From Luteitalea pratensis (GTDB taxonomy: Bacteria > Acidobacteriota > Vicinamibacteria > Vicinamibacterales > Vicinamibacteraceae), in assembly GCF_001618865.1 (NCBI RefSeq), contig NZ_CP015136.1, forward strand, positions 4,871,001 through 4,935,000: a stretch of 64,000 nt of DNA, written 5' to 3'. The translations under genes were made by a program, and so were the position numbers. The notes beneath the pieces were generated by a model. That model made no database searches. It saw nothing but the letters and a program-made list of their open reading frames with translations, and was not told the DNA's origin. Below are positions 1 through 64,000 of this stretch, piece after piece. Positions within the stretch are counted from its first letter, which is position 1, and each line of letters opens with the position of its first letter.

Positions 1-1
1 G

Positions 2-307
2 GCCGACAGCTATCGCTCGGCGGCCTGTCACGGGCCCGGGTGGATGGCCGCCGGCGACGCCGTTTCCGCCTGGGATCCCTTGTCGGGGCAAGGCATCGAG
101 AACGCGTTGCAGTCCGGATCGCGCGTGGCGCGCGCGGTCCATGCGATCCTACAGGGCGGCGACGCGGGCGCAATTTGCCGCGATTACGCTGACGAGGTCG
201 AGGCGCGGGACGGGCAGTACCGCCGCGACCGGTCGGCCTATTACGGGCGCGTGCAGCGCTGGCCCGACGCGGTCTTCTGGCGGCGCCGCACGCGCCAGGA
301 TCAATGA
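2..307 (+). CDS. FAD-dependent oxidoreductase (halogenase-like), C-terminal part
   Basis: The gene runs in from the left edge, so only the last 101 codons are visible. The reading frame is open from base 2 to the TGA at 305-307. It contains GDAVSAWDPLSGQGIENAL, which matches the C-terminal FAD-contacting motif (GDA..DPLSGQGI) of flavin monooxygenases and tryptophan-halogenase-like oxidoreductases. The tail after it is basic and aromatic-rich (RRDRSAYYGRVQRWP), as in halogenase-like proteins that accompany small peptides or quinoproteins. The N-terminal dinucleotide-binding motif lies outside the window, so catalytic completeness cannot be judged. A second fragment of the same broad family lies at 3195-3620. 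Substrate is unknown. Confidence 0.7.
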   Translation, partial: ADSYRSAACHGPGWMAAGDAVSAWDPLSGQGIENALQSGSRVARAVHAILQGGDAGAICRDYADEVEARDGQYRRDRSAYYGRVQRWPDAVFWRRRTRQDQ

Positions 308-879
308 ATCAGGCAAGTCGCGAGCGCAAGAGTAGCGGCCTGCCAACGAGCCAGCGTTGACACATTGAACGTGCGCCATGAGTTCGAATTAGGTCACCAC
401 CGCGGGGCGGGTGCATGGCTCGACACCAGACTCGCAGTATCCCAACGTGCGGCCGCGTCACCGACTAAGCGGCGACGACTGGGGCCTGCCCAGCGCAGTC
501 ATCCGATCCCAGGACACGGCACAAGGCTCCCCTCCATGTCCCGGCCTCCTTTACTCCGTGCGCGAAGGCCCATCGCCATGACGGAGTTTAGCGGAAGACG
601 GCGTTCTCCACCCGGGGCTGTCGATGGTAGCCCCAGGCCTTCTGCGATCGGCGTCGGCCGAGCGTTTGCACGTCGGTGATCACGCGATCGCGCGCCTCGA
701 ACGCGGTCCGTGTCGAGACACTCTCGACGGTCAGCGACAAGATGGCCAAGGGCAATCCGTACGCATCGTCCTGAACCTGGACTTCGTGAACAACGACGGC
801 CCGACGTTCGCCCCGGCATTGAGGGCCGAGATCGAACTCGATCGCCGGAGACCGACCGCAGAACAGGAGTCGCGCGGCC
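308..879. other. No assignable gene; one unassigned minus-strand frame
   Basis: No intact gene is convincing here. A minus-strand frame ending at 588 reads through to about 930 with a protein-like composition (for example FEAARLLFCGRSPAIEFDL), but I do not recognise it. It starts inside the decayed 3' end of the phospholipase D-like pseudogene, so it could be a remnant of that gene's neighbour or an accidental frame. Confidence 0.4.
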
Positions 880-1986
880 TCAAAGAGATCGTCGTCGGCA
901 AGGGGGGCGGACGTCATCCGCGTATTCCCATGAGCCCTCACCGGAGCCGACGACCGGTTGCGAGTGCTCGATCGGGAGTGCGTCGCCGCGTGCCCCAACT
1001 TGAAGACATCGGGCGATCTCAGTCGATCGGGCCCGGACGTGGCACTGACCCTCGAAGGCCGAGCGCACGCCAGGTCGCCTGGCTGGCGCGCCGTTGTCCT
1101 TGCCGTCACAGATGATCCGCACGTCGACGCCCCGGTCGATCGCCTTCTTGAGCGCCTGCGCGACCGGCAGATACCGGAATTCGTAGAAGCAGCAGCGCAA
1201 CGCGTCGCCAGCCTGGGCGGAGCGGATGAACCTGAGAATCGCTTCGTCGAGCTCGCGCGTGAGCCACTGGATCGCCCGCTCCTGTTCCTCCCTGCTCAAG
1301 GTCGGGTCATCTGGCTTCTTGTTGCCGAACTGGCGGACGTACGCCTGGCTGCTCGCCACGCCGCGATTGAAGAAGATGTCGTGCTCCTTCGTGCTGAAGA
1401 GCGGCTCGGTGTGCACGGTGATGAGAACGGGCGTCGCGTTGCGGTCGATGTTCTTGGGCTTGCCCCGCAACGGATGAAACGTATACGTGTAGTCGCGATC
1501 TGGCTTCGCGGTGAAGTCGTCCCACACGAAACTCTGCACCGGGTGCTGGAACGTGGTGACCTCGTCAGGCTTGGGGACCAGCGACTTGAACACCTTGAAC
1601 CCGAACATGAAGAAGCGCTCGTCCTCGGTCGGATCCGCGCGCGCGACGGCAAAGCCGAGCAGGCCCTTTCGCGCCTGCGTGTCGGCGTCGATCGCGAACG
1701 AGATCGTGTTGACGCCGGTCACGGCAAAGAGACTTGAAACCCATCCAAGATCTCGGATTTGCTGCGCATAGGAGCCTCGGATCTGTGAGTGCGGTACTCG
1801 CCCTGTCACAGCTTTCAGCCGGTTGACGCTCGGAGCAAGGCCTTCCTCAGACGGCGCCTTGGCGTCGTCGCGCGATGCTTGCCTTGTATACGGCGAGCCG
1901 AAGACGATTGATGGCGCCGACGGGGCGGTGCGCCGGAAGTGCGTGCCACGGCGTCCGGAAGAGGGACTCACAGCGCGCGTCAGCAT
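880..1986 (-). pseudogene. Phospholipase D-like protein, truncated and frameshifted
   Basis: The central part (about 1080-1730) resembles a family of PLD-like proteins: FAVTGVNTISFAID, then KGLLGFAV, SFVWDDFTAKPDRDYTY, HDIFFNRGVASSQAY and finally CCFYEFRYLPVAQALKKAID followed by DVRIICDGKDN. After that first PLD half-domain the expected HKF (HxK) catalytic motif does not appear in this frame; the following 90 residues are unrelated sequence, so the active site is lost. The likely true start, MRSKSEILDGFQ near 1770, is in a different frame from the body, pointing to a second frameshift at about 1745. Members of the superfamily cleave phosphodiester bonds; this copy is probably inactive. It sits among other broken genes. 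Confidence 0.7.
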
Positions 1987-2345
1987 CGGACCGTAGTTCC
2001 TGCTGCGGGATCACGACCGTCGCTATCGATTTGGAACGGCACGTCGGTGGCAGCCCACGCCTCCGTCACATCTTCGACGTGGGCGGCTGGTGGCGGTGGA
2101 CGCCCCCGGGACGGCGAAGTCGAACGTCGCTGCGCCGCTGCGCAGACTCTCGCCCAGGGCGGCGCGCAGGTAGTCGCAGTCAAGCGGCGCGGGAAGCGCG
2201 GTCTCCGCCGTGAGCGATAGTGGCGTCACCGCAAACTTCATGACGCAGTCAGAGCCGTGCGAGCCATGTGCCCTCCGGACGTCGGCTGACGACTCCAGCT
2301 GGGGCGCTGAAGTAGGCTCGCAGGATCGCTGGAATGCGACTGTGC
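1985..2345 (-). pseudogene. Catalase-family protein fragment, multiply frameshifted
   Basis: Three frames together resemble the C-terminal half of the intact catalase-family gene at 12020-13126. AYFSAPA (near 2310) matches KYFSAAP; CVMKFAVTP followed by LDCDYLRAALGESLR (2247 downward) matches VMKFSVRP and LDPDYLRTALANRLR; and VEDVTEAWAATDVPFQI (near 2060) matches IEDVTHDWADVAYQPV. Each block lies in a different frame, so at least two frameshifts separate them. The N-terminal heme-pocket half is absent. It is a relic of a duplicated or transferred catalase-like gene and is unlikely to make a product. Confidence 0.7.
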
Positions 2346-2979
2346 ATCTAAACGCTCCGGGCGCTCGCACCGTACAGGCAGGGTGGACAAGCGTCGAACG
2401 CGTCGTCGCGCGACCTGCGGGGCAACACACTCCATCGCCGACTCCGGCGCCGCCGAGCTCACGACTGATGGCGTCGATCACGCTCTCGTCAAGGTCTCGT
2501 CCTGTGTCGAGCACAGTTGCGCAGAGGGTGCGTCAAGGCCTTCACCGCATTACCCTCGGCCACGCCCGCGTACAGCTGTCCGTGCCTCCGCGCGAACCAG
2601 CTCGGCCAGCCGGCGGCCCTGCGGCCGAACCTGCCGACCACCGGCACCAGCATCCGTAGGTATCGCTCACCGTATTGCCGCCACGCCCAGCGTCGCCGCA
2701 ATCCCCGATTCGATCGACCGCCTTCCACCCGCCCGCCCCGGGAGCCTGCCCCGGCCTGCGTACGGTTCCAGCCCAGTCCCGAAGTGACTGGGCGGCCCAT
2801 CTACGGCGAATCGGTCCTGAGCCGCTGGACCCCTTGCCGCGACCGTTTACGGCGTCATGTTGCGGCCGTGTTGGCGCGCCGCGCGGTTCTGCTATGTTAC
2901 GGACTGCCGGTGCCGCGTTCGCCGGACTGGGAGGTTCACATCGGCCGGGTCTCGTCTGCGCGCTGACCAAGGAGGTGAC
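2346..2979. other. Non-coding stretch upstream of the small peptide gene
   Basis: No gene is recognisable. The last 120 bases hold the putative promoter and the ribosome binding site of the following small gene. Confidence 0.4.
2871..2898 (+). promoter_or_regulatory. Possible sigma-70 promoter for the 2980 peptide gene
   Basis: TTGGCG (2871-2876) and TATGTT (2893-2898) are separated by 16 bases, each matching four of six consensus positions. They lie about 80 bases upstream of the ATG at 2980. In GC-rich DNA such pairs can arise by chance, so this is a weak prediction. Confidence 0.3.
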
Positions 2980-3180
2980 ATGCCAAGAACGTTTGCGGCG
3001 ACGATTATCACGGAAGTCGAATTCGTCGGGGGGGATTCCGAGTCCGAGGAGGTTAACAAAAAATATCTTGAGCACCTGATGCAAGAACTCGAGAAGGTAG
3101 CCAGCAATCTGTCGCTACGGACCATAAAGGACACGCGCGTGACGATGTCCGCCGGTGCAATGATGCGACCTGCACGATGA
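2980..3180 (+). CDS. Small 66-residue protein of unknown function
   Basis: The ATG at 2980 is preceded by AAGGAGGTGAC (2969-2979), an almost perfect anti-16S match, with the GGAGGT core three bases from the start; this is among the strongest ribosome binding sites in the window and argues for high expression. The product is acidic in its first half (EVEFVGGDSESEEVNK), then a short amphipathic helix (YLEHLMQELEKV), then a basic Met-rich tail (TMSAGAMMRPAR). No signal peptide or metal motif is visible. It sits 14 bases upstream of a broken FAD-oxidoreductase frame and shares its strand with a ferritin-like gene. Small peptides next to halogenase-like flavoproteins can be substrates, but that is conjecture here; I do not recognise the family. 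Confidence 0.6.
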   Translation: MPRTFAATIITEVEFVGGDSESEEVNKKYLEHLMQELEKVASNLSLRTIKDTRVTMSAGAMMRPAR

Positions 3181-3194
3181 GGAGCTAACGTCCT

Positions 3195-3620
3195 GTGTCG
3201 TATTCCACAAGGGCGCTGCAGTTCGGCCAGCTTGATCAGAGACAGAGCGAGGGTCAGGCTCGTATCCCTTCACGGGTTTCTCTCTCTTCAGGCCGCGGTC
3301 GCACGGATCCCGCCCTAATCGCCAGCGCCGCGCAGCCGTCGGCGGGCATCGTGTCGTCGTGGGGCTCGTCGAGGCCCCACCTGGTTGACAGCTGCCTCGA
3401 TCCCTACGGTCCGGCCTGGCACCTTGACCGAGTTGCGTTCGAACGCCTCCTTCGCGACCAAGCGATCGCGTCGGGCGCGCGCATCCTGCCCGACACGCGC
3501 GTCGTCCACACCCGACGGTCCGCCGCGGGGACGTGGACGGTGACGACGCGGGGTGGGGAAGAAACGTCGAGGCGGGCGGCGCTGCGACAGGGACACGGCA
3601 CGTCACCGTCACCGTCGTGA
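3195..3620 (+). pseudogene. FAD-dependent halogenase-like oxidoreductase, internal fragment
   Basis: The central stretch VSSWGSSRPHLVDSCLDPYG, then AWHLDRVAFERLLRDQA and SGARILPDTRVV, matches the mid-region of tryptophan-halogenase-like flavoproteins (W-G-S, P-G-x-x-W-H-x-D-R, then the alpha helix and beta strand that follow). The N-terminal GxGxxG FAD motif and the C-terminal GDA..DPLSGQG motif are both missing, so this is a remnant about one third of full length. The frame ends at 3620. Another frame runs on to a TGA at 3701-3703 that overlaps the ATG of the next gene, suggesting the ancestral gene order was translationally coupled to the ferritin-like gene before decay. Confidence 0.6.
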
Positions 3621-3699
3621 GCGACGCGCGAGTTGAGGCAGTTGACCGTGCAGGGGCGGCAGGCGAAGCCGCACGCATGTTGAAGGAGCTAGCGCCGTC

Positions 3700-4773
3700 A
3701 TGATCACGCTCAATCAGGCACTGTTCGCCCACCTCCAGCGTCGCGATGATCCCAAGCAGGGGCTCCTCGACGCGGTTCAAGCGGCGGTTCAACTCGAGCG
3801 CGCGACGCTGCCGCCGTACCTCTATGCGCTTTATTCGTTGGATCAGGAAAAGAATGGCGTGATTGCGGAGCTGATTCGCAGTGTCTTCATGGAGGAGATG
3901 CTTCACGTCGCCCTGGCGGCGAACCTTCTGAACGCACTCGGCGGGGATCCGAGGATTGCGTCCTTCGATACGGTGCCGCGCTATCCTGGCCCGCTGCCCG
4001 GCGGCGTCGAGGACGGGGTGGTCGTGCATCTCGCGCCGTTCTCCGACTCACAGCTCGACACGTTCCTGCAGATCGAGGCGCCCGACAACGTGCTGGCGTT
4101 CCGGGTTGCCGGCGGCGAGGTCGCCGGCGAGCAGCCGCGCCGGACGATCGGGCAGTTCTACCGCGGCATTCGCGACCGCATCGGTGAGCTCGCCGACGGC
4201 GGCGTCAACCTCTTCACTGGCGATCCGGCCAGGCAACTCGCCACGGCGCTCGAGGGCGTCGTCAAAGTCAGCGACGTGGCGTCCGCGCGCGCGGCGATAG
4301 ACACCATCGTGGAGCAGGGAGAAGGTACCGAGCAATCGCCGTTGGAAGCGGCTGCCGCGACGCTGCCGGCTCACTATTATCGATTCGCGGAAATCAAGAA
4401 TGGCAAGGAGTTGATTCGCAATCCGGACGCCCATCCGACGGACCCGCCAGAGGCTCAGTTCATCTACGGCGGGGCGCCCATCGTGTTCGACCGAGATGGT
4501 GTCCTGCCGCTGCCCACCGATCCCAAGGCTACGAGCTTTGCGGAGGGCTCAGTGGAACGTACCAGGATTGATGCGTTCAACCAGACCTACAGCGCGATGC
4601 TCGTCGCGTTGCAGGCGGCGCTCACGGGAGCACCGGCGACGATCTTCGGCGCGGTGAGGCTGATGCGCCAGATGTCACAGCAGGCCGAGGAGATGGCCGC
4701 CCTGGGCATCGGTCCGACGTTCGAGTACGGGGCGATGGTCGGCGGACGCTTCAGTTACACGCCGCCGGCCTGA
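3700..4773 (+). CDS. Ferritin-like domain protein (VioB C-terminal type)
   Basis: The 357-residue product begins with the ferritin-like four-helix domain found in iminophenyl-pyruvate dimer synthase (VioB/RebD family). Candidate diiron ligands are E33 in QLERATLPPYLYALYSLD and E65/E66 with H69 in FMEEMLHVALAANLLNALGG. Family context: VioB couples oxidised tryptophan units in violacein synthesis, but stand-alone versions of this domain are widespread and mostly uncharacterised, so only an oxidoreductase-type role can be proposed. No signal peptide is seen. The ATG overlaps the stop of an upstream residual frame (ATGA at 3700-3703) and GAAGGAG lies upstream at 3682-3688. It ends 12 bases from the convergent DUF1036 gene. 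It is one of few intact genes in a decayed zone. Confidence 0.8.
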   Translation: MITLNQALFAHLQRRDDPKQGLLDAVQAAVQLERATLPPYLYALYSLDQEKNGVIAELIRSVFMEEMLHVALAANLLNALGGDPRIASFDTVPRYPGPLPGGVEDGVVVHLAPFSDSQLDTFLQIEAPDNVLAFRVAGGEVAGEQPRRTIGQFYRGIRDRIGELADGGVNLFTGDPARQLATALEGVVKVSDVASARAAIDTIVEQGEGTEQSPLEAAAATLPAHYYRFAEIKNGKELIRNPDAHPTDPPEAQFIYGGAPIVFDRDGVLPLPTDPKATSFAEGSVERTRIDAFNQTYSAMLVALQAALTGAPATIFGAVRLMRQMSQQAEEMAALGIGPTFEYGAMVGGRFSYTPPA

Positions 4774-4785
4774 CGCTGCCGGCGC

Positions 4786-5211
4786 TCAGTCGATGCGCAC
4801 CGAACCGATCCTCCTGACCTGCCCGGGCGACGGCCCCAACGTTACGACCATGCCGTTGAAGGCGTGCTGGCCGTTGTCGGCGTTCTGGAAGTCGAGCCCG
4901 ACGAAGTTCGGTTGCTGGTTGCAGCCCGTGTTGTCGTCGTAGCACTGGCTGAACGCGACATCACGAATGCGATACCAGCGGTTCCCGGTGCCGTCCCAGG
5001 TCGCTCCACCCGAGTTCTTGAACTCCTGGGCGTAGAACGACGCATTCCGGTTCACGCGGCGCAGATCGACGTCCCACAGCTTGCGGGATTGGCCCGGATT
5101 GACCGCCCACCAGCCCTGTTTCCGGAATCGCGTGGGGCCGCAGCCATTGTCACCGTATACAAGTGCGATCCATACCGGGTTGCGGTACAGATTCTGGAAC
5201 TCGAGGGCCAT
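4786..5211 (-). CDS. DUF1036 domain-containing protein
   Basis: The 141-residue product shows the DUF1036 pattern: an opening LEFQNLYRNPVWIALVYGDN, the GWWAVNPGQSRKL core, paired cysteines (GCGPTRF and QCYDDNTGCNQQ) and a beta-rich, Trp/Tyr-rich body (WDGTGNRWYRIRD). The family is uncharacterised; members are usually small exported or surface beta proteins. No clear signal peptide is present in this copy. AAGGGA precedes the ATG by about eight bases on the minus strand. A small disordered reading frame lies 39 bases upstream in the same direction, and the gene converges with the ferritin-like gene. Confidence 0.75.
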   Translation of the reverse strand: MALEFQNLYRNPVWIALVYGDNGCGPTRFRKQGWWAVNPGQSRKLWDVDLRRVNRNASFYAQEFKNSGGATWDGTGNRWYRIRDVAFSQCYDDNTGCNQQPNFVGLDFQNADNGQHAFNGMVVTLGPSPGQVRRIGSVRID

Positions 5212-5250
5212 GCTGGCATCCCTTCTGGGCGGGGTCTTACCTGTGGCGGA

Positions 5251-5427
5251 TCAAGAGCTGCTGCCGGCCGGCAGGCTCTCGGGCAACTCGTCGTGCGTGG
5301 GGGCCGTACCTGCATCATCGGCGTCGCGGTTCCGCGATGCTGAGGGCGCCTGGCCAGCGGGAGTCCGGTTGTCGGGCGGGTCTCCGTCGGGTGCGATGGG
5401 CTTCGGTGTCGGCATGGTCCTGTCCAT
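5251..5427 (-). CDS. Small disordered protein (58 residues), tentative
   Basis: A short minus-strand frame with several possible starts (GTG at 5454, ATG at 5427 or 5415) encodes a Pro-, Asp- and Ser-rich, probably unstructured peptide (KPIAPDGDPPDNRTPAG). It lies in line with, and 39 bases upstream of, the DUF1036 gene. Composition alone does not exclude a chance frame; the tandem position is the only support. Confidence 0.35.
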   Translation of the reverse strand: MDRTMPTPKPIAPDGDPPDNRTPAGQAPSASRNRDADDAGTAPTHDELPESLPAGSSS

Positions 5428-5606
5428 TTCATGAAAGGGGTTAGTCCTCGGCACTGACTAACTGATAGAGCTCGCCTTGCGTCGCTCCGGTCGTCTATCC
5501 GGAGCCCGAATCGACAGCGGTGGTAGCCGGGCGCAGCGTGACAAGTTCGGGCGCCGACGTCAAATCCGGAGTCATTGGAAATTCCCGCCGGTCGCCCACA
5601 AGCCGA

Positions 5607-6344
5607 TCAGGCCAGATCACGCTCCGACATGTAGAACTCTCGAGTGGGCACGACCTCGACGGCGACCTTCGCGTTCGCCACGTTCGCCGTCCCGGACACG
5701 GCCTTACCCTCGACCAGCCGGCTGGCTACCGTGTTCGCCTTGCCGGTGAAGCGCACGGTGACGCCGTGCCGCAGCTCATCGTCCGTGAACTGACGGCCCC
5801 GGATCTCGGCCGACACGACCTGATCGAAATCCCCCTTCCTGGTCAGGAGATGCGCGAGAAAGAGCTCCTTTCCCTTGCCGAAGAGGACGTAGGCGAGACC
5901 ATCGAGGGGCGTTGGCAACGGGAGGAGTTTCTGGACGAAGATCACGTTGCCGATGGTGACGTCGACAGCAGCGCCGATTGATGCCGGCTCGTCCGGGTAT
6001 TCGGCCGGCTGCTCGAAATGGCCGCGGAACAGCTCGCCGCTGATACGCTTGCGCTTCGGATCCGGTGGAAAGAGCTCCGGAAGGACAAAGGGATCGGGAG
6101 CAAACGTGTACACCCGCGTGTCCGGGTGGCTGTGGCGATCCTCCCTGTAGGTTCGTTGCGGATCCGCCCCGGCCTGGGAGAAGGTGCCCTCGAGGATGGT
6201 CTGATAGTCGTGCGGCGACATGAACATGGGCAGGTGATAGAAGAAGGCCGTCTCCTGGCCGAGCACGAGCATTCCGTGGCTGACCGCTCGGTCCACCCGG
6301 GCCGAATCGTGGGCGTGATCCGTCATATGCGCGTGCTGATCCAT
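5607..6344 (-). CDS. Conserved protein of unknown function, 245 residues
   Basis: I do not recognise a named family, but the frame is clean and has strongly patterned motifs: a His-rich start (MDQHAHMTDHAHDSARVD), VLGQETAFFYHLPMFMSPHD, DRHSHPDTRVYTFAPDPFVL, ELFRGHFEQP and a long beta-rich C-terminal half. The His and aromatic richness near the N-terminus could indicate metal binding. No signal peptide is visible. The ATG at 6344 is chosen because the upstream 25 codons overlap the NTF2-like remnant. It is followed in the same direction by the small frame at 5427 and DUF1036, so these may be one transcript. Its survival among broken catalase-like genes suggests it is still under selection. Confidence 0.65.
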   Translation of the reverse strand: MDQHAHMTDHAHDSARVDRAVSHGMLVLGQETAFFYHLPMFMSPHDYQTILEGTFSQAGADPQRTYREDRHSHPDTRVYTFAPDPFVLPELFPPDPKRKRISGELFRGHFEQPAEYPDEPASIGAAVDVTIGNVIFVQKLLPLPTPLDGLAYVLFGKGKELFLAHLLTRKGDFDQVVSAEIRGRQFTDDELRHGVTVRFTGKANTVASRLVEGKAVSGTANVANAKVAVEVVPTREFYMSERDLA

Positions 6345-6396
6345 GTGATGCCGCCTTTCGTTGATTGAGACCGACGAGTAGACAGGGTCAGGTGCT

Positions 6397-6649
6397 TCAA
6401 CCGGCCTCGTTCCGGGCACCGGTCATGAAGGCGTCGATCTTTTCGCGCGCGGTCTTCCTGACTCGCGCGCACCCGCTCTTCGACGTCGATGGGGAGGCTG
6501 CGGCCAGGCAGCTGTTCCAGCTTGTCCTCGAGAAAATCGAATGCGTGCGCGCCCTTTCCGATCGGGCCTACCGCCTGGTCAAACCACTTCCAGAACTCGC
6601 AGTCGTCGCGATGCTCGCGGATCAGCCCGCCTTCGAATCGGAACTTAGA
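6397..6649 (-). pseudogene. NTF2/SnoaL-like protein, C-terminal fragment
   Basis: KFRFEGGLIREHRDDCEFWK, then WFDQAVGPIGKG, matches the C-terminal strand-helix of NTF2-like (SnoaL) proteins, whose usual form is FxxGLIxEHRDxxDFWxWxxQALG. The final segment (KIDAFMTGARNEAG, ending at the TGA at 6397-6399) is in a shifted frame, indicating a frameshift near 6440. The N-terminal half is missing; the homologous part begins directly at the end of the adjacent catalase pseudogene. Confidence 0.65.
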
Positions 6650-7530
6650 GTCGATGCCACATCGCACCGACCTCGTCGCCGTGTAAATCGAAGCCGATGT
6701 CGGCGAACTCCACCTCCGGATGCAGACACGACTGCATCGCACGGTAGCACCGGCAACGAAACTCTCGAAGTAACGCCTCAAGGTGCGCGAGTTCAGGTAC
6801 GTCGCGTCGGGTTCCTGCCGAATCGTCCCTGTCGAGGTGTGGCGCGTGGACGACGGCACCTGCGCCTTGGGTGCGCTGACCGATGACGGTTTGACGAAGT
6901 ACTTCACGACGTGGCGACCAACTGATATGGCGTCTGACTGAAATACTCCCGAGTCAGTGGAGACGTCGCTGTGGAGAAAAAGCCGCCCAGCGCCGGGAAT
7001 TCCGTCCCGAGCCGAACCCTGTGCGCCGCGTCCAGAGCCATCAGTTCTGCCTCGGTGCTGCCGGCCTGCATTGCCTTGGCTCGCTCGGCGGCAAGCTCCC
7101 TTTTCAAGCCCAGGAATCGGAGGAAGTGCATCGCGTCCCGGGCGAAGAAGACGGGATGGTCCGCCAACACGAAGTCCTGTGTGGTCGCGGCTGCCTCCCC
7201 GGCCCTGCCTTCGTTGGCCAGCAAGTCCAGCAGTTTGATCGCCATGCCGTGAACGTCAGGCTTGCGGTCGTCCGATTCCCTGCCGTTCGAGAAGCGAATC
7301 CACGCCGGGAAGGAACCGGACGTGCTGAAAATTCCAGCCCGATATGCCTCAGGCACATCGTGCACACGGAATGTCGCCTGCACGACGCCGTGCGTCTTGG
7401 GATGCTGACTGCGTACACTGGTGCCGACCTGCTGGTGCACCGCAGCCATCGCGGCGCGAAGCTTCTGAAACAGAACATCGTCTTGTACTGTGGCCAGGGC
7501 CGGGCCCGGAGCGTCAGCGTCAAGAGTCAT
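6645..7530 (-). pseudogene. Catalase-family (SrpA-like) gene, broken by frameshifts
   Basis: From an ATG at 7530 about 200 residues read cleanly: RSQHPKTHGVVQATFRV (the RxxH heme-pocket motif), GSFPAWIRFSNG, VHGMAIKLLDL, TQDFVLADHPVFF and EYFSQTPYQL. The frame then stops at 6904, while the continuation (VKYFVKPSS, then DATYLNSRTLRRYFESFVAG) is in another frame and the last part (FADIGFDLHGDEVGAMWHRL, stop at 6645-6647) in a third. Two frameshifts are therefore needed. The family is related to heme catalases that act as peroxidases or catalases in the periplasm or cytosol; this copy cannot make the full fold. Compare the intact relative at 12020. Confidence 0.8.
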
Positions 7531-7872
7531 GTGTCGTCTCCAGTCGGTGCGCGTCACTCGGCCCCGGCCGTTGATGCCGCGCGCGCCATGTCGCACGCGT
7601 TCCCACAGTCCAATTATTTCGGCTACGGTTATTAAACGCCGGACGCGTCGAAATTGCACACTTCCACGATCAGCCTTTCACCCTCGGGCAACCTGCCGCA
7701 TTCGTGGCCACGCGGAGTTCGCCCGTGCGTCGGACGAGTTCCCGGAGTCGATGGTCATCGCGCTGCTTCGGCGGAGTGCAGTCGGCATGCCTGATCATCG
7801 CCGCGCGCTCAATGCCCAAGGTACACGCGACCTCTGGCAGCCTGGCGACACCTCGCGCAGCGCTGTGCCCAA
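7531..7872. other. No gene seen
   Basis: The stretch between the catalase pseudogene start and the glyoxalase-fold fragment shows no recognisable coding or structural signal. It probably includes the lost N-terminal half of the following fragment. Confidence 0.4.
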
Positions 7873-8142
7873 ATGTCCTGGCGCACAGCAGGCATCTTGC
7901 TCACCAATGCGGCGTTCCGTGCCGCCCATGGTTTCCAGGGGCCGGTGATGATCTGGCTCAACCTCAACAGCAGGCCTGACGTCGACCAATCGTTCGAGAG
8001 GTGGAAGGACGCCGGCGCAACGATCATCGCGGCCGTCCAAGACAAGCCCTGGCAGCTGCTCGAGTTCACTGTGGCGGACCTCGACGGCAATCAGCTGCGC
8101 GTGTTCTACGGCTTCAGCCGCGAGTTTAGCGACCGACGCTGA
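7873..8142 (+). pseudogene. VOC (glyoxalase-fold) protein, C-terminal half
   Basis: The 89-residue frame contains the second beta-alpha-beta-beta-beta unit of a vicinal-oxygen-chelate protein: PVMIWLNLNSRPDVDQSFER, DAGATIIAAVQDKPW and FTVADLDGNQLRVFYGF, ending in the typical D-x-x-G-x-x-L-x-x-x-Y. The first half, which contributes the other metal ligands, is absent upstream. It is either a truncated remnant or a short single-module protein; the surroundings favour a remnant. Confidence 0.55.
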
Positions 8143-8496
8143 ACATCCTGAGGGCGTTCCGGCGCGCGCGCAGCGCAAGGGCACGGCTGAGCAGCATGAG
8201 CCCGGGAAGGTCGTCTGGCCGTCTGTCCCATCCGGTCCTCTCGAACGTTCTCTTTACTGAGGCGGACTCGCGTCGAGTGGTCCCGCCGATGGCGCGCAGG
8301 TGAGGCAGCGTTCCGGGATGCTGCAGCCCCGTCATCACCTGGTCAATAGTGACGCTCGCCCGGCGGAATCAGTCGTTCGAGGTATCCGTTCTTGACCTAC
8401 TTGCATTGATCTCCATCCGGTCGGTGACCACGACGCGGGATTAGCTCCATCTCTTTGCTTCGGGCGAACTTGGGCGTGGCGCATAGAGACGAGGGG
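8143..8496. other. No gene seen
   Basis: No supported gene, hairpin or repeat was recognised in this gap. Confidence 0.35.
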
Positions 8497-8637
8497 TCAT
8501 GCGCTTCGCCTCGCCGTCGACACGGCCAGTGTGCCGGTGCCAAGGAGGATGAATGTGGAGGGCTCCGGAACAGCTGTTGGACAGATAGCACAAGTTGCGG
8601 CGCCGTTCAGTTCTTGATGTTGGAACCGTCAACGGAC
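8497..8637 (-). pseudogene. PEP-CTERM sorting-signal remnant
   Basis: On the minus strand a frame ending at 8497 reads VPEPSTFILLGTGTLAVSTA followed by RRSA and a stop. This is the classic PEP-CTERM tail: V-P-E-P-S/T, a hydrophobic helix, then a basic end, recognised by exosortase in exopolysaccharide-producing Gram-negatives. The upstream coding part is broken by stops in all frames, so only the signal survives. Confidence 0.6.
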
Positions 8638-9227
8638 GCTACAGCCCACGGTACAGCGCGCCACGACTTGACGATTCTCACCGCGCTCGACCCCACCTTG
8701 CGAAGCTCGTTCAATGCACATTCGCGGGAACGCGGAAGCTTCAATCTACTGGACACCACGTCGGGTGCGCACGAAGTCCGCGGGGCTATTCGAGCACTGT
8801 GGACGCGGAGGGCCGCGGAACGAAGTCCCTTGGGCTATCCCATCAGCGACGAATTCTCCACCGGTCGAGGAGACGAGCGGCGCAGCAAATTCGAGCGTGG
8901 CTCGATCAGTTGGACAAGCGCTCGCGGTGCTCGTGTCGACGGCGAAGTCGCCATCGATCCTGGCACTGCACTGCATCCCGTCGACGAGTGAATGACTCGA
9001 TGGCGAGGCGGCGCCGAGCACATGAACGAGATGCGGCTGTGGTCGATCTGTCCCATTGCTGCGGGTGACACTTCGGACCTGCGCGGCGACAATTATGAGA
9101 TCTGCCGGCAAGAGGCCCACCGGTATTTTCTGCGTCCAGGGAGTCAACACGTTTGCCAAATGAGTCCATGTTCCTGGCCTTTCTTTAGCCCTGCGCCGTC
9201 GTGCACTGACGTCTGCTCGCGCTCAAC
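8638..9227. other. Decayed sequence, no gene assigned
   Basis: A minus-strand frame at 8746-9159 (137 codons, beta-type composition, for example DGDFAVDTSTASACPTD) may be the eroded body of the PEP-CTERM protein whose tail lies at 8497, but I could not align it to a family. Nothing else is supported. Confidence 0.35.
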
Positions 9228-9548
9228 TTATTTCCGTGAGGAGCGTTCGTCGAGTACCCAGCAGTCGCGGAAGGACATCTCGCAGGTGGCAAGTCTCTGT
9301 AGGACTTCCGACGGAATGGTTCGAGCCTCCAATGCGACCGCGATTCTGAAGCCCACGTCCGTGTGGCTTGTTTGGACTCCGTCCTGAAGCTGCTGGGAAT
9401 TAAGGAAGGGGCGAATTTGTGACAAGTCATCCAAATAGCCTCCCCCTCTCAGTTCGGGTGCGTGACCTCTCAGGTACGACCCCCCTATCATTGAGCGAGA
9501 GAACGTGCTCTTACCAAGACACCATTCCCACACGTTACCGATGGCGTC
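9228..9548 (-). pseudogene. Formylglycine-generating-enzyme (SUMF1) family, C-terminal fragment
   Basis: DAIGNVWEWCLGKS, RSMIGGSYLRGHAPELRGGG and SHTDVGFRIAVAL reproduce the C-terminal signature of FGE/SUMF1-domain proteins (D-x-x-G-N-V-W-E-W, then R-G-G-S, then GFR). The N-terminal two thirds are missing: just upstream (toward 9557) the sequence becomes the 5' end of an IS5-type transposase in another frame. An insertion or deletion event therefore joined the two. Confidence 0.7.
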
Positions 9549-9556
9549 CGGGAGGA

Positions 9557-9722
9557 CCACAATGTCACGTCGCCCCGACTGACGAGGCCGCGTTCGTACA
9601 CCCGCCAGTTCACCACCCGATACTGCGTTGTGTACGTGGGATGCACCTGCGACTTCATCGCACGATCATGCCGTGGGAGGACCGGCAACCCAACAGAAGA
9701 CCAGCAGCCGTGCACCAACGCC
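9557..9722 (-). mobile_element. IS5-type insertion sequence, left-end remnant
   Basis: From an ATG at 9658 the minus strand encodes MKSQVHPTYTTQYRVVNWRV followed by YERGLVSRGDVTLW, the conserved N-terminus of IS5-family transposases (..YKVKNWxEYxxALVxRGxITLW..). Homology stops at about 9557, where formylglycine-generating-enzyme sequence begins, so some 90% of the transposase is missing. The region upstream of the ATG shares GCACGGCTGCTGG with a second remnant near 20930, probably part of the element's left end. Confidence 0.6.
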
Positions 9723-9987
9723 GCTCGCCGATGCCGCCCACCGCCTCAAGGCATACGGACGTCCGTGCGACGACACCTCGCGCGGAAACGTACCGAATGT
9801 CGATGAGCACACCTCCGCTGTACGCATCCGTGCGTACCAGCGTTCAGGGATACAGCACATTCGCCGGCGTGATACGTGGGCGGTCGGGCACACGGACCCT
9901 CTCTGGAGGGTGCGCTGCCGGAGCGGCGTACGGCCTGCCCCGATCGGCATGTGCACCCTACGTCGGAGCGAAGAAAGGTTTGAGCGA

Positions 9988-11568
9988 ATGGCTACGGAGA
10001 CATGCACGATCAAGACGGTGCCCACTGATCAGTTGGTTGCAGCCGCCAGCAATGCCATCGAGGTAAATCCCGCCAATGCCACTGTCCCCCAGGCGCTGCA
10101 GCGAGCGCTGCCGGACGAGGTGATTCCGCCGGACCATCTGGCGATCCTGACGGCAAAGTACTGGGGATCGGCGGGTGTGAAGCTGACCGTCGGCTTCCTC
10201 GACAATCCTCCGGCCGATCTGCGCGCCCGTATCGTCAGCCACATGAATGCGTGGAGTGCCACGGCGAACGTCCAGTTCGTCGAGACGGCCGTCAACCCGC
10301 AAGTCCGCATTGCCAGGACGGCCGGGGACGGCTATTGGTCGTACCTGGGCACCGACGTCAAGCTGATTGCCGCCGGCCAGCCGACGATGAACCTGGCATC
10401 GTTCACCATGGCCACGGCCGACTCGGAGTTCCACCGCGTGGTGCGTCATGAAGCCGGCCATACGCTCGGCTTCCCGCACGAGCACAAGCGCACGGAGATC
10501 GTCAACCGCATCGATCGCGAGAAGGCTATCGCCCACTTCATGGCGACACAGGGATGGTCGCGCGAGAAGGTGATCGCGCAGGTCCTGACGCCGCTCGACA
10601 CGTCGGCCCTGATCGCCACCGCCACCGCCGACCCCAACTCCATCATGTGCTATTGGCTGCCGGCGTCGATCATGAAAGACGGAGTTGCCGTGAACGGCGG
10701 CCCCGATATCAACGCGCTCGATGCGCAGTTCGCGGCCTCGGTGTACCCGAGGTTCGCCAACTGGCAACTGCTGGACAACAATCCCTCGACCGGCGCGATC
10801 GCCGCCGATGGAGCGGCGCTGTACCAGATGCACAAGAATGGCCGCATCTGGAAATACACCGGCACGCCGCTGACCGGATGGCAGGAGCTGGACAACAATC
10901 CGGCGACCAAGAAGATCGCAGTCGCAAACGGCAATCTCTACCAACTGCACAACAACGGCCGGATCTGGAAGTACGTCAGTCCACCGATGACAGGGTGGCA
11001 GGAGATCGACAACAACCCGGCGACAGTGGACATCGTGGCAACCAGCGGAGATCTTTATCAGCTGCACAACAATGGTCGCATCTGGAAGTACACCGGCGTG
11101 CCGCACACCGGCTGGCAGGAACTGGACAACAATCCGGCGACGAGACGGATCGCCGCAGCAGGCGGCCAGCTCTATCAGCTCCACAGCAACGGCCGGATCT
11201 GGAAATACGTCGGCCCACCGATGACCGGTTGGCAGGAGTTGGACAACAATCCGGCGACCACGAGCATCCTGGCCTCGGACGGCGACCTCTATCAAATGCA
11301 TGGCAACGGTCGCATCTGGAAGTACACCGGCGTTCCGCACACGGGCTGGCAGGAATTGGACAATAACCCGAGGACGCGGCAGATCGCCGCCGGCGGCGGG
11401 CGTCTATACCAGATCCACACTGGCGGAGCCATCTGGAAGTACGTCGGACCACCGCTGACAGGCTGGCAGCAGATTGACGGCAACGGCGCATCGACCAGCA
11501 TCGCCGCGTCAGGTAACAGCCTGTATCAGCTGCACAACACCGGGTTGATCTGGCGATACACCGGATAG
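9988..11568 (+). CDS. Astacin-like (M12) metalloprotease with seven C-terminal repeats
   Basis: The 526-residue product has a zinc-protease domain (about 1-256) with HEAGHTLGFPHEHKR (H154, E155, H158, H164) and the Met-turn SIMCYW (M220), the arrangement of astacin-like metzincins. Residues 259-526 are seven 39-residue repeats (WQELDNNPAT..LYQLHNNGRIWKY..TG), of the tectonin/tachylectin-like beta-propeller type, likely to bind carbohydrate or a surface partner. No N-terminal signal peptide is evident (MATETCTIKTVP), so export or release by another route is possible. The ATG at 9988 is chosen over longer versions because GAAAGG (9973-9978) lies nine bases before it and the homologous domain starts there. 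A related protease domain sits in the caspase operon 5 kb downstream. Confidence 0.85.
   Translation: MATETCTIKTVPTDQLVAAASNAIEVNPANATVPQALQRALPDEVIPPDHLAILTAKYWGSAGVKLTVGFLDNPPADLRARIVSHMNAWSATANVQFVETAVNPQVRIARTAGDGYWSYLGTDVKLIAAGQPTMNLASFTMATADSEFHRVVRHEAGHTLGFPHEHKRTEIVNRIDREKAIAHFMATQGWSREKVIAQVLTPLDTSALIATATADPNSIMCYWLPASIMKDGVAVNGGPDINALDAQFAASVYPRFANWQLLDNNPSTGAIAADGAALYQMHKNGRIWKYTGTPLTGWQELDNNPATKKIAVANGNLYQLHNNGRIWKYVSPPMTGWQEIDNNPATVDIVATSGDLYQLHNNGRIWKYTGVPHTGWQELDNNPATRRIAAAGGQLYQLHSNGRIWKYVGPPMTGWQELDNNPATTSILASDGDLYQMHGNGRIWKYTGVPHTGWQELDNNPRTRQIAAGGGRLYQIHTGGAIWKYVGPPLTGWQQIDGNGASTSIAASGNSLYQLHNTGLIWRYTG
10762..11565 (+). repeat. Seven in-frame 117-bp tandem repeats
   Basis: Each unit begins at the Trp codon of WQ(E/L/Q)(L/I)D and ends at TG. 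The first unit is two residues longer than the others and the last is cut short after WRYTG. Units ending KYV.PP(M/L)TG alternate with units ending KYTG(V/T)P(H/L)TG, and units 3 and 5 are close copies, which suggests growth by duplication of two-unit (234-bp) blocks. Confidence 0.9.
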
Positions 11569-11596
11569 CCGCGTACTCGACGACGCCCTTGCGAGC

Positions 11597-11905
11597 ATGG
11601 GCCGCCGCCGTGCCGCTGGTCCTCAAATCAACGTCGACGCGATTGGACCGGCGGCGGTCGCTGCATCCATCGAGCGACCAGCAAGCAGGACTCTGATGGA
11701 GATCCGATTGGTCGGCGTGGGACCTGTGTCGCTCGAGGAACTGGAGGCGCGCCTCTCGGCCTACCTGAATGCAGGCGCGCCCAAGCCCGTGCTCGAGGGC
11801 ACTCTACAGCAACAGCGAGAGGTCCTCGAGCATGTGGCGTCGCGCGGGGATTCGCAGATGAAGTCGGCAGTCGCCAACTATGTCATGCGGGAGTCGAAGG
11901 ACTAG
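11597..11905 (+). CDS. Hypothetical protein, 102 (or 69) residues
   Basis: I do not recognise this protein. It is soluble and mainly helical (LEELEARLSAYLNAG, then TLQQQREVLEHVASRGD, MKSAVANYVMRESKD). It starts 28 bases after the repeat-bearing protease and shares its strand, so it may be cotranscribed. An internal ATG at 11696 has AGGA five bases upstream and gives a 69-residue product; the longer start at 11597 has no ribosome binding site, so the shorter form may be the real one. A small helical partner or inhibitor of the protease is possible but unsupported. Confidence 0.55.
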   Translation: MGRRRAAGPQINVDAIGPAAVAASIERPASRTLMEIRLVGVGPVSLEELEARLSAYLNAGAPKPVLEGTLQQQREVLEHVASRGDSQMKSAVANYVMRESKD

Positions 11906-12019
11906 GCCGCCCTGGGTTGACGAAGCTGGCCAAGGTCCTGGCAACGGGATCTCGAGCGGACCTTGGGTTGGAGAAGTGCCAGTGGGCCGAGCGGGCGCCG
12001 GGGGCGCCGAGGAGAGACC

Positions 12020-13126
12020 ATGATTGAACCGTTGAGTCCCGTCGCCGGCGTGGAGAACGTTCCGCAGGGTGAGACCGAGCAGATCGAAGAGATCGCAGGC
12101 CTGATGCGCCAGCTGTTGGAGAAGCGCTATGGCAGCGCCCCGCCGTGTCTACGGGGTGTCCACCCGAAAGCGCATGGTTGCGCACGCGCAACGTTGACGG
12201 TGAACGCCGATCTGCCAGACGGGTTACGGGTCGGTTTGTTCGCAGACGCCGGAGCCAGCTACGAGGCAGTCGTACGGTTCTCCAATGCCGCGGCGCTCGT
12301 TGGCCCAGACTGCCAGGACACCGTGAAGAACGGTGTCCTGGCGGCACGCCAGCACGGCAGTCGTGGGATGGCGGTCAAGATCTTCGGGGTGCCGGGCGAA
12401 GGGCTTACCGATGACGAGCCACACACCCAGGACCTGCTGATGGTCAATTTCCAGGTGTTCCCTTTCGCCAATGTCGCGGATTACCTGGTCCTCACTCGCC
12501 TCCAGCTCAGGGCCGAATCAGCGCCGCCGAGCGCCCCGAGTGCAACGGCGGGACAGGATGTTGAACCCGACAACGTGAGACTTTTCAAAGCGTTCGGCGC
12601 CGAACTGGTCAAGACTCAAGGCGGCGCGCTACGCGCCACGAGAGCACGCGAGATCAGCACGGCCATCCAGAGCAGCGCCATGACCGATCCGGTCTCGAGC
12701 AAGTACTTCAGCGCGGCGCCCTTCATGTTCGGGACCGATCGCGTGATGAAGTTCTCGGTCCGACCGGAGGCGCCCGCAGCGGACACGCCGCTCGCTGACA
12801 CGCTCGATCCCGATTACCTGCGCACGGCACTCGCGAACCGGTTGCGCGCAACGGATGTATCGTTCGAGTTGGCCGTACAGGTCCGTGAGCCGTCACAAGA
12901 GGCCGCAATCGAAGACGTGACCCACGACTGGGCGGACGTTGCCTACCAGCCTGTCGCTCGCATCATCACCCCGAAACAGGACACCGAAGATATGGACCTG
13001 CGTCAACGATGCGAGACTCTATTCTTCACGCCGTGGCATTCACTGATCGACCATCGCCCGGTCGGCGGCATCAACCGGCTGCGCCTCGCGGTCTACAGGG
13101 CGAGTGTGGAGCGGCGACGACAGTAG
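12020..13126 (+). CDS. Catalase-family protein (intact)
   Basis: The 368-residue product is a compact member of the catalase superfamily (SrpA-like). CLRGVHPKAHGC (R45, H48) is the RxxH heme-pocket motif; AVVRFSNAA, GSRGMAVKIFG, TQDLLMVNFQVFPF and SKYFSAAPFMFGTDRVMKFS follow in family order, and WHSLIDHRPVGGINRLR closes the domain. Canonical catalases are about 480 residues; this class lacks the wrapping and C-terminal domains and often acts as a peroxidase or organic-peroxide enzyme. No signal peptide is seen. GGAGAG (12011-12016) supports the ATG at 12020. Two decayed relatives lie at 1985 and 6645. The adjacent RoxA-like di-heme gene is convergent. Confidence 0.85.
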   Translation: MIEPLSPVAGVENVPQGETEQIEEIAGLMRQLLEKRYGSAPPCLRGVHPKAHGCARATLTVNADLPDGLRVGLFADAGASYEAVVRFSNAAALVGPDCQDTVKNGVLAARQHGSRGMAVKIFGVPGEGLTDDEPHTQDLLMVNFQVFPFANVADYLVLTRLQLRAESAPPSAPSATAGQDVEPDNVRLFKAFGAELVKTQGGALRATRAREISTAIQSSAMTDPVSSKYFSAAPFMFGTDRVMKFSVRPEAPAADTPLADTLDPDYLRTALANRLRATDVSFELAVQVREPSQEAAIEDVTHDWADVAYQPVARIITPKQDTEDMDLRQRCETLFFTPWHSLIDHRPVGGINRLRLAVYRASVERRRQ

Positions 13127-13158
13127 GCTCGCGCGTCACGTTGGAGTCCTGCGGACTT

Positions 13159-13180
13159 GGCCGGCGGCGTCGCGCCGGCC
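13159..13180. terminator. Hairpin between convergent genes
   Basis: GGCCGGCG (13159-13166) pairs perfectly with CGCCGGCC (13173-13180) around a 6-base loop. It lies between the converging catalase-like and di-heme genes. There is no T-run, so if it terminates transcription it is not a textbook intrinsic terminator. Confidence 0.4.
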
Positions 13181-13256
13181 GTAAGTGCGCGCCTGCGAAG
13201 GCACTGGTCGAAGGGCAGAAGCCGCGGATGTCAGCCGTCACGGCCACAAACACGGG

Positions 13257-15389
13257 TCAGATTGACTTCAGATATTCGAGGATCGCCCGCTTTTCCTCTG
13301 GCGACGGTTCCCGCCCTTGGAAATGCGCGGCGCCGGCGTGACCGCTGCGGCTGTTGCCGTTGTCGTCCACGCCCGACCGGCGCACCGACGTGATCAGCTT
13401 GAAACACGTGGGAGGGCGATTCGCCGCGCCGCAGATCGCTTCGCCCTTCTTGACGTCAACGCCCACCGCACGGGGATCGAACTCATTGTGGCCCACCCAG
13501 AAACTCTCGGGCCGTGTCTCGGGGAACAGGACCGATTCGAGGGTGGGCCAGGCGCCGTTGTGGCCATAGGGTGAGGTGAACGCGATGCCGTTGAGCGGCC
13601 GAGCCCGGTAGACCTTCATCTGCGCCAGCGTCGGCGGCTGCGGCCGTGCTCGGAAGAAGGCGAACTTGTCACGATCGCTTGCCGCGGTCTGCCGATCCGA
13701 GTACGCGTCGAGGAAGTAGGAGTCCACGGCGCTGGCAGTCGACCCCGCGAGGAGCATCAAGGTCATCACCGAGCCGTCCGTCCGGCGCAGATCGTTGCCC
13801 GGAGTGAGTTGAGTCTTCCTGAGTTTGTCGAATTGCGCGTTCACGATCGCTTGTCCAGCCAACGTCACGTCGCGGCCCTCGAGCTCGGCGATCCGGGCAG
13901 CAAGCAACGCCGCCGGGCCTCCGACCCTTTCGCGGACGGTCGCGAGAATCCCATCGCGCATTTTGCCATCGAGGATCTCGGTCGCCCGTGGATTGAGCGT
14001 GTAGCGGGAACCCGCGTGAGCCTTGATGAACTGGTCGTCCGTACCCACCTTGTCGAACGGCACCTTGGTGACCCGCCATCCGTATCGAGTCCGACCGAGG
14101 TAGCTCTCCGAAACGAAGTGGTTATCAAGGTCACTCGGATCTTCCGTGCCGCCCCAGTTCTCGCCGACGGTGTCCCACTGCGCGCTGAACTTGGCGAGAT
14201 ACGGCTGCGCGTGACACCCCTGGCAGTAGGTGACGAACGCTTTCGCGCCCGCAAGGGCAAGGTTTTCGTCCACGGCTGGGAACTTCGGCGACCACCTGGG
14301 ACTCTCGACCCAGTCGAGAGCCTCCTCGAGCGCATACAGATTCTTGACCTTGGCTGTCGAGCGGACCCGCCATCGCCCTGAGGAGTCCTTGTACGTTTCC
14401 GAGTCGCCGAACACACCGAGGACTTCGCCCACGTTGCGCGTGAGAGAGTTCGATGTCAGACAGTTCGTTTGTACGCACTGCAAGCGCGCCGCGTTCCACA
14501 CCGGTGGCACGCTCACCGGCACCTGGATGGGCTTGATGCTGGCCCGGTCACTTCCGGCCGGATCGTAAGGCCGCGAAGGGTCATTCGAACTGCCGTACTG
14601 GTGCCCGAACACTTCGTTCAGGATGTGGCCAACGGCGTCCAGGCGACCGGGCCCCGCCTCCCGACCTTGTGGCACCTGCCCGCGCTCGCGCAAGCCGTCC
14701 ATGCGCGCCTGGGCGGCGGCCAGGCGCCTGGTCGCCTTCACTTCGTCCACACCTTTCGCCGCCATCCGCTCGAGGTACCCGGTTCCCTTTGGATCGTGGG
14801 AGGCCTTGGAGACCGCCGCGTTCAGGTCCGAGATGAACCGCTCGTAATCGAAGTTCGCTTGCCCGGCGTGGACGAGAAAACGTTCGCCCTTGAACTTCAG
14901 GTCGCCCGTGTGACACGCGGCGCACGTCAGGCCGACGTACTCTTGGGTCAGGTCCTTCGCGTGCTTCTCGAGCGGCGTATAACCCTCGCCGCGCCTGTCC
15001 TTCACGACGCCGATGGGCAGGTCCAGGGTCTCTTTCTCGCGGCCGCCCAGCTCCTGGTAGTCGTCCGCGTAGAGAAAGCCGTAGGCCTCGAGACTCTGCC
15101 TTGCGGAAAAGAGCGTGCCATCCGACGGTCCGGCAATCGACATGAACACGTCGAAGTCGAGCAGGTGTGAGCCCTGCGTGGTGAAGTACCACGTCCGGGC
15201 GAGTCCCTGCGCATCCGCGCCCTTTCTCCAGTGGTTGAGAAATCCCGCCTGTGGTACGGCAGACGCGCGTGGTGTCCGGAGCGCTGGCGCGGGCTGCGTG
15301 CATGCACCCGCTACCGGTGCCAGGACACAGATGGTGAGAGGCGCTGATCGTGCGACCCGAGAGAGGGCTGAGAAGAGACGGCGACCCAT
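13257..15389 (-). CDS. RoxA-like di-heme cytochrome c peroxidase-family protein
   Basis: The 710-residue product carries two c-type heme motifs, CAACH (156-160) and CQGCH (389-393), with the spacing and flanking blocks of RoxA-type proteins: VPPVWNAARLQCVQTN, RNVGEVLGVFGD, and the C-terminal RPLNGIAFTSPYGHNGAWPT and ESFWVGHNEFDP. RoxA cleaves polyisoprene oxidatively; most relatives have unknown substrates, so dioxygenase or peroxidase activity is only a family inference. The N-terminus (MGRRLFSALSRVARSAPLTI) is a signal peptide; a cysteine at residue 30 may allow lipidation, though the lipobox is weak. The ATG at 15389 has GGAG close upstream on the minus strand. It converges with the catalase-like gene and follows the caspase operon after a 286-base gap. 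Confidence 0.8.
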   Translation of the reverse strand: MGRRLFSALSRVARSAPLTICVLAPVAGACTQPAPALRTPRASAVPQAGFLNHWRKGADAQGLARTWYFTTQGSHLLDFDVFMSIAGPSDGTLFSARQSLEAYGFLYADDYQELGGREKETLDLPIGVVKDRRGEGYTPLEKHAKDLTQEYVGLTCAACHTGDLKFKGERFLVHAGQANFDYERFISDLNAAVSKASHDPKGTGYLERMAAKGVDEVKATRRLAAAQARMDGLRERGQVPQGREAGPGRLDAVGHILNEVFGHQYGSSNDPSRPYDPAGSDRASIKPIQVPVSVPPVWNAARLQCVQTNCLTSNSLTRNVGEVLGVFGDSETYKDSSGRWRVRSTAKVKNLYALEEALDWVESPRWSPKFPAVDENLALAGAKAFVTYCQGCHAQPYLAKFSAQWDTVGENWGGTEDPSDLDNHFVSESYLGRTRYGWRVTKVPFDKVGTDDQFIKAHAGSRYTLNPRATEILDGKMRDGILATVRERVGGPAALLAARIAELEGRDVTLAGQAIVNAQFDKLRKTQLTPGNDLRRTDGSVMTLMLLAGSTASAVDSYFLDAYSDRQTAASDRDKFAFFRARPQPPTLAQMKVYRARPLNGIAFTSPYGHNGAWPTLESVLFPETRPESFWVGHNEFDPRAVGVDVKKGEAICGAANRPPTCFKLITSVRRSGVDDNGNSRSGHAGAAHFQGREPSPEEKRAILEYLKSI

Positions 15390-15675
15390 ACTCCGAACTC
15401 CAGTCTGGAGGTTGGCTCCATGTTGCTCCGCGCCGACGACGGATGCTTGCACGGCCGACCGGCTCGTGACGCCGCTGCCGAGGCATGCTCGGCGGGAGAA
15501 CGCTCACCATCAGGGCAGTCCCGCGCAGGTCTTGCAGTACGGCTCGCTGGTCCACGCGGAAGTATGGCGAGGCTCCAGTCCGCCTGCGGCAACGGTCGCT
15601 GGCCCTCGGACAGGGCGGGAATGCTGCTGCCAAGGCTCCAAGGCGACGGTACAGCAGTGCACAACCATGCAGGCG

Positions 15676-16248
15676 TTACGGGTACCGCCGCCCCTGGTAG
15701 CGATTGGTTTCGAGTAACGGTGACGGCGTCACGCCTGTAATGCGTGCGAACTCCGACGACGTCAGCACCTCCACATGGACGCCCATCGCGGCGAGTCTCG
15801 ACCACTCGTCTGAGTCGATGCGCGCGCGACCCTCTGTGTCGGAGCCGCGTCGCAGGGCGACGACTTCTACCCACAGGCGACGGTTTCTCGGTCCGAGACC
15901 GCTGACAAATCGCTCCGGCGGCACGATCAGGTAGTTGCGCGGATCGTGCGACAACGCGGGCATCCACTCTCCTCCGCTTACGAGATCGGCGTCTCGCGGC
16001 GACTCCTCTCTCACCCGCACGGCAACCTGCACCGCCCTCTGGAGCGGTTGAAACCCGATCCAGAACACCTCTCCGGTTCCGACGCCCGCGAGCACGACAT
16101 CCTGACCCGCCGCAAGCGGTGCCCTGCCGTAACTGGGCCGCGGATCATGATCCGATGGAGCACTCAGAAGCGTTCGCTGCAGTGAGATCTCGAGCACCTC
16201 ACCGAGCACGATCCCATCGTCAGCGATTCGCCACGAGTGCTCCGCCAC
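15676..16248 (-). CDS. Hypothetical protein, third gene of the caspase operon
   Basis: The 190-residue product matches no family I know. It opens as beta-rich (SWRIADDGIVLGEVLEISLQ), has AAGQDVVLAGVGTGEVFWIG and RNYLIVPPERFVSGLGPRNR, and ends basic (ETNRYQGRRYP). There is no signal peptide, membrane segment or catalytic motif. It starts 28 bases after the stop of the metalloprotease-fusion gene on the same strand, so cotranscription with the caspase and that fusion is likely. By position it could be a substrate, effector or inhibitor of one of the two proteases. Confidence 0.6.
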   Translation of the reverse strand: MAEHSWRIADDGIVLGEVLEISLQRTLLSAPSDHDPRPSYGRAPLAAGQDVVLAGVGTGEVFWIGFQPLQRAVQVAVRVREESPRDADLVSGGEWMPALSHDPRNYLIVPPERFVSGLGPRNRRLWVEVVALRRGSDTEGRARIDSDEWSRLAAMGVHVEVLTSSEFARITGVTPSPLLETNRYQGRRYP

Positions 16249-16276
16249 TACCTGCCGCCTGCTATCCGGTACATGC

Positions 16277-18697
16277 CTAGGTGCACGGCTGCTTGCGCGG
16301 CCCCTGGAATGGATAGTTGCACTGATTGTGCGCGAACTTCTTGTCCACCTCCGAGAGCTTCTCGTTCGGCTTCGAGCTGAAGCCGTCCGTCGTCCAGCTC
16401 TGGGGAATGGCGTACAGCATTATCGACTTCTTGTCCAGCGACGTGCCGTTGATCTGATCCTGGTCGTACGTGTCGAACATGTTGTGCTCGATCGTGGCCG
16501 CATCCCAGAAATTCGGTGACCCGCTGAGATCGGCGATCACTGCCGGCTTATTCCACTTGATGCCGCCCTCGGGGTTCTGGTGTTCATGGATGAGACCGAT
16601 GGCGTGTCCGAACTCGTGCAGCACCACACCCTCGTCCTGCCATCCGAGGTTCATCGTCGGTTGCCCGACTGGAATGCTGGCGCAGTCAGTACCTATGTAC
16701 GACCAGGCGCCATCGTTCTCGTCGAACGTGATCCTGATCTCCGAGTTCTGGTCGTTACCGAACACGAGCTTGATGTTGGCGTGTTCGGCCCACTGTGGCG
16801 CGAATTGCTTGACGATGTCCTTCTGCTCTGGTGTGCCGCTCATGAATCGCACGCGAAGCGTCTTGCCGACATCCCAGAGCTTCGCGATCTCGAAGGCTGC
16901 ACGTGTCCGCGCACCGGCAATGGGCGCCGATGGACGAACCTTGTTGAGGTCTTTCGGCAGAATGCGATCGAAGCAGACTTTGGGCGCCATGGGAATTTCT
17001 CCTTTGAGTAGTGTCGACAGCCGGTCGACTGCGGTTGTGACCGCGCTTTGGGGAATCCCGAGCGCCTTCACCATGGATGAGTCGAGCAGGAACTGATCCC
17101 GCGCGTCCTTTGCCCACTCGAGCACCTGGTTGGCGTCGGGAAGATGACGGCCCGTCACCCAGCCGTATGCGGAACTGTACAGCCGCCCTGACAGATTCGA
17201 AGGTGACAACGGCGACAGCTCAGAAGCGAGCTGCGACTGGCGCGCGGCGGACGCGAGATAGCGGAGCACGCGCGTCTCCGATGCGTCCAGATCGAGGCGC
17301 CTGGCGAGAGCCGTGATGTAGCGGTCGGCGTGGTGTCGCGGAAGCAACTTCCCGAGCTTGTCTATGACCTCTGCGATCTGCTTGCCGCGATCGGCGCCGA
17401 ATGCCACCGAGCTCTTGCCTGACGCCATCGATCTCGCCGCACGGACCGGCCTCGTTTCTGCGGGAGGTGCTTTCCACACCAGCCATGCGCCGCCGCCCCA
17501 CGTGAGCGTGGCGATGCGCGCGGAGTACGAATCCATCGGAATGATTCCCGGATGTTCGACCGACTTGTCGATGACCAGTTGCCAGCTCGATCGAAGCATG
17601 GGCGGCATGGGGAATGCGGCGTCGCCTTGCCAGCCGGCCGCGTATCGGAGCGCAGCCACGTCGGGATGGCCGGGCACCAACCGCTCGAGGTTCCTGACGA
17701 CCTTCTGCAGTAGATCGATGTCCACCTTTGCCTCTAACAGGAGGAGGTGACCACCGAGGATGCCCAGCATCGGGTTGGTGAACTTCTCGGCGAGCAGTCT
17801 GTCCACCGAGGTCCCTTCTGACTGAGGCACGGCGTCGGCTTCAGCGACTGCGTCGCGCAGGGCGGCAATCGGCGCGGCGGGAGTGCGCGCGAAGAGCGCC
17901 ACTTTTGCAGCCTCGACCCAGTCGACAGCCGACGCGTCGATGCTACAGCCCCTGCCCTGCAGCGACATCAGCACCGCGCCTCGCCGGAGGTCTGCGCCCT
18001 TGAAGCCCTCGGTGCCGTAATCGGTGGGCGTCAGCAGCACCTGCGTCTGCCATCCTGCGACGGCGTGAACGGCTTGCTCGAGGCGCCCGAGCGAGCCTGC
18101 CGCGGCGCTGAGGACGTAAGTGCCTGGTACAACGGCAATGGTGTGGGCGCGCGCGCCGGCGCCTTCCTTGTACCAGCCCGCGTCCTTCCCGAAATCTGCG
18201 ATGACGAGCCCGTTGCTGTCCTTCACCTGGACGTCGAAGATGCCGACGTGCGTGGAGGGGTCTTCCTTGCCGAGCAGTCGCGAGAAGATGAACAGTTCCG
18301 AGCCCTGGCCCGGTGCCGTGTGCACCTGCTGACTGACGTCGGCAACCCATTGCATCAGCTTGCGTCCATCGTCTGTTGTGCGCTGCGGCAATGCCGTCGT
18401 GCGGGTCGAAAGCTGAGGAACGGGAACGATGCACTCGGCAGTCCCCCCGCGGACGCGCACGGTCTGCTCCTGCACGCTGCGGCCCGCCTTGTATTGCAAC
18501 TCGTACAACCCTGGCGCCACCTGCACGTCGAGCACGCCGACGGCGTGCGCAACCGCGGCGAAGTTACCATCGAACAGCATGATCTCGGCCGTCGGGTGGC
18601 CGGCGTTGGCGACGAGTCGGACCGTAGACGACGGCTGCGGCGACGATGCCGAAGACCAGCGGCGCGACATGCTCCCGATCCAGTCCGCTACACCCAC
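16277..18697 (-). CDS. Large protein with C-terminal astacin-like protease, caspase partner
   Basis: The 806-residue product is a fusion. Residues about 20-240 form PEGA-like or carboxypeptidase-regulatory-like beta-sandwich segments (VLDVQVAPGLYELQYKAG, IAVVPGTYVLSAAAGSLGR). Residues about 300-370 are helical (NPMLGILGGHLLLLEAKVD). Residues about 575-800 are a zinc protease with HEFGHAIGLIHEHQNP (H694, E695, H698, H704) and Met-turn SIMLYAIP (M760), the same family as the protease at 9988. No signal peptide is visible. The GTG at 18697 starts 4 bases after the caspase stop, with GTGGAG upstream, implying coupled translation. The N-terminal 550 residues could act as a pro-region or as an adaptor to the caspase, whose own C-terminus carries a similar beta-sandwich. 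Confidence 0.8.
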   Translation of the reverse strand: MGVADWIGSMSRRWSSASSPQPSSTVRLVANAGHPTAEIMLFDGNFAAVAHAVGVLDVQVAPGLYELQYKAGRSVQEQTVRVRGGTAECIVPVPQLSTRTTALPQRTTDDGRKLMQWVADVSQQVHTAPGQGSELFIFSRLLGKEDPSTHVGIFDVQVKDSNGLVIADFGKDAGWYKEGAGARAHTIAVVPGTYVLSAAAGSLGRLEQAVHAVAGWQTQVLLTPTDYGTEGFKGADLRRGAVLMSLQGRGCSIDASAVDWVEAAKVALFARTPAAPIAALRDAVAEADAVPQSEGTSVDRLLAEKFTNPMLGILGGHLLLLEAKVDIDLLQKVVRNLERLVPGHPDVAALRYAAGWQGDAAFPMPPMLRSSWQLVIDKSVEHPGIIPMDSYSARIATLTWGGGAWLVWKAPPAETRPVRAARSMASGKSSVAFGADRGKQIAEVIDKLGKLLPRHHADRYITALARRLDLDASETRVLRYLASAARQSQLASELSPLSPSNLSGRLYSSAYGWVTGRHLPDANQVLEWAKDARDQFLLDSSMVKALGIPQSAVTTAVDRLSTLLKGEIPMAPKVCFDRILPKDLNKVRPSAPIAGARTRAAFEIAKLWDVGKTLRVRFMSGTPEQKDIVKQFAPQWAEHANIKLVFGNDQNSEIRITFDENDGAWSYIGTDCASIPVGQPTMNLGWQDEGVVLHEFGHAIGLIHEHQNPEGGIKWNKPAVIADLSGSPNFWDAATIEHNMFDTYDQDQINGTSLDKKSIMLYAIPQSWTTDGFSSKPNEKLSEVDKKFAHNQCNYPFQGPRKQPCT

Positions 18698-18701
18698 GGC
18701 G

Positions 18702-19766
18702 CTACTCCACGGTGACTCGTCCGGCCTCTTGCACGTCGTTCGACAAGCCCGGGCGAACTTTCAACAGAGCCTCAGTGCCGTCGCTGAAACGCACGCTGTA
18801 CAAACCGGGCTTCAGCGACACCTCCGTCCTGGTGGCGGACGCGGTCACGCGCACGGGCGGCGTTAGCGGACTGTCATTGCCGTCACGCACGTCGCCGGCC
18901 TTGCCGTGGAACGTCTGGTTCCACTCGATCGTGACCTTCGGCAGCGTCGTACCGGTCCCGCTCTCGAACAGCACGATGTCGTCGAGGTTGCCGAGGTTGA
19001 ATCGCGGGAACTGCGGCACGTCCCCTTCGCGCAGCTTTGAGATCGAGAGCTGCAGGGCGCCTTTCAGACCAAGCGCCGTGAGCGTGCCGTTGGTCTGACC
19101 GGCCCCGCTGCGCAGCACCTCGAGCAGTGCGTAGGTGAACACGCCGCGGGATTCCGGTGGCGAGCCCAGCGGCTGCTCGAACGACGGCGCGTCCCACTGC
19201 GTCGCCAACACGTTCAACGTCTTGACTTTCGTCGGATCGCCGCCCTTCACGGGCGAGAACGGGACCGGCGCCTGTTCGATGTCGTCCAATGCATTGCGGC
19301 AGCAATCCATGAACAGGATGACCTCTTCGAAGGCATGCGACTGCCTGAACCACTCCGCGTACGCCGGCCCCGCCAGGTGCAGCCCGGTGCTGCCGTGGTC
19401 GGCGTTAGCCATCAGCAGCGCCGCACTGTCCAGACTGTTGCTGGTAACGCGAGGGGTGATGCCGTGTCCAGCCAGGTAAATGTAGAGGCGCCGCCCGACG
19501 CGCGGGAGCTTCTGAAAATTCCGGCGGGTAAGATCGGCCAGCTCCCTGAAGTGTACGTTGACCGCCTCGATGGCCGGCTGGGTGAGTGCCGGCGGAACAT
19601 CCGCCGACACGACATTCGGCGAATACACCTCCCGAATGTTTTCGGGAGGCACGCTTCCGTGCTCAACAAGCCAGTTGCGAAAGGCCTGCGCGTCTTTCAC
19701 GGGGCCTTCCAATCGATCGAAGGCCGGATAATTGTTGATGCCGACCACCACTGCGTAATCGTTCAT
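18702..19766 (-). CDS. Caspase-like peptidase (C14 family)
   Basis: The 354-residue product has a caspase-fold domain over about 1-250. It begins MNDYAVVVGINNYPAFDRLE, with a putative catalytic His in YIYLAGHGI (H101) and Cys in ILFMDCCRN (the D-C-C pattern; C156 probably the nucleophile). Bacterial relatives mostly cleave after Arg or Lys and act in stress or antiphage-type responses. The C-terminal 90 residues form a beta-sandwich (TEVSLKPGLYSVRFSDG) resembling the PEGA-like domains at the start of the next gene's product. There is no signal peptide, so it is cytoplasmic. It is the first gene of a three-gene minus-strand operon. Confidence 0.9.
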   Translation of the reverse strand: MNDYAVVVGINNYPAFDRLEGPVKDAQAFRNWLVEHGSVPPENIREVYSPNVVSADVPPALTQPAIEAVNVHFRELADLTRRNFQKLPRVGRRLYIYLAGHGITPRVTSNSLDSAALLMANADHGSTGLHLAGPAYAEWFRQSHAFEEVILFMDCCRNALDDIEQAPVPFSPVKGGDPTKVKTLNVLATQWDAPSFEQPLGSPPESRGVFTYALLEVLRSGAGQTNGTLTALGLKGALQLSISKLREGDVPQFPRFNLGNLDDIVLFESGTGTTLPKVTIEWNQTFHGKAGDVRDGNDSPLTPPVRVTASATRTEVSLKPGLYSVRFSDGTEALLKVRPGLSNDVQEAGRVTVE

Positions 19767-20441
19767 GGCACGTTACTGGCGAGCGTGGTCATTAGTCGAG
19801 CTGCGGGATCGAGAAGTCTTGCGACACTGGCGCGAAGGAACGCCGCGGCCCATTGTGTGCCTTGCTTGGATTCGTCGATGGCATCGAACGATGTTACGGC
19901 GCAACTTCGACGACGTCTGCCGTCACGCCGCTACGTCGCAACGCTCGATGCATCCGGCGAGCGGTTTCCATCCAACTCCAACCGGGACAGACGCTGCAGA
20001 TTTTCCCGAGTGGACTTGACGTTTCGTCTTTATTTCGCTTTACGCAGTGCGAGCCGTGCACCTCTGGGAATAGAAGAACGGCGGAGCCCTCAACTTTGTA
20101 CAACATCGGTATCGCGGCAGCGCTCGCACCACGACGCGCTGCACTCCGCACACATCGAGCAATCGCAGGACTCCTCGCAACGAGATGTGCTCCCGGGCCC
20201 GATCCACCGCGCGCAGGATCGCCTTGGCGGGTCGGTTGAGCAGGCGCTCGCCTGCGAGCGTACGCCCGCAGCTCGGTCGCGAGGCGAGGCCAGCCGGAGC
20301 AAGGCCGCGCGCTTCAAGTGCATGGGGCGACGCGAGGAGCTGGATTGTGTCCAATCCCATTGGTCTTGGCTGTCTCGAAGAGTTCAAGGAACGCGCCCTG
20401 CAGCACATCCGGTCCGAGGACTTGGAGGACGCAGATCGATG
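19767..20441. other. No intact gene; possible transposase relic on the minus strand
   Basis: A minus-strand frame (about 20260-20100) reads AILRAVDRAREHISLRGVLR, which recalls the helix-turn-helix start of some integrase-type transposases, but the following sequence is broken and I could not confirm it. The caspase operon promoter should lie just right of 19766; no convincing -35/-10 pair was seen. Confidence 0.3.
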
Positions 20442-20718
20442 AGCTGTTTACGAAATTCGACCACACCGAGGCGCGATCCCTCATTGGGAAGACGAACAGG
20501 CTCCCGTCGAGCTGAGCAAGCAGATCCTCTGCGACGCCTGGCGATTGAATCCGCGCGGGGGCCTTCAGCCTGTTGTCCCTGTGTGGACGTTCATGCAGGG
20601 TCTGAATCAGGCCGCGCGACATGATCTCGAAGCCAGAGACTTCCGAGTCATCGACTTTACCAAGGCAAACCTGTTCATGGAAATGAAGCAAGCACTGACG
20701 CCTCTTGCCCGGCGATAG
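20442..20718 (+). pseudogene. Unidentified protein C-terminal fragment
   Basis: A frame open from 20442 to the TAG at 20716-20718 has protein-like sequence (PHWEDEQAPVELSKQILCDA, ARHDLEARDFRVIDFTKANL) but no start codon at its 5' end, and the upstream part lies behind a stop in this frame. I do not recognise the family. It abuts the IS remnant at 20774, consistent with truncation by insertion or deletion. Confidence 0.4.
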
Positions 20719-20773
20719 GCCTGGGGGGCGCCATCGTGGCGCGCGCAACCGGCGCGTCCTTGCGCTGTCGTCC

Positions 20774-20945
20774 GAGAGCGCGTTCGTACACCCGCCAATT
20801 CCCCACCCGATAGTGCGTCTTGTACGTGGGATGCACCCGCGACTTCATCGCACAATCATGCGGCGTAGGCCGTCGACACGCCACCGGTTCCACCGCGCGC
20901 CCATCGACGGAGCCCAGCAGCCGTGCACCAACGCCGGCCGAGACC
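20774..20945 (-). mobile_element. Second IS5-type insertion sequence remnant
   Basis: From an ATG at 20848 the minus strand encodes MKSRVHPTYKTHYRVGNWRV then YERAL, the same transposase N-terminus as at 9658 (20 of 25 residues identical). The homology ends at about 20774. Upstream of the ATG the shared GCACGGCTGCTGG lies near 20920-20935. Orientation equals that of the first remnant, so the two bracket the 11 kb from 9.72 to 20.77 kb. Confidence 0.6.
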
Positions 20946-21033
20946 GAGGTGATGGAGATGACCAACCTGGCCGCCGGCAAGGCACCCGCGCGCACCGACA
21001 CCCAGCCGTAAGGGTAGGCCAGTGGCAGGCCCC

Positions 21034-22725
21034 TCACCGCGGGAAGAAGTAGTACAGGCTGATCTCGCTCCCCTGCCATGGGCGGCGAGACACCAGACGG
21101 AAGTCCGGCGCGCGGGCATCGAGGGCGGCAATCAGCCGCTGGTACTCGCCCTCCCGCATCATCTCGCCGTGCACCACGACGTAGCGGACGTCCAGCCCCG
21201 CGACGGTCGCCTCCGTCTCGGGATCCGGGAAGCGGTTCAGGGCCCCGATGAGCCGCATGTAGCGGTCCGAAAAGAAACCGCTGTAGCCGTTCACCAGCGT
21301 CTGCCAGTGGAACGTCGAGTAGTACATGTAGGTGGGATCCGCCCCCGCGATGGGCAGTTCCAGCACCACCGAGGGTCGCGGGTCCGACAGGCGGCGGATG
21401 ACCCGATCGTGCGCCACCTCTCCCTTGTCGCGGAGCAGGTCGGCGTACGTCTCGGGCGGCGTCGTCGCGACGACGCGCAGCCCCAGCGGCGCCACCCAGC
21501 TGTCGGCCATCACCAGCGCCACGGCTACGCTCGTCACCGCGAGCTGCACGCCGCGTGACCGCGCCAGCCGCAGCAGCCGCTCGACGCCGAAGCCGGCAAG
21601 CACCGCGAGCCCCAGCCCCATCACGATGGTCATGCGTGCCGGCACGCGCATGCTGCGGAAGGCGAACACATGGTCGTACAACGCGCCGTACAGCCACCCG
21701 TTCAGCCCACGCGCGAGCTCCAACGAGACCAGCAGCCCGGCCAGGTAGGCGCCGCGCGCCCACGAGAACGGTGGCCACAGGGCAACCAGCGCAAGCACCA
21801 CCCCGATTACGCCGGGATACAGCCGCCGCTCGGGCGCACCGTACGGAGCCGACCATCTCCCATGCAGCCAGCTGTGTCCGGCCGACGACAGGAAATGCTG
21901 CCATTCGGCGCTCCCCACCGCGACCTCGGCGCGTGACCGCTCGCCCACCAGTTCGCTCGCGCGGCTGTGGACGATAGCCACCGGAGCGGTGAGGGCGCCG
22001 GCCACGAGGATGGAGGCGAGCAACAGGCGCCAGCGGGCCCGCGCTCTCGCCAGGTCCGCCAGCAGCAAGGTGCCGCCAACCACCGCGATGAACACGCCGA
22101 AGAACAGCGCGTTGTACATCGACGTCAGCGCCTGTCCGCCCACCATCAGCCCGAGCATCACGCCGTACACGATCCGCCCCTCGCGCAGCAGGCGGTGCAG
22201 CGCCCACAGTGCCAGCGGCATCCACTGCGTCTGCAGCAGCTGGAAGTGCCCGTAGTGATCGAAGCGCCACGGCAGGAACGCGAAGACGGCTCCGGCGACC
22301 ACGCCGGCCGCGCCGCTGCCGGTGAGGTCGCGCACCAGCAGCGCCGTGCCCACGCCCGAGAGGACGAACGACGCCAGCATCAACAGGTTGTAGACGAGGA
22401 CGGGTCCAGCACCGAGGTACAGGAGCGGCGCGCCCAGCACTCCCGGCGCCAACAGCGTCTCGGAGTACGCCAGCGTGCGGCGCTCGGGGTGGAAGATGTT
22501 CCCGTCGAACACGTGCGCCGGAGCGAACGGCAACTGGTGCGCCACCCAGGCCAGCGCCCAGGTGTTGAGCAGCGGGTCGCCCGGGTCGCTCACGCGGTCG
22601 GTCGCGTAGCGCGCCTGCGGCCACGTCGCGGCGACGGTGAGCAGGGTGAACAGGGCGAGCGTGGCGAGGACGTATCGAGCCGTGGACGTCGGCGATGCCA
22701 CGGCGGGGGTGTCTGGTGTCAGCAT
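21034..22725 (-). CDS. GT-C-type integral membrane glycosyltransferase-like protein
   Basis: The 563-residue product has about ten to twelve hydrophobic segments, beginning with ARYVLATLALFTLLTVAATW. An acidic periplasmic motif follows the first helix (DPGDPLLNTWALAW), as in GT-C glycosyltransferases that use polyprenyl-linked sugars. The C-terminal soluble part (about 450-563) contains a conserved VVLELPIAGADPTYMYYS and a terminal SEISLYYFF. Acceptor and donor are unknown. The start at 22725 is chosen because longer versions add a polar stretch that does not fit. It ends just right of the IS remnant and is transcribed divergently from the NTF2-like gene. Confidence 0.7.
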   Translation of the reverse strand: MLTPDTPAVASPTSTARYVLATLALFTLLTVAATWPQARYATDRVSDPGDPLLNTWALAWVAHQLPFAPAHVFDGNIFHPERRTLAYSETLLAPGVLGAPLLYLGAGPVLVYNLLMLASFVLSGVGTALLVRDLTGSGAAGVVAGAVFAFLPWRFDHYGHFQLLQTQWMPLALWALHRLLREGRIVYGVMLGLMVGGQALTSMYNALFFGVFIAVVGGTLLLADLARARARWRLLLASILVAGALTAPVAIVHSRASELVGERSRAEVAVGSAEWQHFLSSAGHSWLHGRWSAPYGAPERRLYPGVIGVVLALVALWPPFSWARGAYLAGLLVSLELARGLNGWLYGALYDHVFAFRSMRVPARMTIVMGLGLAVLAGFGVERLLRLARSRGVQLAVTSVAVALVMADSWVAPLGLRVVATTPPETYADLLRDKGEVAHDRVIRRLSDPRPSVVLELPIAGADPTYMYYSTFHWQTLVNGYSGFFSDRYMRLIGALNRFPDPETEATVAGLDVRYVVVHGEMMREGEYQRLIAALDARAPDFRLVSRRPWQGSEISLYYFFPR

Positions 22726-23123
22726 GCGGGGAGTGACTGGCGGGCCATTGTAACCGGAGCGCACCGCCGCCAACATCCCCGCTTCGTGCACGCGTCTGCG
22801 CCGTGGCGAGGACCAGCGCCGCGTCGATGGCCGAGACGCGCTTGGCGGGGTTGTCGTCGTCGTGCAGGGCTGCGTGGTCGAACTGGGAGTGCAGCGAAGC
22901 TTCTCCTGCTCACGGCCCCAATGTGCGCAATTGGCATCCGACAGCCACCCGTCGCTCGCGCCGCGACCTGCACGTCGTCACAGGTCGGCATGGGAGTCGC
23001 CGGATCCGATGGCGGACGTCGTGCCTTTCACCCGGCGGGCGTCGCTGTCGGGTGCATAATCCCCTCCGAGCTCCACAAGATGAACTGCACCATCGATCGG
23101 ACACACGACAAGGAGACGAAGCG
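22726..23123. other. Intergenic region between divergent genes
   Basis: About 400 bases lie between the membrane glycosyltransferase-like gene and the NTF2-like gene. A CATAAT (23055-23060) is a possible -10 element for the latter, without a clear -35. AGGAGA (23111-23116) is its ribosome binding site. Nothing else was identified. Confidence 0.4.
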
Positions 23124-23603
23124 ATGAAGCACAAGGCCCTCGCCCTCGCGCTGATGCTGGCAGTCACGGTGCCCGCGTACGGGCAGACATCGGAGAAGAA
23201 GCCGGCGCCGGCAGCGAAGCCCGCTGACGCCAGCGCCGAGCTGATGAAGATCGAACACGAGATACTCGCGGCCTTGCTCAAGAAAGACACCGCGACGTTC
23301 GGCAAGCACTTCAATGACGACGCGGTGTTGACGACGCCCGACGGCGCGGTGCAGACGAAGGCACAGTTGCTGGGCGACGTGAAGTCAGGGGCGCTCGTGC
23401 TCGAGGCCTCCACCATCTCCGACATGAAGGTGAAGGTCCATGGCAACGCCGCCGTGGTTACATACATCTCGACCGACAAAGGCAAGTACAACGGGCAGGA
23501 CATCAGCGGCCGCTTCCGCTGGACCGACGTCTTCGTGCGTCAAGGCGGCGCCTGGCAGCTCGTCGCTGGTCAGGGCACGCCTATCCAGGCACCGGCGAAG
23601 TAG
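23124..23603 (+). CDS. Secreted NTF2-like (DUF4440/SnoaL-type) protein
   Basis: The 159-residue product starts with a signal peptide (MKHKALALALMLAVTVPAYG, cleavage near AYG-Q). The mature part is an NTF2-like cone fold: a first helix LMKIEHEILAALLKKDTATF, then HFNDDAVLTTPDGAVQTKAQ and the paired strands GRFRWTDVFVRQGGAWQLVAG. Such proteins bind small ligands or act as accessory subunits; no catalytic Asp/His pair stands out. AGGAGA seven bases before the ATG defines the start. It faces the NagA gene convergently. Confidence 0.8.
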   Translation: MKHKALALALMLAVTVPAYGQTSEKKPAPAAKPADASAELMKIEHEILAALLKKDTATFGKHFNDDAVLTTPDGAVQTKAQLLGDVKSGALVLEASTISDMKVKVHGNAAVVTYISTDKGKYNGQDISGRFRWTDVFVRQGGAWQLVAGQGTPIQAPAK

Positions 23604-23660
23604 GCGACCCTCTTTCCGGGAACCGCGGCGCGGAACCATCAGGAGTTTTGCTACCCCGCT

Positions 23661-24923
23661 TCAAGCCCGCATGGCGCGCGTTGCGCGCGCATCCGCTCGT
23701 GGCGCTGAGGAGCCACTGACGGGCTGACGCACGCCGCCGATGAAGACCTGCATGACCTTCAGTTGCGGACCAAGCACGAGGACGTCGGCGCGCTTGCCCA
23801 CCGTCAGGCTACCCGTCTCGGAGGCGATATCGGTACGTTCAGCCGGCGTCAGGCTCGCCATGCGGATGATGTCGCACAACGGGGCCTTCGTCGCGGCGTA
23901 CATCGTCCGGACCATGTGATCCATGCCAACAGACGAACTGGCGAGTCCGCCAAGCGGCGCGCGGCCGACCTTGCCGTCGTGGTCGAAGTCCGTGCCGGTC
24001 ACGGCATGTCCGAACTTGTAGCGGCCCGGCGGCAGGTCGACCGCGCGGCTCGCGTCGGTCACCAGCAACAAGCGCTGCGGGCCCAGCATCCGCCAGGCGA
24101 ACCGGAGGAGCTCCTGCGACAGGTGCTGCCCGTCGGCGATGACCTCTGTGCTCATCGCGTCCTGCATCAGGACGTATTGCTCCATGCTGCCCTGCATCGG
24201 CGTGCCCAGTCGCGTCCGGATTGAGGGCACACTGCTCATCGCGCACCAGAAGTGATCCACGTGCCGCATGCCGGTCCGGAAGGCACGGTCCATCTCGGTC
24301 CACGTCGCGTTGGAGTGGCCGCACGTGATGAAGCACCCTTCGCGCTGCGCCCTGCGGAAGAACGCCGCGGCGCCGGGCAGTTCCGCCGCACAGGTCGCGA
24401 TGCGCACCAGGCCCGTGGCGAAGTAGCGCGAGTACTCTGCCGGCGTGGGGTCACGTCGTCGGTCGGGGGAGTGACATCCGACCTTGTCCGGCGCGAAGAA
24501 CGGACCATACAGGTGGATGCCGCCGATCCGCGCGCCACCCGTGGGCGCAGCCGCGTCGCGGACCTCGCGGCACGCGGCGATCATGTCGTGGATCTCCTGG
24601 GGCGAACCGGTCGTGGTCGTCGGAAAGATCGTGGTGGTGCCGTGTCGCGCGTGCGTTGCACAGACCGTGCGGACGGCGTCGGGCGTCCCGTCCATGAAAT
24701 CGGCCCCACCGCCACCGTGCACGTGCACGTCCACGAAGCCCGGGGAGACGAACCCGCGCCGGGCGTCGACCACCTGCACATCACGAGGCACGCGAGTGCC
24801 GCCGCGGCCGACCGCCGCGATGTGCCCAGCACGCAGCACCACCCGGGCGCCGGGCAGCAGGCGGTCGGGCAGGATGGCGGTGGCGTTCTCGATGACGACG
24901 GAGTCGGTAGGCATGGTATGCAT
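23661..24923 (-). CDS. nagA: N-acetylglucosamine-6-phosphate deacetylase
   Basis: The 420-residue amidohydrolase deacetylates GlcNAc-6-phosphate in amino-sugar recycling. Features in order are PGFVDVHVHGGGGADFMDG (H67 and H69), GIHLYGPFFAP (canonical NagA has GxHLEGPF, so the metal-ligand Glu is Tyr here), ITCGHSNATW, EVIADGQHLS, LLVTDASRAVD and a final KRADVLVLGPQLKVMQVFIG. The Glu-to-Tyr change may alter metal binding or signal a different N-acyl substrate. It is cytoplasmic. A PIG-L deacetylase lies just upstream on the same strand, giving two de-N-acetylases in one probable transcript. Confidence 0.8.
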   Translation of the reverse strand: MHTMPTDSVVIENATAILPDRLLPGARVVLRAGHIAAVGRGGTRVPRDVQVVDARRGFVSPGFVDVHVHGGGGADFMDGTPDAVRTVCATHARHGTTTIFPTTTTGSPQEIHDMIAACREVRDAAAPTGGARIGGIHLYGPFFAPDKVGCHSPDRRRDPTPAEYSRYFATGLVRIATCAAELPGAAAFFRRAQREGCFITCGHSNATWTEMDRAFRTGMRHVDHFWCAMSSVPSIRTRLGTPMQGSMEQYVLMQDAMSTEVIADGQHLSQELLRFAWRMLGPQRLLLVTDASRAVDLPPGRYKFGHAVTGTDFDHDGKVGRAPLGGLASSSVGMDHMVRTMYAATKAPLCDIIRMASLTPAERTDIASETGSLTVGKRADVLVLGPQLKVMQVFIGGVRQPVSGSSAPRADARATRAMRA

Positions 24924-24979
24924 CGTCGCGCCATGGCACCGGGCGCGGAAGGCGAAGACACATCAACGGGATCGGGCGA

Positions 24980-25792
24980 TCATCGCAGTCCTTCGAAGAG
25001 GTCCGATTCCATCGCCCGACCGCCGTTGACGACGCTGAACACCCGATAGAACTCCTGGGTGCCCCATAGTGCGCGCTGGTGGTCGTCTGACAGCGTCGCC
25101 AGCCCCTTGAAGATCGCCATCTGCGTCTTGTGACACGACACCGCGCGCCAGACCGTCGGCCACACGTGGCTCGTGTCGACGACCGTGGTGATCGCCCAGT
25201 CCGGCCACGGCACCGCCTGGCGCTCTACACCGTCCACGGCGCTCACCAGCCGACGGAGAGCTGCCTGGTACGCGGCCCACTTCGCGCCGCTCCACGCGAT
25301 GAAGTACAGCTTGGCGACACGATGCGGCGCCCCGAGCCGCGTCGCGTCGCCGAAAGCGGGATCGGCGGCGCAGGTGACGGCAGCGACGGTCAGTTGACTG
25401 ATCGCAATGTGGTCGGGATGACCGTACAAGCCATCCGGACCGAACGTGACGACCACGTGCGGCCTGACCCGGCGGAGGTGCCCGACGATCCGTTCGATGG
25501 CTGCTGCTGGCGCCACCTGGTCCAGCTCGCCGTCGCGATAGCCTAGAAACTGCACCTCCCGCAGTCCCAGTTCCCTGGCGGCTGCGTGCAGTTCGGCCTC
25601 TCGCGCTCGCCCGACGGCGTCAAGACCCGGCGATTCAGCAGGATCGCCGTAGCGGCCACGTTCCCCGCGGGTAGCGGTCACCAGGTACGTCTCGATGCCC
25701 TGGGCCGCGCAACTCGCCAGCGCGCCCCCGGCGCCGAGCGACTCGTCATCCGGATGCGCCAGCACACACATGAGGCGGAGGGTTGTAGTCAT
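24980..25792 (-). CDS. PIG-L family deacetylase (LmbE-like)
   Basis: The 270-residue product has the zinc-binding CVLAHPDDESLGAGG (AHPDDE at residues 11-16) near its start and the second ligand block GLYGHPDHIAISQL. These enzymes remove N-acetyl groups from sugar conjugates (MshB, LmbE, GlcNAc-PI relatives). There is no signal peptide. The ATG at 25792 is preceded by AGGAGG only two bases away, which is unusually close; a GTG at 25807 is an alternative. The gene lies 56 bases upstream of NagA in the same direction, so a shared role in amino-sugar turnover is plausible. Confidence 0.85.
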   Translation of the reverse strand: MTTTLRLMCVLAHPDDESLGAGGALASCAAQGIETYLVTATRGERGRYGDPAESPGLDAVGRAREAELHAAARELGLREVQFLGYRDGELDQVAPAAAIERIVGHLRRVRPHVVVTFGPDGLYGHPDHIAISQLTVAAVTCAADPAFGDATRLGAPHRVAKLYFIAWSGAKWAAYQAALRRLVSAVDGVERQAVPWPDWAITTVVDTSHVWPTVWRAVSCHKTQMAIFKGLATLSDDHQRALWGTQEFYRVFSVVNGGRAMESDLFEGLR

Positions 25793-26162
25793 GGCCTCCT
25801 GCGGCACGACGATGCAATTCTACCCACTCGTGACACCGGGCTGGCGAGGGCGTGCGTGGAGTAGCGAGGGCGACATGCCGCCGTGCCTGGTCCGAAGACT
25901 ATCAGCCGGTCGGTCCACGATGCTGTCGCGAACCAACGCGTTCGTGTGTCGACGCTTGTGGCGACTCACCATGCGCTTCACGCTGGCGTCCGACACAGAC
26001 GCCGATACAGTGTGTCGCGAGCCCCGCACCCCGCAATTTGCCTCGACCGCGATTCGTAAGTGGGCCAGTGGACGAGGAGGGGGAACACCTCGCGCGAGCC
26101 CGTGTTCGCCCTTGCGTTCCCCCAGGGCCGCCGCCCGCATGCGGTCCACTCTGGCACGTCGG
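25793..26162. other. No gene seen
   Basis: The region between the PIG-L deacetylase and the PIN-domain fragment has no supported feature. It presumably held the antitoxin and the 5' half of the PIN toxin. Confidence 0.35.
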
Positions 26163-26411
26163 CGTGTGCTGCACGTGATCACGCGTGACATCGTGTCCGA
26201 CTACCTCGCGTGGCACGTTGTCGTAAACGGCGGCGACTCGATTCTGGAGGCGCTGGAGCTTGAGGCGCGGTACCAAGTCTCGTTCTGGGATGCCCTGGTG
26301 ATCCAGGCCGCTCAGGTCGCGGGGGCCGAGGTTCTTTACTCCGAGGACTTGGCCGACGGGCAACGTTACGGAACTGTGCGGGTCAAGAATCCACTGACGC
26401 ATGGCGGGTGA
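26163..26411 (+). pseudogene. PIN-domain (VapC-type) toxin, C-terminal fragment
   Basis: DSILEALELEARYQVSFWDA, then LVIQAAQVAGAEVLYSEDLA and GQRYGTVRVKNPL, is the typical C-terminal half of VapC PIN-domain ribonucleases, including the W-D-A and S-E-D-L acidic positions. The first half with its leading catalytic Asp (normally in a DTNVL-type motif) is missing upstream, and no antitoxin is seen, so this is a dead toxin-antitoxin module. Confidence 0.7.
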
Positions 26412-26547
26412 CATGGAACAAGGACGGCGATGCGGCTCATCGTGCCACGGCGCGGACCGGTTTGGTCGCACCATGGGCAGAGGTTCGCGAGGACGATGTG
26501 TCTGGCGGTGCCTTCGAACGCCACAACCCCAATGCTAGACTTCGCGC

Positions 26548-28992
26548 ATGTGGGACGCCCTACGCCTTGACGTCCGGCATTCCTTCCGCAGTCTGCGACG
26601 GGCGCCGACCTTCTCCCTGATCGTCATCCTCACGCTGACCGTGGCTGTTGGCGCGACGACGGCAGTCGGCAGCCTGCTCAACGCACTCGTGCTGCGGAAA
26701 CCCGCGGTCCCCAATCCCGAGCAGCTCGTGGCCGTGTCAGCCCTTGACCCGCTGGAGAACGTGTCGGGCTGGCTCTACGCCGACACCTTCAAGGCCTACC
26801 TGGGCACGCAGCGATCCTTCGCACAGATGTCGATGTATGCCGGCGGACGACTCGTGCATGTCGAGGCGCGTTCCGGCGCCTTCGAGGCGTCGACCGAGAC
26901 CGTGTCGCCGACGTACTTCGACCTGGTCGGTGCGCGGCTGTCCGCGGGACGGTTCTTCAGCGACGCAGACGACGCGGCCGTCGTGATCAGCGAGGGCTTT
27001 CGGCGGCGCCTGTTCGGTAGTGGGTCCGGCGTCGGACAGACCATCACGGTGAACGCCGTGCCGACGACGGTGATCGGCGTCACGGCGGACGGCTTCCAGG
27101 GTCTGCAACACGGCGGGCCTCCCGACATCATCCAGCCATTCGCGCTGATCCCTGGCGACCGGCCCAGGCCGCTTCGATCGAGCAGCGTGGTCGGGCGTCT
27201 CGCAACGGGCGTGTCCATCGACGCAGCGCGCGACGAGCTACGAGCGCGCTGGCCGCGGATTCAGTCGGCGACCCTGCCGTCCGCGTTGCCTGAACGCGAT
27301 CGGGAGGCGTTGCTGCGTCAGCGGCCGGAGGTGGCACCGCTCGAGACGGCTTATTGGGCTGTGTCCAGCCGGTACGGCACCACGCTCGTGGTGCTCCAGG
27401 GCCTGGTGGCCATGCTGCTGGCGGTCGCGGCCGCCAACCTTGCCGGCCTCACCCTGGCGCGCTCGCTGACCCGGCGGCACCAGTTCGCGGTTCGCCTCGC
27501 ACTCGGGGGAAGCGCGGCGCGCGTGTGCTGGCAGTTGCTCCTGGACGGCATCCTGCTGTCCGCCGTGGCGTTTGCCGGTGCGGTGCCGCTGGCGTGGGCA
27601 ATCGTGCAAGCCGTGAGGGAGTCCCTCGTGGCTGGCCTATTTACGTCGAGCCGTTGGTTTCCGGACGTGGCGCCTGATGCCGGCGTCCTCGCCGCGACGG
27701 CGCTGCTGACGCTCGTGATTGGCCTCGCCATGGGCGTCGTCGCCGCGTGGCAGTCGGTCACGGTTCGCGTCGACCAATGCCTCCGTCGCGGGCGCGGGAG
27801 CATCGAATCGTTCGGCCGGTTCGGGCGTGGCCTCCTGGTTGCGCAGGTTGCGTTGTCGATGACGTGTCTGGTCGGGGCTGGACTCTTCACGGCGACGCTG
27901 GCTCGCTTGCGCGCGAACGACACATCGCTCCAGTCGCAGCGCATCGTCTTCACCCGCGCGTATCGCGAGCCTGGAGATCAGGCGCTGTTGCCACCGGAGT
28001 ACTACCGCGCGCTCGTCGCGGACCTTGGCCACATGCCGGGGGCCGAGGCGGCCGCGCTGTCGGTGTATTACCCGACGTACTTCCACACCTCGGGACCGCT
28101 CCCGACGGAGCACTACACGCGGGCCGACGGCGCCGCCGCACCCGAAATCGCGGTGCTGCCGGAGCGCGTGTCGCCGGGCTTCTTCGATCTGTTCCGACTG
28201 CCGCGGCTGCAGGGCCGCGACATCTCGTGGGACGACGGCCCGGCGACGCCGGCGGTCGCGCTGCTCTCGGCGTCGGTGGCTCGCGTGCTGTTCCCGGCAG
28301 GCGACGCCGTCGGCCGGTACATCCGGCTCGCCGGACCCGAGCGTCGTGACATCGAAGTGATCGGCGTCGTCGCCGATGCCCCGTACGGCAGGCTCGACGA
28401 CCCGCGGCCGTTCGTCGTCTTCCGGCCGATGCTGCAGGACCTGGCGAGGTCGCAGTTTCCGATGGCCTATGTCCGTGCGAGCAGCGGCGACCTCGCGACG
28501 GTGCACGATGGATACAGGCGCGTCATCAAGGCGCTGGGGCATCGGTTGCTGCGCGACTTCATGACGACGTCGGAATACGTCGACAATGCGCTGCTGCGGC
28601 AGCGTTTCACCGCAGGGTTGGCCACATTCGTCGCGGCCATCACGATCTTGCTGGCATGCATGGGCGTGTACGGGCTGCTCGCGTACTCCGTCGCGGCGCG
28701 GGTTCGGGAAATCGGTGTGCGCCTGGCGCTTGGCGCCGCGCGAGGGACCGTCATCTGGATGATCATGCGGGACGGCCTGGCGATCGCGGTGCCCGGTGTG
28801 CTCGTCGGCACCGCGTGCGCGTGGTCCGCCGCGCGGCTCGTACGGGCACAACTCTACGGCATCGCTCCCGGTGATCCCCGAATGCTGCTGATCGCCGCCG
28901 CCGTCTCGCTTGCGACGGTGCTCGCGGCGTCATGGCTGCCGGCGCTGCGCGCGTCGAGAGTAGCGCCCGTCGAAGCACTACGCGAGGAATAG
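26548..28992 (+). CDS. ADOP-family ABC permease (MacB/FtsX type)
   Basis: The 814-residue product has the duplicated MacB-periplasmic-core plus FtsX layout of acidobacterial duplicated orphan permeases. It has an N-terminal helix (FSLIVILTLTVAVGATTAVG), a first periplasmic core (about 50-250), a first FtsX membrane block (about 280-455), a second core (about 480-670) and a final FtsX block with GVYGLLAYSVAARVREIGVR then LALGAARG. No ATPase gene is adjacent, as usual for the family. It lacks the extra N-terminal segment found in the copy at 55579. Substrate is unknown; such permeases are thought to work in envelope export or mechanotransmission. It stands alone, with no PadR gene nearby. Confidence 0.9.
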   Translation: MWDALRLDVRHSFRSLRRAPTFSLIVILTLTVAVGATTAVGSLLNALVLRKPAVPNPEQLVAVSALDPLENVSGWLYADTFKAYLGTQRSFAQMSMYAGGRLVHVEARSGAFEASTETVSPTYFDLVGARLSAGRFFSDADDAAVVISEGFRRRLFGSGSGVGQTITVNAVPTTVIGVTADGFQGLQHGGPPDIIQPFALIPGDRPRPLRSSSVVGRLATGVSIDAARDELRARWPRIQSATLPSALPERDREALLRQRPEVAPLETAYWAVSSRYGTTLVVLQGLVAMLLAVAAANLAGLTLARSLTRRHQFAVRLALGGSAARVCWQLLLDGILLSAVAFAGAVPLAWAIVQAVRESLVAGLFTSSRWFPDVAPDAGVLAATALLTLVIGLAMGVVAAWQSVTVRVDQCLRRGRGSIESFGRFGRGLLVAQVALSMTCLVGAGLFTATLARLRANDTSLQSQRIVFTRAYREPGDQALLPPEYYRALVADLGHMPGAEAAALSVYYPTYFHTSGPLPTEHYTRADGAAAPEIAVLPERVSPGFFDLFRLPRLQGRDISWDDGPATPAVALLSASVARVLFPAGDAVGRYIRLAGPERRDIEVIGVVADAPYGRLDDPRPFVVFRPMLQDLARSQFPMAYVRASSGDLATVHDGYRRVIKALGHRLLRDFMTTSEYVDNALLRQRFTAGLATFVAAITILLACMGVYGLLAYSVAARVREIGVRLALGAARGTVIWMIMRDGLAIAVPGVLVGTACAWSAARLVRAQLYGIAPGDPRMLLIAAAVSLATVLAASWLPALRASRVAPVEALREE

Positions 28993-29207
28993 CCATCTGG
29001 ATTGCTGCAATCACTTGCGTCGGCAACGCCTACACGCCGGAGTGCTGTTGGACCAGCAGCAGTAAGCGGTCTCGCCGCACGCTGGCGTCAGGCCGTCGTC
29101 GTGGACAATCGTCTCAGCACGGAAGGCGTGATCGGCGTGCAGACAAAAGGTACGGGACCGATACATCAGGTCAGTTCGCGCGGACAATTGGTGCGCGAGG
29201 TTACCTG

Positions 29208-30320
29208 ATGAGCGCGACCCACCGAACCGGAACCCTGGCGGCTGCTCTGCTCGTCGCGATCGTGGCGGCCGGTGTGACGCATGCCGCATCCGAACCGGAT
29301 GCTCGCCCGTTCAACGCCAAGGCCGCCGCAGCGTATCTCGATGCGCGAGCCGAAGCGTGGTCCACATGGTCGAACGCCCAGCGAGATCGCGGCACCTTCT
29401 GCATGTCTTGCCACACAACGCTGCCGTACGCGCTCGCACGCCCTGAACTCAGGGGACGCATCGGCGAGACGCAGCCGTCCGCGGCTGAGGAGAAGATTCT
29501 GGGCAACCTGCTCACCCGGGCACGCAACTGGCGCGAGGTTGAACCGCTCTATCCCGATCAGACACGCGGCATACCGAAGACCAGTGAGTCGCGCGCGATC
29601 GAGGCGGTGATGAATGCCGTCGTCCTGTCGCGCCGGGACGCCCGGAGCGGAGGCCGCAGTGACGACACACGCACGGCCCTCGACGTGATGTGGTCCCTGC
29701 AGATGAAGACCGGCCCGAACAGCGGCGCCTGGACGTGGCTCAACTTCAACTACGAGCCATGGGAGTCCCCGAACTCGCCGTACTTTGGCGCGTCGATGGC
29801 GGCCATCGCTGTGGGTCTGGCACCGGAAGGGTATGCGACGTCACCCGCGATTCAGGACCGCATGGAAGCGTTACGCGGCTACCTCCGGCGTCAGCATGGG
29901 ACGGTGTCCCTGCTCAATCAGTTGATGGGTCTCTGGGCCTCGGGCACGGTGCATGATCTGTTGGCCGTCGAGCAGCGCAACGCTACGATCGCGGCAGCGT
30001 TCTCGATGCAGCAGGCCGATGGCGGCTGGAGCACATCGTCGCTTGGCACCTACCAGCGTGTCGACAAGACGGCAAACGACACGAAGAGTGATGGCTACGG
30101 TACCGCACTGGCCTGTCTGGCGCTGCAGGCCGCCGGTGTCCAGGATCCTCGAGTGACGAAGGGACTGGACTGGCTGCGGCGCAACCAGGATGGCGCCACT
30201 GGACGATGGACCGCGACGTCTCTCAACAAGCAACGCGATCCGGCATCTGAGCCCGGCAAGTTCATGGACGATGCCGCGACCGCATATGCCGTTCTGGCGC
30301 TGACCATTGATAAGCGCTAG
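29208..30320 (+). CDS. Secreted alpha/alpha-toroid protein with a c-type heme motif
   Basis: The 370-residue product has a signal peptide (TGTLAAALLVAIVAAGVTHA) and, soon after, a single CMSCH motif (GTFCMSCHTTLPYALARPEL), suggesting covalent heme c. The rest is rich in the helical repeats of the squalene-cyclase/prenyltransferase toroid fold: DVMWSLQMKTGPNSGAWTW, AFSMQQADGGWSTSSLG, GYGTALACLALQAAGVQDPR and GLDWLRRNQDGATGRW. The QxxDGGW motif is present but the cyclase DxDD acid is not evident. A heme-bearing toroid is unusual; function is unknown, perhaps a periplasmic redox or binding role. The ATG at 29208 is used because the signal peptide begins there. Confidence 0.7.
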   Translation: MSATHRTGTLAAALLVAIVAAGVTHAASEPDARPFNAKAAAAYLDARAEAWSTWSNAQRDRGTFCMSCHTTLPYALARPELRGRIGETQPSAAEEKILGNLLTRARNWREVEPLYPDQTRGIPKTSESRAIEAVMNAVVLSRRDARSGGRSDDTRTALDVMWSLQMKTGPNSGAWTWLNFNYEPWESPNSPYFGASMAAIAVGLAPEGYATSPAIQDRMEALRGYLRRQHGTVSLLNQLMGLWASGTVHDLLAVEQRNATIAAAFSMQQADGGWSTSSLGTYQRVDKTANDTKSDGYGTALACLALQAAGVQDPRVTKGLDWLRRNQDGATGRWTATSLNKQRDPASEPGKFMDDAATAYAVLALTIDKR

Positions 30321-30323
30321 CCG

Positions 30324-31112
30324 TCAGCGTTGGGCAGCATGTGGCTCGGCGCTCTTTGCCAGGAAATAGATGGTCGCCGGTCGTGTCCCGGTCTCGACAA
30401 GCGTGAACCCTGCTGCGCCGAGCGCCTCTGTCCATCGGCGCCGGTTCTGGGTCGAACTCCAGAAGCCGTGGCCGTGCAGCGACCACGGCATCGCCACCTT
30501 GATCCATGCGTCGCTGTTCAGGCTCACGATCAGCAACTGCCCTCCGGGCCGCAGGACACGTGCGGTTTCCGTCAGCGCCTGCGCAATACCGTCCCAGGGC
30601 AGGTGATCGATGGCGGCGACGCTGAACACCGCGTCGAAGCGGCCCGCTTCGAAGGGAAGCCTGCGCATGTCGGCCACCTGCACGTGCACGCGGTCAGCGA
30701 CGCCAGCGGCGCGGGCATTGCGCATCAGGCGCTCCGGGGTGTTGTCCTCGATGCCGAAGTACCCGCGGTAGGCGTCCAGCGCGGTCACGCGTGCCTGTGG
30801 CCGGGCGAACAGGAGGCCGATGGTGGCCCGGCCCGATCCCGCGCCGAGTTCGAGGACCTCGCCGCGCCCTGCCGGGATGAACGACTCGGTCGCGAGCCGC
30901 TGCGGCGACGCGATCTGCACCGCGTAGTGCATGGCGATCGCGCCGGCAGCGCCCCAGAGGCACAAGAGGCCGGAAGCCACGATGCGCCAACGCCGCCAAC
31001 CGAAACGCCATCCCAGCAGCGCCAGGGCGACACCGGCCAACGAGAGCAGGACGTGCCCCCAGCGGAGTGGCCAGGAATAGTCGAAGTCGTAGGTGAACAT
31101 GAGCGCCAGCAT
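30324..31112 (-). CDS. Membrane-anchored class I SAM methyltransferase
   Basis: The 262-residue product starts with two hydrophobic helices (about 14-34 and 43-66), then a Rossmann methyltransferase domain: EVLELGAGSGRATIGLL (motif I), VTALDAYRG (motif II acid), VQVADMRRLPFEAGRFDAVF and DHLPWDGIAQALTETARVLR, PGGQLLIVSL. The substrate cannot be told from sequence; small-molecule or lipid acceptors are typical of this layout. AGGGA nine bases upstream supports the ATG at 31112. It converges with the toroid gene (3 bases apart) and is divergent from the two-component pair. Confidence 0.8.
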   Translation of the reverse strand: MLALMFTYDFDYSWPLRWGHVLLSLAGVALALLGWRFGWRRWRIVASGLLCLWGAAGAIAMHYAVQIASPQRLATESFIPAGRGEVLELGAGSGRATIGLLFARPQARVTALDAYRGYFGIEDNTPERLMRNARAAGVADRVHVQVADMRRLPFEAGRFDAVFSVAAIDHLPWDGIAQALTETARVLRPGGQLLIVSLNSDAWIKVAMPWSLHGHGFWSSTQNRRRWTEALGAAGFTLVETGTRPATIYFLAKSAEPHAAQR

Positions 31113-31145
31113 GATCGACGTTCCCTGAATGCGGCCTGAAGCCCG

Positions 31146-31181
31146 CGTTCAGGTGCCGTTCAGGCAACTTCGCGCTATAAC
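31146..31181 (+). promoter_or_regulatory. Tandem response-regulator sites plus -10 for the 31189 operon
   Basis: CGTTCAGG occurs twice (31146-31153 and 31157-31164) with an 11-bp period, the classic one-turn spacing for OmpR/PhoP-type regulators. Twelve bases further on is TATAAC (31176-31181), a good -10; no -35 is needed if the regulator activates. Two inverted CCTGAA copies lie further upstream (31124 and 31135). The predicted transcript start falls at about 31188-31190, on the GTG start codon itself. Confidence 0.5.
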
Positions 31182-31188
31182 GGCAGCC

Positions 31189-31872
31189 GTGCGGGTGCTG
31201 GTGGCGGAAGACGAGCGGGCGCTGGCCGAGCAGCTCGAACTGGCGCTCACCGCGGCCGGGTACGCGGTCGACGGCGCCGCTGATGGTCCGCGTGCCGACT
31301 TCTTGGCGCGGACCGAAACGTACGATGCGGTCCTGCTGGACCTCGGGCTCCCCGGCATCGATGGACTGACGCTGTTGGGCCGCTGGCGTGAAGCCGGACT
31401 GGACGTGCCCGTCCTGGTGCTCACCGCGCGCGGCAGTTGGTCCGAGCGCGTGCTCGGCATCGACAGTGGGGCGGACGACTACCTGGCGAAACCGTATCGC
31501 ATCGAGGAAGTGCTCGCGCGAGTCCGCGCGCTCATTCGTCGGGCCCATGGGCACGCGCAGCCCGAACTGCGGTGCGGCGACGTGACCCTCGATCGCGCCC
31601 GGGCGCAGGTCACCGTACGTGGCACCGCAGTGGCGTTGACCAGCCACGAGTACCGGTTGCTCGCCTACCTGATGCACCATCCCGGGCGCGTCGTCTCGCG
31701 GCAGGCGCTCACCGAGCACATCTACGCACAGGACTGCGATCGCGATTCGAACACCCTCGAGGTGTTCGTCGCACGGCTCAGACGCAAGCTGGGCGCCTCG
31801 GTCATCGAGACGGTGCGCGGACTCGGTTACCGAATCACCGGCGTCGCGGCGAAGCAGGCATCGGGCACGTGA
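31189..31872 (+). CDS. OmpR/PhoP-type response regulator
   Basis: The 227-residue product has a receiver domain (VRVLVAEDERALAEQLELAL; phosphoacceptor D51 in LLDLGLPGIDG; conserved Lys in DDYLAKPY) and a winged-helix output domain with TSHEYRLLAYLMHHPGRVVS and the closing VIETVRGLGYRI. It binds tandem direct repeats in this family. The start is the GTG at 31189, chosen because the domain begins there and the upstream -10 leaves almost no leader, implying a leaderless message. The kinase gene overlaps it by 4 bases (GTGA). Confidence 0.85.
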   Translation: MRVLVAEDERALAEQLELALTAAGYAVDGAADGPRADFLARTETYDAVLLDLGLPGIDGLTLLGRWREAGLDVPVLVLTARGSWSERVLGIDSGADDYLAKPYRIEEVLARVRALIRRAHGHAQPELRCGDVTLDRARAQVTVRGTAVALTSHEYRLLAYLMHHPGRVVSRQALTEHIYAQDCDRDSNTLEVFVARLRRKLGASVIETVRGLGYRITGVAAKQASGT

Positions 31873-32876
31873 GCGCATCCGGCTCGTTCCGCTCACAGCT
31901 CCTCGCCGGCTCGATCCTGTGGACGTTCGGCGTGATGCTGGTCATCTCCGTCGCGCTCGTGGCGTTCCTGGCCATGCATCCACAACCCCATCGCACGCTC
32001 TTCGACTGGTTCATCTCCGTGCCTCTTGTCGTGAGCGCGGTCGTCGGGCTTGCCTGCCTGGCGGCGGGAGCGCTCACCATCGGGCGTGGAGTCCATGCGA
32101 TGGACCTGCTGCGGGCTCGCCTGGCCGATGTCCGCCGGGGCACAGCCACGCGATTGGCGGGCGCCTACCCCGCGGAGGTCCAGCCACTCGTGGACGACCT
32201 GAATGCACTGCTCGAGGCGCGTGATGCGCGCGTGGCCCGTGCCGGAGAACGAGCAGCGGATGTGGCGCACGGCCTCAAGACGCCGCTCGCCGTGCTCGCG
32301 CGCGATGCCGATCGCGTCGCGCGGCACGACCCTGCGCTGGCCGCGTCCATCGGCGCGGAGCTCTCACGCATGGCGCGGCAGATCGACCATCACCTTTCGC
32401 AGGCGCGCGTCGTCGCGGCCGGCACGGCCGCCGGGCTACGCGCTCCGGTGCGTCCCGCGGTGGATGGCCTGTTCCGGGCGCTCGGCCGCCTGCACGCCGA
32501 ACGTCGTCTGTCGCTCGAGCAGGACGTCGCCGTCGATCACGTCGTACGGTGTGCGCCGCAGGATCTGGACGAAATGCTCGGCAACCTGCTCGACAACGCC
32601 TGCACGTGGGGCCGCCGGCGTATCCACGTGTCGTCCTCCGTTCACCATGGCCTCGTCACGCTGACGGTAGACGATGATGGCGAGGGGCTGGAGCCGGCGC
32701 TGATGCCACGGGTGCTGCAGCGCGGTGTCAGAGCGGATGAACGCGTGCCTGGCTCGGGTCTGGGCCTGGCTATCGTGCACGATCTGGTCGAACTCTACGA
32801 CGGATCGTTAGTGCTCGAGCGCTCGCCGCTGGGCGGGTTACGTGTTCGGCTGACCCTGCCCGGCGTGGCGGAGTAA
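31869..32876 (+). CDS. PhoQ-like sensor histidine kinase
   Basis: The 335-residue product has two transmembrane helices (about 11-35 and 50-73) enclosing a very short periplasmic loop of about 15 residues, then a HAMP-like linker. The phosphoacceptor motif is DVAHGLKTPLAVL (H134), the HxLKTPLA form typical of PhoQ-type kinases. ATPase boxes follow: N (GNLLDNACTWG, N243), G1 (DDDGEG) and G2 (GSGLGLAIVHDL). The minimal sensor loop suggests that it senses the membrane or a partner protein. The GTG start at 31869 overlaps the regulator's stop, ensuring coupled translation. Confidence 0.85.
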   Translation: MSASGSFRSQLLAGSILWTFGVMLVISVALVAFLAMHPQPHRTLFDWFISVPLVVSAVVGLACLAAGALTIGRGVHAMDLLRARLADVRRGTATRLAGAYPAEVQPLVDDLNALLEARDARVARAGERAADVAHGLKTPLAVLARDADRVARHDPALAASIGAELSRMARQIDHHLSQARVVAAGTAAGLRAPVRPAVDGLFRALGRLHAERRLSLEQDVAVDHVVRCAPQDLDEMLGNLLDNACTWGRRRIHVSSSVHHGLVTLTVDDDGEGLEPALMPRVLQRGVRADERVPGSGLGLAIVHDLVELYDGSLVLERSPLGGLRVRLTLPGVAE

Positions 32877-32977
32877 CCCGATACTCGTGTCGGCTGAAGC
32901 CTGTTCGTTCCAATCCCAGCCAGGTGAGAAGTACAAGGCAGTCATCCGAGTGCAGAGCCGCCGGAGCGCGACGATGA

Positions 32978-33988
32978 CTACTGGACGTCGAGGATGGCGG
33001 TGCAACTACCCTTGACGTGGCCTACCGTTGTCTTCTCCCCCGCCAGTCCACGCCTGAACGCTTCCCGGACCTGTTCGGCGTACGCGCGATAGGCGGCCTG
33101 AGCGCTGCCGGCGGCGCGGCTGTCGGGCGGCACCTTGAACATCAGGTCGAGTTCACGCTCCCACTGCACGACGCCGATCTCGCGCAGGTTGCGGCGGCTC
33201 GCCGCGAAGTCGTGAATCCCGAGGGCGATTCCCGCCGTCGAGTTGATCAGACGGCATTCCATCAGGGTGCGCTGGCCCTCGTACATCGCGTCATGCGTCT
33301 GCGTTTCCGAACTGGCCGCGCCCATCTGCGGCAGCACGATCGACTGTGCACCCGCCGCATCGAGGGCTGTCAGGCAGGCCGCCACCCCGCGGCGCACGCG
33401 GTCCTGCGCGTAGAGCTCGCGGCGATCGACCGCTCCACCCTGCGCGAACTCGGTGGCGATCAGGCACGCCGCTTTCGGGAAGTTGGCGTTGGCCGGAGTC
33501 ATGGCGCTCCGTGGCAGCTGCGCGACAAAGGTGTCGACACCAATGCGCAACACGCCCGGCTCCCCCGCAGCGTTGGCGGCTGGTTGCTTCTGGCGAGCCG
33601 CGATCTGATCCTCGAGATCGCGCATCACCTCGGGCTGCTTCTGGACGCGCGAGACCAGGACACGTTGCGTCGCCGGCTGCGGCGCAGTGATCGACAGGTC
33701 GGTGTTGGTCGGGACGATCGCCGCTGCTGGTCGAAACTCGGGCCGGTCGAACGCGCGCTCGAGGTCGCCCGCGCTGAGGTAGACGCGCAGGGGCGACTGG
33801 TCTGCCTTTGTCGCAGGCAGATCCACGAGTTGAAAGCTCGGCTCACGCGAGGCGTGCCGTGCCTTGTCGCTCTCGAACATCGCGCCGACCGGCCCCTGTT
33901 GTGCGATCGCCACGGCGGCCGGCACGGCCACGATGGCGACCAGGAGGGCGAAGGCGCGAGCACGGCCTGGAACCAGCAGCATCGGCAT
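32978..33988 (-). CDS. Secreted protein of unknown function, possibly macro-domain-like
   Basis: The 336-residue product has an N-terminal signal peptide (RARAFALLVAIVAVPAAVAIAQ region, cleavage near AIA-QQ). The middle (about 145-240) has a pattern faintly like a macro domain: VLRIGVDTFVAQLPRSAM, KAACLIATEFAQGGAVDRRE, ACLTALDAAGAQSIVLPQMG. The ADP-ribose-binding NAAN motif is not present, so any similarity may be distant. The C-terminal part ends with GHVKGSCTAILDV. Function is unknown. It stands alone, facing right-hand genes divergently. Confidence 0.5.
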   Translation of the reverse strand: MPMLLVPGRARAFALLVAIVAVPAAVAIAQQGPVGAMFESDKARHASREPSFQLVDLPATKADQSPLRVYLSAGDLERAFDRPEFRPAAAIVPTNTDLSITAPQPATQRVLVSRVQKQPEVMRDLEDQIAARQKQPAANAAGEPGVLRIGVDTFVAQLPRSAMTPANANFPKAACLIATEFAQGGAVDRRELYAQDRVRRGVAACLTALDAAGAQSIVLPQMGAASSETQTHDAMYEGQRTLMECRLINSTAGIALGIHDFAASRRNLREIGVVQWERELDLMFKVPPDSRAAGSAQAAYRAYAEQVREAFRRGLAGEKTTVGHVKGSCTAILDVQ

Positions 33989-34184
33989 TTTGCTCCAATG
34001 TCTGAATCGAACTACCGGGGGATTCTAGCCGACCCTCGACCTGCGGCTGGCTCCTTCCTCACGACCGAGCGGGCAGGAACGCGAGGAGGTGCGGGATATT
34101 CCCCATTTGGGCACGATCAACAGCAGTTGCATATAGAGCAGATGCGGTACGGCAGCTGGCGCGTCTCCTGCACGCAGTGCGGCT

Positions 34185-35819
34185 ATGGTCGACCGTGATC
34201 GTGACCTGACGCACCTTCCGGACTTGTGGCACAAGCCACAACACGGACCAGTCCGGAGCAGGCGACCGGTCTACGAGGATCTCCTCCCGCCATGCAATCA
34301 CGCCTGTCCGGCAGGTGAACCGATTCAGGGCTGGCTCGATCATGCGCAGGCCGGCCGTTACCGCGAGGCCTGGTCGCTGCTGGTGCAGGCCAACCCGTTC
34401 CCCGCGATTCACGGCCGCGTCTGCTACCACCCCTGCGAGTCGGCCTGCAATCGCGGCAAACTCGACGCCGCCGTCAGCATCCACTCCGTCGAACGTTTCC
34501 TCGGTGACCTGGCCCTCGACCAGGGGTGGCCGCTCCCGGCGGGGGCCCCGGCTTCCGGCTTGAAGGTCCTCGTCGTTGGCGCCGGTCCGAGCGGACTGTC
34601 GGCGGCATACCACCTCCGGCGCCTCGGGCACGACGTCGTCGTCCGCGACGCCGGACCGGTCGCCGGCGGCATGATGCACTTCGGCATTCCGGCCTATCGC
34701 CTGCCACGCGCCATCCTCGATGCGGAGGTCGGGCGACTTGCCGACCTGGGCGTCGTGTTCGAATTCAACCACAAGGTGACCGACCTCGAGACCGAGTGGC
34801 AGGACGGCGGCTTCGCGGCCGTCTTCCTTGCGGTGGGCGCACACCTCGGCAAACGCGCGGGCATTCCGGCGCGCGACGCGGGGCGGATGCTCGATGCCCT
34901 GGCGTTCCTGAAGAATGTCGAAGCCGGCACCCCGCCGAAGCTCGGGCGCCGCGTCGCCGTCTATGGCGGTGGCAACACCGCGATGGACGCCGCCCGCACG
35001 GCCGTCCGGCTCGGCTACGAACCGCTCATCATCTACCGGCGCGACCGCGAGCACATGCCGGCGCACGGCGAGGAAGCCGACGACGCCCTCGAGGAGGGCG
35101 TGAAGATTCACTGGCTGCGATCGATTGCCGGGATGGACGGCGGCGCGCTGACCGTCGAAGTGATGGCGCTCGACGAGCGCGGCCGGCCGCACGGCACCGG
35201 TGAGTTCGAGACGATCGAGGCCGATGCCCTGATCCTCGCGCTCGGGCAGGACACGGACACGAGTTTCCTGAAGGGCGTGTCCGGCGTCACCATGACCAGC
35301 GACGGCAGCGTCATCGTCGACGCTGCGATGATGACCGGCCGCCGGGGCCTCTTCGCTGGCGGTGACATGGTGCCGGCCGAGCGCACGGTCACCTATGCCG
35401 TCGGCCATGGCCGACGCGCCGCCACGCACATCGACGCCTGGCTTCGGAAGCAGGCGTATGCGACGACGGACACGGGCCCCATCGCGACCTTCGACAAACT
35501 GCACCTCTGGTTCTACACGGACGTCTCGCATCGTCCGCAGCCGCGCGTCGACGCCGACATCCGCAAGACCGGTTTCGGTGAAGTCGTCGCCGGCTACACG
35601 GAGCAGGAGGCCCAACGGGAGGCGGCACGCTGCCTCTCGTGCGGCACCTGCTTCGAGTGCGACGGTTGCTACGCCGCCTGTCCAGAGGACGCGATTCTCA
35701 AGCTTGGTCCCGGCAAGCGGTACGCGTACGACTACGCGAAGTGCACGGGCTGCGCCGTGTGCTTCGAGCAGTGCCCGTGCCACGCCATCTCGATGGTGCC
35801 CGAGCCCGAGGCCCAGTGA
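34185..35819 (+). CDS. GltD-like NAD(P)H:ferredoxin-type oxidoreductase with Fe-S domains
   Basis: The 544-residue product begins with the Fe-S domain typical of glutamate-synthase small subunits and PreT/NfnB proteins (CNHACPAGEPIQGW, CYHPCESACNRGKLD), then the FAD motif KVLVVGAGPSGLSAAYHL, the NAD(P) motif VAVYGGGNTAMDAARTA and GLFAGGDMVPAERTVTYAVG. Two C-terminal 4Fe-4S clusters follow (CLSCGTCFECDGCYAACP, CTGCAVCFEQCPCHAISM). It probably moves electrons between NAD(P)H and ferredoxin or the partner flavoprotein. The next gene, pyruvate:ferredoxin oxidoreductase, starts 8 bases later, so the two are one operon. Confidence 0.85.
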   Translation: MVDRDRDLTHLPDLWHKPQHGPVRSRRPVYEDLLPPCNHACPAGEPIQGWLDHAQAGRYREAWSLLVQANPFPAIHGRVCYHPCESACNRGKLDAAVSIHSVERFLGDLALDQGWPLPAGAPASGLKVLVVGAGPSGLSAAYHLRRLGHDVVVRDAGPVAGGMMHFGIPAYRLPRAILDAEVGRLADLGVVFEFNHKVTDLETEWQDGGFAAVFLAVGAHLGKRAGIPARDAGRMLDALAFLKNVEAGTPPKLGRRVAVYGGGNTAMDAARTAVRLGYEPLIIYRRDREHMPAHGEEADDALEEGVKIHWLRSIAGMDGGALTVEVMALDERGRPHGTGEFETIEADALILALGQDTDTSFLKGVSGVTMTSDGSVIVDAAMMTGRRGLFAGGDMVPAERTVTYAVGHGRRAATHIDAWLRKQAYATTDTGPIATFDKLHLWFYTDVSHRPQPRVDADIRKTGFGEVVAGYTEQEAQREAARCLSCGTCFECDGCYAACPEDAILKLGPGKRYAYDYAKCTGCAVCFEQCPCHAISMVPEPEAQ

Positions 35820-35827
35820 GTCCCGCC

Positions 35828-39391
<3,564 letters not shown>

Positions 39392-39394
39392 GCC

Positions 39395-40384
39395 ATGGCG
39401 GACCTCTCGACGACATACCTCGGGCTCCCGCTGCCGCATCCGATCGTGGCCTCTGCAGGACCCATCGCGCAGTCGCTCGACGGCATCCGGTGCCTCGAAG
39501 ACGGCGGCGCGGCGGCCATCGTCCTGCCGTCGCTGTTCGAGGAGCAGATCCAGCGCGAGAACGAGGCCCTCGCCCGCCTGACGGCCGCGGGGGCCGACAG
39601 CACCGGCGAGGCCAGCAGCTACTTCCCGCCGAAGGCCGGCGTCGAGGCCAGCTCGGGCGCATACCTCGAGCTCGTGCGCCAGGCACGAAGAGCGGTGAGC
39701 GTGCCGGTGATCGCCAGCCTGAACGGCGCCACGACCGACGGGTGGGTCGACTACGCGGGACAGGTCCAGGAGGCGGGGGCGCACGCCATCGAGTTGAACT
39801 TGTTCCACATCCCCACCGATCTGGCTGCCACCGGACGCGACGTCGAACGACGATACGAGGAGGTCGTCGGTGCCGTGTGCGCTGCCGTCTCGATCCCGGT
39901 CGCGGTGAAGATCGGTCCGTATTTCAGTGCCATGGGCGAGATGGCGGCGCGTTTGGTGACCGCCGGGGCGCGCGGACTCGTGCTGTTCAACCGCTTCTAC
40001 CAGCCGGACTTCGATCTCGACCGGATGCTGGTCGCGCCGACCCTCGACCTCAGTTCACCGGCCGAGATCAGGCTGCCACTGCTTTGGCTCGCTGTGCTGC
40101 ACGGCCGTCTCGACGCGTCGCTGGCGGCGACCACCGGCGTGCACTCGCACGTCGAGGCCGCCAAGTACATCCTCGCGGGGGCCGATGCCGTGATGTCCAC
40201 CTCGGCCCTGCTCAAGCACGGCCCAAAGCATCTCGCGACGATGCGCCAGGACCTCGAGGCATGGATGGACGAGAAGGCGTTCACGTCCGTGGCGCAGATC
40301 CGCGGATCGATGAGCCAGCAGCGCGTTGCTGCGCCCTCGGCCTTCGAGCGAGCGAACTACATCAGGATTCTCAATAGCTGGTAG
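39395..40384 (+). CDS. Dihydroorotate dehydrogenase-like flavoprotein
   Basis: The 329-residue product is a TIM-barrel FMN protein of the DHOD/PreA class: LGLPLPHPIVASAGPIAQSL, then PVIASLNGATTDGWVDYAG, AIELNLFHIPTD, IPVAVKIGPYFSAM, GARGLVLFNRFYQPDFDLD and GADAVMSTSALLKHGPKHL. The usual catalytic segment is altered relative to biosynthetic PyrD, and it lies in a redox operon, so it is probably not for pyrimidine synthesis. With the GltD-like partner it resembles the PreT-PreA pair. It begins 3 bases after the PFOR stop and closes the three-gene operon. Confidence 0.85.
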   Translation: MADLSTTYLGLPLPHPIVASAGPIAQSLDGIRCLEDGGAAAIVLPSLFEEQIQRENEALARLTAAGADSTGEASSYFPPKAGVEASSGAYLELVRQARRAVSVPVIASLNGATTDGWVDYAGQVQEAGAHAIELNLFHIPTDLAATGRDVERRYEEVVGAVCAAVSIPVAVKIGPYFSAMGEMAARLVTAGARGLVLFNRFYQPDFDLDRMLVAPTLDLSSPAEIRLPLLWLAVLHGRLDASLAATTGVHSHVEAAKYILAGADAVMSTSALLKHGPKHLATMRQDLEAWMDEKAFTSVAQIRGSMSQQRVAAPSAFERANYIRILNSW

Positions 40385-40457
40385 GGCCGCGGGTTCAACG
40401 GCGCCGCGCCAGGCGCAAAGACCGACGCTCCAAGGCGGCAGCGGGCCGCATTCGCCT

Positions 40458-40823
40458 CTACCGAGCCGATCGCTGACGTTTCAGCGCCTCGAACTCCTCT
40501 TGCAAGCGATCGAGTTCGTTGTCCGACATGCCCTCGAGCCGGACCAGATGATCACGGGCACCGGTCGTACTGCGAATCAGTTCGTCGAGCTTCAGTTGCA
40601 GGGCCCTGGTGTCGCGGTTCTGGGTGTTCTGCAGGAGAAACGCGACGAGAAACGTCGCTTGGGAGGCCAGGGTATTCATCGTCAATTGCCAGGTGTCGGA
40701 GAATCGGAACACCGGTCCCAGGACGAGCCACAGTGCGGTCACCACCACGGACGCCATGAACGTCCAGGGCGATCCGATGATGGCAGCAGTGCGGTCGGCG
40801 ATGTTACGGAATGTGTCCTGCAT
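40458..40823 (-). CDS. Low-affinity iron permease-family membrane protein
   Basis: The 121-residue product starts FRNIADRTAAIIGSPWTFMA and has two membrane helices (about 20-40 and 50-70) with the family block VLGPVFRFSDTWQLTMNTLA, followed by FLLQNTQNRDTRALQLKLDE and a coiled-coil tail. Proteins of this family were named after fungal Fet4-like iron transporters, but in bacteria the role is mostly unproven. The ATG at 40823 is chosen because the family homology begins there; the 131 codons upstream have no relation to it. Confidence 0.8.
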   Translation of the reverse strand: MQDTFRNIADRTAAIIGSPWTFMASVVVTALWLVLGPVFRFSDTWQLTMNTLASQATFLVAFLLQNTQNRDTRALQLKLDELIRSTTGARDHLVRLEGMSDNELDRLQEEFEALKRQRSAR

Positions 40824-40976
40824 ACGAAGTGGCTCCCTGATCGATGCGCCGGACTCCCGGGCGGTGCAGCCCTTCGCATTGCAACGGGCGTACCTTCTGC
40901 ATCGATCGGGCACCTGCTCGAATGGCAGGGCTGGCTGTGGACGCGGCTTTCCACTGGCTCGACGACCCGTACCGCC

Positions 40977-41189
40977 ACGCACTACACCCTGAAGGTCGAT
41001 ATCGGCGGCCTCAGTGGCGTCCTTGCGCCGCTGCTCGGCAAGCAGCCGCCCGATTCGCACGTATGGATTCTGGGCGGCGAAGCGCCAGCATTCGTGAAGT
41101 CCGAGCAACCGCTGTACATGGGCGGGCCGCTCTGGCGCATCGAACTCGTCAGCCCGACGTGGCGTCGGGCGGGAGCGGCGAAACACTGA
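40977..41189 (+). pseudogene. Conserved protein, C-terminal remnant
   Basis: HYTLKVDIGGLSGVLAPLLG, then KQPPDSHVWILGGEAPAFVK and LYMGGPLWRIELVSP, reads as the well-formed C-terminus of a bacterial protein, but there is no start codon and no continuous upstream frame. I recall similar C-termini in unnamed secreted proteins of this phylum but cannot assign a function. It ends about 110 bases from the convergent YceI gene. Confidence 0.5.
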
Positions 41190-41254
41190 CTTTGCAGCGT
41201 GACTGCGCGAGGCGTTGCGCATCGCTGCGCAGCGACGGCCGCTGGAGCACCGAC

Positions 41255-41284
41255 GGACGACGCGGCGTCGCGCCGGCGTCGTCC
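41255..41284 (-). terminator. Strong hairpin downstream of the YceI gene
   Basis: GGACGACGC pairs with GCGTCGTCC, with an inner GGCG/CGCC extension around a TCG loop and one bulge. It begins 14 bases beyond the YceI stop codon (41298) on the minus strand. There is no clear U-tract. Confidence 0.5.
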
Positions 41285-41297
41285 GGTCAGCTGGCGC

Positions 41298-41858
41298 TTA
41301 CTTGCTGGGTACCGCCTGCACCGACAACGTGATCTTCACGTCGTCTCCGACCAGGAATCCGCCGGTCTCGAGCGCGGCATTCCAGTTCAGGCCGTAGTCC
41401 TTGCGGTTCAGCGTGTATTCGGCCTCGAAGAAGATGCGCTCGTTGCCCCAGGGGTCCGCGGCCTTGCCGAGGAAGCTCACGGGCAGCGTGATTCGACGAG
41501 TGACGTCACGAATCGTGAAGTCGCCGGTGACCTCGAACAGTTCGCCGCCGCGCGCCGCCAGCGAGGTACTGACGAAGGTGATCGTGGGGAACTTCTCGGT
41601 GTCGAAGAAGTCGCCCGAACGGAGGTGCGCATCGCGGTCCTTCTGGTTGGTGTCGATGCTCGCGGCCTGGATGGTGAAGGTCACCGTCGAATTGGCCGGG
41701 TTGGCATCGTCGAAAGCGATCGTGCCGGCGAACTCCGAGAACCGGCCGCGCACCTTCGTGATCAGGTGGCGCACGGCAAACGTCGCGTCGGAGTGGGTGA
41801 CGTCGATCGCATAAGTCTGAAGGCCGATGGGAGCGGTGGCGGTGGCGGTAGTAGTCAT
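41298..41858 (-). CDS. YceI family protein
   Basis: The 186-residue product is a lipocalin-like beta barrel: YAIDVTHSDATFAVRHLITK, VRGRFSEFAGTIAFDD, SIDTNQKDRDAHLRSGDFFD, TEKFPTITFVST, ITLPVSFLGKAADPWGNERI and RKDYGLNWNAALETGGFLVG. The last block and the D-x-H-L-R-S motif are diagnostic. YceI proteins bind polyisoprenoids or amphiphiles. Many are periplasmic, but this copy has no signal peptide, so it is probably cytoplasmic. It is preceded by a well-formed promoter with an embedded palindrome, implying tight regulation. Confidence 0.9.
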   Translation of the reverse strand: MTTTATATAPIGLQTYAIDVTHSDATFAVRHLITKVRGRFSEFAGTIAFDDANPANSTVTFTIQAASIDTNQKDRDAHLRSGDFFDTEKFPTITFVSTSLAARGGELFEVTGDFTIRDVTRRITLPVSFLGKAADPWGNERIFFEAEYTLNRKDYGLNWNAALETGGFLVGDDVKITLSVQAVPSK

Positions 41859-41971
41859 GGTCTTGTCCTTCGATTCCTGTATGTGGGCGAGCCCGCCGAA
41901 GGTGTCGTCGTGCGACGACTGGAACGGCCGGCTCTGGTTGAGTTCCAGCTGCAAGCCAGAGTGCATGTGAC

Positions 41972-42001
41972 GACAATAAATGTTTAAACACACATTGTCA
42001 A
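41972..42001 (-). promoter_or_regulatory. YceI promoter with overlapping 28-bp palindromic operator
   Basis: On the minus strand TTGACA (42001-41996) and TATTGT (41978-41973) are 17 bases apart. The spacer contains the perfect palindrome TGTTTAAACA (41981-41990), and outer arms GACAAT (41972-41977) and ATTGTC (41994-41999) extend it to 28 bp with three mismatched pairs. A dimeric repressor of MarR or TetR type would fit. No regulator gene is adjacent. The AT-rich block stands out in GC-rich surroundings. Confidence 0.6.
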
Positions 42002-42034
42002 TCATGAAGAGACATGCCGTCCACTATCGTCTCC

Positions 42035-42185
42035 TCATCGCTCCGCCCTGGGCCCTGGGGACTTAACGGCGTGCTTTCGTATGCGGTCAGGCAGCGGACA
42101 AACCAAATCGGCCTGCGGATGGCGTTGGGCGCGAGATCACGGGATATCCTGCTCTCCTTCACCGGACGTGGCCTGCGCGAGCAAG
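42035..42185 (+). pseudogene. ADOP permease remnant (final FtsX block)
   Basis: GLNGVLSYAVRQRTNQIGLR, then MALGARSRDILLSFTGRGLR, matches the last cytoplasmic loop of FtsX-type permeases as seen in both intact ADOP genes here. Everything else of the gene is gone, and the frame runs without a stop into the following DUF1810 gene. Confidence 0.65.
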
Positions 42186-42220
42186 CCGTATGGAGCCGGG
42201 GCACGGAGACGGGTAAGCCG

Positions 42221-42712
42221 ATGTCACGATTGGATCGTTTCCGCGAGGCCCAGAATTCGTCGCACGCGGGATTCGAGTCCGCTCTCGCCGAGTTGAGAAG
42301 TGGCGGGAAGCGTGGACATTGGATCTGGTACGTATTCCCCCAGATCGATGGGTTGGGGATGTCCGGCATGTCGCAGGCGTTCGCGATCGATGGCGAGGAC
42401 GAGGCCGCAGCATTCCTGCGCGACGCGGAACTGCGTTCCCGGTTGCTTACGATCACCAGCACGGTCGCCGAGCAGTTGAGCACGGGCCGAGTGTCGTCGC
42501 TGCGCACCTTGATGGGCTCCGACATCGACGCCATGAAGGTCGTGTCGTCGCTGACGCTCTTCGGCCACGTCGCCAGGAAACTCAACGACATCGAGGGCCT
42601 CGATGCGTACGGCGCGATGGCGAGAGTCGCAGACGACGTATTGGCCATGGCGGAGTCGCAGGGATATCCGCCTTGCGCCCATACGCTGCGGCGCCTGCGC
42701 GCCACAGCGTGA
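42221..42712 (+). CDS. DUF1810 family protein
   Basis: The 163-residue product opens with LDRFREAQNSSHAGFESALA and GHWIWYVFPQIDGLGMSGMS, the diagnostic block of DUF1810, followed by LRSRLLTITSTVAEQ and MKVVSSLTLFGHVA. The family is small, cytoplasmic and of unknown function. The ATG at 42221 marks the family start; the same frame is open upstream into the ADOP remnant, so a spurious longer annotation is easy to make. No neighbour is clearly cotranscribed. Confidence 0.85.
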   Translation: MSRLDRFREAQNSSHAGFESALAELRSGGKRGHWIWYVFPQIDGLGMSGMSQAFAIDGEDEAAAFLRDAELRSRLLTITSTVAEQLSTGRVSSLRTLMGSDIDAMKVVSSLTLFGHVARKLNDIEGLDAYGAMARVADDVLAMAESQGYPPCAHTLRRLRATA

Positions 42713-42805
42713 TGTCGTCAGCGACTTACGATTCAGTCCTTGTTCTTCTGCTCTAAGCAAGGTGCTCCCCTTCAGTCGTCGCTGGCCACGCGTCGCTCGC
42801 TCGAC

Positions 42806-44209
42806 TCAGCGTCGAACCGCTGCCGCGGCCGCCGCGTCCAGTTCTTCCTCGGTCGGGAAGCGGTCGAAACGGCGCGTGAGCGGTTTTCCACGCAGGTGCG
42901 TGTCGAAGAAATCGAGCATCGCCGTCCAATCGTCCGCCGTGAACGCATGGCCGTGGTGGGCGTAGTTCACGCCGAGCCGAGTCTCGGCGCCCAGGAGCGC
43001 ATACGCGGGCCTGGCGCCGAGCATCGATTGGCGGACGGCTTCCGGCAGCGAGATCGTGTCGGTGTCGCCTTCGAGGGCGATGAACGGGCGCGGCGCGGCG
43101 AGCGCCAGGAACCAGTGCTGATCGAACGGCAGTTTCTCGCGTTGGCCCCGGAACTGGTGCAGGTGCGGAGAGAACCAGTTCGGGTACTTCAACTCCATGA
43201 TGTCGAGCGTCTCGCTCCGGCGCGGTCCCGCGAAGCGATAGGCGCCCACTCCTCCCCCACCGGTCACCACCGGCGCGCCCATCAGGCGATCGTCGAACGC
43301 CGCCGCGATCATCGCGGCCTTCCCGTTGCGCGACGCACCTGTGATGATCAGCTTGCCCGCGTCGATCGACTTGTCCTGTTCGAGGTAGTCGGCGACACGC
43401 GACGCACCCCATGCCCAGCCCGCGAGGATGCCCCAGTCGTAGCCTGGATACATCGGAAAGAAGCGGGTGTTCCGGAACGCCCAGCTCCCATCCAGGTTAC
43501 GGAGCGTGGTGTCTTCGGCACAGTCATTCGGGTTGAACAGCACCAGCGCATACCCGCGACGCAGCTCGTCTGCACGCTCCGTCGCGAATGAGGCCGCTGT
43601 CGGTGGAGTGCGGCCGCCGCGACCGCCATCGGACGCCGGCGCCGCCGCGGGGACGGGCCCGACCATCAGCAACACGTTCTCGCCGCGTCCCTGGTTGGGC
43701 CCCTGCGGCAATCGCGGCAGCACCGTCCCACCGGGCGGCGTCCCTCCGAGGAGGATGACCGCGGGGAACGGCCCTCCCGTGACTGGCGCAAACAGGCCGA
43801 TGTCGAGGCCGAGATGTTCGTTCGGACCAAAGGTCAAGTGAATGAGGCGATACCGGACCGTGCCATCCAGCACCAACTCGCTCGCGATCTCCCGTCCCCT
43901 GACGTTCCCGGGCGGCGGTGGCATGTGACCCACGGCGTAGTACGACAGGACCTGTCGCATCTCTTCCCGGCGTTGCTGCCACTGACGCCGGGTCGTGACC
44001 TTCGTGCCGTCGTTCTTCACCATGACGTCGGGCATCGCGGGCCGACCAGATAACTCCGCCGCTCCAGGCAGGCTCGGCTTGCCCGTGGCGATCGGCGGCA
44101 TGGGAATCTCGCGAGCAACAGCAGCGGCAGGCGTCGCTGGATCCTGCGGGCGCACGACGCTCGACAGACCGAGCAGCCCGATGGAGATCACCCACGAGAT
44201 GGAACGCAT
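42806..44209 (-). CDS. Glucuronoyl esterase-like (CE15-type) hydrolase
   Basis: The 467-residue product has a short hydrophobic leader (ISWVISIGLLGLSSVV), consistent with export. It is an alpha/beta hydrolase with the CE15 nucleophile motif ITGASRNGKAAMIAAAFDD (S293), the acidic/aromatic YPGYDWGILAGWAWGAS before it, FIALEGDTDTISLPEAV and a C-terminal His in YAHHGHAFTADDW. CE15 enzymes split ester links between lignin and glucuronoxylan; acetyl-xylan-type esterases are close alternatives. Start at 44209 is used because the leader begins there. The gene stands alone. Confidence 0.75.
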   Translation of the reverse strand: MRSISWVISIGLLGLSSVVRPQDPATPAAAVAREIPMPPIATGKPSLPGAAELSGRPAMPDVMVKNDGTKVTTRRQWQQRREEMRQVLSYYAVGHMPPPPGNVRGREIASELVLDGTVRYRLIHLTFGPNEHLGLDIGLFAPVTGGPFPAVILLGGTPPGGTVLPRLPQGPNQGRGENVLLMVGPVPAAAPASDGGRGGRTPPTAASFATERADELRRGYALVLFNPNDCAEDTTLRNLDGSWAFRNTRFFPMYPGYDWGILAGWAWGASRVADYLEQDKSIDAGKLIITGASRNGKAAMIAAAFDDRLMGAPVVTGGGGVGAYRFAGPRRSETLDIMELKYPNWFSPHLHQFRGQREKLPFDQHWFLALAAPRPFIALEGDTDTISLPEAVRQSMLGARPAYALLGAETRLGVNYAHHGHAFTADDWTAMLDFFDTHLRGKPLTRRFDRFPTEEELDAAAAAAVRR

Positions 44210-44379
44210 GCGGCGTAATCTAGCGCATCCAGGGTGCTCCGTTGCTGTGCGATGGCTGCTGGCACACCATCCACCTGCGGCCATGGCAAGCTCCGCTGGA
44301 CAGCTGGGCGCTACCTGACGCAACCTCGACCTCAGGACGCGCTGGCGCCGCGCTGACGAAGCGCTCCGGAGACGACGAC

Positions 44380-45641
44380 ATGGCCACGGCACTGATCACG
44401 GGCACGAGCACGGGCATCGGGCTCGAGACGGCACGACTGTTTGCACAGCGTGGTTATCGCGTCATCGCGGCGGCACGCCATCCCGCCAGCGCCGACGGGC
44501 TGATCGCCGCGGCCGCCGAAGGGCTGCCGATCATGCCTCTCGCCCTCGACGTGGACAGCGATGCCTCCGTCGAGGCGGTGCTTGCGCACATCGGCCACGT
44601 TGACGTGCTGGTGAACAACGCAGGCATCGGTTCGGCAGCCCCGGTCGAACACATGCCGCTTGCCGAGACGCGCGCGCTGTTCGAGACCAATGTCTTCGGC
44701 GCGATCCGGATGACGCAGGCGGTGCTGCCCTCGATGCGGGCGCGCGGCCATGGCATCGTGATCAACGTCTCGTCGGTCATGGGCAGGCTCACCCTCCCCG
44801 GCCACGGCAGCTATGCGGCAACCAAGTTCGCCCTCGGCGCGTTGAGCGAAAGCCTGGCGATGGAAGTGCGTCCGTTCGGCATTCGTTCGTCCTCATCGAG
44901 CCCGGTGTCATCCTGACGCCGATCTGGGGCAAGCGCGACGTGCCGCTGCCGGAGGGGCATGCCTATGCGGCCACGATGGCTCGTCTCATGCGCATTTTCG
45001 GCTCGCAGTTCGAAGGCGGGACTCCGCCAGCGGTGGTGGCCACAGCCATCTGGCACGCGGCACAGCATCCCGATCCGCCGTTGCACATCCCGGTCGGGCC
45101 GGACGCCGACGTATGGGTTGAGGCACGCGAGCGACTCTCCGCCGACGACTGGGTGTCGACGATGGCCGAGCCCGATGACGAGCGTTTCATCGGACGGCTG
45201 GCCGACGCATGCGGAATCGACACGCTCGACGGCCCCTCCCTCTACGCCCGGCTGGCACCGGTGCGCACGCTCGCTCGCGACTACACGGCCGCGTGGTGCA
45301 GCCAGGACGCGTCCCGCGTGGCGTCGTTGTTCGAGGAAGACGGGACGCTCACCATCAACGACGGCGTGACCGCGCGCGGACGGGCGGCCATCGCGCAGGA
45401 CGCGCAGGGCTTCATGACCGCGTTCCCGGATCTCGTGGTGACCCTCGACCGGCTGGAGCCGCGAGGCGACGCGGTGCGCTATCACTGGACGCTCACGGGC
45501 ACCAATACCGGTCCAGGCGGCACCGGCAAGCCTGTTCGGGTGAGCGGTCACGAGGCATGGACGCTGGGCGCCGGTGGGCTCATCGCACGGTCGACCGGCG
45601 CCTTCGACGCGGCTGATTACGCGCGGCAACTCGCCGGCTGA
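44380..45641 (+). pseudogene. SDR oxidoreductase fused to SnoaL-like domain, one frameshift
   Basis: From the ATG at 44380 a short-chain dehydrogenase reads cleanly: ITGTSTGIGLETARLFAQRG (nucleotide motif), VLVNNAGIGSAA, VINVSSVMGRLTLPGHGSYA with ATK (Ser/Tyr/Lys triad), then AMEVRPFGIR. At about 44888 the frame is lost by one missing base and stops at 44916. The next frame continues seamlessly with FVLIEPGVILTPIWGKRDVP and carries a C-terminal NTF2/SnoaL domain (DYTAAWCSQDASRVASLFEE, RGRAAIAQDAQGF) to 45641. A single base insertion would restore about 420 residues, so this is a very recent mutation, a programmed event or a sequencing error. Confidence 0.75.
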
Positions 45642-45674
45642 TCGACGGTCGCCGCGGGTGGTATCCTCCGCGGC

Positions 45675-46535
45675 GTGCGCCTCCTTGCAACGCTGCTGTT
45701 CGTCTTGACGGCCACGGTGGCCCAGGCACAGGTCGTCACGCGCGACATCCCGTACGCCAATCCCGCGCACGAGCGTCAGGTGCTCGACGTCCACGCGCCG
45801 CCGGGTGCCAAGGGACGGCCAGTCGTCTTCTGGATTCACGGTGGCGGCTGGCAGACCGGTCACAAGGGACTGGTCGCGCTGAAGCCGCAGGCGTTCAACG
45901 ACGCCGGCTTCGTGTTCGTCTCGACCAACCATCGATTGTGGCCAGGCGTCGCGATGGGCGACATCATCCGGGACATCGCCAAGAGCCTGCGGTGGGTGCA
46001 CGACCACGTCGCCGAGTACGGTGGCGATCCGTCCACCGTGTTCGTGATGGGCCACTCGTCCGGTGCACAACTGGCCGCCCTCGTGTGCACCGACGACCGT
46101 TATCTCAAGGCCGAAGGCCTGTCCCTGGGAATGCTCAAGGGTTGTGTGCCGGTGGATGCCGACACCTTCGACGTCCCCGCGATCATCGAAGTCGCCGAGG
46201 TCCGGGCGCGAGTACACGGCTTTCCGCTGCCGACCAGCGGACATCGCCAGAAGTTCGGCAACGACCCGGTGAAGCACCGCGACCTCTCCGCCGTGACGCA
46301 CGTCGCGCCGGGCAAGAGCATCCCGCCGTTCCTGATCCTGCATGTGGCCGAGCATCCCGACGCCGGGGCGCAGGCCCGCCGCATGGCGGCGGCGCTGACG
46401 GCCGCGGGCATCACGGCCACCGTCGTGCCCGTCCGCGACACGTGGCACGCGGCCATCAACGACAACATCGGCAAGCCCGGCGATCCTGGCTCCGAGGCCG
46501 TGTTCGGCTTCGTCAAGCAGGTGCTGGCTCGGTGA
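45675..46535 (+). CDS. Secreted alpha/beta hydrolase (BD-FAE-like esterase)
   Basis: The 286-residue product has a signal peptide ([16 protein letters not shown], cleaved near AQA-Q), the oxyanion motif [11 protein letters not shown] (55-59), the nucleophile elbow [13 protein letters not shown] (S128) and a C-terminal [13 protein letters not shown] (catalytic His). This order is typical of carboxylesterases and feruloyl-esterase-like enzymes. The GTG at 45675 is the start. The next gene begins 15 bases after its stop on the same strand, so the two are probably cotranscribed. Confidence 0.85.
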
Positions 46536-46549
46536 TATCCTGCCGCGCC

Positions 46550-47134
46550 ATGACCCGTTGCCTGTTGCTCGCGCTCGGTACGCTCGTCGTCATGACCGCC
46601 AATGCGCCGGCGCAGACGCCTGCGCCCGAGGCCCAGATTGCCGGAGCCGTGCAGGCGGCACCCGCCGACCAGCGGGCCACCGCCACGGTCATCGGCTTCG
46701 ATGCGCAAGGCAAGCACACCACCCTGCGCAAGGGCACGGGCACGCTGGTCTGCCTCGCCGACGATCCACGCGAGGACAAGTTCAGCGTCGCCTGCTATCA
46801 CAAGGACCTGGAGCCGTTCATGGCGCGCGGCCGCGAACTCGGGGCACTCGGACCGAGGGGTCGTGGCCCCGAGGACCCGCGGTGGAAAGAGATCGAGGCC
46901 GGAACCCTGCCCATGCCGAAGGAGCCTCGGCTCACCACGATCGTGCAGGGCAGCGCGTTCGACGCCGGCACCGGCATCGTGGCCGACAGCTACACGCGCT
47001 GGGTGATCTACACGTCGGGCGCCACAACCGAATCCACGGGCCTGCCGACGACACCGGGCCCCGGTGCGCCGTGGCTGATGTTTCCCGGCACGCCGGGCGC
47101 TCACATCATGATCAGCCCGGCTCGTCCCAAGTAG
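46550..47134 (+). CDS. Secreted protein of unknown function
   Basis: The 194-residue product has a signal peptide (LLLALGTLVVMTANAPAQ), then a region with TVIGFDAQGKHTTLRKGTGT and CLADDPREDKFSVACYHKD (two cysteines that could pair), and a C-terminal PGPGAPWLMFPGTPGAHIMI. I do not recognise a family; the WLMFPGTPGAHIM block looks conserved. It follows the alpha/beta hydrolase by 15 bases and probably shares its transcript, suggesting a common periplasmic setting. Confidence 0.65.
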   Translation: MTRCLLLALGTLVVMTANAPAQTPAPEAQIAGAVQAAPADQRATATVIGFDAQGKHTTLRKGTGTLVCLADDPREDKFSVACYHKDLEPFMARGRELGALGPRGRGPEDPRWKEIEAGTLPMPKEPRLTTIVQGSAFDAGTGIVADSYTRWVIYTSGATTESTGLPTTPGPGAPWLMFPGTPGAHIMISPARPK

Positions 47135-47306
47135 GTCAGGACATGTCTTTCATGCGTGGCGAATTGCCTCTATGCAGAATCGCCCCGCTCACGCCCGGGG
47201 ACAGGTGCGCGTCACGTGTCCTGGCGAGGCGACACGAGCCGCGAGGCGAGACGACGATCCCATCGTTTTTGGCATGGCAGACTTGTTGCGTTGGGATGGG
47301 TATGTG

Positions 47307-47750
47307 ATGCCATTCCTTCGTATTGCCTCTGCTCTCTTGCTTGTCGCCGTCACGGTCGCGTGTTCGGCATCCTCATCAACTCCTACGTCGCCCACCGCAT
47401 CGGCCGGCTCCTCGGGCCTGACCGCGAGCCAGGTGTCTGGCACATGGACACTCGTCTCTCTTCAGCTCGAGGGCCAGGCAGCGCAAGCCGCGCCGCCTGG
47501 ATACACGCTCACCCTGAGTGATGGCCAGCTCTCGACGCGTGCCGACTGCAACACGTGCACGGGCCGCTACACCGTCGACGGCCAGACATTGACCGCCGGT
47601 CCCGTCCTGGCCTGCACCCGGGCCGCGTGCCCCACCATGGCGTTCGAATCTGCTTACACGTCTGCGCTGGGTGGAGAGAGCACGGCGACCATGTCAGGAA
47701 ACATTCTCGTCCTTGCGTCCTCGCGGGGCGTCCTTCGCTTCGGCCGGTAG
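47307..47750 (+). CDS. META-domain lipoprotein-like protein
   Basis: The 147-residue product starts with a signal sequence (FLRIASALLLVAVTVACSAS) whose cysteine may be lipidated, then a Ser/Thr-rich linker and a META domain: LTASQVSGTWTLVSLQLEG, YTLTLSDGQLSTRADCNTCT with GRYTV, and CPTMAFESAYTSAL. The N-T-C-T-G and C-P-T-M motifs match the META/HslJ family, whose members are envelope proteins linked to stress tolerance. The start at 47307 is chosen because the signal peptide begins there. Confidence 0.8.
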   Translation: MPFLRIASALLLVAVTVACSASSSTPTSPTASAGSSGLTASQVSGTWTLVSLQLEGQAAQAAPPGYTLTLSDGQLSTRADCNTCTGRYTVDGQTLTAGPVLACTRAACPTMAFESAYTSALGGESTATMSGNILVLASSRGVLRFGR

Positions 47751-47815
47751 CGCGAGCAGGCTCGGCCATGGCGCCACGCGGTATACTCCGCGGCGTTCAC
47801 GTCCGAGCCTTGACC

Positions 47816-49216
47816 ATGACCCACACCGACCGGCGACACTTTCTCAAGCAGGGCCTGCTGGGCACCGCCAGCGTGGCCGCTGGCACCATCGGCACGACCG
47901 CGCGGTCGTACGCCCAGGTTCGCGGCGCCAACGATCGCATCAACATGGCGGTCATCGGCATCCGCAACCAGGGCACCGTTCACCTCGAGAACCTGTGCCG
48001 GCTCAAGGACAGCCACAACGTCCAGATCCGCACGGTGTGCGACACCGACGAGCGATTGTTCGCCAAGGGCGTCGCGCTGGTGGAACAGAAGACCGGCACG
48101 AAGCCGGCCACCGAATGGGACCTGCACCGGGTCCTCGAAGACAAGTCCATCGACGCCGTCTCCATCGTCGTGCCGAACCATTGGCATGCGCTGGCCGCCG
48201 TGCTGGCCTGCCAGGCCGGCAAGCACGTCTACGTCGAGAAGCCCGCCTCCTACAACATCTGGGAGGGGCGCCGGATGATCGAGGCCGCACGCAAGTACGG
48301 CCGGCACATGCAGGTGGGCCTGAACAACCGCTCCTCGGTGAACGTGCGTGAAGCCATCGCCTTCATGCACGGGGGTGGCATCGGCCCACTGTTCATGGCC
48401 CGGTCGCTCTGCTTCAAGGCGCGCGACTCGTACGGAATGTCGAGCGACAGCGAACCGCCAGCCACTTTCCACTACGACCGCTGGCTCGGGCCGGCGCCGT
48501 GGCGTCCGTACAACGAAAAGCGCGGGCACTACAACTGGCACTGGTACTGGGACACCGGCAACGGCGATACCGGTAACACCGGCCCCCATCAGCTCGACAT
48601 CGCACGCTGGGGGCTCGCCAAGAACGAGCATCCGGTCTCGGTGTACTCGGCGGGCGGGCTGTACGGTTTCCGCCAGGACGATGGTGCGCCGACGCCGGCC
48701 AAGCACGTCTACGGCGACGTCGATACGTTCGGGCACGACAAGACGTCGCAGGAGACACCGAACACGCAAACGGCGACTTACACGTACGCCGACGGCACGC
48801 TGCTCGAGATGGAGACGCGCGGGCGCTACACCAACAACGAAGGCAGCCAGGGGCAGGAGGTCGGCAACCTCTTCTTCGGTACCGAAGGCTGGCTCGAGAT
48901 CAGTGGCGACACGTGGAAGGCGTTCCGCCGACGCGAGCGCGAGCCCTTTGCCGGCTCGAAAGGTGGCGACCGCGAGGGGAATCACTGGGCCAACTTCATC
49001 GAAGGCCTGCGCGCCGACAAGGACGACGCATTTCACGCCGACATCCACGAGGGGCACATGTCCACGTCCCTGTGTCACCTCGCCAACATCTCGTACCGGG
49101 TCGGTCGATCGCTGAAGTTCACGGGCCAGACCGAGCGCTTCGTCGACGCGCCGGACGCAGACGCGCTGCTGATCAGGACCTACCGCAAGCCATACGTGGT
49201 GCCCGAGACGGTGTAG
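47816..49216 (+). CDS. Tat-exported Gfo/Idh/MocA-family oxidoreductase
   Basis: The 466-residue product carries a twin-arginine signal (DRRHFLKQGLLGTASVAAGT) and then a Rossmann domain (INMAVIGIRNQGTVHLENL), VPNHWHALAAVLACQAGKHV and the catalytic-loop YVEKPASYN. The C-terminal domain has HYNWHWYWDTGNGDTGNTGP and QLDIARWGL. Such proteins use NAD(P) carried in during folded export to oxidise or reduce sugars and related polyols in the periplasm. The ATG at 47816 sits directly at the Tat motif; longer versions add unrelated sequence. A hairpin follows 29 bases after the stop. Confidence 0.9.
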   Translation: MTHTDRRHFLKQGLLGTASVAAGTIGTTARSYAQVRGANDRINMAVIGIRNQGTVHLENLCRLKDSHNVQIRTVCDTDERLFAKGVALVEQKTGTKPATEWDLHRVLEDKSIDAVSIVVPNHWHALAAVLACQAGKHVYVEKPASYNIWEGRRMIEAARKYGRHMQVGLNNRSSVNVREAIAFMHGGGIGPLFMARSLCFKARDSYGMSSDSEPPATFHYDRWLGPAPWRPYNEKRGHYNWHWYWDTGNGDTGNTGPHQLDIARWGLAKNEHPVSVYSAGGLYGFRQDDGAPTPAKHVYGDVDTFGHDKTSQETPNTQTATYTYADGTLLEMETRGRYTNNEGSQGQEVGNLFFGTEGWLEISGDTWKAFRRREREPFAGSKGGDREGNHWANFIEGLRADKDDAFHADIHEGHMSTSLCHLANISYRVGRSLKFTGQTERFVDAPDADALLIRTYRKPYVVPETV

Positions 49217-49244
49217 CCGGGGGGCGGGAATCCGTGGGGTGTAG

Positions 49245-49264
49245 CCGCGGGACTTGTCCCGCGG
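49245..49264 (+). terminator. Hairpin after the Gfo/Idh/MocA gene
   Basis: CCGCGGG (49245-49251) and CCCGCGG (49258-49264) pair perfectly around ACTTGT. It lies 29 bases after the stop at 49216. The same short palindrome could be part of a dispersed intergenic repeat. Confidence 0.45.
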
Positions 49265-49326
49265 GCAGCGCGCCGGACAAGCGCTGACGCGTAGCGGACG
49301 TCCGCATGCCGGAACATCCGTGACCG

Positions 49327-49372
49327 TCGACCTGACTTGTCCACCGTCGCCTTGGCGAAGGTGGAAGGTCGA
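49327..49372. repeat. Long imperfect palindrome
   Basis: TCGACCT (49327-49333) pairs with AGGTCGA (49366-49372); inside, TCCACC pairs with GGTGGA and TCGCC with GGCGA around a TT turn. The nested structure gives a cruciform-like element of 46 bases, probably a repeat unit of this genome rather than a simple terminator. Confidence 0.5.
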
Positions 49373-49422
49373 TGGCTACACGACAGGACGTAGGCGTCGA
49401 GCTTTTTAGGCACGTCCCACGC

Positions 49423-49443
49423 GGTAGGGCCCGCTCTCCGAGC
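49423..49443. repeat. 21-bp repeat, inverted copy
   Basis: This 21-base segment, beginning GGTAGGGCCCGCTC, is the exact reverse complement of 50073-50093. The two copies bracket the outer-membrane barrel gene. Confidence 0.75.
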
Positions 49444-49477
49444 GCGGCCGACGGGCATGGGTCAGCCAGCACGTCTC

Positions 49478-49984
49478 TCACGGAAACCGGATGCCGACCG
49501 TGACCGAGTACCGCACGTGCGGCTCCCACCCGATCGTGAATTCGGGCGCGATGAACACGTGCGAAGTGGCATTGATGCGGACGCCACCGCCCAGGATGAA
49601 GGCGCCCTCGGTCGAGCTGTACGACATGCCGGCGTAGTCGTCGCTGTGGATCATCCAGCCGCCGCCGGCCGTGACGAAGGGCGCCACCCGGGACCGCAGC
49701 GGCAGGATCCCGAACCTCGCAACTCCCACCAGGAACATGTCACGGTCGTCGCCTGGCCCGCGCATGTAGAGAATCTCCGGGCCAACGGCGATGTGGCGCG
49801 TCAGCACCCACTCGAGACCACCTCCGAAGGTGCTGTGGCCGAGGCGGCCCTCATCGAGAAAATCGGCGTGTCCCGCCGTGCCGGTGACGGCCGGTATGGC
49901 TGCCGACGTCTGCGCGCGTACGTGCACGGGCAGGATGAGGCAGACGATGGCGAGGGCGGCGTGGACGAGAACGTGGGCGCGCAT
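49478..49984 (-). CDS. Outer-membrane beta-barrel protein
   Basis: The 168-residue product has a signal peptide (VLVHAALAIVCLILPVHVRA, cleaved near VRA-Q) and alternating beta strands typical of a small eight-stranded barrel: STFGGGLEWVLTRHIAVGPE, MFLVGVARFGI, VAPFVTAGGGWMIH, AFILGGGVRINATSHVFIAP and the terminal VRYSVTVGIRFP, with the C-terminal aromatic near the end expected for BamA recognition. Function is unknown; OmpA/OmpW-like small barrels are the nearest shape. The ATG at 49984 marks the signal peptide. The gene is flanked by inverted 21-bp repeats. Confidence 0.75.
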   Translation of the reverse strand: MRAHVLVHAALAIVCLILPVHVRAQTSAAIPAVTGTAGHADFLDEGRLGHSTFGGGLEWVLTRHIAVGPEILYMRGPGDDRDMFLVGVARFGILPLRSRVAPFVTAGGGWMIHSDDYAGMSYSSTEGAFILGGGVRINATSHVFIAPEFTIGWEPHVRYSVTVGIRFP

Positions 49985-50072
49985 GAGCAGGTCTCCAACC
50001 GTAAAGGTGAAGACCGGGAGCAAATCGGCTCATGCGCCGGCCCGCTGGAACAGCGGGTCGCTACCTGGCCGT

Positions 50073-50113
50073 GCTCGGAGAGCGGGCCCTACCTACTGCT
50101 CGGAGAGCGGGCC
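50073..50113. repeat. 21-bp repeat, direct copy plus partial second copy
   Basis: GCTCGGAGAGCGGGCCCTAC with one more C (50073-50093) is followed by a partial copy at 50098-50113 (GCTCGGAGAGCGGGCC). The full copy is the exact reverse complement of 49423-49443. Confidence 0.75.
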
Positions 50114-50122
50114 TTACTTACT

Positions 50123-51097
50123 TCAGCGTGTCTGTGACAGGTGCGGCGCGAGCGTCGCGTGCAGCGCATCGTCGGTCGGTGGCTGCTGAACATCCTTGAA
50201 CAGGTACCAGCGCTCTTCGTGTGTCGCGGCTGCTCCGGGCGCCAGCAACACCAGCGCGCCGAGCGTCTCCAGTTCGACGAACGCACCGGCCGTGTAGGCC
50301 TCCGTGTTGACGCCGAAGTCCGGATACGTCGCCGTGTCCTGCCAGTCGTACCGCTTGACGAACAGCTGACCATTCCGGTGGTATGCCGCCCAGCCCTGCC
50401 GATTGGCAATACCCACCTTCTGCGAGCCGGCACGTGCGGCATCGGTGCGAAGCCGCAGGAACTTCGGGCCGATCTGCCAGCGAGGATCAGAGAGGTCCGT
50501 GTACGCCCACATCGTCATCGCCCGGACGGGCAACAGCGCATCGTCATGTGAGGCGTACGGTTCCTGCGGAAGGATGATCGTGCCGCCCGTGTTCATGATC
50601 GTGAGGCCCCAGGGAGACACCTGCACATCCCACAGGCTCCGGTTCACCAGTCGATGACCAACGGTGACGCCGGTCCCCGTGTCGGCCAGCGTCACGGTGA
50701 GGATCTTCTGGATACCTGTCCGCGGTTCGACCGTCTGCGTCAGCGTGACCGTGCGCCCGTTCACCTGCACGTCGACGGGGTCGTTGTCAGGCGAATAGCT
50801 GCGCGGCATGTGCTCCGGGGCGATCCACAGCCGGTGGCCGCCCCACGGCCGCCACACGCCGAGGTCGGTCTTGACGCTGGTCTCCGGCACCCAGCCGAGG
50901 AGGTTGTCGCCGCCAGGGAAACCGTAGCGGACGATCCGCGGGCCAATGGCGGTCGCCACGAGCACCTCGACGGTGCCATTGGTCAGCCGGACGCACTGCC
51001 CGTCGCCGGGACATGGAACGCGATCCACCTTCACCTCCGCCACCGCCGACGATGCGAGCGCGAGCGACGTGACGACCACGATGAGCAAGCTGCGCAT
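50123..51097 (-). CDS. Secreted DUF4380-like protein
   Basis: The 324-residue product has a signal peptide (LLIVVVTSLALASSAVA) and an all-beta body of the type seen in DUF4380 and aldose-epimerase-like proteins: RLTNGTVEVLVATAIGPRIV, GDNLLGWVPE, WRPWGGHRLWIAPEHMPRSY, HRLVNRSLWDVQVSPWGLTI and LETLGALVLLAPGAAATHEE. It probably binds a carbohydrate, but catalytic residues are not clear. Start at 51097 (second ATG) puts the signal peptide at the N-terminus. It is divergent from the Sua5 gene. Confidence 0.7.
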   Translation of the reverse strand: MRSLLIVVVTSLALASSAVAEVKVDRVPCPGDGQCVRLTNGTVEVLVATAIGPRIVRYGFPGGDNLLGWVPETSVKTDLGVWRPWGGHRLWIAPEHMPRSYSPDNDPVDVQVNGRTVTLTQTVEPRTGIQKILTVTLADTGTGVTVGHRLVNRSLWDVQVSPWGLTIMNTGGTIILPQEPYASHDDALLPVRAMTMWAYTDLSDPRWQIGPKFLRLRTDAARAGSQKVGIANRQGWAAYHRNGQLFVKRYDWQDTATYPDFGVNTEAYTAGAFVELETLGALVLLAPGAAATHEERWYLFKDVQQPPTDDALHATLAPHLSQTR

Positions 51098-51141
51098 GGC
51101 CGGGATCTTACTCATTCCTGGCCGCGACGTATCATCGCCGG

Positions 51142-52098
51142 ATGGTCGGCCCCGACGAGATCGCCGCTGCCGTCGCCGCGTTGCAGGCAGGTGACGTGAT
51201 CGGCCTGCCCACCGAGACGGTCTACGGCCTGGCCGGGGATGCCAGCAACCCGGTGGCGGTCGCTCGCATCTTCGCCATCAAGGGCCGCCCTTCGTCTCAT
51301 CCCGTGATCGTCCACCTGCCCGATGTCGCGCAGGTGCCGAGATGGGCACGCGAGACGCCGGCGGCCGCGACAGCGCTGATGCAGCGCTTCTGGCCCGGCC
51401 CACTGACAATCGTGCTGCCGCGCAGGGCATCGGTCTCTGCCGCGGTGACTGGCGGGCAGGACACGGTCGCCCTGCGCGTCCCTGCGCATCCGGTGGCGCG
51501 GCAGGTGTTGGACGCGTTTGGCGGTGGGCTCGCGGCACCATCGGCCAATCGCTACGGCCGGATCAGCCCGACGACGGCCGCACACGTACGGGCGGATCTC
51601 GGCAACGAGGTGCGCATCGTCCTGGACGGTGGCCCGTCGGAAGTTGGCCTCGAGTCGACGATCGTCGCGTGCATCGGGCAGCAGATCTCGATCCTTCGCC
51701 CTGGACGCGTCGGGGCCGAGGCGATCGAAGCCGTGGTGGGACCCGTCAGCGGTGCCTCACCGGTGGCGCCACGCGTGCCTGGCAGCGTTGCCTCCCACTA
51801 CGCGCCCCACACCCCTCTGGAGATCGTGGAGGCCGTGGCCCTCGACGACGCCGTGGCCGCGCACGCGCGAGCGGGCCGTCGCATCGCAGTGCTCGCTCCT
51901 GGAGAGAGGCCCAATCCTGCCGCCGCCTGGCGGTCTGCGGCCACCGATTCGGAAGGCTACGGCCGTGCGCTGTACGACCATCTGCGACGACTCGACGAGG
52001 TCGGCGCCGACGTCATCCTCGTCGTTCGGCCGCCCGATGGACCGGAGTGGTTGGCCATTCACGATCGCATCAGGCGCGCGGCGGCTCGTCCTCGTTGA
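51142..52098 (+). CDS. Threonylcarbamoyl-AMP synthase (Sua5/YrdC/TsaC)
   Basis: The 318-residue enzyme makes threonylcarbamoyl-AMP for the t6A modification of ANN-decoding tRNAs. Motifs are GLPTETVYGLAGDASNPVAV, RIFAIKGRPSSHPVIVHL, RFWPGPLTIVLPRR, VALRVPAHP and the Ser-Ala-Asn block LAAPSANRYGRISPTTAAHV, then EVGLESTIV. It has the Sua5-type C-terminal extension after the linker VPGSVASHYAPHTPLEIVEA, longer than the roughly 200-residue TsaC form. The ATG at 51142 starts directly at the domain. Confidence 0.9.
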   Translation: MVGPDEIAAAVAALQAGDVIGLPTETVYGLAGDASNPVAVARIFAIKGRPSSHPVIVHLPDVAQVPRWARETPAAATALMQRFWPGPLTIVLPRRASVSAAVTGGQDTVALRVPAHPVARQVLDAFGGGLAAPSANRYGRISPTTAAHVRADLGNEVRIVLDGGPSEVGLESTIVACIGQQISILRPGRVGAEAIEAVVGPVSGASPVAPRVPGSVASHYAPHTPLEIVEAVALDDAVAAHARAGRRIAVLAPGERPNPAAAWRSAATDSEGYGRALYDHLRRLDEVGADVILVVRPPDGPEWLAIHDRIRRAAARPR

Positions 52099-52130
52099 GG
52101 CGGCCCGCGCCTCCTCGGCTGCAGCCTGCC

Positions 52131-52165
52131 GTAGGCTGCAGGCCGTAGGCTGTAGGCCGCAGGCT
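52131..52165. repeat. Five tandem 7-bp units
   Basis: The units are GTAGGCT, GCAGGCC, GTAGGCT, GTAGGCC and GCAGGCT, consensus G(T/C)AGGC(T/C). The array ends 4 bases before the stop codon of the minus-strand hydrolase. Similar heptamer arrays with different unit sequence lie at 53245 and 58203. Confidence 0.8.
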
Positions 52166-52168
52166 ACG

Positions 52169-53113
52169 TCACTGCGCGGTGCTCGCCGTCGGATATGGGC
52201 CGACGCGATCCGCCGCCACGGGAGCGTCTGTGCCTATCTTCCGGTGAAGGAAGGCCAACTGGTCGGCGAAATGCGAAGGCGGCAGCCGATGGCCGGCCTC
52301 GTACCACTGCTTCTCCGCTCCCGCGGGCGCCAACGCATGGAACGCCTCGGCGACGTGTGGCAGCACGGCCTTGTCGGCGCGTCCATTCTGGAGGTATATC
52401 CGGTCGCCGAGCGCTCGCGGAAGGAAGACCTGACCAGAGATCGGCCGCATCGCCGCAACCCATGTCTCCCGCTCTGCGCCGGGCAGGTCCGACAACGGCG
52501 GCAGCCAACTGCCATCCGCGGCTGTGAAGTGCGCCACGAATCCGGCATCCCCGACCGCGAGGACGAACGCGCCCACGCGATCTTCAACGCCGGCAAGAAT
52601 CCCACCCATCGCGGCACCGTAGCTGCCGCCGATGAAGCCGAGCCTGGCCGGATCGACATCGTCACGTGCGACGAGCACGTCAACGGCGCGTCGCATGTCC
52701 ACGATGGTCTGGACCTGTTCGTCGGCATCGCGTGCAGTAAAAGTGATGGGGTCGTTCCGATCGCGCCGGGCAAACGCCGCATCGATGCCAATCACGACGG
52801 CACCCTTGCGGGCCACGAAGAGGGCACGCGGATCCATGTTGGCGGTGCTGCCCGGGGCACCGTGGGCCATGACGATGCCGGCCAGGCGGGTCGGCCTGGG
52901 CGCGGTCGGCACGAACAGCTTGCCTGTCACGCGTCCGCCCCGAGGGCTGTCGAAGCTGATGGCGTGCACCTCGATGGTGCCCTCGCGACGGACCAGTGTC
53001 GATTCGAGGCGAAGCGGTGTCCGGGAGTCGTAGTCGAACGGCGCGTCGTGATGGGCCACGGCCGGGCACGCGACGAGCGCCACTAGCAGGATGGAAAACG
53101 GCCAGGGAGTCAT
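52169..53113 (-). CDS. Secreted alpha/beta hydrolase (dienelactone-hydrolase-like)
   Basis: The 314-residue product has a signal peptide (FSILLVALVACPAVAHHDA), then an alpha/beta hydrolase domain: GIVMAHGAPGSTANM (oxyanion side), VVIGIDAAFARRDRNDPITF, RLGFIGGSYGAAMGGILAGV (nucleophile S164) and a C-terminal KQWYEAGHRLPPSHFADQL with the catalytic His. Substrate is unknown. The ATG at 53113 is chosen for the signal peptide. It diverges from the 598-residue membrane protein at 53296. Confidence 0.8.
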   Translation of the reverse strand: MTPWPFSILLVALVACPAVAHHDAPFDYDSRTPLRLESTLVRREGTIEVHAISFDSPRGGRVTGKLFVPTAPRPTRLAGIVMAHGAPGSTANMDPRALFVARKGAVVIGIDAAFARRDRNDPITFTARDADEQVQTIVDMRRAVDVLVARDDVDPARLGFIGGSYGAAMGGILAGVEDRVGAFVLAVGDAGFVAHFTAADGSWLPPLSDLPGAERETWVAAMRPISGQVFLPRALGDRIYLQNGRADKAVLPHVAEAFHALAPAGAEKQWYEAGHRLPPSHFADQLAFLHRKIGTDAPVAADRVGPYPTASTAQ

Positions 53114-53244
53114 GGCCGCAGAGACGAACAACCCGAACGCGTCGTTCGAAAGTGTCCGGGAACGGACGAAGTGACCGCTTTCGGTCGCTCGGCCGTTCGT
53201 CGCGGCTCGTGGTGTCGTTGACAGTACGGAAGCCGCCACGGCGC

Positions 53245-53293
53245 TTCCCGATTCCCGGTTCGCGATCCGCCGACTCCCGCCTCCCGACTCCCG
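53245..53293. repeat. Seven tandem 7-bp units
   Basis: TTCCCGA, TTCCCGG, TTCGCGA, TCCGCCG, ACTCCCG, CCTCCCG and ACTCCCG follow without gaps and end 2 bases before the ATG of the next gene, in the place where a ribosome binding site would be expected. Confidence 0.7.
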
Positions 53294-53295
53294 AA

Positions 53296-55092
53296 ATGGT
53301 GTCCTGGTTCACCTCCCTTGCCATCGCCCTGTTGACCGGCCTCGTCGCCCTGCTCGCCGGTGGGGTCGTCGCCGACTTGTGTGTCGGCTGGTACCGGATT
53401 TCTTCGTTCGAGGGCGCCTCCGGTTACTTCGTGATCCTGGTCGCCTTGCTGAGCGGCGGCGCCGGGGCGGTCGTCGGGTTACTGATCGCCCGTGCCGTGG
53501 CGGCAGTACCGGCGATGAACGCGCTCAAGACGGCGGGCCTCGCCGTGGTTGCCGTCCTGCTCGTGGCTGGAGGCGTGGCGGGCGCGGCGCGCCTGCTGGC
53601 CGACGTGCCGCCAGAACTCGATGGCGAGCGGTTGTTCCTTCTGGTCGAACTGCGCTGGCCCGGCAGCGCTCGCCCGCCAGGACTCGACCAGGGACCTGGC
53701 ATCGTCCGCCTCGGCACACTCAGCGGCTCGACGATGCGCCGCGAGGAGGCGGGGCCGCTCTTCCTGGAGGACGCGCGGCAGGAGCAGGGCCATTGGACAG
53801 TGCCTGGAGTGGTGGAGATCTTCACCACGCGCGGCACGCCCGTCCTGAACGTGTTCGTCGGCGACACACGAGTTGCGTCACTGCGACCGCCGCTGCGTCG
53901 GTACCCCCAGCGCGAAGATCTGGCGTGGAGCGAATGGCAGCAGGCCCTGCCGCTTGGGCAGGGGCCCGGCGTCGCTCCCGTCAGCTATCGCTTCCGCGTT
54001 TCCCGGAGGACGGCGCCGGCGCGAACACAGCAGGTTGGCCCATTCACCGTCCACACAATCGTCCGTGATTTCGCTCGATTCGGTGACATCGAGGCGATCG
54101 GGGCGGTCTCGACCTTCCACCTGCAGGACGCCGGGCGCGACCTGCTGGCCGATCGGCGCATCGAGGACGTGGCCATCGTCTCCACAAAGCCATGGGCGCT
54201 GCTGGTGAGGGATGGTGAGGGCTGCCGGCTCGTGAAGCAGGGTGAGGCTGCGGCCTCACCCTCGCCGTCGCAGCCGTGCGAGGTGGAGCCGCCTCCGCCG
54301 TCGCTGCTCACGCTCACGGCGACGGTCGGATCGGTGACGCCAACCCCAACCTCACCACGCATCCACGGCTGGCTGGACACGGTGACGTTCCGGGCGCCCG
54401 GCCTGTACATCGCGGGTGCGGCCCTGCTCGACACGCGCACACTTGTGCTTACGCCACACGGTTGGCCGACCGAGCCCGGCCGCCAGCAGGACGTACCGCC
54501 GCTTGCGCTGTCGCCAGACGAGCGCACCGTCGTGTGGTTCTCTCCCGGCAACGGCTACGACACTGCGCCAGTCATCGCCGCACGTCGGCTCGACACCGGC
54601 GGCACGGCCACCTTCCCCCTGGACCGTGCGCGGATGCGCTACCGAACCGCGCAACTGGACATGACCCCCGAGTGGTTCGCGCACCATTTCGAATGGTCCC
54701 GCGACGCCGATGGCATCGACGTGCTGCACGCCCGGCCGGACGCCGTGCCGCTGCCCTACCGTGGCGCCTTGTCCGAGGGTGGACCCGGTGCGTATCAGAC
54801 CTACCAGCTCTCGCCGGGTGGCCGCCCCCTGCGTGATGCCGTCTACGACATCCTCGTGAAGGAACTGCACGGGACACCGCGCGAGGAGGAACCCGCGACC
54901 GTCGACACGCCTCGCGTGGAGATCGATGGTGTCATCTACAGCGTGACGTTCAGCCGGGGTGGTGACACGGTGACCGTCACCACGTACAAGACCCGGCCAG
55001 AGGCCATGGCCCGCATGGCCGACCGCCTCGACGCCATCGTCGTCTCGGGTCGGCTGGACGGGTTGTTCACGCCTGATCCACCAGCACCCTGA
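53296..55092 (+). CDS. Membrane protein of unknown function, 598 residues
   Basis: Three hydrophobic helices occupy the first 100 residues (about 5-27, 45-66 and 78-98). The remaining 500 residues look like a beta-rich extracytoplasmic domain (IVRLGTLSGSTMRREEAGPL, PVLNVFVGDTRVASLRPPLR, LSPDERTVVWFSPGNGYDTA). A Pro-rich linker with several PSPSQP-like residues lies near 340. No family is recognised. The ATG at 53296 has no ribosome binding site because the heptamer array occupies that place, so translation may be leaderless or weak, or the start may be further in. Confidence 0.6.
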   Translation: MVSWFTSLAIALLTGLVALLAGGVVADLCVGWYRISSFEGASGYFVILVALLSGGAGAVVGLLIARAVAAVPAMNALKTAGLAVVAVLLVAGGVAGAARLLADVPPELDGERLFLLVELRWPGSARPPGLDQGPGIVRLGTLSGSTMRREEAGPLFLEDARQEQGHWTVPGVVEIFTTRGTPVLNVFVGDTRVASLRPPLRRYPQREDLAWSEWQQALPLGQGPGVAPVSYRFRVSRRTAPARTQQVGPFTVHTIVRDFARFGDIEAIGAVSTFHLQDAGRDLLADRRIEDVAIVSTKPWALLVRDGEGCRLVKQGEAAASPSPSQPCEVEPPPPSLLTLTATVGSVTPTPTSPRIHGWLDTVTFRAPGLYIAGAALLDTRTLVLTPHGWPTEPGRQQDVPPLALSPDERTVVWFSPGNGYDTAPVIAARRLDTGGTATFPLDRARMRYRTAQLDMTPEWFAHHFEWSRDADGIDVLHARPDAVPLPYRGALSEGGPGAYQTYQLSPGGRPLRDAVYDILVKELHGTPREEEPATVDTPRVEIDGVIYSVTFSRGGDTVTVTTYKTRPEAMARMADRLDAIVVSGRLDGLFTPDPPAP

Positions 55093-55200
55093 GGTCGAGT
55101 CGCACCCTGCCGTCGCCATCCCGGCCCTGCCCTCGTCCCGTCCAGCTTCCTGGTGAGCACGCCTGCGTACGGAACCCCGGGCCGGCCAACTACGTCTTGC

Positions 55201-55230
55201 ATGGATATATCGGAGTACGATACATACCAT
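55201..55230. promoter_or_regulatory. Palindromic operator over the PadR start codon
   Basis: ATGGATATATCG (55201-55212) and CGATACATACCAT (55218-55230) form an inverted repeat with one bulge and one mismatch around a 5-base centre. The right arm overlaps the PadR ATG (55229-55231). A -10-like TACGAT (55216-55221) sits inside. This fits autorepression by the PadR protein. Confidence 0.55.
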
Positions 55231-55582
55231 GCCCATGTCCCGCTCCACGCCACCGGACGTCAATTCCCTGCGGCCACTGCCGCCGGCGGTGTTCCACATC
55301 CTGGTCTCGCTTGCGGCTCGAGACGCGCATGGGTACGCGATCATGCAGGAAGTGGCCGATCGCGCCGGCGTGCGACTCGGACCGGGCACGCTCTACACGA
55401 CCATCCGGCGACTGCTCGAGCAGGGACTCGTGGCGGAACGGCGATCGGCGCTTGGTGACGACAACGACGACCCACGGCGCCGCTACTACCGGCTGACCGC
55501 GTATGGGCGCGCTGCGGCACGAGCCGAAGCAGCCAGGCTGAGCGATCTGGTGCGCCAGGCACGCACCCTGGGGCTGGCATGA
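55229..55582 (+). CDS. PadR family transcriptional regulator
   Basis: The 117-residue product is the short PadR type: VFHILVSLAARDAHGYAIMQ, LGPGTLYTTIRRLLEQGLVA (winged helix) and a basic, helical C-terminus after DDPRRRYYRLTAYGRAAARA. Such regulators pair with ADOP permeases in this phylum and usually repress their own operon in response to small molecules. The ATG at 55229 overlaps the right arm of the operator, and the next ATG at 55235 is an alternative. The stop overlaps the ADOP start (ATGA at 55579-55582). Confidence 0.9.
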   Translation: MPMSRSTPPDVNSLRPLPPAVFHILVSLAARDAHGYAIMQEVADRAGVRLGPGTLYTTIRRLLEQGLVAERRSALGDDNDDPRRRYYRLTAYGRAAARAEAARLSDLVRQARTLGLA

Positions 55583-58146
55583 TGACGACTGCAACGAGGT
55601 GCTTCCGGACACTGCTCCACGCCTACCCGGCCGCGTTCCGCGAAGAATACGGCGACGAGATGACCTGGGCGTTTGCCGAGCGACGCGCCGCGGAGGGCGC
55701 GTGGCGCGTGTGGCCGGCGACCATCCTCGAGATCCTGTGGACCGCCGCCCGTGAGCACCTCGACGTGACACGCCGTGACCTGCGCATCGCGGTGCGGGGG
55801 CTGTCGCGAACGCCGGCGCTCACACTGGTCATCCTGCTGGCGCTCGCGATCGGCGTCGGTGCCAACACGACGGTCTACACGGTCGTGCGACAGGTGCTCT
55901 GGGCACCATTGCCCTACGCGGATTCGGATCGACTGGCCGTCGTCCTCGAAGGCGGCCGGGGACCGGTCGCGCCTGCGATCGTCGCCGACCTCCGCGAGCA
56001 GGTGCCAGCGTTTGCCGACGTCGGCGCAGCGGAGCTCTGGGGCCCGACGTGGACCGGCGGCGCGCATCCCGAGCGGTTGCCCGCGATGCGCGTGACGCCC
56101 AATCTCTTCGTGCTGCTCGGTGTCTCGGCGAAGATGGGCCGCACGCTGACCACGGGCGATGTGCGTGGCGTCGTCCTGAGCCACCGTTTCTGGCAGGAGC
56201 GCTTCGGCGGTGCTCGCGACGTGATTGGACGCGAACTGCTGCTCGAAGGTGTGCCCCACCCCGTGCTTGGCGTGATGCCACCGGCGTTCGCGTTCTCACC
56301 CTTCTGGGCACGCGCCGAGGTGTGGGGCCCGCTCGACCTCGCGCCAAAGCGTGACGACCGCGGTGGCGCATCGCTGCGCACCTTCGCGCGCCTGCGTCCC
56401 GGCGAATCCATGGCCACGGCGCAGGCACAGGTCGCCGCCCTCGACTCGCGGCTCCGTGCCGTCTATCCAGTCGCGCACCGCGACCTGCACCTGCAGGCGC
56501 AGGCCCTGCATGCGAAAGTCACCGGTGACGTACGGCCGCTCCTGTGGATGCTCCTGCTGGCGGCCGCGTGCGTCCTGCTCGTCACCTGCGTCAACGTCGC
56601 CAGCCTGCTGCTCGCGCGAGCCGTGCAGCGGCAGCCGGAGATGGCGGTGCGCGTCGCGCTCGGCGGGCGCAGCCCGGCCATCTCCCGTCAGCTGTTGACC
56701 GAGAGCCTGCTGCTGGCCGCTCTCGGCGCAGCGGCGGGTCTCGCCCTCGCCTGCTGGCTGGTGTCGCTCGTGCCGGGTCTCACCCGGCTCGGCCTGCCTC
56801 GGCTCGAGGATGTGAGCGTGGACTGGCGCATGGCGGTGGTCGCCACCGCTCTCAGCGCGCTGACTGGCCTCGCTTTCGGACTCGCCCCCGTGTGGACGAC
56901 ACGGCGAAGCCTGCGCCTCGGTCCACGCGGCGCCAGCGAATCCCGGCGCGCACGCCGGATGCGCGGCGCGTTCGTGGTCGGTGAAGTGATGCTCGCCGTG
57001 TTGCTGGTGGTGACGGCCGGCCTCCTGGTGCGCAGTTTCCAGCGGCTCTCGAGCGCTGATCCGGGCTTCCGGCCCGAGGGGTTGCTCTCGATCGAGGTCT
57101 CGGCGCATGCGTCGCCGGCCTGGCGCAACAACCGCGGCGTGCTGTTCGAGCAGGTCGTGGAACGCGCGCGTGCCGTCCCCGGCGTGACGTCCGCAGCGGT
57201 CATCAACCACGTGCCGCTGGCTGGCGACGCCTGGGGTGCGCGGCCCCTGATCGAGGGGGCGGCGACCGAGGCGCGGGCACATGCAGTCTGGCGCGTGTCG
57301 GGGCCTGGCTACCCCGCGACGGCGGGCATCCGGATCAGCGGCGGCCGCGATTTCACACGGCAGGACGGCGTGGGTGCGCCGCTGGTGGTGATGGTCAACC
57401 AGGCATTCGCGCGTCAATACCTCGATGGCGCCGCGCTCGGCCGCCGGGTCTCCTTCACGGACGACGGCGAGGCGGCTGTCTGGCGGACGGTGGTCGGCGT
57501 GGTAGGCAACGTGCGGCAGCAGGAATGGGCGGCCACCACCGAACCCGAGATCTACGTGCCCCTGGCGCAGACACCCGAATACCTCGACGCCCCAAAGCCC
57601 CACTTCTCGGCGATGACACTCGTCGCGCGCACGACCGGAGACCCGCGTGTCCTGGGCGCGGCCATCCAGGCTGCCGTGTGGGCGGTCGACGCCGACCTGG
57701 CGCTCGCGAAACCGATCGCGCTGGCTGACGAGGCGGCACGGCAGCTATGGCGGCCCCGGTTCGCCTCGCTGCTCGTGTCCGCGTTCGGCGTGTTGGCGCT
57801 GCTGCTGGCCGCCACGGGCGTCTACGGGCTGGTGGCGCACGACGCGAGCCGACGCACGAGGGAAATCGGCATTCGCCTCGCGCTCGGCGCCCCCTTGCGT
57901 GGTGTGATGGCCTCGGTGCTCGGGCGCGGGCTCGGACTGGTGGCCGGTGGTCTCACCCTCGGTGTCGGCACCGCGATCGTGGTCACGAGCCGGCTTCGCC
58001 AGCTGCTCTTCGACCTCCCGCCACACGACCTCGTCGTGTTCACGGGGACCGTGCTGCTCTTCCTGCTCGTCGGCGTGGCCGCCTCTGCGGTGCCGGCGTG
58101 GCGGGCGGGCCGGGTCGATGCCGCTCGCGCGTTGCGCAGCGAATGA
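55579..58146 (+). CDS. ADOP-family ABC permease, PadR-linked
   Basis: The 855-residue product has an N-terminal segment typical of PadR-linked ADOPs (LLHAYPAAFREEYGDEMTWA), then TPALTLVILLALAIGVGANT, a first periplasmic core, an FtsX block with LLARAVQRQPEMAVRVALGG, a second core (VMVNQAFARQYLDGAALGRR) and a final FtsX block with GVYGLVAHDASRRTREIGIR. No ATPase is adjacent. It is translationally coupled to the PadR gene. The permease probably takes part in envelope transport of an unknown substrate, switched on when PadR leaves its operator. Confidence 0.9.
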   Translation: MMTTATRCFRTLLHAYPAAFREEYGDEMTWAFAERRAAEGAWRVWPATILEILWTAAREHLDVTRRDLRIAVRGLSRTPALTLVILLALAIGVGANTTVYTVVRQVLWAPLPYADSDRLAVVLEGGRGPVAPAIVADLREQVPAFADVGAAELWGPTWTGGAHPERLPAMRVTPNLFVLLGVSAKMGRTLTTGDVRGVVLSHRFWQERFGGARDVIGRELLLEGVPHPVLGVMPPAFAFSPFWARAEVWGPLDLAPKRDDRGGASLRTFARLRPGESMATAQAQVAALDSRLRAVYPVAHRDLHLQAQALHAKVTGDVRPLLWMLLLAAACVLLVTCVNVASLLLARAVQRQPEMAVRVALGGRSPAISRQLLTESLLLAALGAAAGLALACWLVSLVPGLTRLGLPRLEDVSVDWRMAVVATALSALTGLAFGLAPVWTTRRSLRLGPRGASESRRARRMRGAFVVGEVMLAVLLVVTAGLLVRSFQRLSSADPGFRPEGLLSIEVSAHASPAWRNNRGVLFEQVVERARAVPGVTSAAVINHVPLAGDAWGARPLIEGAATEARAHAVWRVSGPGYPATAGIRISGGRDFTRQDGVGAPLVVMVNQAFARQYLDGAALGRRVSFTDDGEAAVWRTVVGVVGNVRQQEWAATTEPEIYVPLAQTPEYLDAPKPHFSAMTLVARTTGDPRVLGAAIQAAVWAVDADLALAKPIALADEAARQLWRPRFASLLVSAFGVLALLLAATGVYGLVAHDASRRTREIGIRLALGAPLRGVMASVLGRGLGLVAGGLTLGVGTAIVVTSRLRQLLFDLPPHDLVVFTGTVLLFLLVGVAASAVPAWRAGRVDAARALRSE

Positions 58147-58202
58147 GCGCCAGCAAGCTGGCAAATCGCCACGGTTCGCGATCAAGACGGACTTCATCGG
58201 GA

Positions 58203-58258
58203 GGCCTTCGTCATTCGGCCTTCGGCCGTCGCGACATCAGGCATCAGGCATCAGGCAT
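58203..58258. repeat. 7-bp tandem array (mixed units)
   Basis: GGCCTTC, GTCATTC, GGCCTTC and GGCCGTC (58203-58230), then after GCGA three CATCAGG units (58235-58255). It fills most of the gap between the ADOP and the PIG-L gene. Confidence 0.75.
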
Positions 58259-59121
58259 TAGAGGAGCGTGATCGGGCTGGTGGCCGCGGAGAGGATGCGG
58301 CCGCCGTCGAACGTGTGGTGCAACGCATCGTCCTTCCATTGCCGCAGCCGATAGATCGTGGCAAACAGGACGTCGGGCGCGGCACCACCCTGTCCACCCA
58401 CGACCTCACCCCCACGACGCACGTTGTCCTGCATCCATGCGGGCACCAGCAGGTGATACGGGTTGCGGCGGACCTCCTCCACGTGGAACGACAGCGCCGC
58501 CATCATGTCGGCCAGATCCTGCACGCTCGACTCCACCATCAGGTTCGGCGTCGACATCGCCCCCCAGAACTCGGTCTCGACCACGTGGCAGGCAAACGTC
58601 GGCCCTTGCTGCCCGAGCGCATCCATCAGCAGGTGGTAGGTGCCGATATGTGAGCTGTTCCAGTCGGTCTCGTGCGGAAAGAACACGACCGCAGGCTGAT
58701 GCTCGGCAACGATGCGCGCAATCACTTCGACGCACGTGGCCCAGTGGCTGGGGTCGGCGCCGCGGGTCTTCGGGTTGATCTTCTCCAGCCCACCAGGCAC
58801 CGTCTGCACCAGGTCGAAACCGAGGTACCGGCAGGCCTGCGTCAGTTCGTCCCATCGTCCCTGCTGCCGCGCCTTGTTGCTGCCCTGCGTCACCGCGACG
58901 TTGACAACGCGGTAGCCGGCCTCGCGCTGCAGCCGCAGGGCCAGCCCCCCGATGATGCATTCGTCATCGGGATGCGGCGAGAAGATGAGCGCCTTCGGTG
59001 CGTCGGACGCCACCGGCGGATGCGCCGGAATCGGGAAGCCTCCGAGCTGGAACTGCTTGCCGTCGTGCGCGAGGCGCGCCAGCGACGACACGTAGTGCAA
59101 GTACGGATTGCCGTCGCTCAT
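58258..59121 (-). CDS. PIG-L family deacetylase
   Basis: The 287-residue product has the zinc motif LIFSPHPDDECIIGGLALRL and the second block VVFFPHETDWNSSHIGTYHL. The insert QGSNKARQQGRWDELTQACR is typical of a larger PIG-L subgroup. It removes acetyl groups from N-acetylated sugars or related conjugates. Its ATG overlaps the stop of the upstream kinase-like gene by 4 bases (ATGA at 59121-59118), so both are made together and probably act on the same sugar. There is no signal peptide. Confidence 0.85.
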   Translation of the reverse strand: MSDGNPYLHYVSSLARLAHDGKQFQLGGFPIPAHPPVASDAPKALIFSPHPDDECIIGGLALRLQREAGYRVVNVAVTQGSNKARQQGRWDELTQACRYLGFDLVQTVPGGLEKINPKTRGADPSHWATCVEVIARIVAEHQPAVVFFPHETDWNSSHIGTYHLLMDALGQQGPTFACHVVETEFWGAMSTPNLMVESSVQDLADMMAALSFHVEEVRRNPYHLLVPAWMQDNVRRGGEVVGGQGGAAPDVLFATIYRLRQWKDDALHHTFDGGRILSAATSPITLL

Positions 59122-60524
59122 CGCGGGACCTCCGGCAGGCTTGCCGCGGCGATGGCCTGGCCGTGCCGCTTGTCCTTCTCGTCGGGCACGTGGAGGGTGA
59201 TGCGCCGCGCGAGGTCCGGGAACTCCGCGTCCAGCACGCGGCGTGCGCCGTCGACGATGTCGTCCCCGCCAGGCCCCGAGGTGACGCGACCGAGCACGAG
59301 GACGTGGGCGATGTCGTAGAAGTCGGCAAAGTGCGCGACGCCGTAGCCGAGGTACGTGCCGAGCGTGTCGTAGATCTGCCTGGCGCCTTCGTGGCCCTCG
59401 GCGCGCAACTTCTGCACGACCTTCAGCTTCTCGGGCAGGCCCATGTCGGCCGGCGTCTCGATACCGGCGACCGGCGCCAGGCGGCCGACGGCCTGCTGCG
59501 AGAAGTACTGGGATCCGACACCGAAATCCCCGGACCATTCGTCCACCGGCGCGTCAGGATTGAAGGCCACCGGGACGAACGCGAGCTCGTTGAGCCACGA
59601 CGTGATGTTGCCGTCGGGCGTGACGTAGCCGGCCGCCGTGCTGGTCCCGAGCGCGATGCCGAGAATCGCGTTCTTGCCAAGCGACATCGACCCGGCGAGC
59701 GCGGTGACCTCTCCGTCGTTGACGACTTCGAACGGCACGCCCTGCCAGGCTTTCCTGACCTCGAAGAAGATGTCCTTCACGCGCGCATCGAAGAGATCCT
59801 GGGGCACGCCACGGAACAGGGAGCCGGCCTTGACACGGTTGTTGACGTAGACACCGGCGGCGCTGCCACCGATCCCGTCCACGCGCGGCAGGTGCTCGGC
59901 TGCCTTGCGCAGCGAGTCCATGATCCCGTCGAAGTGATACTGCGGATCCGGCTTGTGGTATGGGTCCCACACCGTTTCCTCGCTGTAGACGACCTCCCCG
60001 TTGACGACCGCCGCGACCTTGCGATCGCTGCCACCGAGGTCGAAGCCGATGCGGTAGCCCTCCAGGTGCCGCCCGAGCGGCATCGTCACCGATCGCTCGG
60101 CCGGCAGGTCGGTCGTGTGCACGACCTCGATCGGATGGTCGAACATGCGGAATGCCACGAGGTCGGCGTCGAAGCGCCCGGTCGCGGTGTCCTGGTAGTG
60201 CGCGTTCAGCGTGGCGGCCAGTTCGGCCGGGCCGTCGATGTAGATGCGCCAGCCCCCGCGCGACCAGAGCAGGAACTTGACGAACCGCTCGACGAAGGCG
60301 GCGTTACCGGCGGCGTCGCGATGCGAGGCCGGGAGCACGGCGATGTCGAAGCGGAACACCGAGCCATCGGCCTGTTCGATGGCGAGGCGCACCGGCACGC
60401 CCCCACCGGCCTCGGCAACCTGCGAGCGAAAGGCGCGCACTGCGAGCACGGCGGGACGGAAAGCCGGGTCCAGCACCGGCGTGATCCTGGGAGCGACGAG
60501 CGGAAGGCCGTTGAGGGTGTCCAT
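59118..60524 (-). CDS. ROK/ASKHA-fold sugar kinase-like protein
   Basis: The 468-residue product has an unusual 120-residue N-terminal domain (FRSQVAEAGGGVPVRLAIEQ) followed by an ASKHA kinase core: RIGFDLGGSDRKVAAVVNG (phosphate 1), DGIGGSAAGVYVNN, FEVVNDGEVTALAGSMS (catalytic Asp region) and ILGIALGTSTAAGYVTPDG (phosphate 2), then HVLVLGRVTSGPGGDDIVDG. The typical ROK zinc motif CGxxGC is absent. Substrate is unknown; the coupled PIG-L deacetylase suggests an amino sugar. The ATG at 60524 is used because upstream codons are shared with the opposite-strand leader region. Confidence 0.7.
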   Translation of the reverse strand: MDTLNGLPLVAPRITPVLDPAFRPAVLAVRAFRSQVAEAGGGVPVRLAIEQADGSVFRFDIAVLPASHRDAAGNAAFVERFVKFLLWSRGGWRIYIDGPAELAATLNAHYQDTATGRFDADLVAFRMFDHPIEVVHTTDLPAERSVTMPLGRHLEGYRIGFDLGGSDRKVAAVVNGEVVYSEETVWDPYHKPDPQYHFDGIMDSLRKAAEHLPRVDGIGGSAAGVYVNNRVKAGSLFRGVPQDLFDARVKDIFFEVRKAWQGVPFEVVNDGEVTALAGSMSLGKNAILGIALGTSTAAGYVTPDGNITSWLNELAFVPVAFNPDAPVDEWSGDFGVGSQYFSQQAVGRLAPVAGIETPADMGLPEKLKVVQKLRAEGHEGARQIYDTLGTYLGYGVAHFADFYDIAHVLVLGRVTSGPGGDDIVDGARRVLDAEFPDLARRITLHVPDEKDKRHGQAIAAASLPEVPR

Positions 60525-60669
60525 CGGGCGGGTCCACGATACCACCGCGGCAGCGGGTGGCGCTCGTCGCGCACTGGCCACAGCGTTCCTGTACGCATGC
60601 GGCATCCGGCGCGATAGGATCGCTTGCCGATTGCGGCTGCCGCGATCCTTCGTAACCATAGACCTCGCC

Positions 60670-61809
60670 ATGAACGCTCCCATCTTCATCGCCGACCAGG
60701 GCGAGCTCGCCGGGCTCGTGCACACGCTCGGCACCTGCGACGCCATCGCCGTCGACACCGAGTCCAACAGCCTCCACGCCTGGCGCGAGCGCGTGTGCCT
60801 GATCCAGTTCTCGACGCCGACCGCGGATTACCTCGTCGACGCGATCGCCATCGCGGATCTGTCATCGCTGGCGTCGATCTTTGCCAATCCCCACCAGCAG
60901 AAGATCTTTCACGCCGCCGAGTACGACGTGACCTGCCTCGGCCGGGACTACGGGTTCAGCTTCGCCAATCTCTTCGACACGATGAGCGCCGCACGCACGC
61001 TCGGATGGCCGCAAGTGGGCCTGGCGGCAATCCTCGAGACGAGGTTCGGGGTGACGCTGAACAAGGCGCACCAGAAGGCGGACTGGGCCAGGCGCCCGCT
61101 CACGCCGGAGCAGATCGACTACGCGCGGCACGACACGCATCATCTCGTCGCGTTGCGCGACCTGCAGATCGACGCCTTGAAGGCCGCGGGTTGCTGGGAG
61201 GAGGCGCAGGAGGACTTTGCCCGCCTGGCGCGCCTGCCGGCCGGCGCCCCCGCCGGCGTCCCCGATCCGGTCGCCTTCTGGCGCGTGAAGGGCGCCTACG
61301 ACCTCACGCCGCCGCAGGCCGCGATCCTGCAGGCCGTGCATGCCTTCCGGGAGTCCGAGGCTGCCCGCCAGGATCGGCCCCCGTTCAAGGTCATGGACGA
61401 GGCGACGCTGCTGGCGCTGGCGCTACACGCACCGGCGTCCCTCGACGACCTCCGCCGCCTCGCGCGCATGCCGCCACCGCAGATCCAGCGATACGGGCGC
61501 GGCCTGCTCCAGGTCATCGCCGGTGCGCGAACGGCGGCGCCGGTGCGGCCGCCGGTCACCGAGCGCGAACCCGACGAGGTGCGGGACCGGTACGACCGCT
61601 TGCGGCTGTGGCGCAAGAAGCGCGCGCAGGCACGCGGCGTCGAGTCCGACGTGATCCTGCCGAAGACGACGATCCGGGACCTGTCGCGTCGGCCACCCAC
61701 CACTGTCGAGGACCTCGCGCAGATAGCCGACTTCGGGCCATGGCGTCGTGCGACCTACGGCGCCGAGATCCTCGCGCTGCTCGCGGCCGATGCGGCGACG
61801 CCAGCCTGA
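60670..61809 (+). CDS. rnd: Ribonuclease D
   Basis: The 379-residue 3'-5' exoribonuclease has the DEDDy exonuclease set: D29 and E31 in AIAVDTESNSLHAWRERVCL, D86 in FHAAEYDVTCLGRDYG, and Y151/D155 in QIDYARHDTHHLVALRDLQI. A C-terminal HRDC domain follows (FRVMDEATLLALAL-type helix and LRRLARMPPPQIQRYGRGLL). It trims tRNA and other stable RNA 3' ends. The ATG at 60670 begins the family homology. The gene is divergent from the kinase-like gene and convergent with tryptophanase. Confidence 0.9.
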   Translation: MNAPIFIADQGELAGLVHTLGTCDAIAVDTESNSLHAWRERVCLIQFSTPTADYLVDAIAIADLSSLASIFANPHQQKIFHAAEYDVTCLGRDYGFSFANLFDTMSAARTLGWPQVGLAAILETRFGVTLNKAHQKADWARRPLTPEQIDYARHDTHHLVALRDLQIDALKAAGCWEEAQEDFARLARLPAGAPAGVPDPVAFWRVKGAYDLTPPQAAILQAVHAFRESEAARQDRPPFKVMDEATLLALALHAPASLDDLRRLARMPPPQIQRYGRGLLQVIAGARTAAPVRPPVTEREPDEVRDRYDRLRLWRKKRAQARGVESDVILPKTTIRDLSRRPPTTVEDLAQIADFGPWRRATYGAEILALLAADAATPA

Positions 61810-61827
61810 CGTACGAGGGCGGGCTAC

Positions 61828-63204
61828 TCAGGCAAGCGCGGCGAACGACGCGGTGAAATGGCGGAGCGGGCGCGGCGCCGACGTGATGCGGTAGCCACGC
61901 AATCGATCGCGCATCGCCGCCACATGGATCACGGCCTCGGCGACGAAGTCGATGTGCGACTGCGTGTACACGCGTCGCGGAATCGCCAGGCGCACCAGGT
62001 CGAGAGCGCCTGCTGATTCGGTGCCGTCGGCGTGCAGGCCGAACATCACGGTGCCGATCTCGACGCTGCGGACACCCGCCTCGACGTACAACGCATTGAC
62101 GAGCGCGATGCCCGGATACTGCAGCGGCGGAATGTGCGGCAGCAGCGCGCGAGCGTCGATGTAGACCGCATGCCCGCCTGCCGGCTGGATGATCGGGACG
62201 CCGGCTCTTGCAACCTTGTCCGCGAGGTACTCGGTTGACCGGATGCGGTACCGCAGGTACGGCTCCTCCACCACCTCTTCGAGGCCGCGAGCGATGGCCT
62301 CGAGGTCGTACCCGGCGAGGCCGCCGTAGGTCGGAAAGCCCTCCGTGAGGATCAGCAAGGTGCGGCATTGCTCGGCCCACGCGTCGCTGCGCATCGCCAG
62401 GAAGCCGCCGATGTTGGAGAGTCCGTCCTTCTTGGCCGACATGGTGCAGCCATCGGCCAGGCTGAACATCTCCCGAGCGATGTCGCTCGGCGTCCGGTCC
62501 GCCATGCCAGGCTCGCGTTGCCTGATGAACCACGCGTTCTCGGCAAAGCGACAGGCATCGAGGAAGAACGGCGTGCCGTAGCGATCGCACAGCGCCCGAA
62601 CGCCACGCAGGTTCGCCAGTGACACTGGCTGCCCGCCGCCCGAGTTGTTGGTGACCGTAACCATCACGAGCGGTACGCGGTCACGGTCGCGCGCGAGCAA
62701 CGCCTCGAGCGCGTCCAGATCGATGTTGCCCTTGAACGGGTGCACGACCGATGGCTGTCGCCCTTCCGCGATGACGAGGTCTCGCGCCTCTGCCTCCTCC
62801 ACTTCGATGTTGGCCCGGGTCGTATCGAAGTGGTTGTTGTTGGGCACGATCTGACCGGCCTTCAGGATCGTGTGGAAGAGGATTCGTTCGGCAGCTCTTC
62901 CCTGGTGTGTCGGGATGACATGTGCGTACCCGGTGAGGTCGCGCACCACCTGCTCGAAGCGATAGAACGAACGGCTGCCGGCGTAGGACTCGTCGCCCTG
63001 GATGAGCCCACCCCACTGCGCCGACGACATCGCGCCCGTGCCCGAGTCGGTCAGCAAGTCGATCAGCACATCGTCGGCGCGCAGCTTGAAGACGTTGCCG
63101 TCCGCTCGTGTCAGCGCCGCGGCACGCTCCTCGCGCGTCGTGAAGCGGAGCGGCTCGACCGACTTGATGCGAAAAGGTTCGATGATTGTCTGGAACGGGT
63201 GCAT
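61828..63204 (-). CDS. tnaA: Tryptophanase (tryptophan indole-lyase)
   Basis: The 458-residue PLP enzyme belongs to the beta-eliminating lyase family: LLTDSGTGAMSSAQWGGLIQ, PTHQGRAAERILFH, VTVTNNSGGGQPVSLANLRG, FFLDACRFAENAWFI and the PLP-lysine block GCTMSAKKDGLSNIGGFLAM. The C-terminal LRHFTASF is the tryptophanase form; tyrosine phenol-lyase usually has LRFFTARF. It should convert tryptophan to indole, pyruvate and ammonia. No TnaC-type leader peptide was found. No transporter is adjacent. Confidence 0.85.
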   Translation of the reverse strand: MHPFQTIIEPFRIKSVEPLRFTTREERAAALTRADGNVFKLRADDVLIDLLTDSGTGAMSSAQWGGLIQGDESYAGSRSFYRFEQVVRDLTGYAHVIPTHQGRAAERILFHTILKAGQIVPNNNHFDTTRANIEVEEAEARDLVIAEGRQPSVVHPFKGNIDLDALEALLARDRDRVPLVMVTVTNNSGGGQPVSLANLRGVRALCDRYGTPFFLDACRFAENAWFIRQREPGMADRTPSDIAREMFSLADGCTMSAKKDGLSNIGGFLAMRSDAWAEQCRTLLILTEGFPTYGGLAGYDLEAIARGLEEVVEEPYLRYRIRSTEYLADKVARAGVPIIQPAGGHAVYIDARALLPHIPPLQYPGIALVNALYVEAGVRSVEIGTVMFGLHADGTESAGALDLVRLAIPRRVYTQSHIDFVAEAVIHVAAMRDRLRGYRITSAPRPLRHFTASFAALA

Positions 63205-63380
63205 CTGCGTCCTCGCGACCTGGCCGAAAGCTCCAGCCTACATCGCGCCTTCCTGCCACGACCGCCAGCTCATCTGGTCGCGTGGGAGTGCGAACTGCCC
63301 GATGGTCCGCGAGGCGTATCGCCGATCACACAGACGCGGAGTACAATGGGAAGTTTGCGGCGGGTGCCGCGAGGGTCCCC

Positions 63381-64000
63381 ATGATTGCAGTCCACGGCGT
63401 CTCCATGCGGTACGGGTCGAAGGTGCTCTTCGACGATGTCACCACGACCTTCTCTGCCGGCAGGCGTTATGGCCTCACGGGGCCCAACGGCGCCGGCAAG
63501 TCCACCTTCATGAAGCTCCTCACGGGTGAGCTCCAGGCGCAGAAGGGGGCGGTCACGCGACCGCAGAAGCTCGGCGTGCTGCGCCAGGACCAGTTCGCCT
63601 TCGACGAGTTCCGCGTCGTCGACACGGTGATCATGGGCAACGCGCGCCTGTGGGCGGCGCTCGAGGAGCGCGATCGGCTGTACGACAAGGCCGACATGAC
63701 CGACGAGGACGGCATGCGTCTCGGCGAGCTCGAGGGCATCGTCGGCGAGGAGGACGGCTACGGGGCGGAAAGCGACGCGGCCATCCTGCTGGCAGGCCTC
63801 GACATCCCCGACGAGTTGCACGAGCGGAAGATGAAGGAGCTGCAGGGCGGCCAGAAGGTCCGCGTGCTGCTCGCGCAGGCGCTCTTCGGGCAGCCGCAGG
63901 CGCTCCTGCTCGACGAGCCGACCAACCACCTGGACCTCGACTCGATCCACTGGCTCAAGGACTTCCTGGTGCGCTACGAGGGCGCGTTGATCGTCATCTC
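63381..64000 (+). CDS. ABC-F family ATPase, N-terminal part (YbiT-like)
   Basis: The first 206 codons are present and run off the right edge. The first ATPase domain is complete: GRRYGLTGPNGAGKSTFMKL (Walker A), KLGVLRQDQFAFDEFRVVDT, the signature ELQGGQKVRVLLAQALF (GGQ in place of the usual SGG), and ALLLDEPTNHLDLDS (Walker B). The block VIMGNARLWAALEERDRLYD is the arm region of the YbiT class. ABC-F proteins act on the ribosome, and some confer antibiotic resistance; this class is usually housekeeping. Only the second half with linker and domain 2 is out of view. Confidence 0.9.
   Translation, partial: MIAVHGVSMRYGSKVLFDDVTTTFSAGRRYGLTGPNGAGKSTFMKLLTGELQAQKGAVTRPQKLGVLRQDQFAFDEFRVVDTVIMGNARLWAALEERDRLYDKADMTDEDGMRLGELEGIVGEEDGYGAESDAAILLAGLDIPDELHERKMKELQGGQKVRVLLAQALFGQPQALLLDEPTNHLDLDSIHWLKDFLVRYEGALIVI

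Follow-up and report, generated by a model that had tools for sequence, protein, structure and literature searches.

By sequence comparison, the constant unit of the caspase operon of the soil bacterium Luteitalea pratensis is a caspase-family peptidase, a relative of the cell-death proteases of animals, together with protein X, which is encoded directly behind it, and the astacin-like zincin of the same operon is one of several partners of this unit. The operon and its relatives contain recognizable domains with intact active sites, conserved gene linkage, gene fusions, exchange of partners, and a patchy distribution that is partly linked to plasmids and integrases. We consider it somewhat likely that the operon represents one form of a cytosolic, caspase-centered conflict module, acting in cell suicide or against viruses, with exchangeable hydrolases.

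Organization of the operon and its caspase

The window is the whole 64,000-nucleotide stretch of DNA that was analyzed, and it lies in a 7,480,314-bp genome of one contig. The operon comprises three minus-strand genes (Table 1), with 4 bases between the caspase gene and the gene for an 806-aa protein, and 28 bases between the latter and the gene for a 190-aa protein. The ORF coordinates bear out the initial annotation on the positions and spacing of these genes. None of the three proteins contains a hydrophobic segment of the kind that forms a signal peptide or membrane anchor (maximum 19-residue Kyte-Doolittle mean 1.46). The GC content of the first ~21 kb of the window is 62-66% versus 66-70% in the next 19 kb, which is compatible with an accessory region.

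Table 1. Operon features in window coordinates
Feature	Position	Strand	Basis
Caspase-family peptidase, 354 aa, ATG start	18702..19766	(-)	Pfam C14, PADLOC 'caspase', conserved catalytic residues
Caspase C-terminal beta-domain, residues 272-354	18705..18953	(-)	Homologous to X N-terminal domain (hhalign)
806-aa protein (X + zincin), GTG start	16277..18697	(-)	
Protein X, residues 1-~574 of the 806-aa protein	16976..18697	(-)	Stand-alone or otherwise fused in relatives
Astacin/MMP-like zincin domain, residues ~575-806	16277..16975	(-)	Pfam Astacin; free-standing gene in L016
190-aa protein (P0003), GTG start	15676..16248	(-)	Short member of a ~300-aa beta-sandwich family

The caspase matches Pfam Peptidase_C14 at 35.3 bits (cut-off 21.4) and the PADLOC 'caspase' model at E 1.8e-15, and its profile matches metacaspase structures (best E 5e-8). 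It contains the His/Cys catalytic dyad of the C14 caspase/metacaspase family (H101 and C156). Both residues, along with D154 two positions ahead of the catalytic C156, are invariant across all 17 aligned cassette caspases; L048, where the caspase is split over two overlapping ORFs, was left out of this 17-locus alignment. The Pfam match and this identity confirm the dyad that had been annotated as putative. The model for the EACC1-associated caspase subfamily (NF047832) scores 37.9 bits against a cut-off of 140, and a search of phage records with the caspase returned no match at E 1e-3.

Two further C14 matches occur in the same genome. Another such system around them was considered and rejected: at the thresholds used, X was found neither beside these two caspases nor beside the distant caspases of L044 and L046, and the 16-kb stretches around the two also contain no zincin or P0003-like gene.

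Protein X and the caspase-X unit

The 806-aa protein is composed of X and a zincin because its two ends match different genes in a genome of the same order (G048): in a genome search, residues 18-423 and 599-800 aligned with two separate genes. It is a member of a separate family, X, joined to a zincin, and not simply the 'PEGA-M12 fusion' that had been proposed. X contains two beta-domains and an otherwise mostly helical remainder, and in relatives it occurs as a stand-alone gene or with other fusions. Searches of X against Pfam, NCBIfam, and PADLOC gave nothing above cut-off, with weak sub-threshold matches only, and a PDB sequence search with the X profile reached a best E of 0.08. The structure model of X is of low confidence (mean pLDDT 54), with its N-terminal beta-domain (residues 21-90) at about 73-86; Foldseek returned four rows at E 1e-3 or better for this model, with TM by model length of at most 0.17 among the matches listed.

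The C-terminus of the caspase is homologous to the first 110 residues of X, with an hhalign probability of 97.1 and E 7e-11 in a single comparison. A second, weaker copy of the domain spans X residues 110-250 (hhalign probability 90 against the first copy and 69 against the caspase domain), and profile comparison found no match between the beta-domain and the helical remainder. The 'PEGA-like' domains noted earlier in both proteins are thus a genuine common beta-domain, while their identity as PEGA is not upheld, as the Pfam PEGA model matches neither the caspase nor the 806-aa protein. The like beta-domains of caspase and X may bind each other.

The caspase-X unit was compared across 18 loci that contain both genes: the window, L012 (G048), L013 (G320), L016, L017, L020-L027, L037, L040, L041, L048, and L049. 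These loci come from Acidobacteriota, Pseudomonadota, rhizobial plasmids, and one IMG/VR contig; they range from 6.6 to 64 kb in length, and gene starts in unannotated loci are the analysts' choice. Queries with X or X-zincin identified 14 loci beyond the window, and the caspase is directly upstream of X or fused to it in 15 of 15. Caspase queries added three loci (L027, L048, L049), each with an X-like gene next to the caspase, the X matches of L027 (E 1e-13) and L048 (E 1e-16) being weak. Ten plasmid records match the caspase, and X is present in all nine that were examined; NC_017324.1, which has a caspase match, and NZ_CP098809.1 lie outside the examined set.

Caspase and X form a single polypeptide in L021 and L022, which are sisters in both the caspase and the X tree. 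In 13 of the 15 unfused pairs measured, the two frames share 8-23 bases; the gap is 94 bases in L020 and 4 bases in the window. Pairwise distances of caspase and X correlate across 17 loci (r 0.66, with none of 5000 permutations as high), although this mirror-tree correlation retains shared ancestry and does not separate co-evolution from shared descent. A chance neighborhood of the operon genes was rejected, since the caspase-X linkage held wherever X was found and the two genes are fused in two loci.

Gene order around the unit varies. G048 encodes a phosphoesterase-zincin fusion, the caspase, and a stand-alone X, while G320, from the same phylum, encodes a zincin, the caspase, and X. In the acidobacterial MAG of L016, caspase and X lie on one strand and the genes for a zincin and a P0003-like protein on the other. 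A zincin fused to X is found in the L. pratensis genome only. The initial claim that the operon genes belong together is sustained by the conserved linkage and the common beta-domain; the exact caspase and X-zincin layout, in turn, was seen at no other locus. For the separate parts, neither of the two outcomes named at the outset as refuting, a lack of conservation of the pair or a role previously assigned to homologous operons, was encountered.

The zincin and its alternatives

The zincin is an astacin/MMP-like domain of the M12A clan. Pfam Astacin matches residues 622-710 of the 806-aa protein at 36.7 bits (cut-off 22.5), and the zinc motif HEFGHAIGLIHE, of the HExxHxxGxxH type and with E695 within it, spans residues 694-705, followed by a Met-turn (SIMLY) at residue 758. 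The complete motif, the Met-turn, and the Pfam score substantiate the intact astacin-like zinc protease domain of the initial annotation. A complete HExxHxxGxxH motif with a Met-turn is the signature of metzincin proteases. The free-standing zincin gene of L016 begins at the point equivalent to the domain start in the window. There are two Astacin-family matches in the whole 7.48-Mb genome, both inside the window, and the second zincin bears a repeat domain.

The closest named family is NCBIfam NF050131 ('beta-glucuronidase AbsR1'), which the zincin matches at 127.7 bits, below the cut-off of 650. Its only characterized relative, SCO6992/AbsR1 of Streptomyces, has a related zincin domain, binds zinc, shows no protease activity on skim milk or azocasein, and is reported to be a beta-glucuronidase; it affects antibiotic production, and the available excerpts of its description mention no caspase (PMC9705864). 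With a relative that lacks protease activity (PMC9705864), the 'two-protease cascade' suggested for the operon is not supported as stated. The same report and the sub-threshold NF050131 match favor the idea that the zincin is a non-protease hydrolase, for example a glycosidase, and the operon a caspase-regulated carbohydrate or envelope enzyme. We regard this as the least probable of the alternatives considered here: the domain retains the complete motif and Met-turn, and a glycosidase on such a fold rests on one report.

The third component of the cassette is exchangeable. A zincin is present in seven of the 18 loci and an alpha/beta-hydrolase in nine, neither is present in two (L025, L026), and the two occur together in none of the 18 caspase-X stretches; the zincin, hydrolase, and P0003 profiles used for these counts were built partly from loci later scanned with them. 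The zincin gene lies directly upstream of the caspase in L012, L013, L021, L022, and L040, whereas it is fused behind X in the window and convergent in L016. The alpha/beta-hydrolase gene lies directly upstream of the caspase in all nine of its loci and encodes a GHSxG motif in the seven of seven checked. Other enzymes also accompany the unit: L025 has a subtilase gene upstream, X bears trypsin and PLD domains in L020 and trypsin and Endonuclease_NS domains in L023, and genes combining trypsin and Endonuclease_NS are found near the cassettes of L026 and L040. In the trees, the hydrolase type falls into at least two groups, L020/L023/L024 (support 100 in both trees) and L037/L041, which L017 joins at support 96 in the X tree; deep nodes are weakly supported in both trees. 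The parts can also be combined in other ways: in L046, where X is missing, the neighbor of the zincin is an amidase-hydrolase-caspase fusion.

Alignment to relatives places the 190-aa protein, as a short member, in a beta-sandwich family of ~300 aa that is widespread and has no name, so that it is no longer the unrecognized protein that it had been taken for. It has no Pfam match above cut-off. The protein was aligned with eight long relatives and then with 14, and the 14-relative alignment contains 19 invariant columns. Its conserved blocks are an N-terminal RT...P block, a W-containing block, and a C-terminal T...P block, and the window copy lacks the middle region and C-terminal tail of the family. 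It matches the L014 member by blastp with 34% identity over 62 aa (E 1e-6). It is modeled as a beta-sandwich (pLDDT 79.5), and the model matches no particular structure in the PDB: the best Foldseek E is 6e-3, and the best VIA-align Z of 6.3 (rmsd 4.1, 108 residues) is tied with MSP-domain rows that have the common beta-sandwich arrangement. The long P0003-like protein of L016 reached a best E of 0.1 against PDB sequences.

P0003-like genes track the zincin in part. They occur in four of the seven zincin-type loci, one of them weakly, and in none of the 11 other caspase-X loci at the thresholds used. Short versions follow caspase-X in L021 (blastp E 8e-5) and L040 (weak, E 0.001), and a long member accompanies the zincin in L016. 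Where caspase-X is absent, long members adjoin the zincin in L014, L044, and L046, and no P0003-like gene was found beside the zincin in L042, L043, L045, L047, or L070. The order in L044 is P0003-like gene, zincin, distant caspase, and an open frame of 1593 residues that contains a trypsin domain and matches PLD weakly. Among viral contigs, the L016 protein alone gave no matches, while the P0003 alignment gave 17 loci, none with a zincin and only L049 with caspase and X; there is no adjacency of P0003-like and zincin genes in IMG/VR loci L050-L066.

The repertoire of partners also raises the possibility of interbacterial or environmental attack, in which the hydrolases would be toxins that the cell exports or releases, with caspase and X as their processing machine. 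Phosphoesterase (phospholipase C-like), phospholipase D, DNA/RNA endonuclease, and amidase domains are all found among the partners and neighbors, including at loci without X, and such domains are common in antibacterial effectors. The fusion of the G048 zincin to a phosphoesterase and the repeat domain on the second L. pratensis zincin point in the same direction. This role is nevertheless distinctly unlikely: the three window proteins lack any segment resembling an anchor or signal peptide, and the annotations of five plasmid loci, where many genes are 'hypothetical', name no secretion-system or immunity gene.

Distribution, related systems, and proposed mechanism

Caspase-X has a patchy distribution. 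The 806-aa protein has no match in four other genomes of the genus or two of the family, and X turned up in four of the 396 Acidobacteriota genomes and three of the 398 Pseudomonadota genomes searched, counts that include the query's own genome and the seed genomes; these frequencies are lower bounds, with few candidates (three) scored per genome. The unit is located on rhizobial and Cupriavidus replicons, including rhizobial plasmids. X was absent from 41 stretches of viral contigs, and the caspase profile identified one IMG/VR caspase-X locus (L049). Its hydrolase-caspase-X cassette starts 0.5 kb after two Phage_integrase-family genes and has DUF932 and YqaJ genes behind it.

Some relatives have defense genes as neighbors. 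L024 adjoins a homologue of PD-T7-1 (E 1.4e-174), and L021 lies ~4 kb from a PDC-M01A/B candidate defense pair, which is also PtuA-like; the proteins that gave these matches were preselected as defense-like, so they provide no unbiased rate. Ten flanking genes from other loci gave two PADLOC matches only, to generic helicase and kinase models. A PD-T4-6 match beside L013 and helicase matches beside L017 and L024 were rejected as evidence of defense because they reflect generic kinase and helicase domains. None of the ten window genes around the cassette matches PADLOC at E 1e-5. The operon does not constitute a full PADLOC system, as its caspase matches the 'caspase' model and its other two proteins match nothing.

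A proteolytic stress-response or programmed-death module, set off by internal damage (oxidative, envelope, or starvation) and with no specific link to phage, would fit the surroundings of the cassette in the window. These include a catalase-family gene (6904-7659), a weak catalase match below cut-off (11963-13126), and a RoxA-like cytochrome gene, and the ten neighbors scanned contain no known defense gene. We consider such a module unlikely, as accessory conflict genes better account for the patchy distribution, the plasmid and integrase linkage, and the defense neighbors of some relatives.

The conflict-module reading has a parallel in the Canu system. The organization of the operon is the same in kind, combining a caspase that bears an additional beta-domain with an invariant partner protein and a hydrolase encoded alongside. 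As outlined in the available portion of its description, Canu comprises the caspase CanA, which has a C-terminal Ig-like domain and together with CanB activates the pro-nuclease CanC in antiphage defense (PMC12799240). Both are small operons in which a caspase-family protease has an extra C-terminal beta-type domain and is encoded with a second protein and with a hydrolase as presumed effector, and some loci have a mobile or defense context; in Canu, CanA and CanB associate in a soluble complex (PMC12799240). X may correspond to CanB; it has no family match. The domain behind the caspase, which may or may not be Ig-like as in Canu, is homologous to the N-terminal beta-domain of X, and the X model is of low overall confidence. 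Unlike the gated MBL-fold nuclease of Canu, the effector here would be a zincin or an alpha/beta-hydrolase. No ORF of at least 100 aa within 4 kb contains the MBL motif HxHxDH in any of the 18 loci, as far as the stretches reach, and no MBL family is found among the Pfam matches of the window neighbors scanned.

In protease-activated gasdermins and type III CRISPR caspase cascades, a caspase-family protease works with a co-encoded toxic protein. Both are named in the portion of PMC12799240 cited above; the Pfam matches of the window genes scanned include no gasdermin or CRISPR gene. In MoxR-vWA-VMAP ternary systems, VMAP-associated caspases are stated always to neighbor an alpha/beta-hydrolase gene (PMC7159879, in excerpt), an arrangement that resembles the nine caspase-X loci with an upstream alpha/beta-hydrolase, the hydrolases being likened by description. 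The constant caspase partner here is instead X, and no MoxR or vWA gene occurs among the Pfam matches of ten window neighbors or is named in five to six annotated plasmid loci.

The EACC1-caspase system (NF047832) has a comparable two-gene, constant-plus-variable logic, in which a constant caspase unit is combined with one member of a large, varied set of effector domains. According to the same excerpts (PMC7159879), EACC1 is encoded 5' and has a single TM segment, and the caspase itself bears the variable domain, whereas the constant partner here is 3', lacks a TM segment, and carries the fused effector. No 5' single-TM gene of the EACC1 type is evident before the caspase among the ORFs listed. 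The pairing of caspase and alpha/beta-hydrolase and the constant-plus-variable effector logic are already described in the parts of these sources available (PMC7159879, PMC8195603), and a rare metallopeptidase domain is mentioned among effector domains of vWA components, in a different context (PMC7159879). Open-licence PMC text yielded no description of X, the caspase-X core, or the zincin partner, in agreement with the initial view that the pairing in this layout is undescribed.

As a conflict module, the operon would have caspase and X as its constant core, probably one complex held together by the common beta-domains, with X as putative scaffold and sensor or regulator. A trigger would activate the caspase within this complex, and the caspase would then cut, probably after Arg or Lys, and thereby free or activate the co-encoded hydrolase. 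The hydrolase released in the window would be the zincin tethered to the end of X; at other loci it would be a separate zincin, an alpha/beta-hydrolase, or a trypsin that is joined, by fusion or linkage, with a nuclease or phospholipase D. Cleavage at the X-zincin junction is proposed because orthocaspases cleave after basic residues (PMC6426788, in excerpt) and the junction contains several of them; caspase release of the zincin from X is drawn from one example, since the exact fusion is found only here. The 190-aa protein may be an accessory linked to the zincin, with inhibition, chaperoning, or the binding of substrate as conceivable roles. The outcome could be cell death and an antiphage effect.

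More tentatively, and with the chances rather against it, caspase and X may constitute an undescribed cross-phylum immune or suicide platform, in which the repeated beta-domain couples the caspase to its regulator and different zymogen hydrolases are plugged in. Its coupling would then be comparable in logic to that by homotypic adaptor domains in animal death signaling. The window would then represent the most compact form, where one caspase cut releases the zincin as a killing metallohydrolase.

The study of bacterial immunity triggered by caspases is recent, and its effectors are of few types. If the proposed module is real, a core that swaps zincin, alpha/beta-hydrolase, and trypsin-nuclease or trypsin-phospholipase units would make the caspase a general initiator, and X would serve as a marker for finding further such systems. 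The operons are compact, with two to four genes, and one natural form fuses caspase and adaptor; they would then be well suited to direct biochemistry.

Neighbourhood of the window cassette and the second zincin

The zincin (astacin/MMP-like) domain of the 806-residue protein, where it is fused to family X, has one counterpart in the genome. A whole-genome search gives two Astacin-family matches: the X-fused copy and a second gene, also in the window, that belongs to the same zincin family and continues into tandem propeller-like repeats. A comparable zincin in locus L015 (3425-4765) is joined to different repeats. GC content is 62-66% in window 1-21000 versus 66-70% over the next 19 kb, and genes in the first 4 kb of the window appear broken as judged by eye.

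Features in the window and in other loci
Feature	Location	Strand	Context
Ferritin-like gene	window 3700-4773		beside cassette
Catalase-family gene	window 6904-7659		beside cassette
Second zincin, then propeller-like repeats	window 9628-11568	+	
Weak catalase match, below cut-off	window 11963-13126		beside cassette
RoxA-like cytochrome gene	window 13257-15452		beside cassette
X-like protein after caspase, annotated pYEATS-domain protein	L027:8142-10100		S. meliloti ml28 pSymA
994-aa fusion: N-acetylmuramoyl amidase, alpha/beta-hydrolase-like stretch, caspase	L046:3445-6429	-	Kovacikia plasmid
Island: GMC (cholesterol-oxidase-like) protein, patatin, zincin, P0003-like protein, trypsin-containing 755-aa protein	L014:3-7235		genome G023

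Related loci in plasmids, genomes and viral contigs

Relatives of the cassette proteins also occur with other partners. The Kovacikia fusion gene adjoins a zincin, split over two ORFs, and a gene resembling P0003, the 190-residue window protein. The G023 island combines zincin and P0003-like protein with other enzymes, and no caspase of the cassette type was found within the 12 kb of this locus. Upstream of the S. meliloti ml28 X-like protein lie DUF2235 and lysozyme genes.

Long P0003-like proteins are encoded at 17 IMG/VR loci (L050-L066), nine of which are on contigs measuring 300-620 kb. In the four examined (L050, L052, L054 and L055), the gene immediately upstream encodes a helix-turn-helix protein. 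HTH genes are also adjacent at plasmid loci L042, L043 and L045.

Naming of the zincin family

NCBIfam NF050131, which describes a zincin-type domain, bears the name "beta-glucuronidase AbsR1". This name apparently derives from the study of SCO6992, a Streptomyces zincin relative reported as a beta-glucuronidase (PMC9705864), and it may be misleading for the annotation of these zincins.

Follow-up and report, generated by a model that had tools for sequence, protein, structure and literature searches.

What is the function of a region of roughly 550 residues placed in front of an astacin-like metalloprotease domain, and could the product of an adjoining caspase-family gene switch that protease on? 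The initial annotation of this locus proposed that the whole region is the pro-part of a zymogen and that the caspase cuts at the junction, at about residues 550–580. The window analyzed here is the entire 64,000-nucleotide stretch from the genome of the soil bacterium Luteitalea pratensis, and the features discussed below are collected in Table 1. The open reading frame, P0001, proved real, with 806 codons and a GTG start, and lies on the minus strand, a detail absent from the earlier description. The tight linkage to a caspase gene also held: this gene lies immediately upstream on the same strand, its stop codon separated by 4 nt from the start of P0001, and a third gene follows 28 nt downstream.

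Table 1. Features of the caspase–metalloprotease locus. Positions refer to the window; Nreg is our own name for the front part of P0001.
Feature	Position	Strand	Basis or remark
Nreg–astacin fusion ORF P0001	16277..18697	minus	806 aa, GTG start
Caspase-family (Peptidase_C14) gene, 354 aa, adjoining the 5' side of the fusion	18702..19766	minus	Pfam and PADLOC matches
Third gene, 190 aa	15676..16248	minus	outside Pfam and NCBIfam families at cut-off
Nreg part, aa 1–569, caspase partner protein	16991..18697	minus	13 outside loci have homologues beside a caspase or joined to it
HTH-like helices, aa 540–566, C-terminal end of Nreg	17000..17080	minus	end common to stand-alone Nreg proteins
Caspase Asp25, first acidic S1 residue (TbMCA2 Asp95 equivalent)	19692..19694	minus	13/13 with intact N-terminus
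Caspase catalytic His101	19464..19466	minus	14/14
Caspase Asp154, second acidic S1 residue (TbMCA2 Asp211 equivalent)	19305..19307	minus	14/14
Caspase catalytic Cys156 (D-x-C)	19299..19301	minus	14/14
Pro-segment, aa 570–599	16901..16990	minus	alignment; model superposed on myroilysin pro forms
Cys575, predicted zinc-ligating cysteine switch	16973..16975	minus	invariant in 18/18
Arg599, predicted P1 of the activation cut	16901..16903	minus	basic in 16/18 aligned relatives
Mature catalytic domain, aa 600–806, myroilysin-like M12A	16280..16900	minus	sequence and AF2 model
Zinc-binding motif HEFGHAIGLIHE, aa 694–705, with family-specific Glu	16583..16618	minus	invariant in relatives
Met-turn SIMLY, aa 758–762	16412..16426	minus	conserved in relatives
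Met570	16988..16990	minus	stand-alone relatives have their start codon here in the alignment
Shine-Dalgarno-like AAAGGAG, 8 nt before Met570; relic or internal start	16999..17005	minus	sequence

The third gene gave no Pfam or NCBIfam match above cut-off; it is weakly similar (E 0.011) to the gene that follows a caspase–Nreg fusion in S. terangae, and a Kovacikia resemblance was not retrieved with phmmer. No promoter- or terminator-like signals were found across positions 15500–20200. None of the three genes encodes a nuclease, the Pfam matches of the fusion being to the metalloprotease only, and no MoxR or vWA genes were seen among the neighboring ORFs read, which were profile-scanned in part. 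The GC content falls from 0.66 to 0.59 across the fusion junction; because GC3 is equal despite this drop, we do not claim a recent transfer. Our incomplete coverage of the literature yielded no published description of a caspase–astacin operon.

A genome search with the whole of P0001 returned two kinds of relatives, namely astacins that lack the front part and proteins that match the front part only. The closest case (genome G493, locus L043) carries a 558-residue Nreg and a 237-residue astacin, 63% identical to its counterpart in P0001, as separate genes on opposite strands; in P0001, 569 and 237 residues add up to the full 806. Stand-alone Nreg proteins end with the HTH-like helix pair that P0001 has at about residues 540–566 (weak MarR-type HTH match, E 0.16), so that P0001 holds a complete Nreg. 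These sequence comparisons make us nearly certain that P0001 is a fusion of two complete proteins. Since Nreg stands as its own gene elsewhere, the view of the entire 550 residues as a pro-domain can be dismissed; they represent a separate partner protein.

Nreg itself matches no model in Pfam, NCBIfam or PADLOC. The description of its architecture as beta-sandwich and helical modules agrees with the predicted secondary structure, but the fold prediction behind it is weak, with a pLDDT of 54 for a model built from five sequences (the alignment used for folding was the set without plasmid-derived rows). The Ig-like and pilin domains that this poor model hits, with Z values around 7–8, provide no evidence of kinship, and we do not claim homology between the C-terminal segment of the caspase and the N-terminal domain of Nreg (hhalign probability 12.5%). 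The family looks rare, since no Nreg was found in 385 sampled genomes from the class of locus L018 or in 369 from the class of locus L020, with few candidates scored per genome.

The suggestion that the front part resembles neighbors of caspases was borne out. In all 13 outside loci, homologues of residues 1–569 lie directly after the gene for a caspase of the same family as that of the window, mostly with overlapping ends, or are fused to the caspase, as in L045 and L046. Three of these loci (L028, L029 and L033), in which Nreg directly follows the caspase, came from the genome search with P0001, and ten further loci came from a plasmid collection and from the bacterium's own class. Nine loci were reached through the fusion protein or Nreg and four through the caspase alone, so the pairing is no search artefact. 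The weaker cases among the 13 are L053, with a weak Nreg match, and L054, whose caspase appears broken at the N-terminus. Across 193 genomes of the own class, Nreg occurs in 4, this type of astacin in 13 and both in 3; the two are adjacent or fused in all three, some of these sequences being part of the query profiles. Altogether, six loci, counting the window, link caspase–Nreg to a cysteine-switch astacin. In the tree, the caspase-linked astacins are split up, and at least two changes are needed; the linkage could reflect either an old association with losses or repeated recruitment.

Sequence comparison further shows an exchange of effectors between caspase–Nreg loci. An astacin is found beside Nreg and the caspase in L029, L043, L045 and L046, either with Nreg and astacin as separate genes beside one caspase (L043, L029) or as an astacin gene accompanying a caspase–Nreg fusion (L045, L046). 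In L028 (genome G183; 11139–13292, minus strand), a phosphoesterase-family protein of the phospholipase C type is fused to a cysteine-switch astacin upstream of the caspase and Nreg genes. Other loci carry alpha/beta-hydrolase-like proteins (L033, L048, L051–L054), a NucA endonuclease–trypsin protein (L049), a subtilisin (L050), or a lysozyme with a pYEATS-bearing partner (L053). On rhizobial plasmids the effectors are fused to Nreg itself: trypsin with phospholipase D in L048 (6596–11143, plus strand), and a trypsin-like with a NucA-like region in L051 (8028–11786, plus strand). For the NucA-like region in L051 and the hydrolases in L033, L051, L052 and L054, the identification comes from their resemblance to annotated homologues rather than from a Pfam hit. 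In both L048 and L051 the effector is joined to the same end of Nreg as the astacin in P0001, and fusion to Nreg is therefore a recurring design. On a Kovacikia plasmid (L047, 2555–5539, minus strand), a single ORF combines an amidase, an alpha/beta-hydrolase-like region and a caspase, and is divergent from a frameshifted cysteine-switch astacin.

The assignment of the C-terminal part as astacin-like is sound, with a Pfam Astacin match above cut-off at residues 622–710 (E 4e-9). The best solved sequence relative of P0001 is myroilysin (residues 595–789, E 9e-44); the nearest solved structures are three myroilysin entries at E about 1e-43, followed by tolloid/BMP1 at about 1e-5. The domain has the HExxHxxGxxHE zinc site with the family-specific Glu, the Met-turn and the fold of the myroilysin-like branch of M12A. 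An AlphaFold2 model of residues 570–806 (pLDDT 82, with 46–59 in the pro-segment) superposes on 5zjk, the mature form of myroilysin, over 198 residues (Z 26.4, rmsd 1.7), and on the pro forms with Z about 21 and rmsd 3.9. No signal peptide was seen in the N-terminus of P0001 or in most stand-alone relatives, as read. In one relative, the 1134-aa astacin of genome G231 (L027), a long extension at the N-terminus was judged a spurious reading frame. The NCBIfam model NF050131 (beta-glucuronidase AbsR1) matches P0001 (E 5e-37) and the protein at 5992–7008 of L018 (E 7e-49), both below cut-off; the name of the model seems to conflict with the zinc-protease site conserved in these proteins.

Stand-alone relatives from Alphaproteobacteria, Betaproteobacteria, Chloroflexota and Acidobacteriota start with Met and 4–6 further residues, followed by C-[FYHI]-D-[RKH]-[IV]-L-P; the equivalent in P0001 is Met570-APKV-Cys575-FDRILP. 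The 18-row astacin alignment in which Cys575 is invariant takes in caspase-linked, orphan and tectonin-type relatives. The cysteine is likewise kept in each of six more close relatives, which are independent, have a complete start and had not been used in forming the idea, and the more distant matches of that search have no Cys at the aligned position. The end points of the structural alignments of the 570–806 model with proMMP-9 (model residue 1 = 94) and pro-karilysin (model residue 2 = 21) offer a hint in the same direction: if the start of each alignment is ungapped, Cys575 would coincide with residue 99 of the former and residue 25 of the latter, the switch residues of those enzymes. Cys575 matches the cysteine switch of pro-myroilysin, and on the strength of this homology it is the predicted ligand of the catalytic zinc and very probably the latch. 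The myroilysin switch itself has been proven (PMC9848320). As for the zymogen idea, latency is very probable given Cys575, but its element is the short segment 570–599 and not the 550-residue region. Relatives without Nreg also have this short pro-segment with the cysteine.

The second conserved position of the pro-segment is that of Arg599, where 15 of the 18 rows have Arg and one has Lys; Arg also stands there in four of the six further close relatives. The Arg of myroilysin that pairs with Arg599 in the profile alignment sits immediately before the start of the mature chain 5zjk, and the superposition on 5zjk begins at model residue 31, which is Ala600; the natural maturation point is therefore placed between Arg599 and Ala600. 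Mature myroilysin starts with a glycine bound to the family-specific glutamate (PMC9629494), and the Gly at the mature start position fits this report. By homology to myroilysin, maturation at Arg599 is likely. Basic residues do exist between 550 and 580 (R559, K565, K573 and R578), but it is Arg599, further downstream, that is conserved and corresponds to a mature N-terminus known from a structure. A cut at 550–580 is accordingly not favored, the only pro-segment positions conserved in nearly all relatives being those of Cys575 and Arg599.

A basic residue conserved just before the start of the mature chain points to cleavage by a protease that prefers basic residues at P1. Arg or Lys occupies the Arg599 position in 6/6 caspase-linked astacins and in 10/12 others, so that the site alone cannot single out the caspase; given that Arg is conserved also where no caspase is linked, another protease or autolysis could make the cut. 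The caspase gene of the locus matches Pfam PF00656 above cut-off (E 1.3e-8) and the PADLOC caspase model (E 1.8e-15). By alignment, its product shares the His–Cys dyad and the acidic S1 aspartates of metacaspases and orthocaspases (C14, C14B), but its similarity to them is low (E 0.007 to metacaspase-4) and it has a C-terminal segment of its own. In TbMCA2, two aspartates accommodate basic residues, and these are conserved in bacterial orthocaspases (PMC4357240, PMC6426788). As Asp25 and Asp154 align with them, Arg/Lys specificity is expected.

On this basis, our best explanation is a modular system of caspase, Nreg and latent effector, in which a caspase cut after Arg599 would unlock the metalloprotease; we give it an even chance. 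It draws on the fusion, the caspase–Nreg pairing, the conserved Cys and Arg, and the caspase dyad with its acidic S1 residues, all established at the level of sequence. The effector would be an M12A metalloprotease without a signal peptide, joined to the C-terminus of Nreg and kept inactive by the pro-segment (570–599) with Cys575 on the catalytic zinc. Bound to Nreg, the caspase would respond to a presumed trigger and cut after Arg599, thereby removing Nreg and the cysteine latch together. The freed N-terminus at Ala600 would bury against the family-specific glutamate, and the active metalloprotease would degrade cell proteins, probably halting growth or killing the cell when phages attack or in some other conflict. 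By analogy with known systems, a role in defence or cell death is evenly balanced in our estimate, and the assignment of the Arg599 cut to the adjacent caspase falls slightly short of that. Against the explanation count the astacin of L043, which lies on the opposite strand, the low confidence of the modeled pro-segment, and the fact that no defence-island context was established for the window.

The closest functional parallel is Canu, in which a complex of caspase and partner activates a pro-nuclease and thereby confers protection from phage (PMC12799240). Both comprise a caspase (CanA in Canu), a co-encoded partner (CanB) and an effector (CanC), in the present locus very probably also a proenzyme, with a protease-sensitive lock. 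In Canu, however, the effector is an MBL-fold nuclease and the cut sites include conserved glycines, whereas here an M12A metalloprotease is fused to the partner and the predicted site has a basic residue. No MBL-fold pro-nuclease lies downstream of the caspase; with a different effector, the locus would work like Canu yet is no member of it. EACC1-associated caspase and VMAP caspase systems with alpha/beta-hydrolases (PMC7159879) similarly place exchangeable effectors beside a caspase, including an alpha/beta-hydrolase as in L033 and L048; they differ in that Nreg matches no known family and in that the caspase, at 37.9 bits against a cut-off of 140, is far below the EACC1-associated type (NF047832). 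With myroilysin (M12A; pro form 5gwd, mature form 5zjk), P0001 shares the catalytic domain, the pro-segment cysteine and the mature N-terminus after Arg, but it is about 40% identical, lacks a signal peptide and has the Nreg fusion and the caspase linkage. Caspase–Nreg may, rather tentatively, be an undescribed bacterial core over exchangeable latent effectors, forming here a two-step protease cascade in immunity or cell death, in which the caspase would free and activate a second, unrelated protease out of its fusion to the partner of the core.

Cysteine switches of MMPs can also open through thiol modification, which raises the alternative that the latch is released chemically, by oxidation or other modification of Cys575 in the cytoplasm and subsequent autocatalytic loss of the pro-segment, while caspase and Nreg act on another target. 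Five orphan relatives (L018, L019, L020, L024 and L026) would suit this, having the same Cys, no signal peptide and no caspase–Nreg match in their flanks. We regard it as unlikely, because this astacin type is linked to caspase–Nreg in six loci, the window among them, and because the basic residue conserved at the mature N-terminus speaks for a protease. The strong-looking Shine-Dalgarno-like AAAGGAG before Met570, a residue aligned with native start codons, could instead mean that the caspase acts on Nreg and not on the pro-segment, that the fusion is a recent accident and that the functional protease arises from an internal start, in keeping with the separate Nreg and astacin genes of relatives. 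An internal start at Met570 is possible, the signal being only suggestive: 5.5% of the in-frame positions have a predicted anti-Shine-Dalgarno energy at least as good. This weighs against the accident, as do L048 and L051, whose effectors join Nreg at that same point, and we consider it the least probable of the readings.

Only slightly easier to accept, and still quite improbable, is export of the metalloprotease, which would then act extracellularly or inside a competitor, with the caspase link serving release or immunity and not activation within the cell. Myroilysin is a secreted enzyme, several relatives have C-terminal PPC domains, which are frequent in exported proteins, and enzymes of the lysozyme, phospholipase and NucA types near other loci also occur as interbacterial effectors. 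The missing signal peptide in the fusion and in most stand-alone relatives argues against export, as do the tightly coupled caspase gene, itself without a signal peptide, and the lack of any secretion genes noticed beside the metalloprotease gene. Activation by the caspase within the cell remains our preferred reading. If it is true, a metalloprotease joins the caspase-controlled effectors, in a bacterial cascade of proteases akin to antiviral systems discovered recently, and the cysteine-switch design of astacins, for which myroilysin is so far the one proven case (PMC9848320), extends to proteins without signal peptides. The authors of the Canu study predicted further classes of proteolysis-activated enzymes in bacterial immunity (PMC12799240); the present locus is a concrete, testable case, with Cys575 as the predicted lock, the Arg599–Ala600 bond as the predicted cut and the adjacent caspase as the candidate cutter. 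As a caspase partner family without a Pfam model, Nreg may also reveal more effectors through its loci.

The window contains a second astacin of the same broad family (9988–11568, plus strand), about 5 kb from the caspase operon and on the opposite strand. It has a Cys at residue 6 and a His in the Arg599 position, and its C-terminal repeats are rich in tectonin-like motifs (GWQELDNNPAT...), with relatives in L037, L038 and L040. An apparently broken gene at 9228–9560 (minus strand) resembles, by eye, the C-terminal part of a formylglycine-generating-enzyme (FGS) domain. Genes for a weakly catalase-like protein (11963–13126, plus strand; E 0.006) and a RoxA-like cytochrome c protein (13257–15452, minus strand; E 5e-11) lie in the interval that separates this second astacin from P0001.
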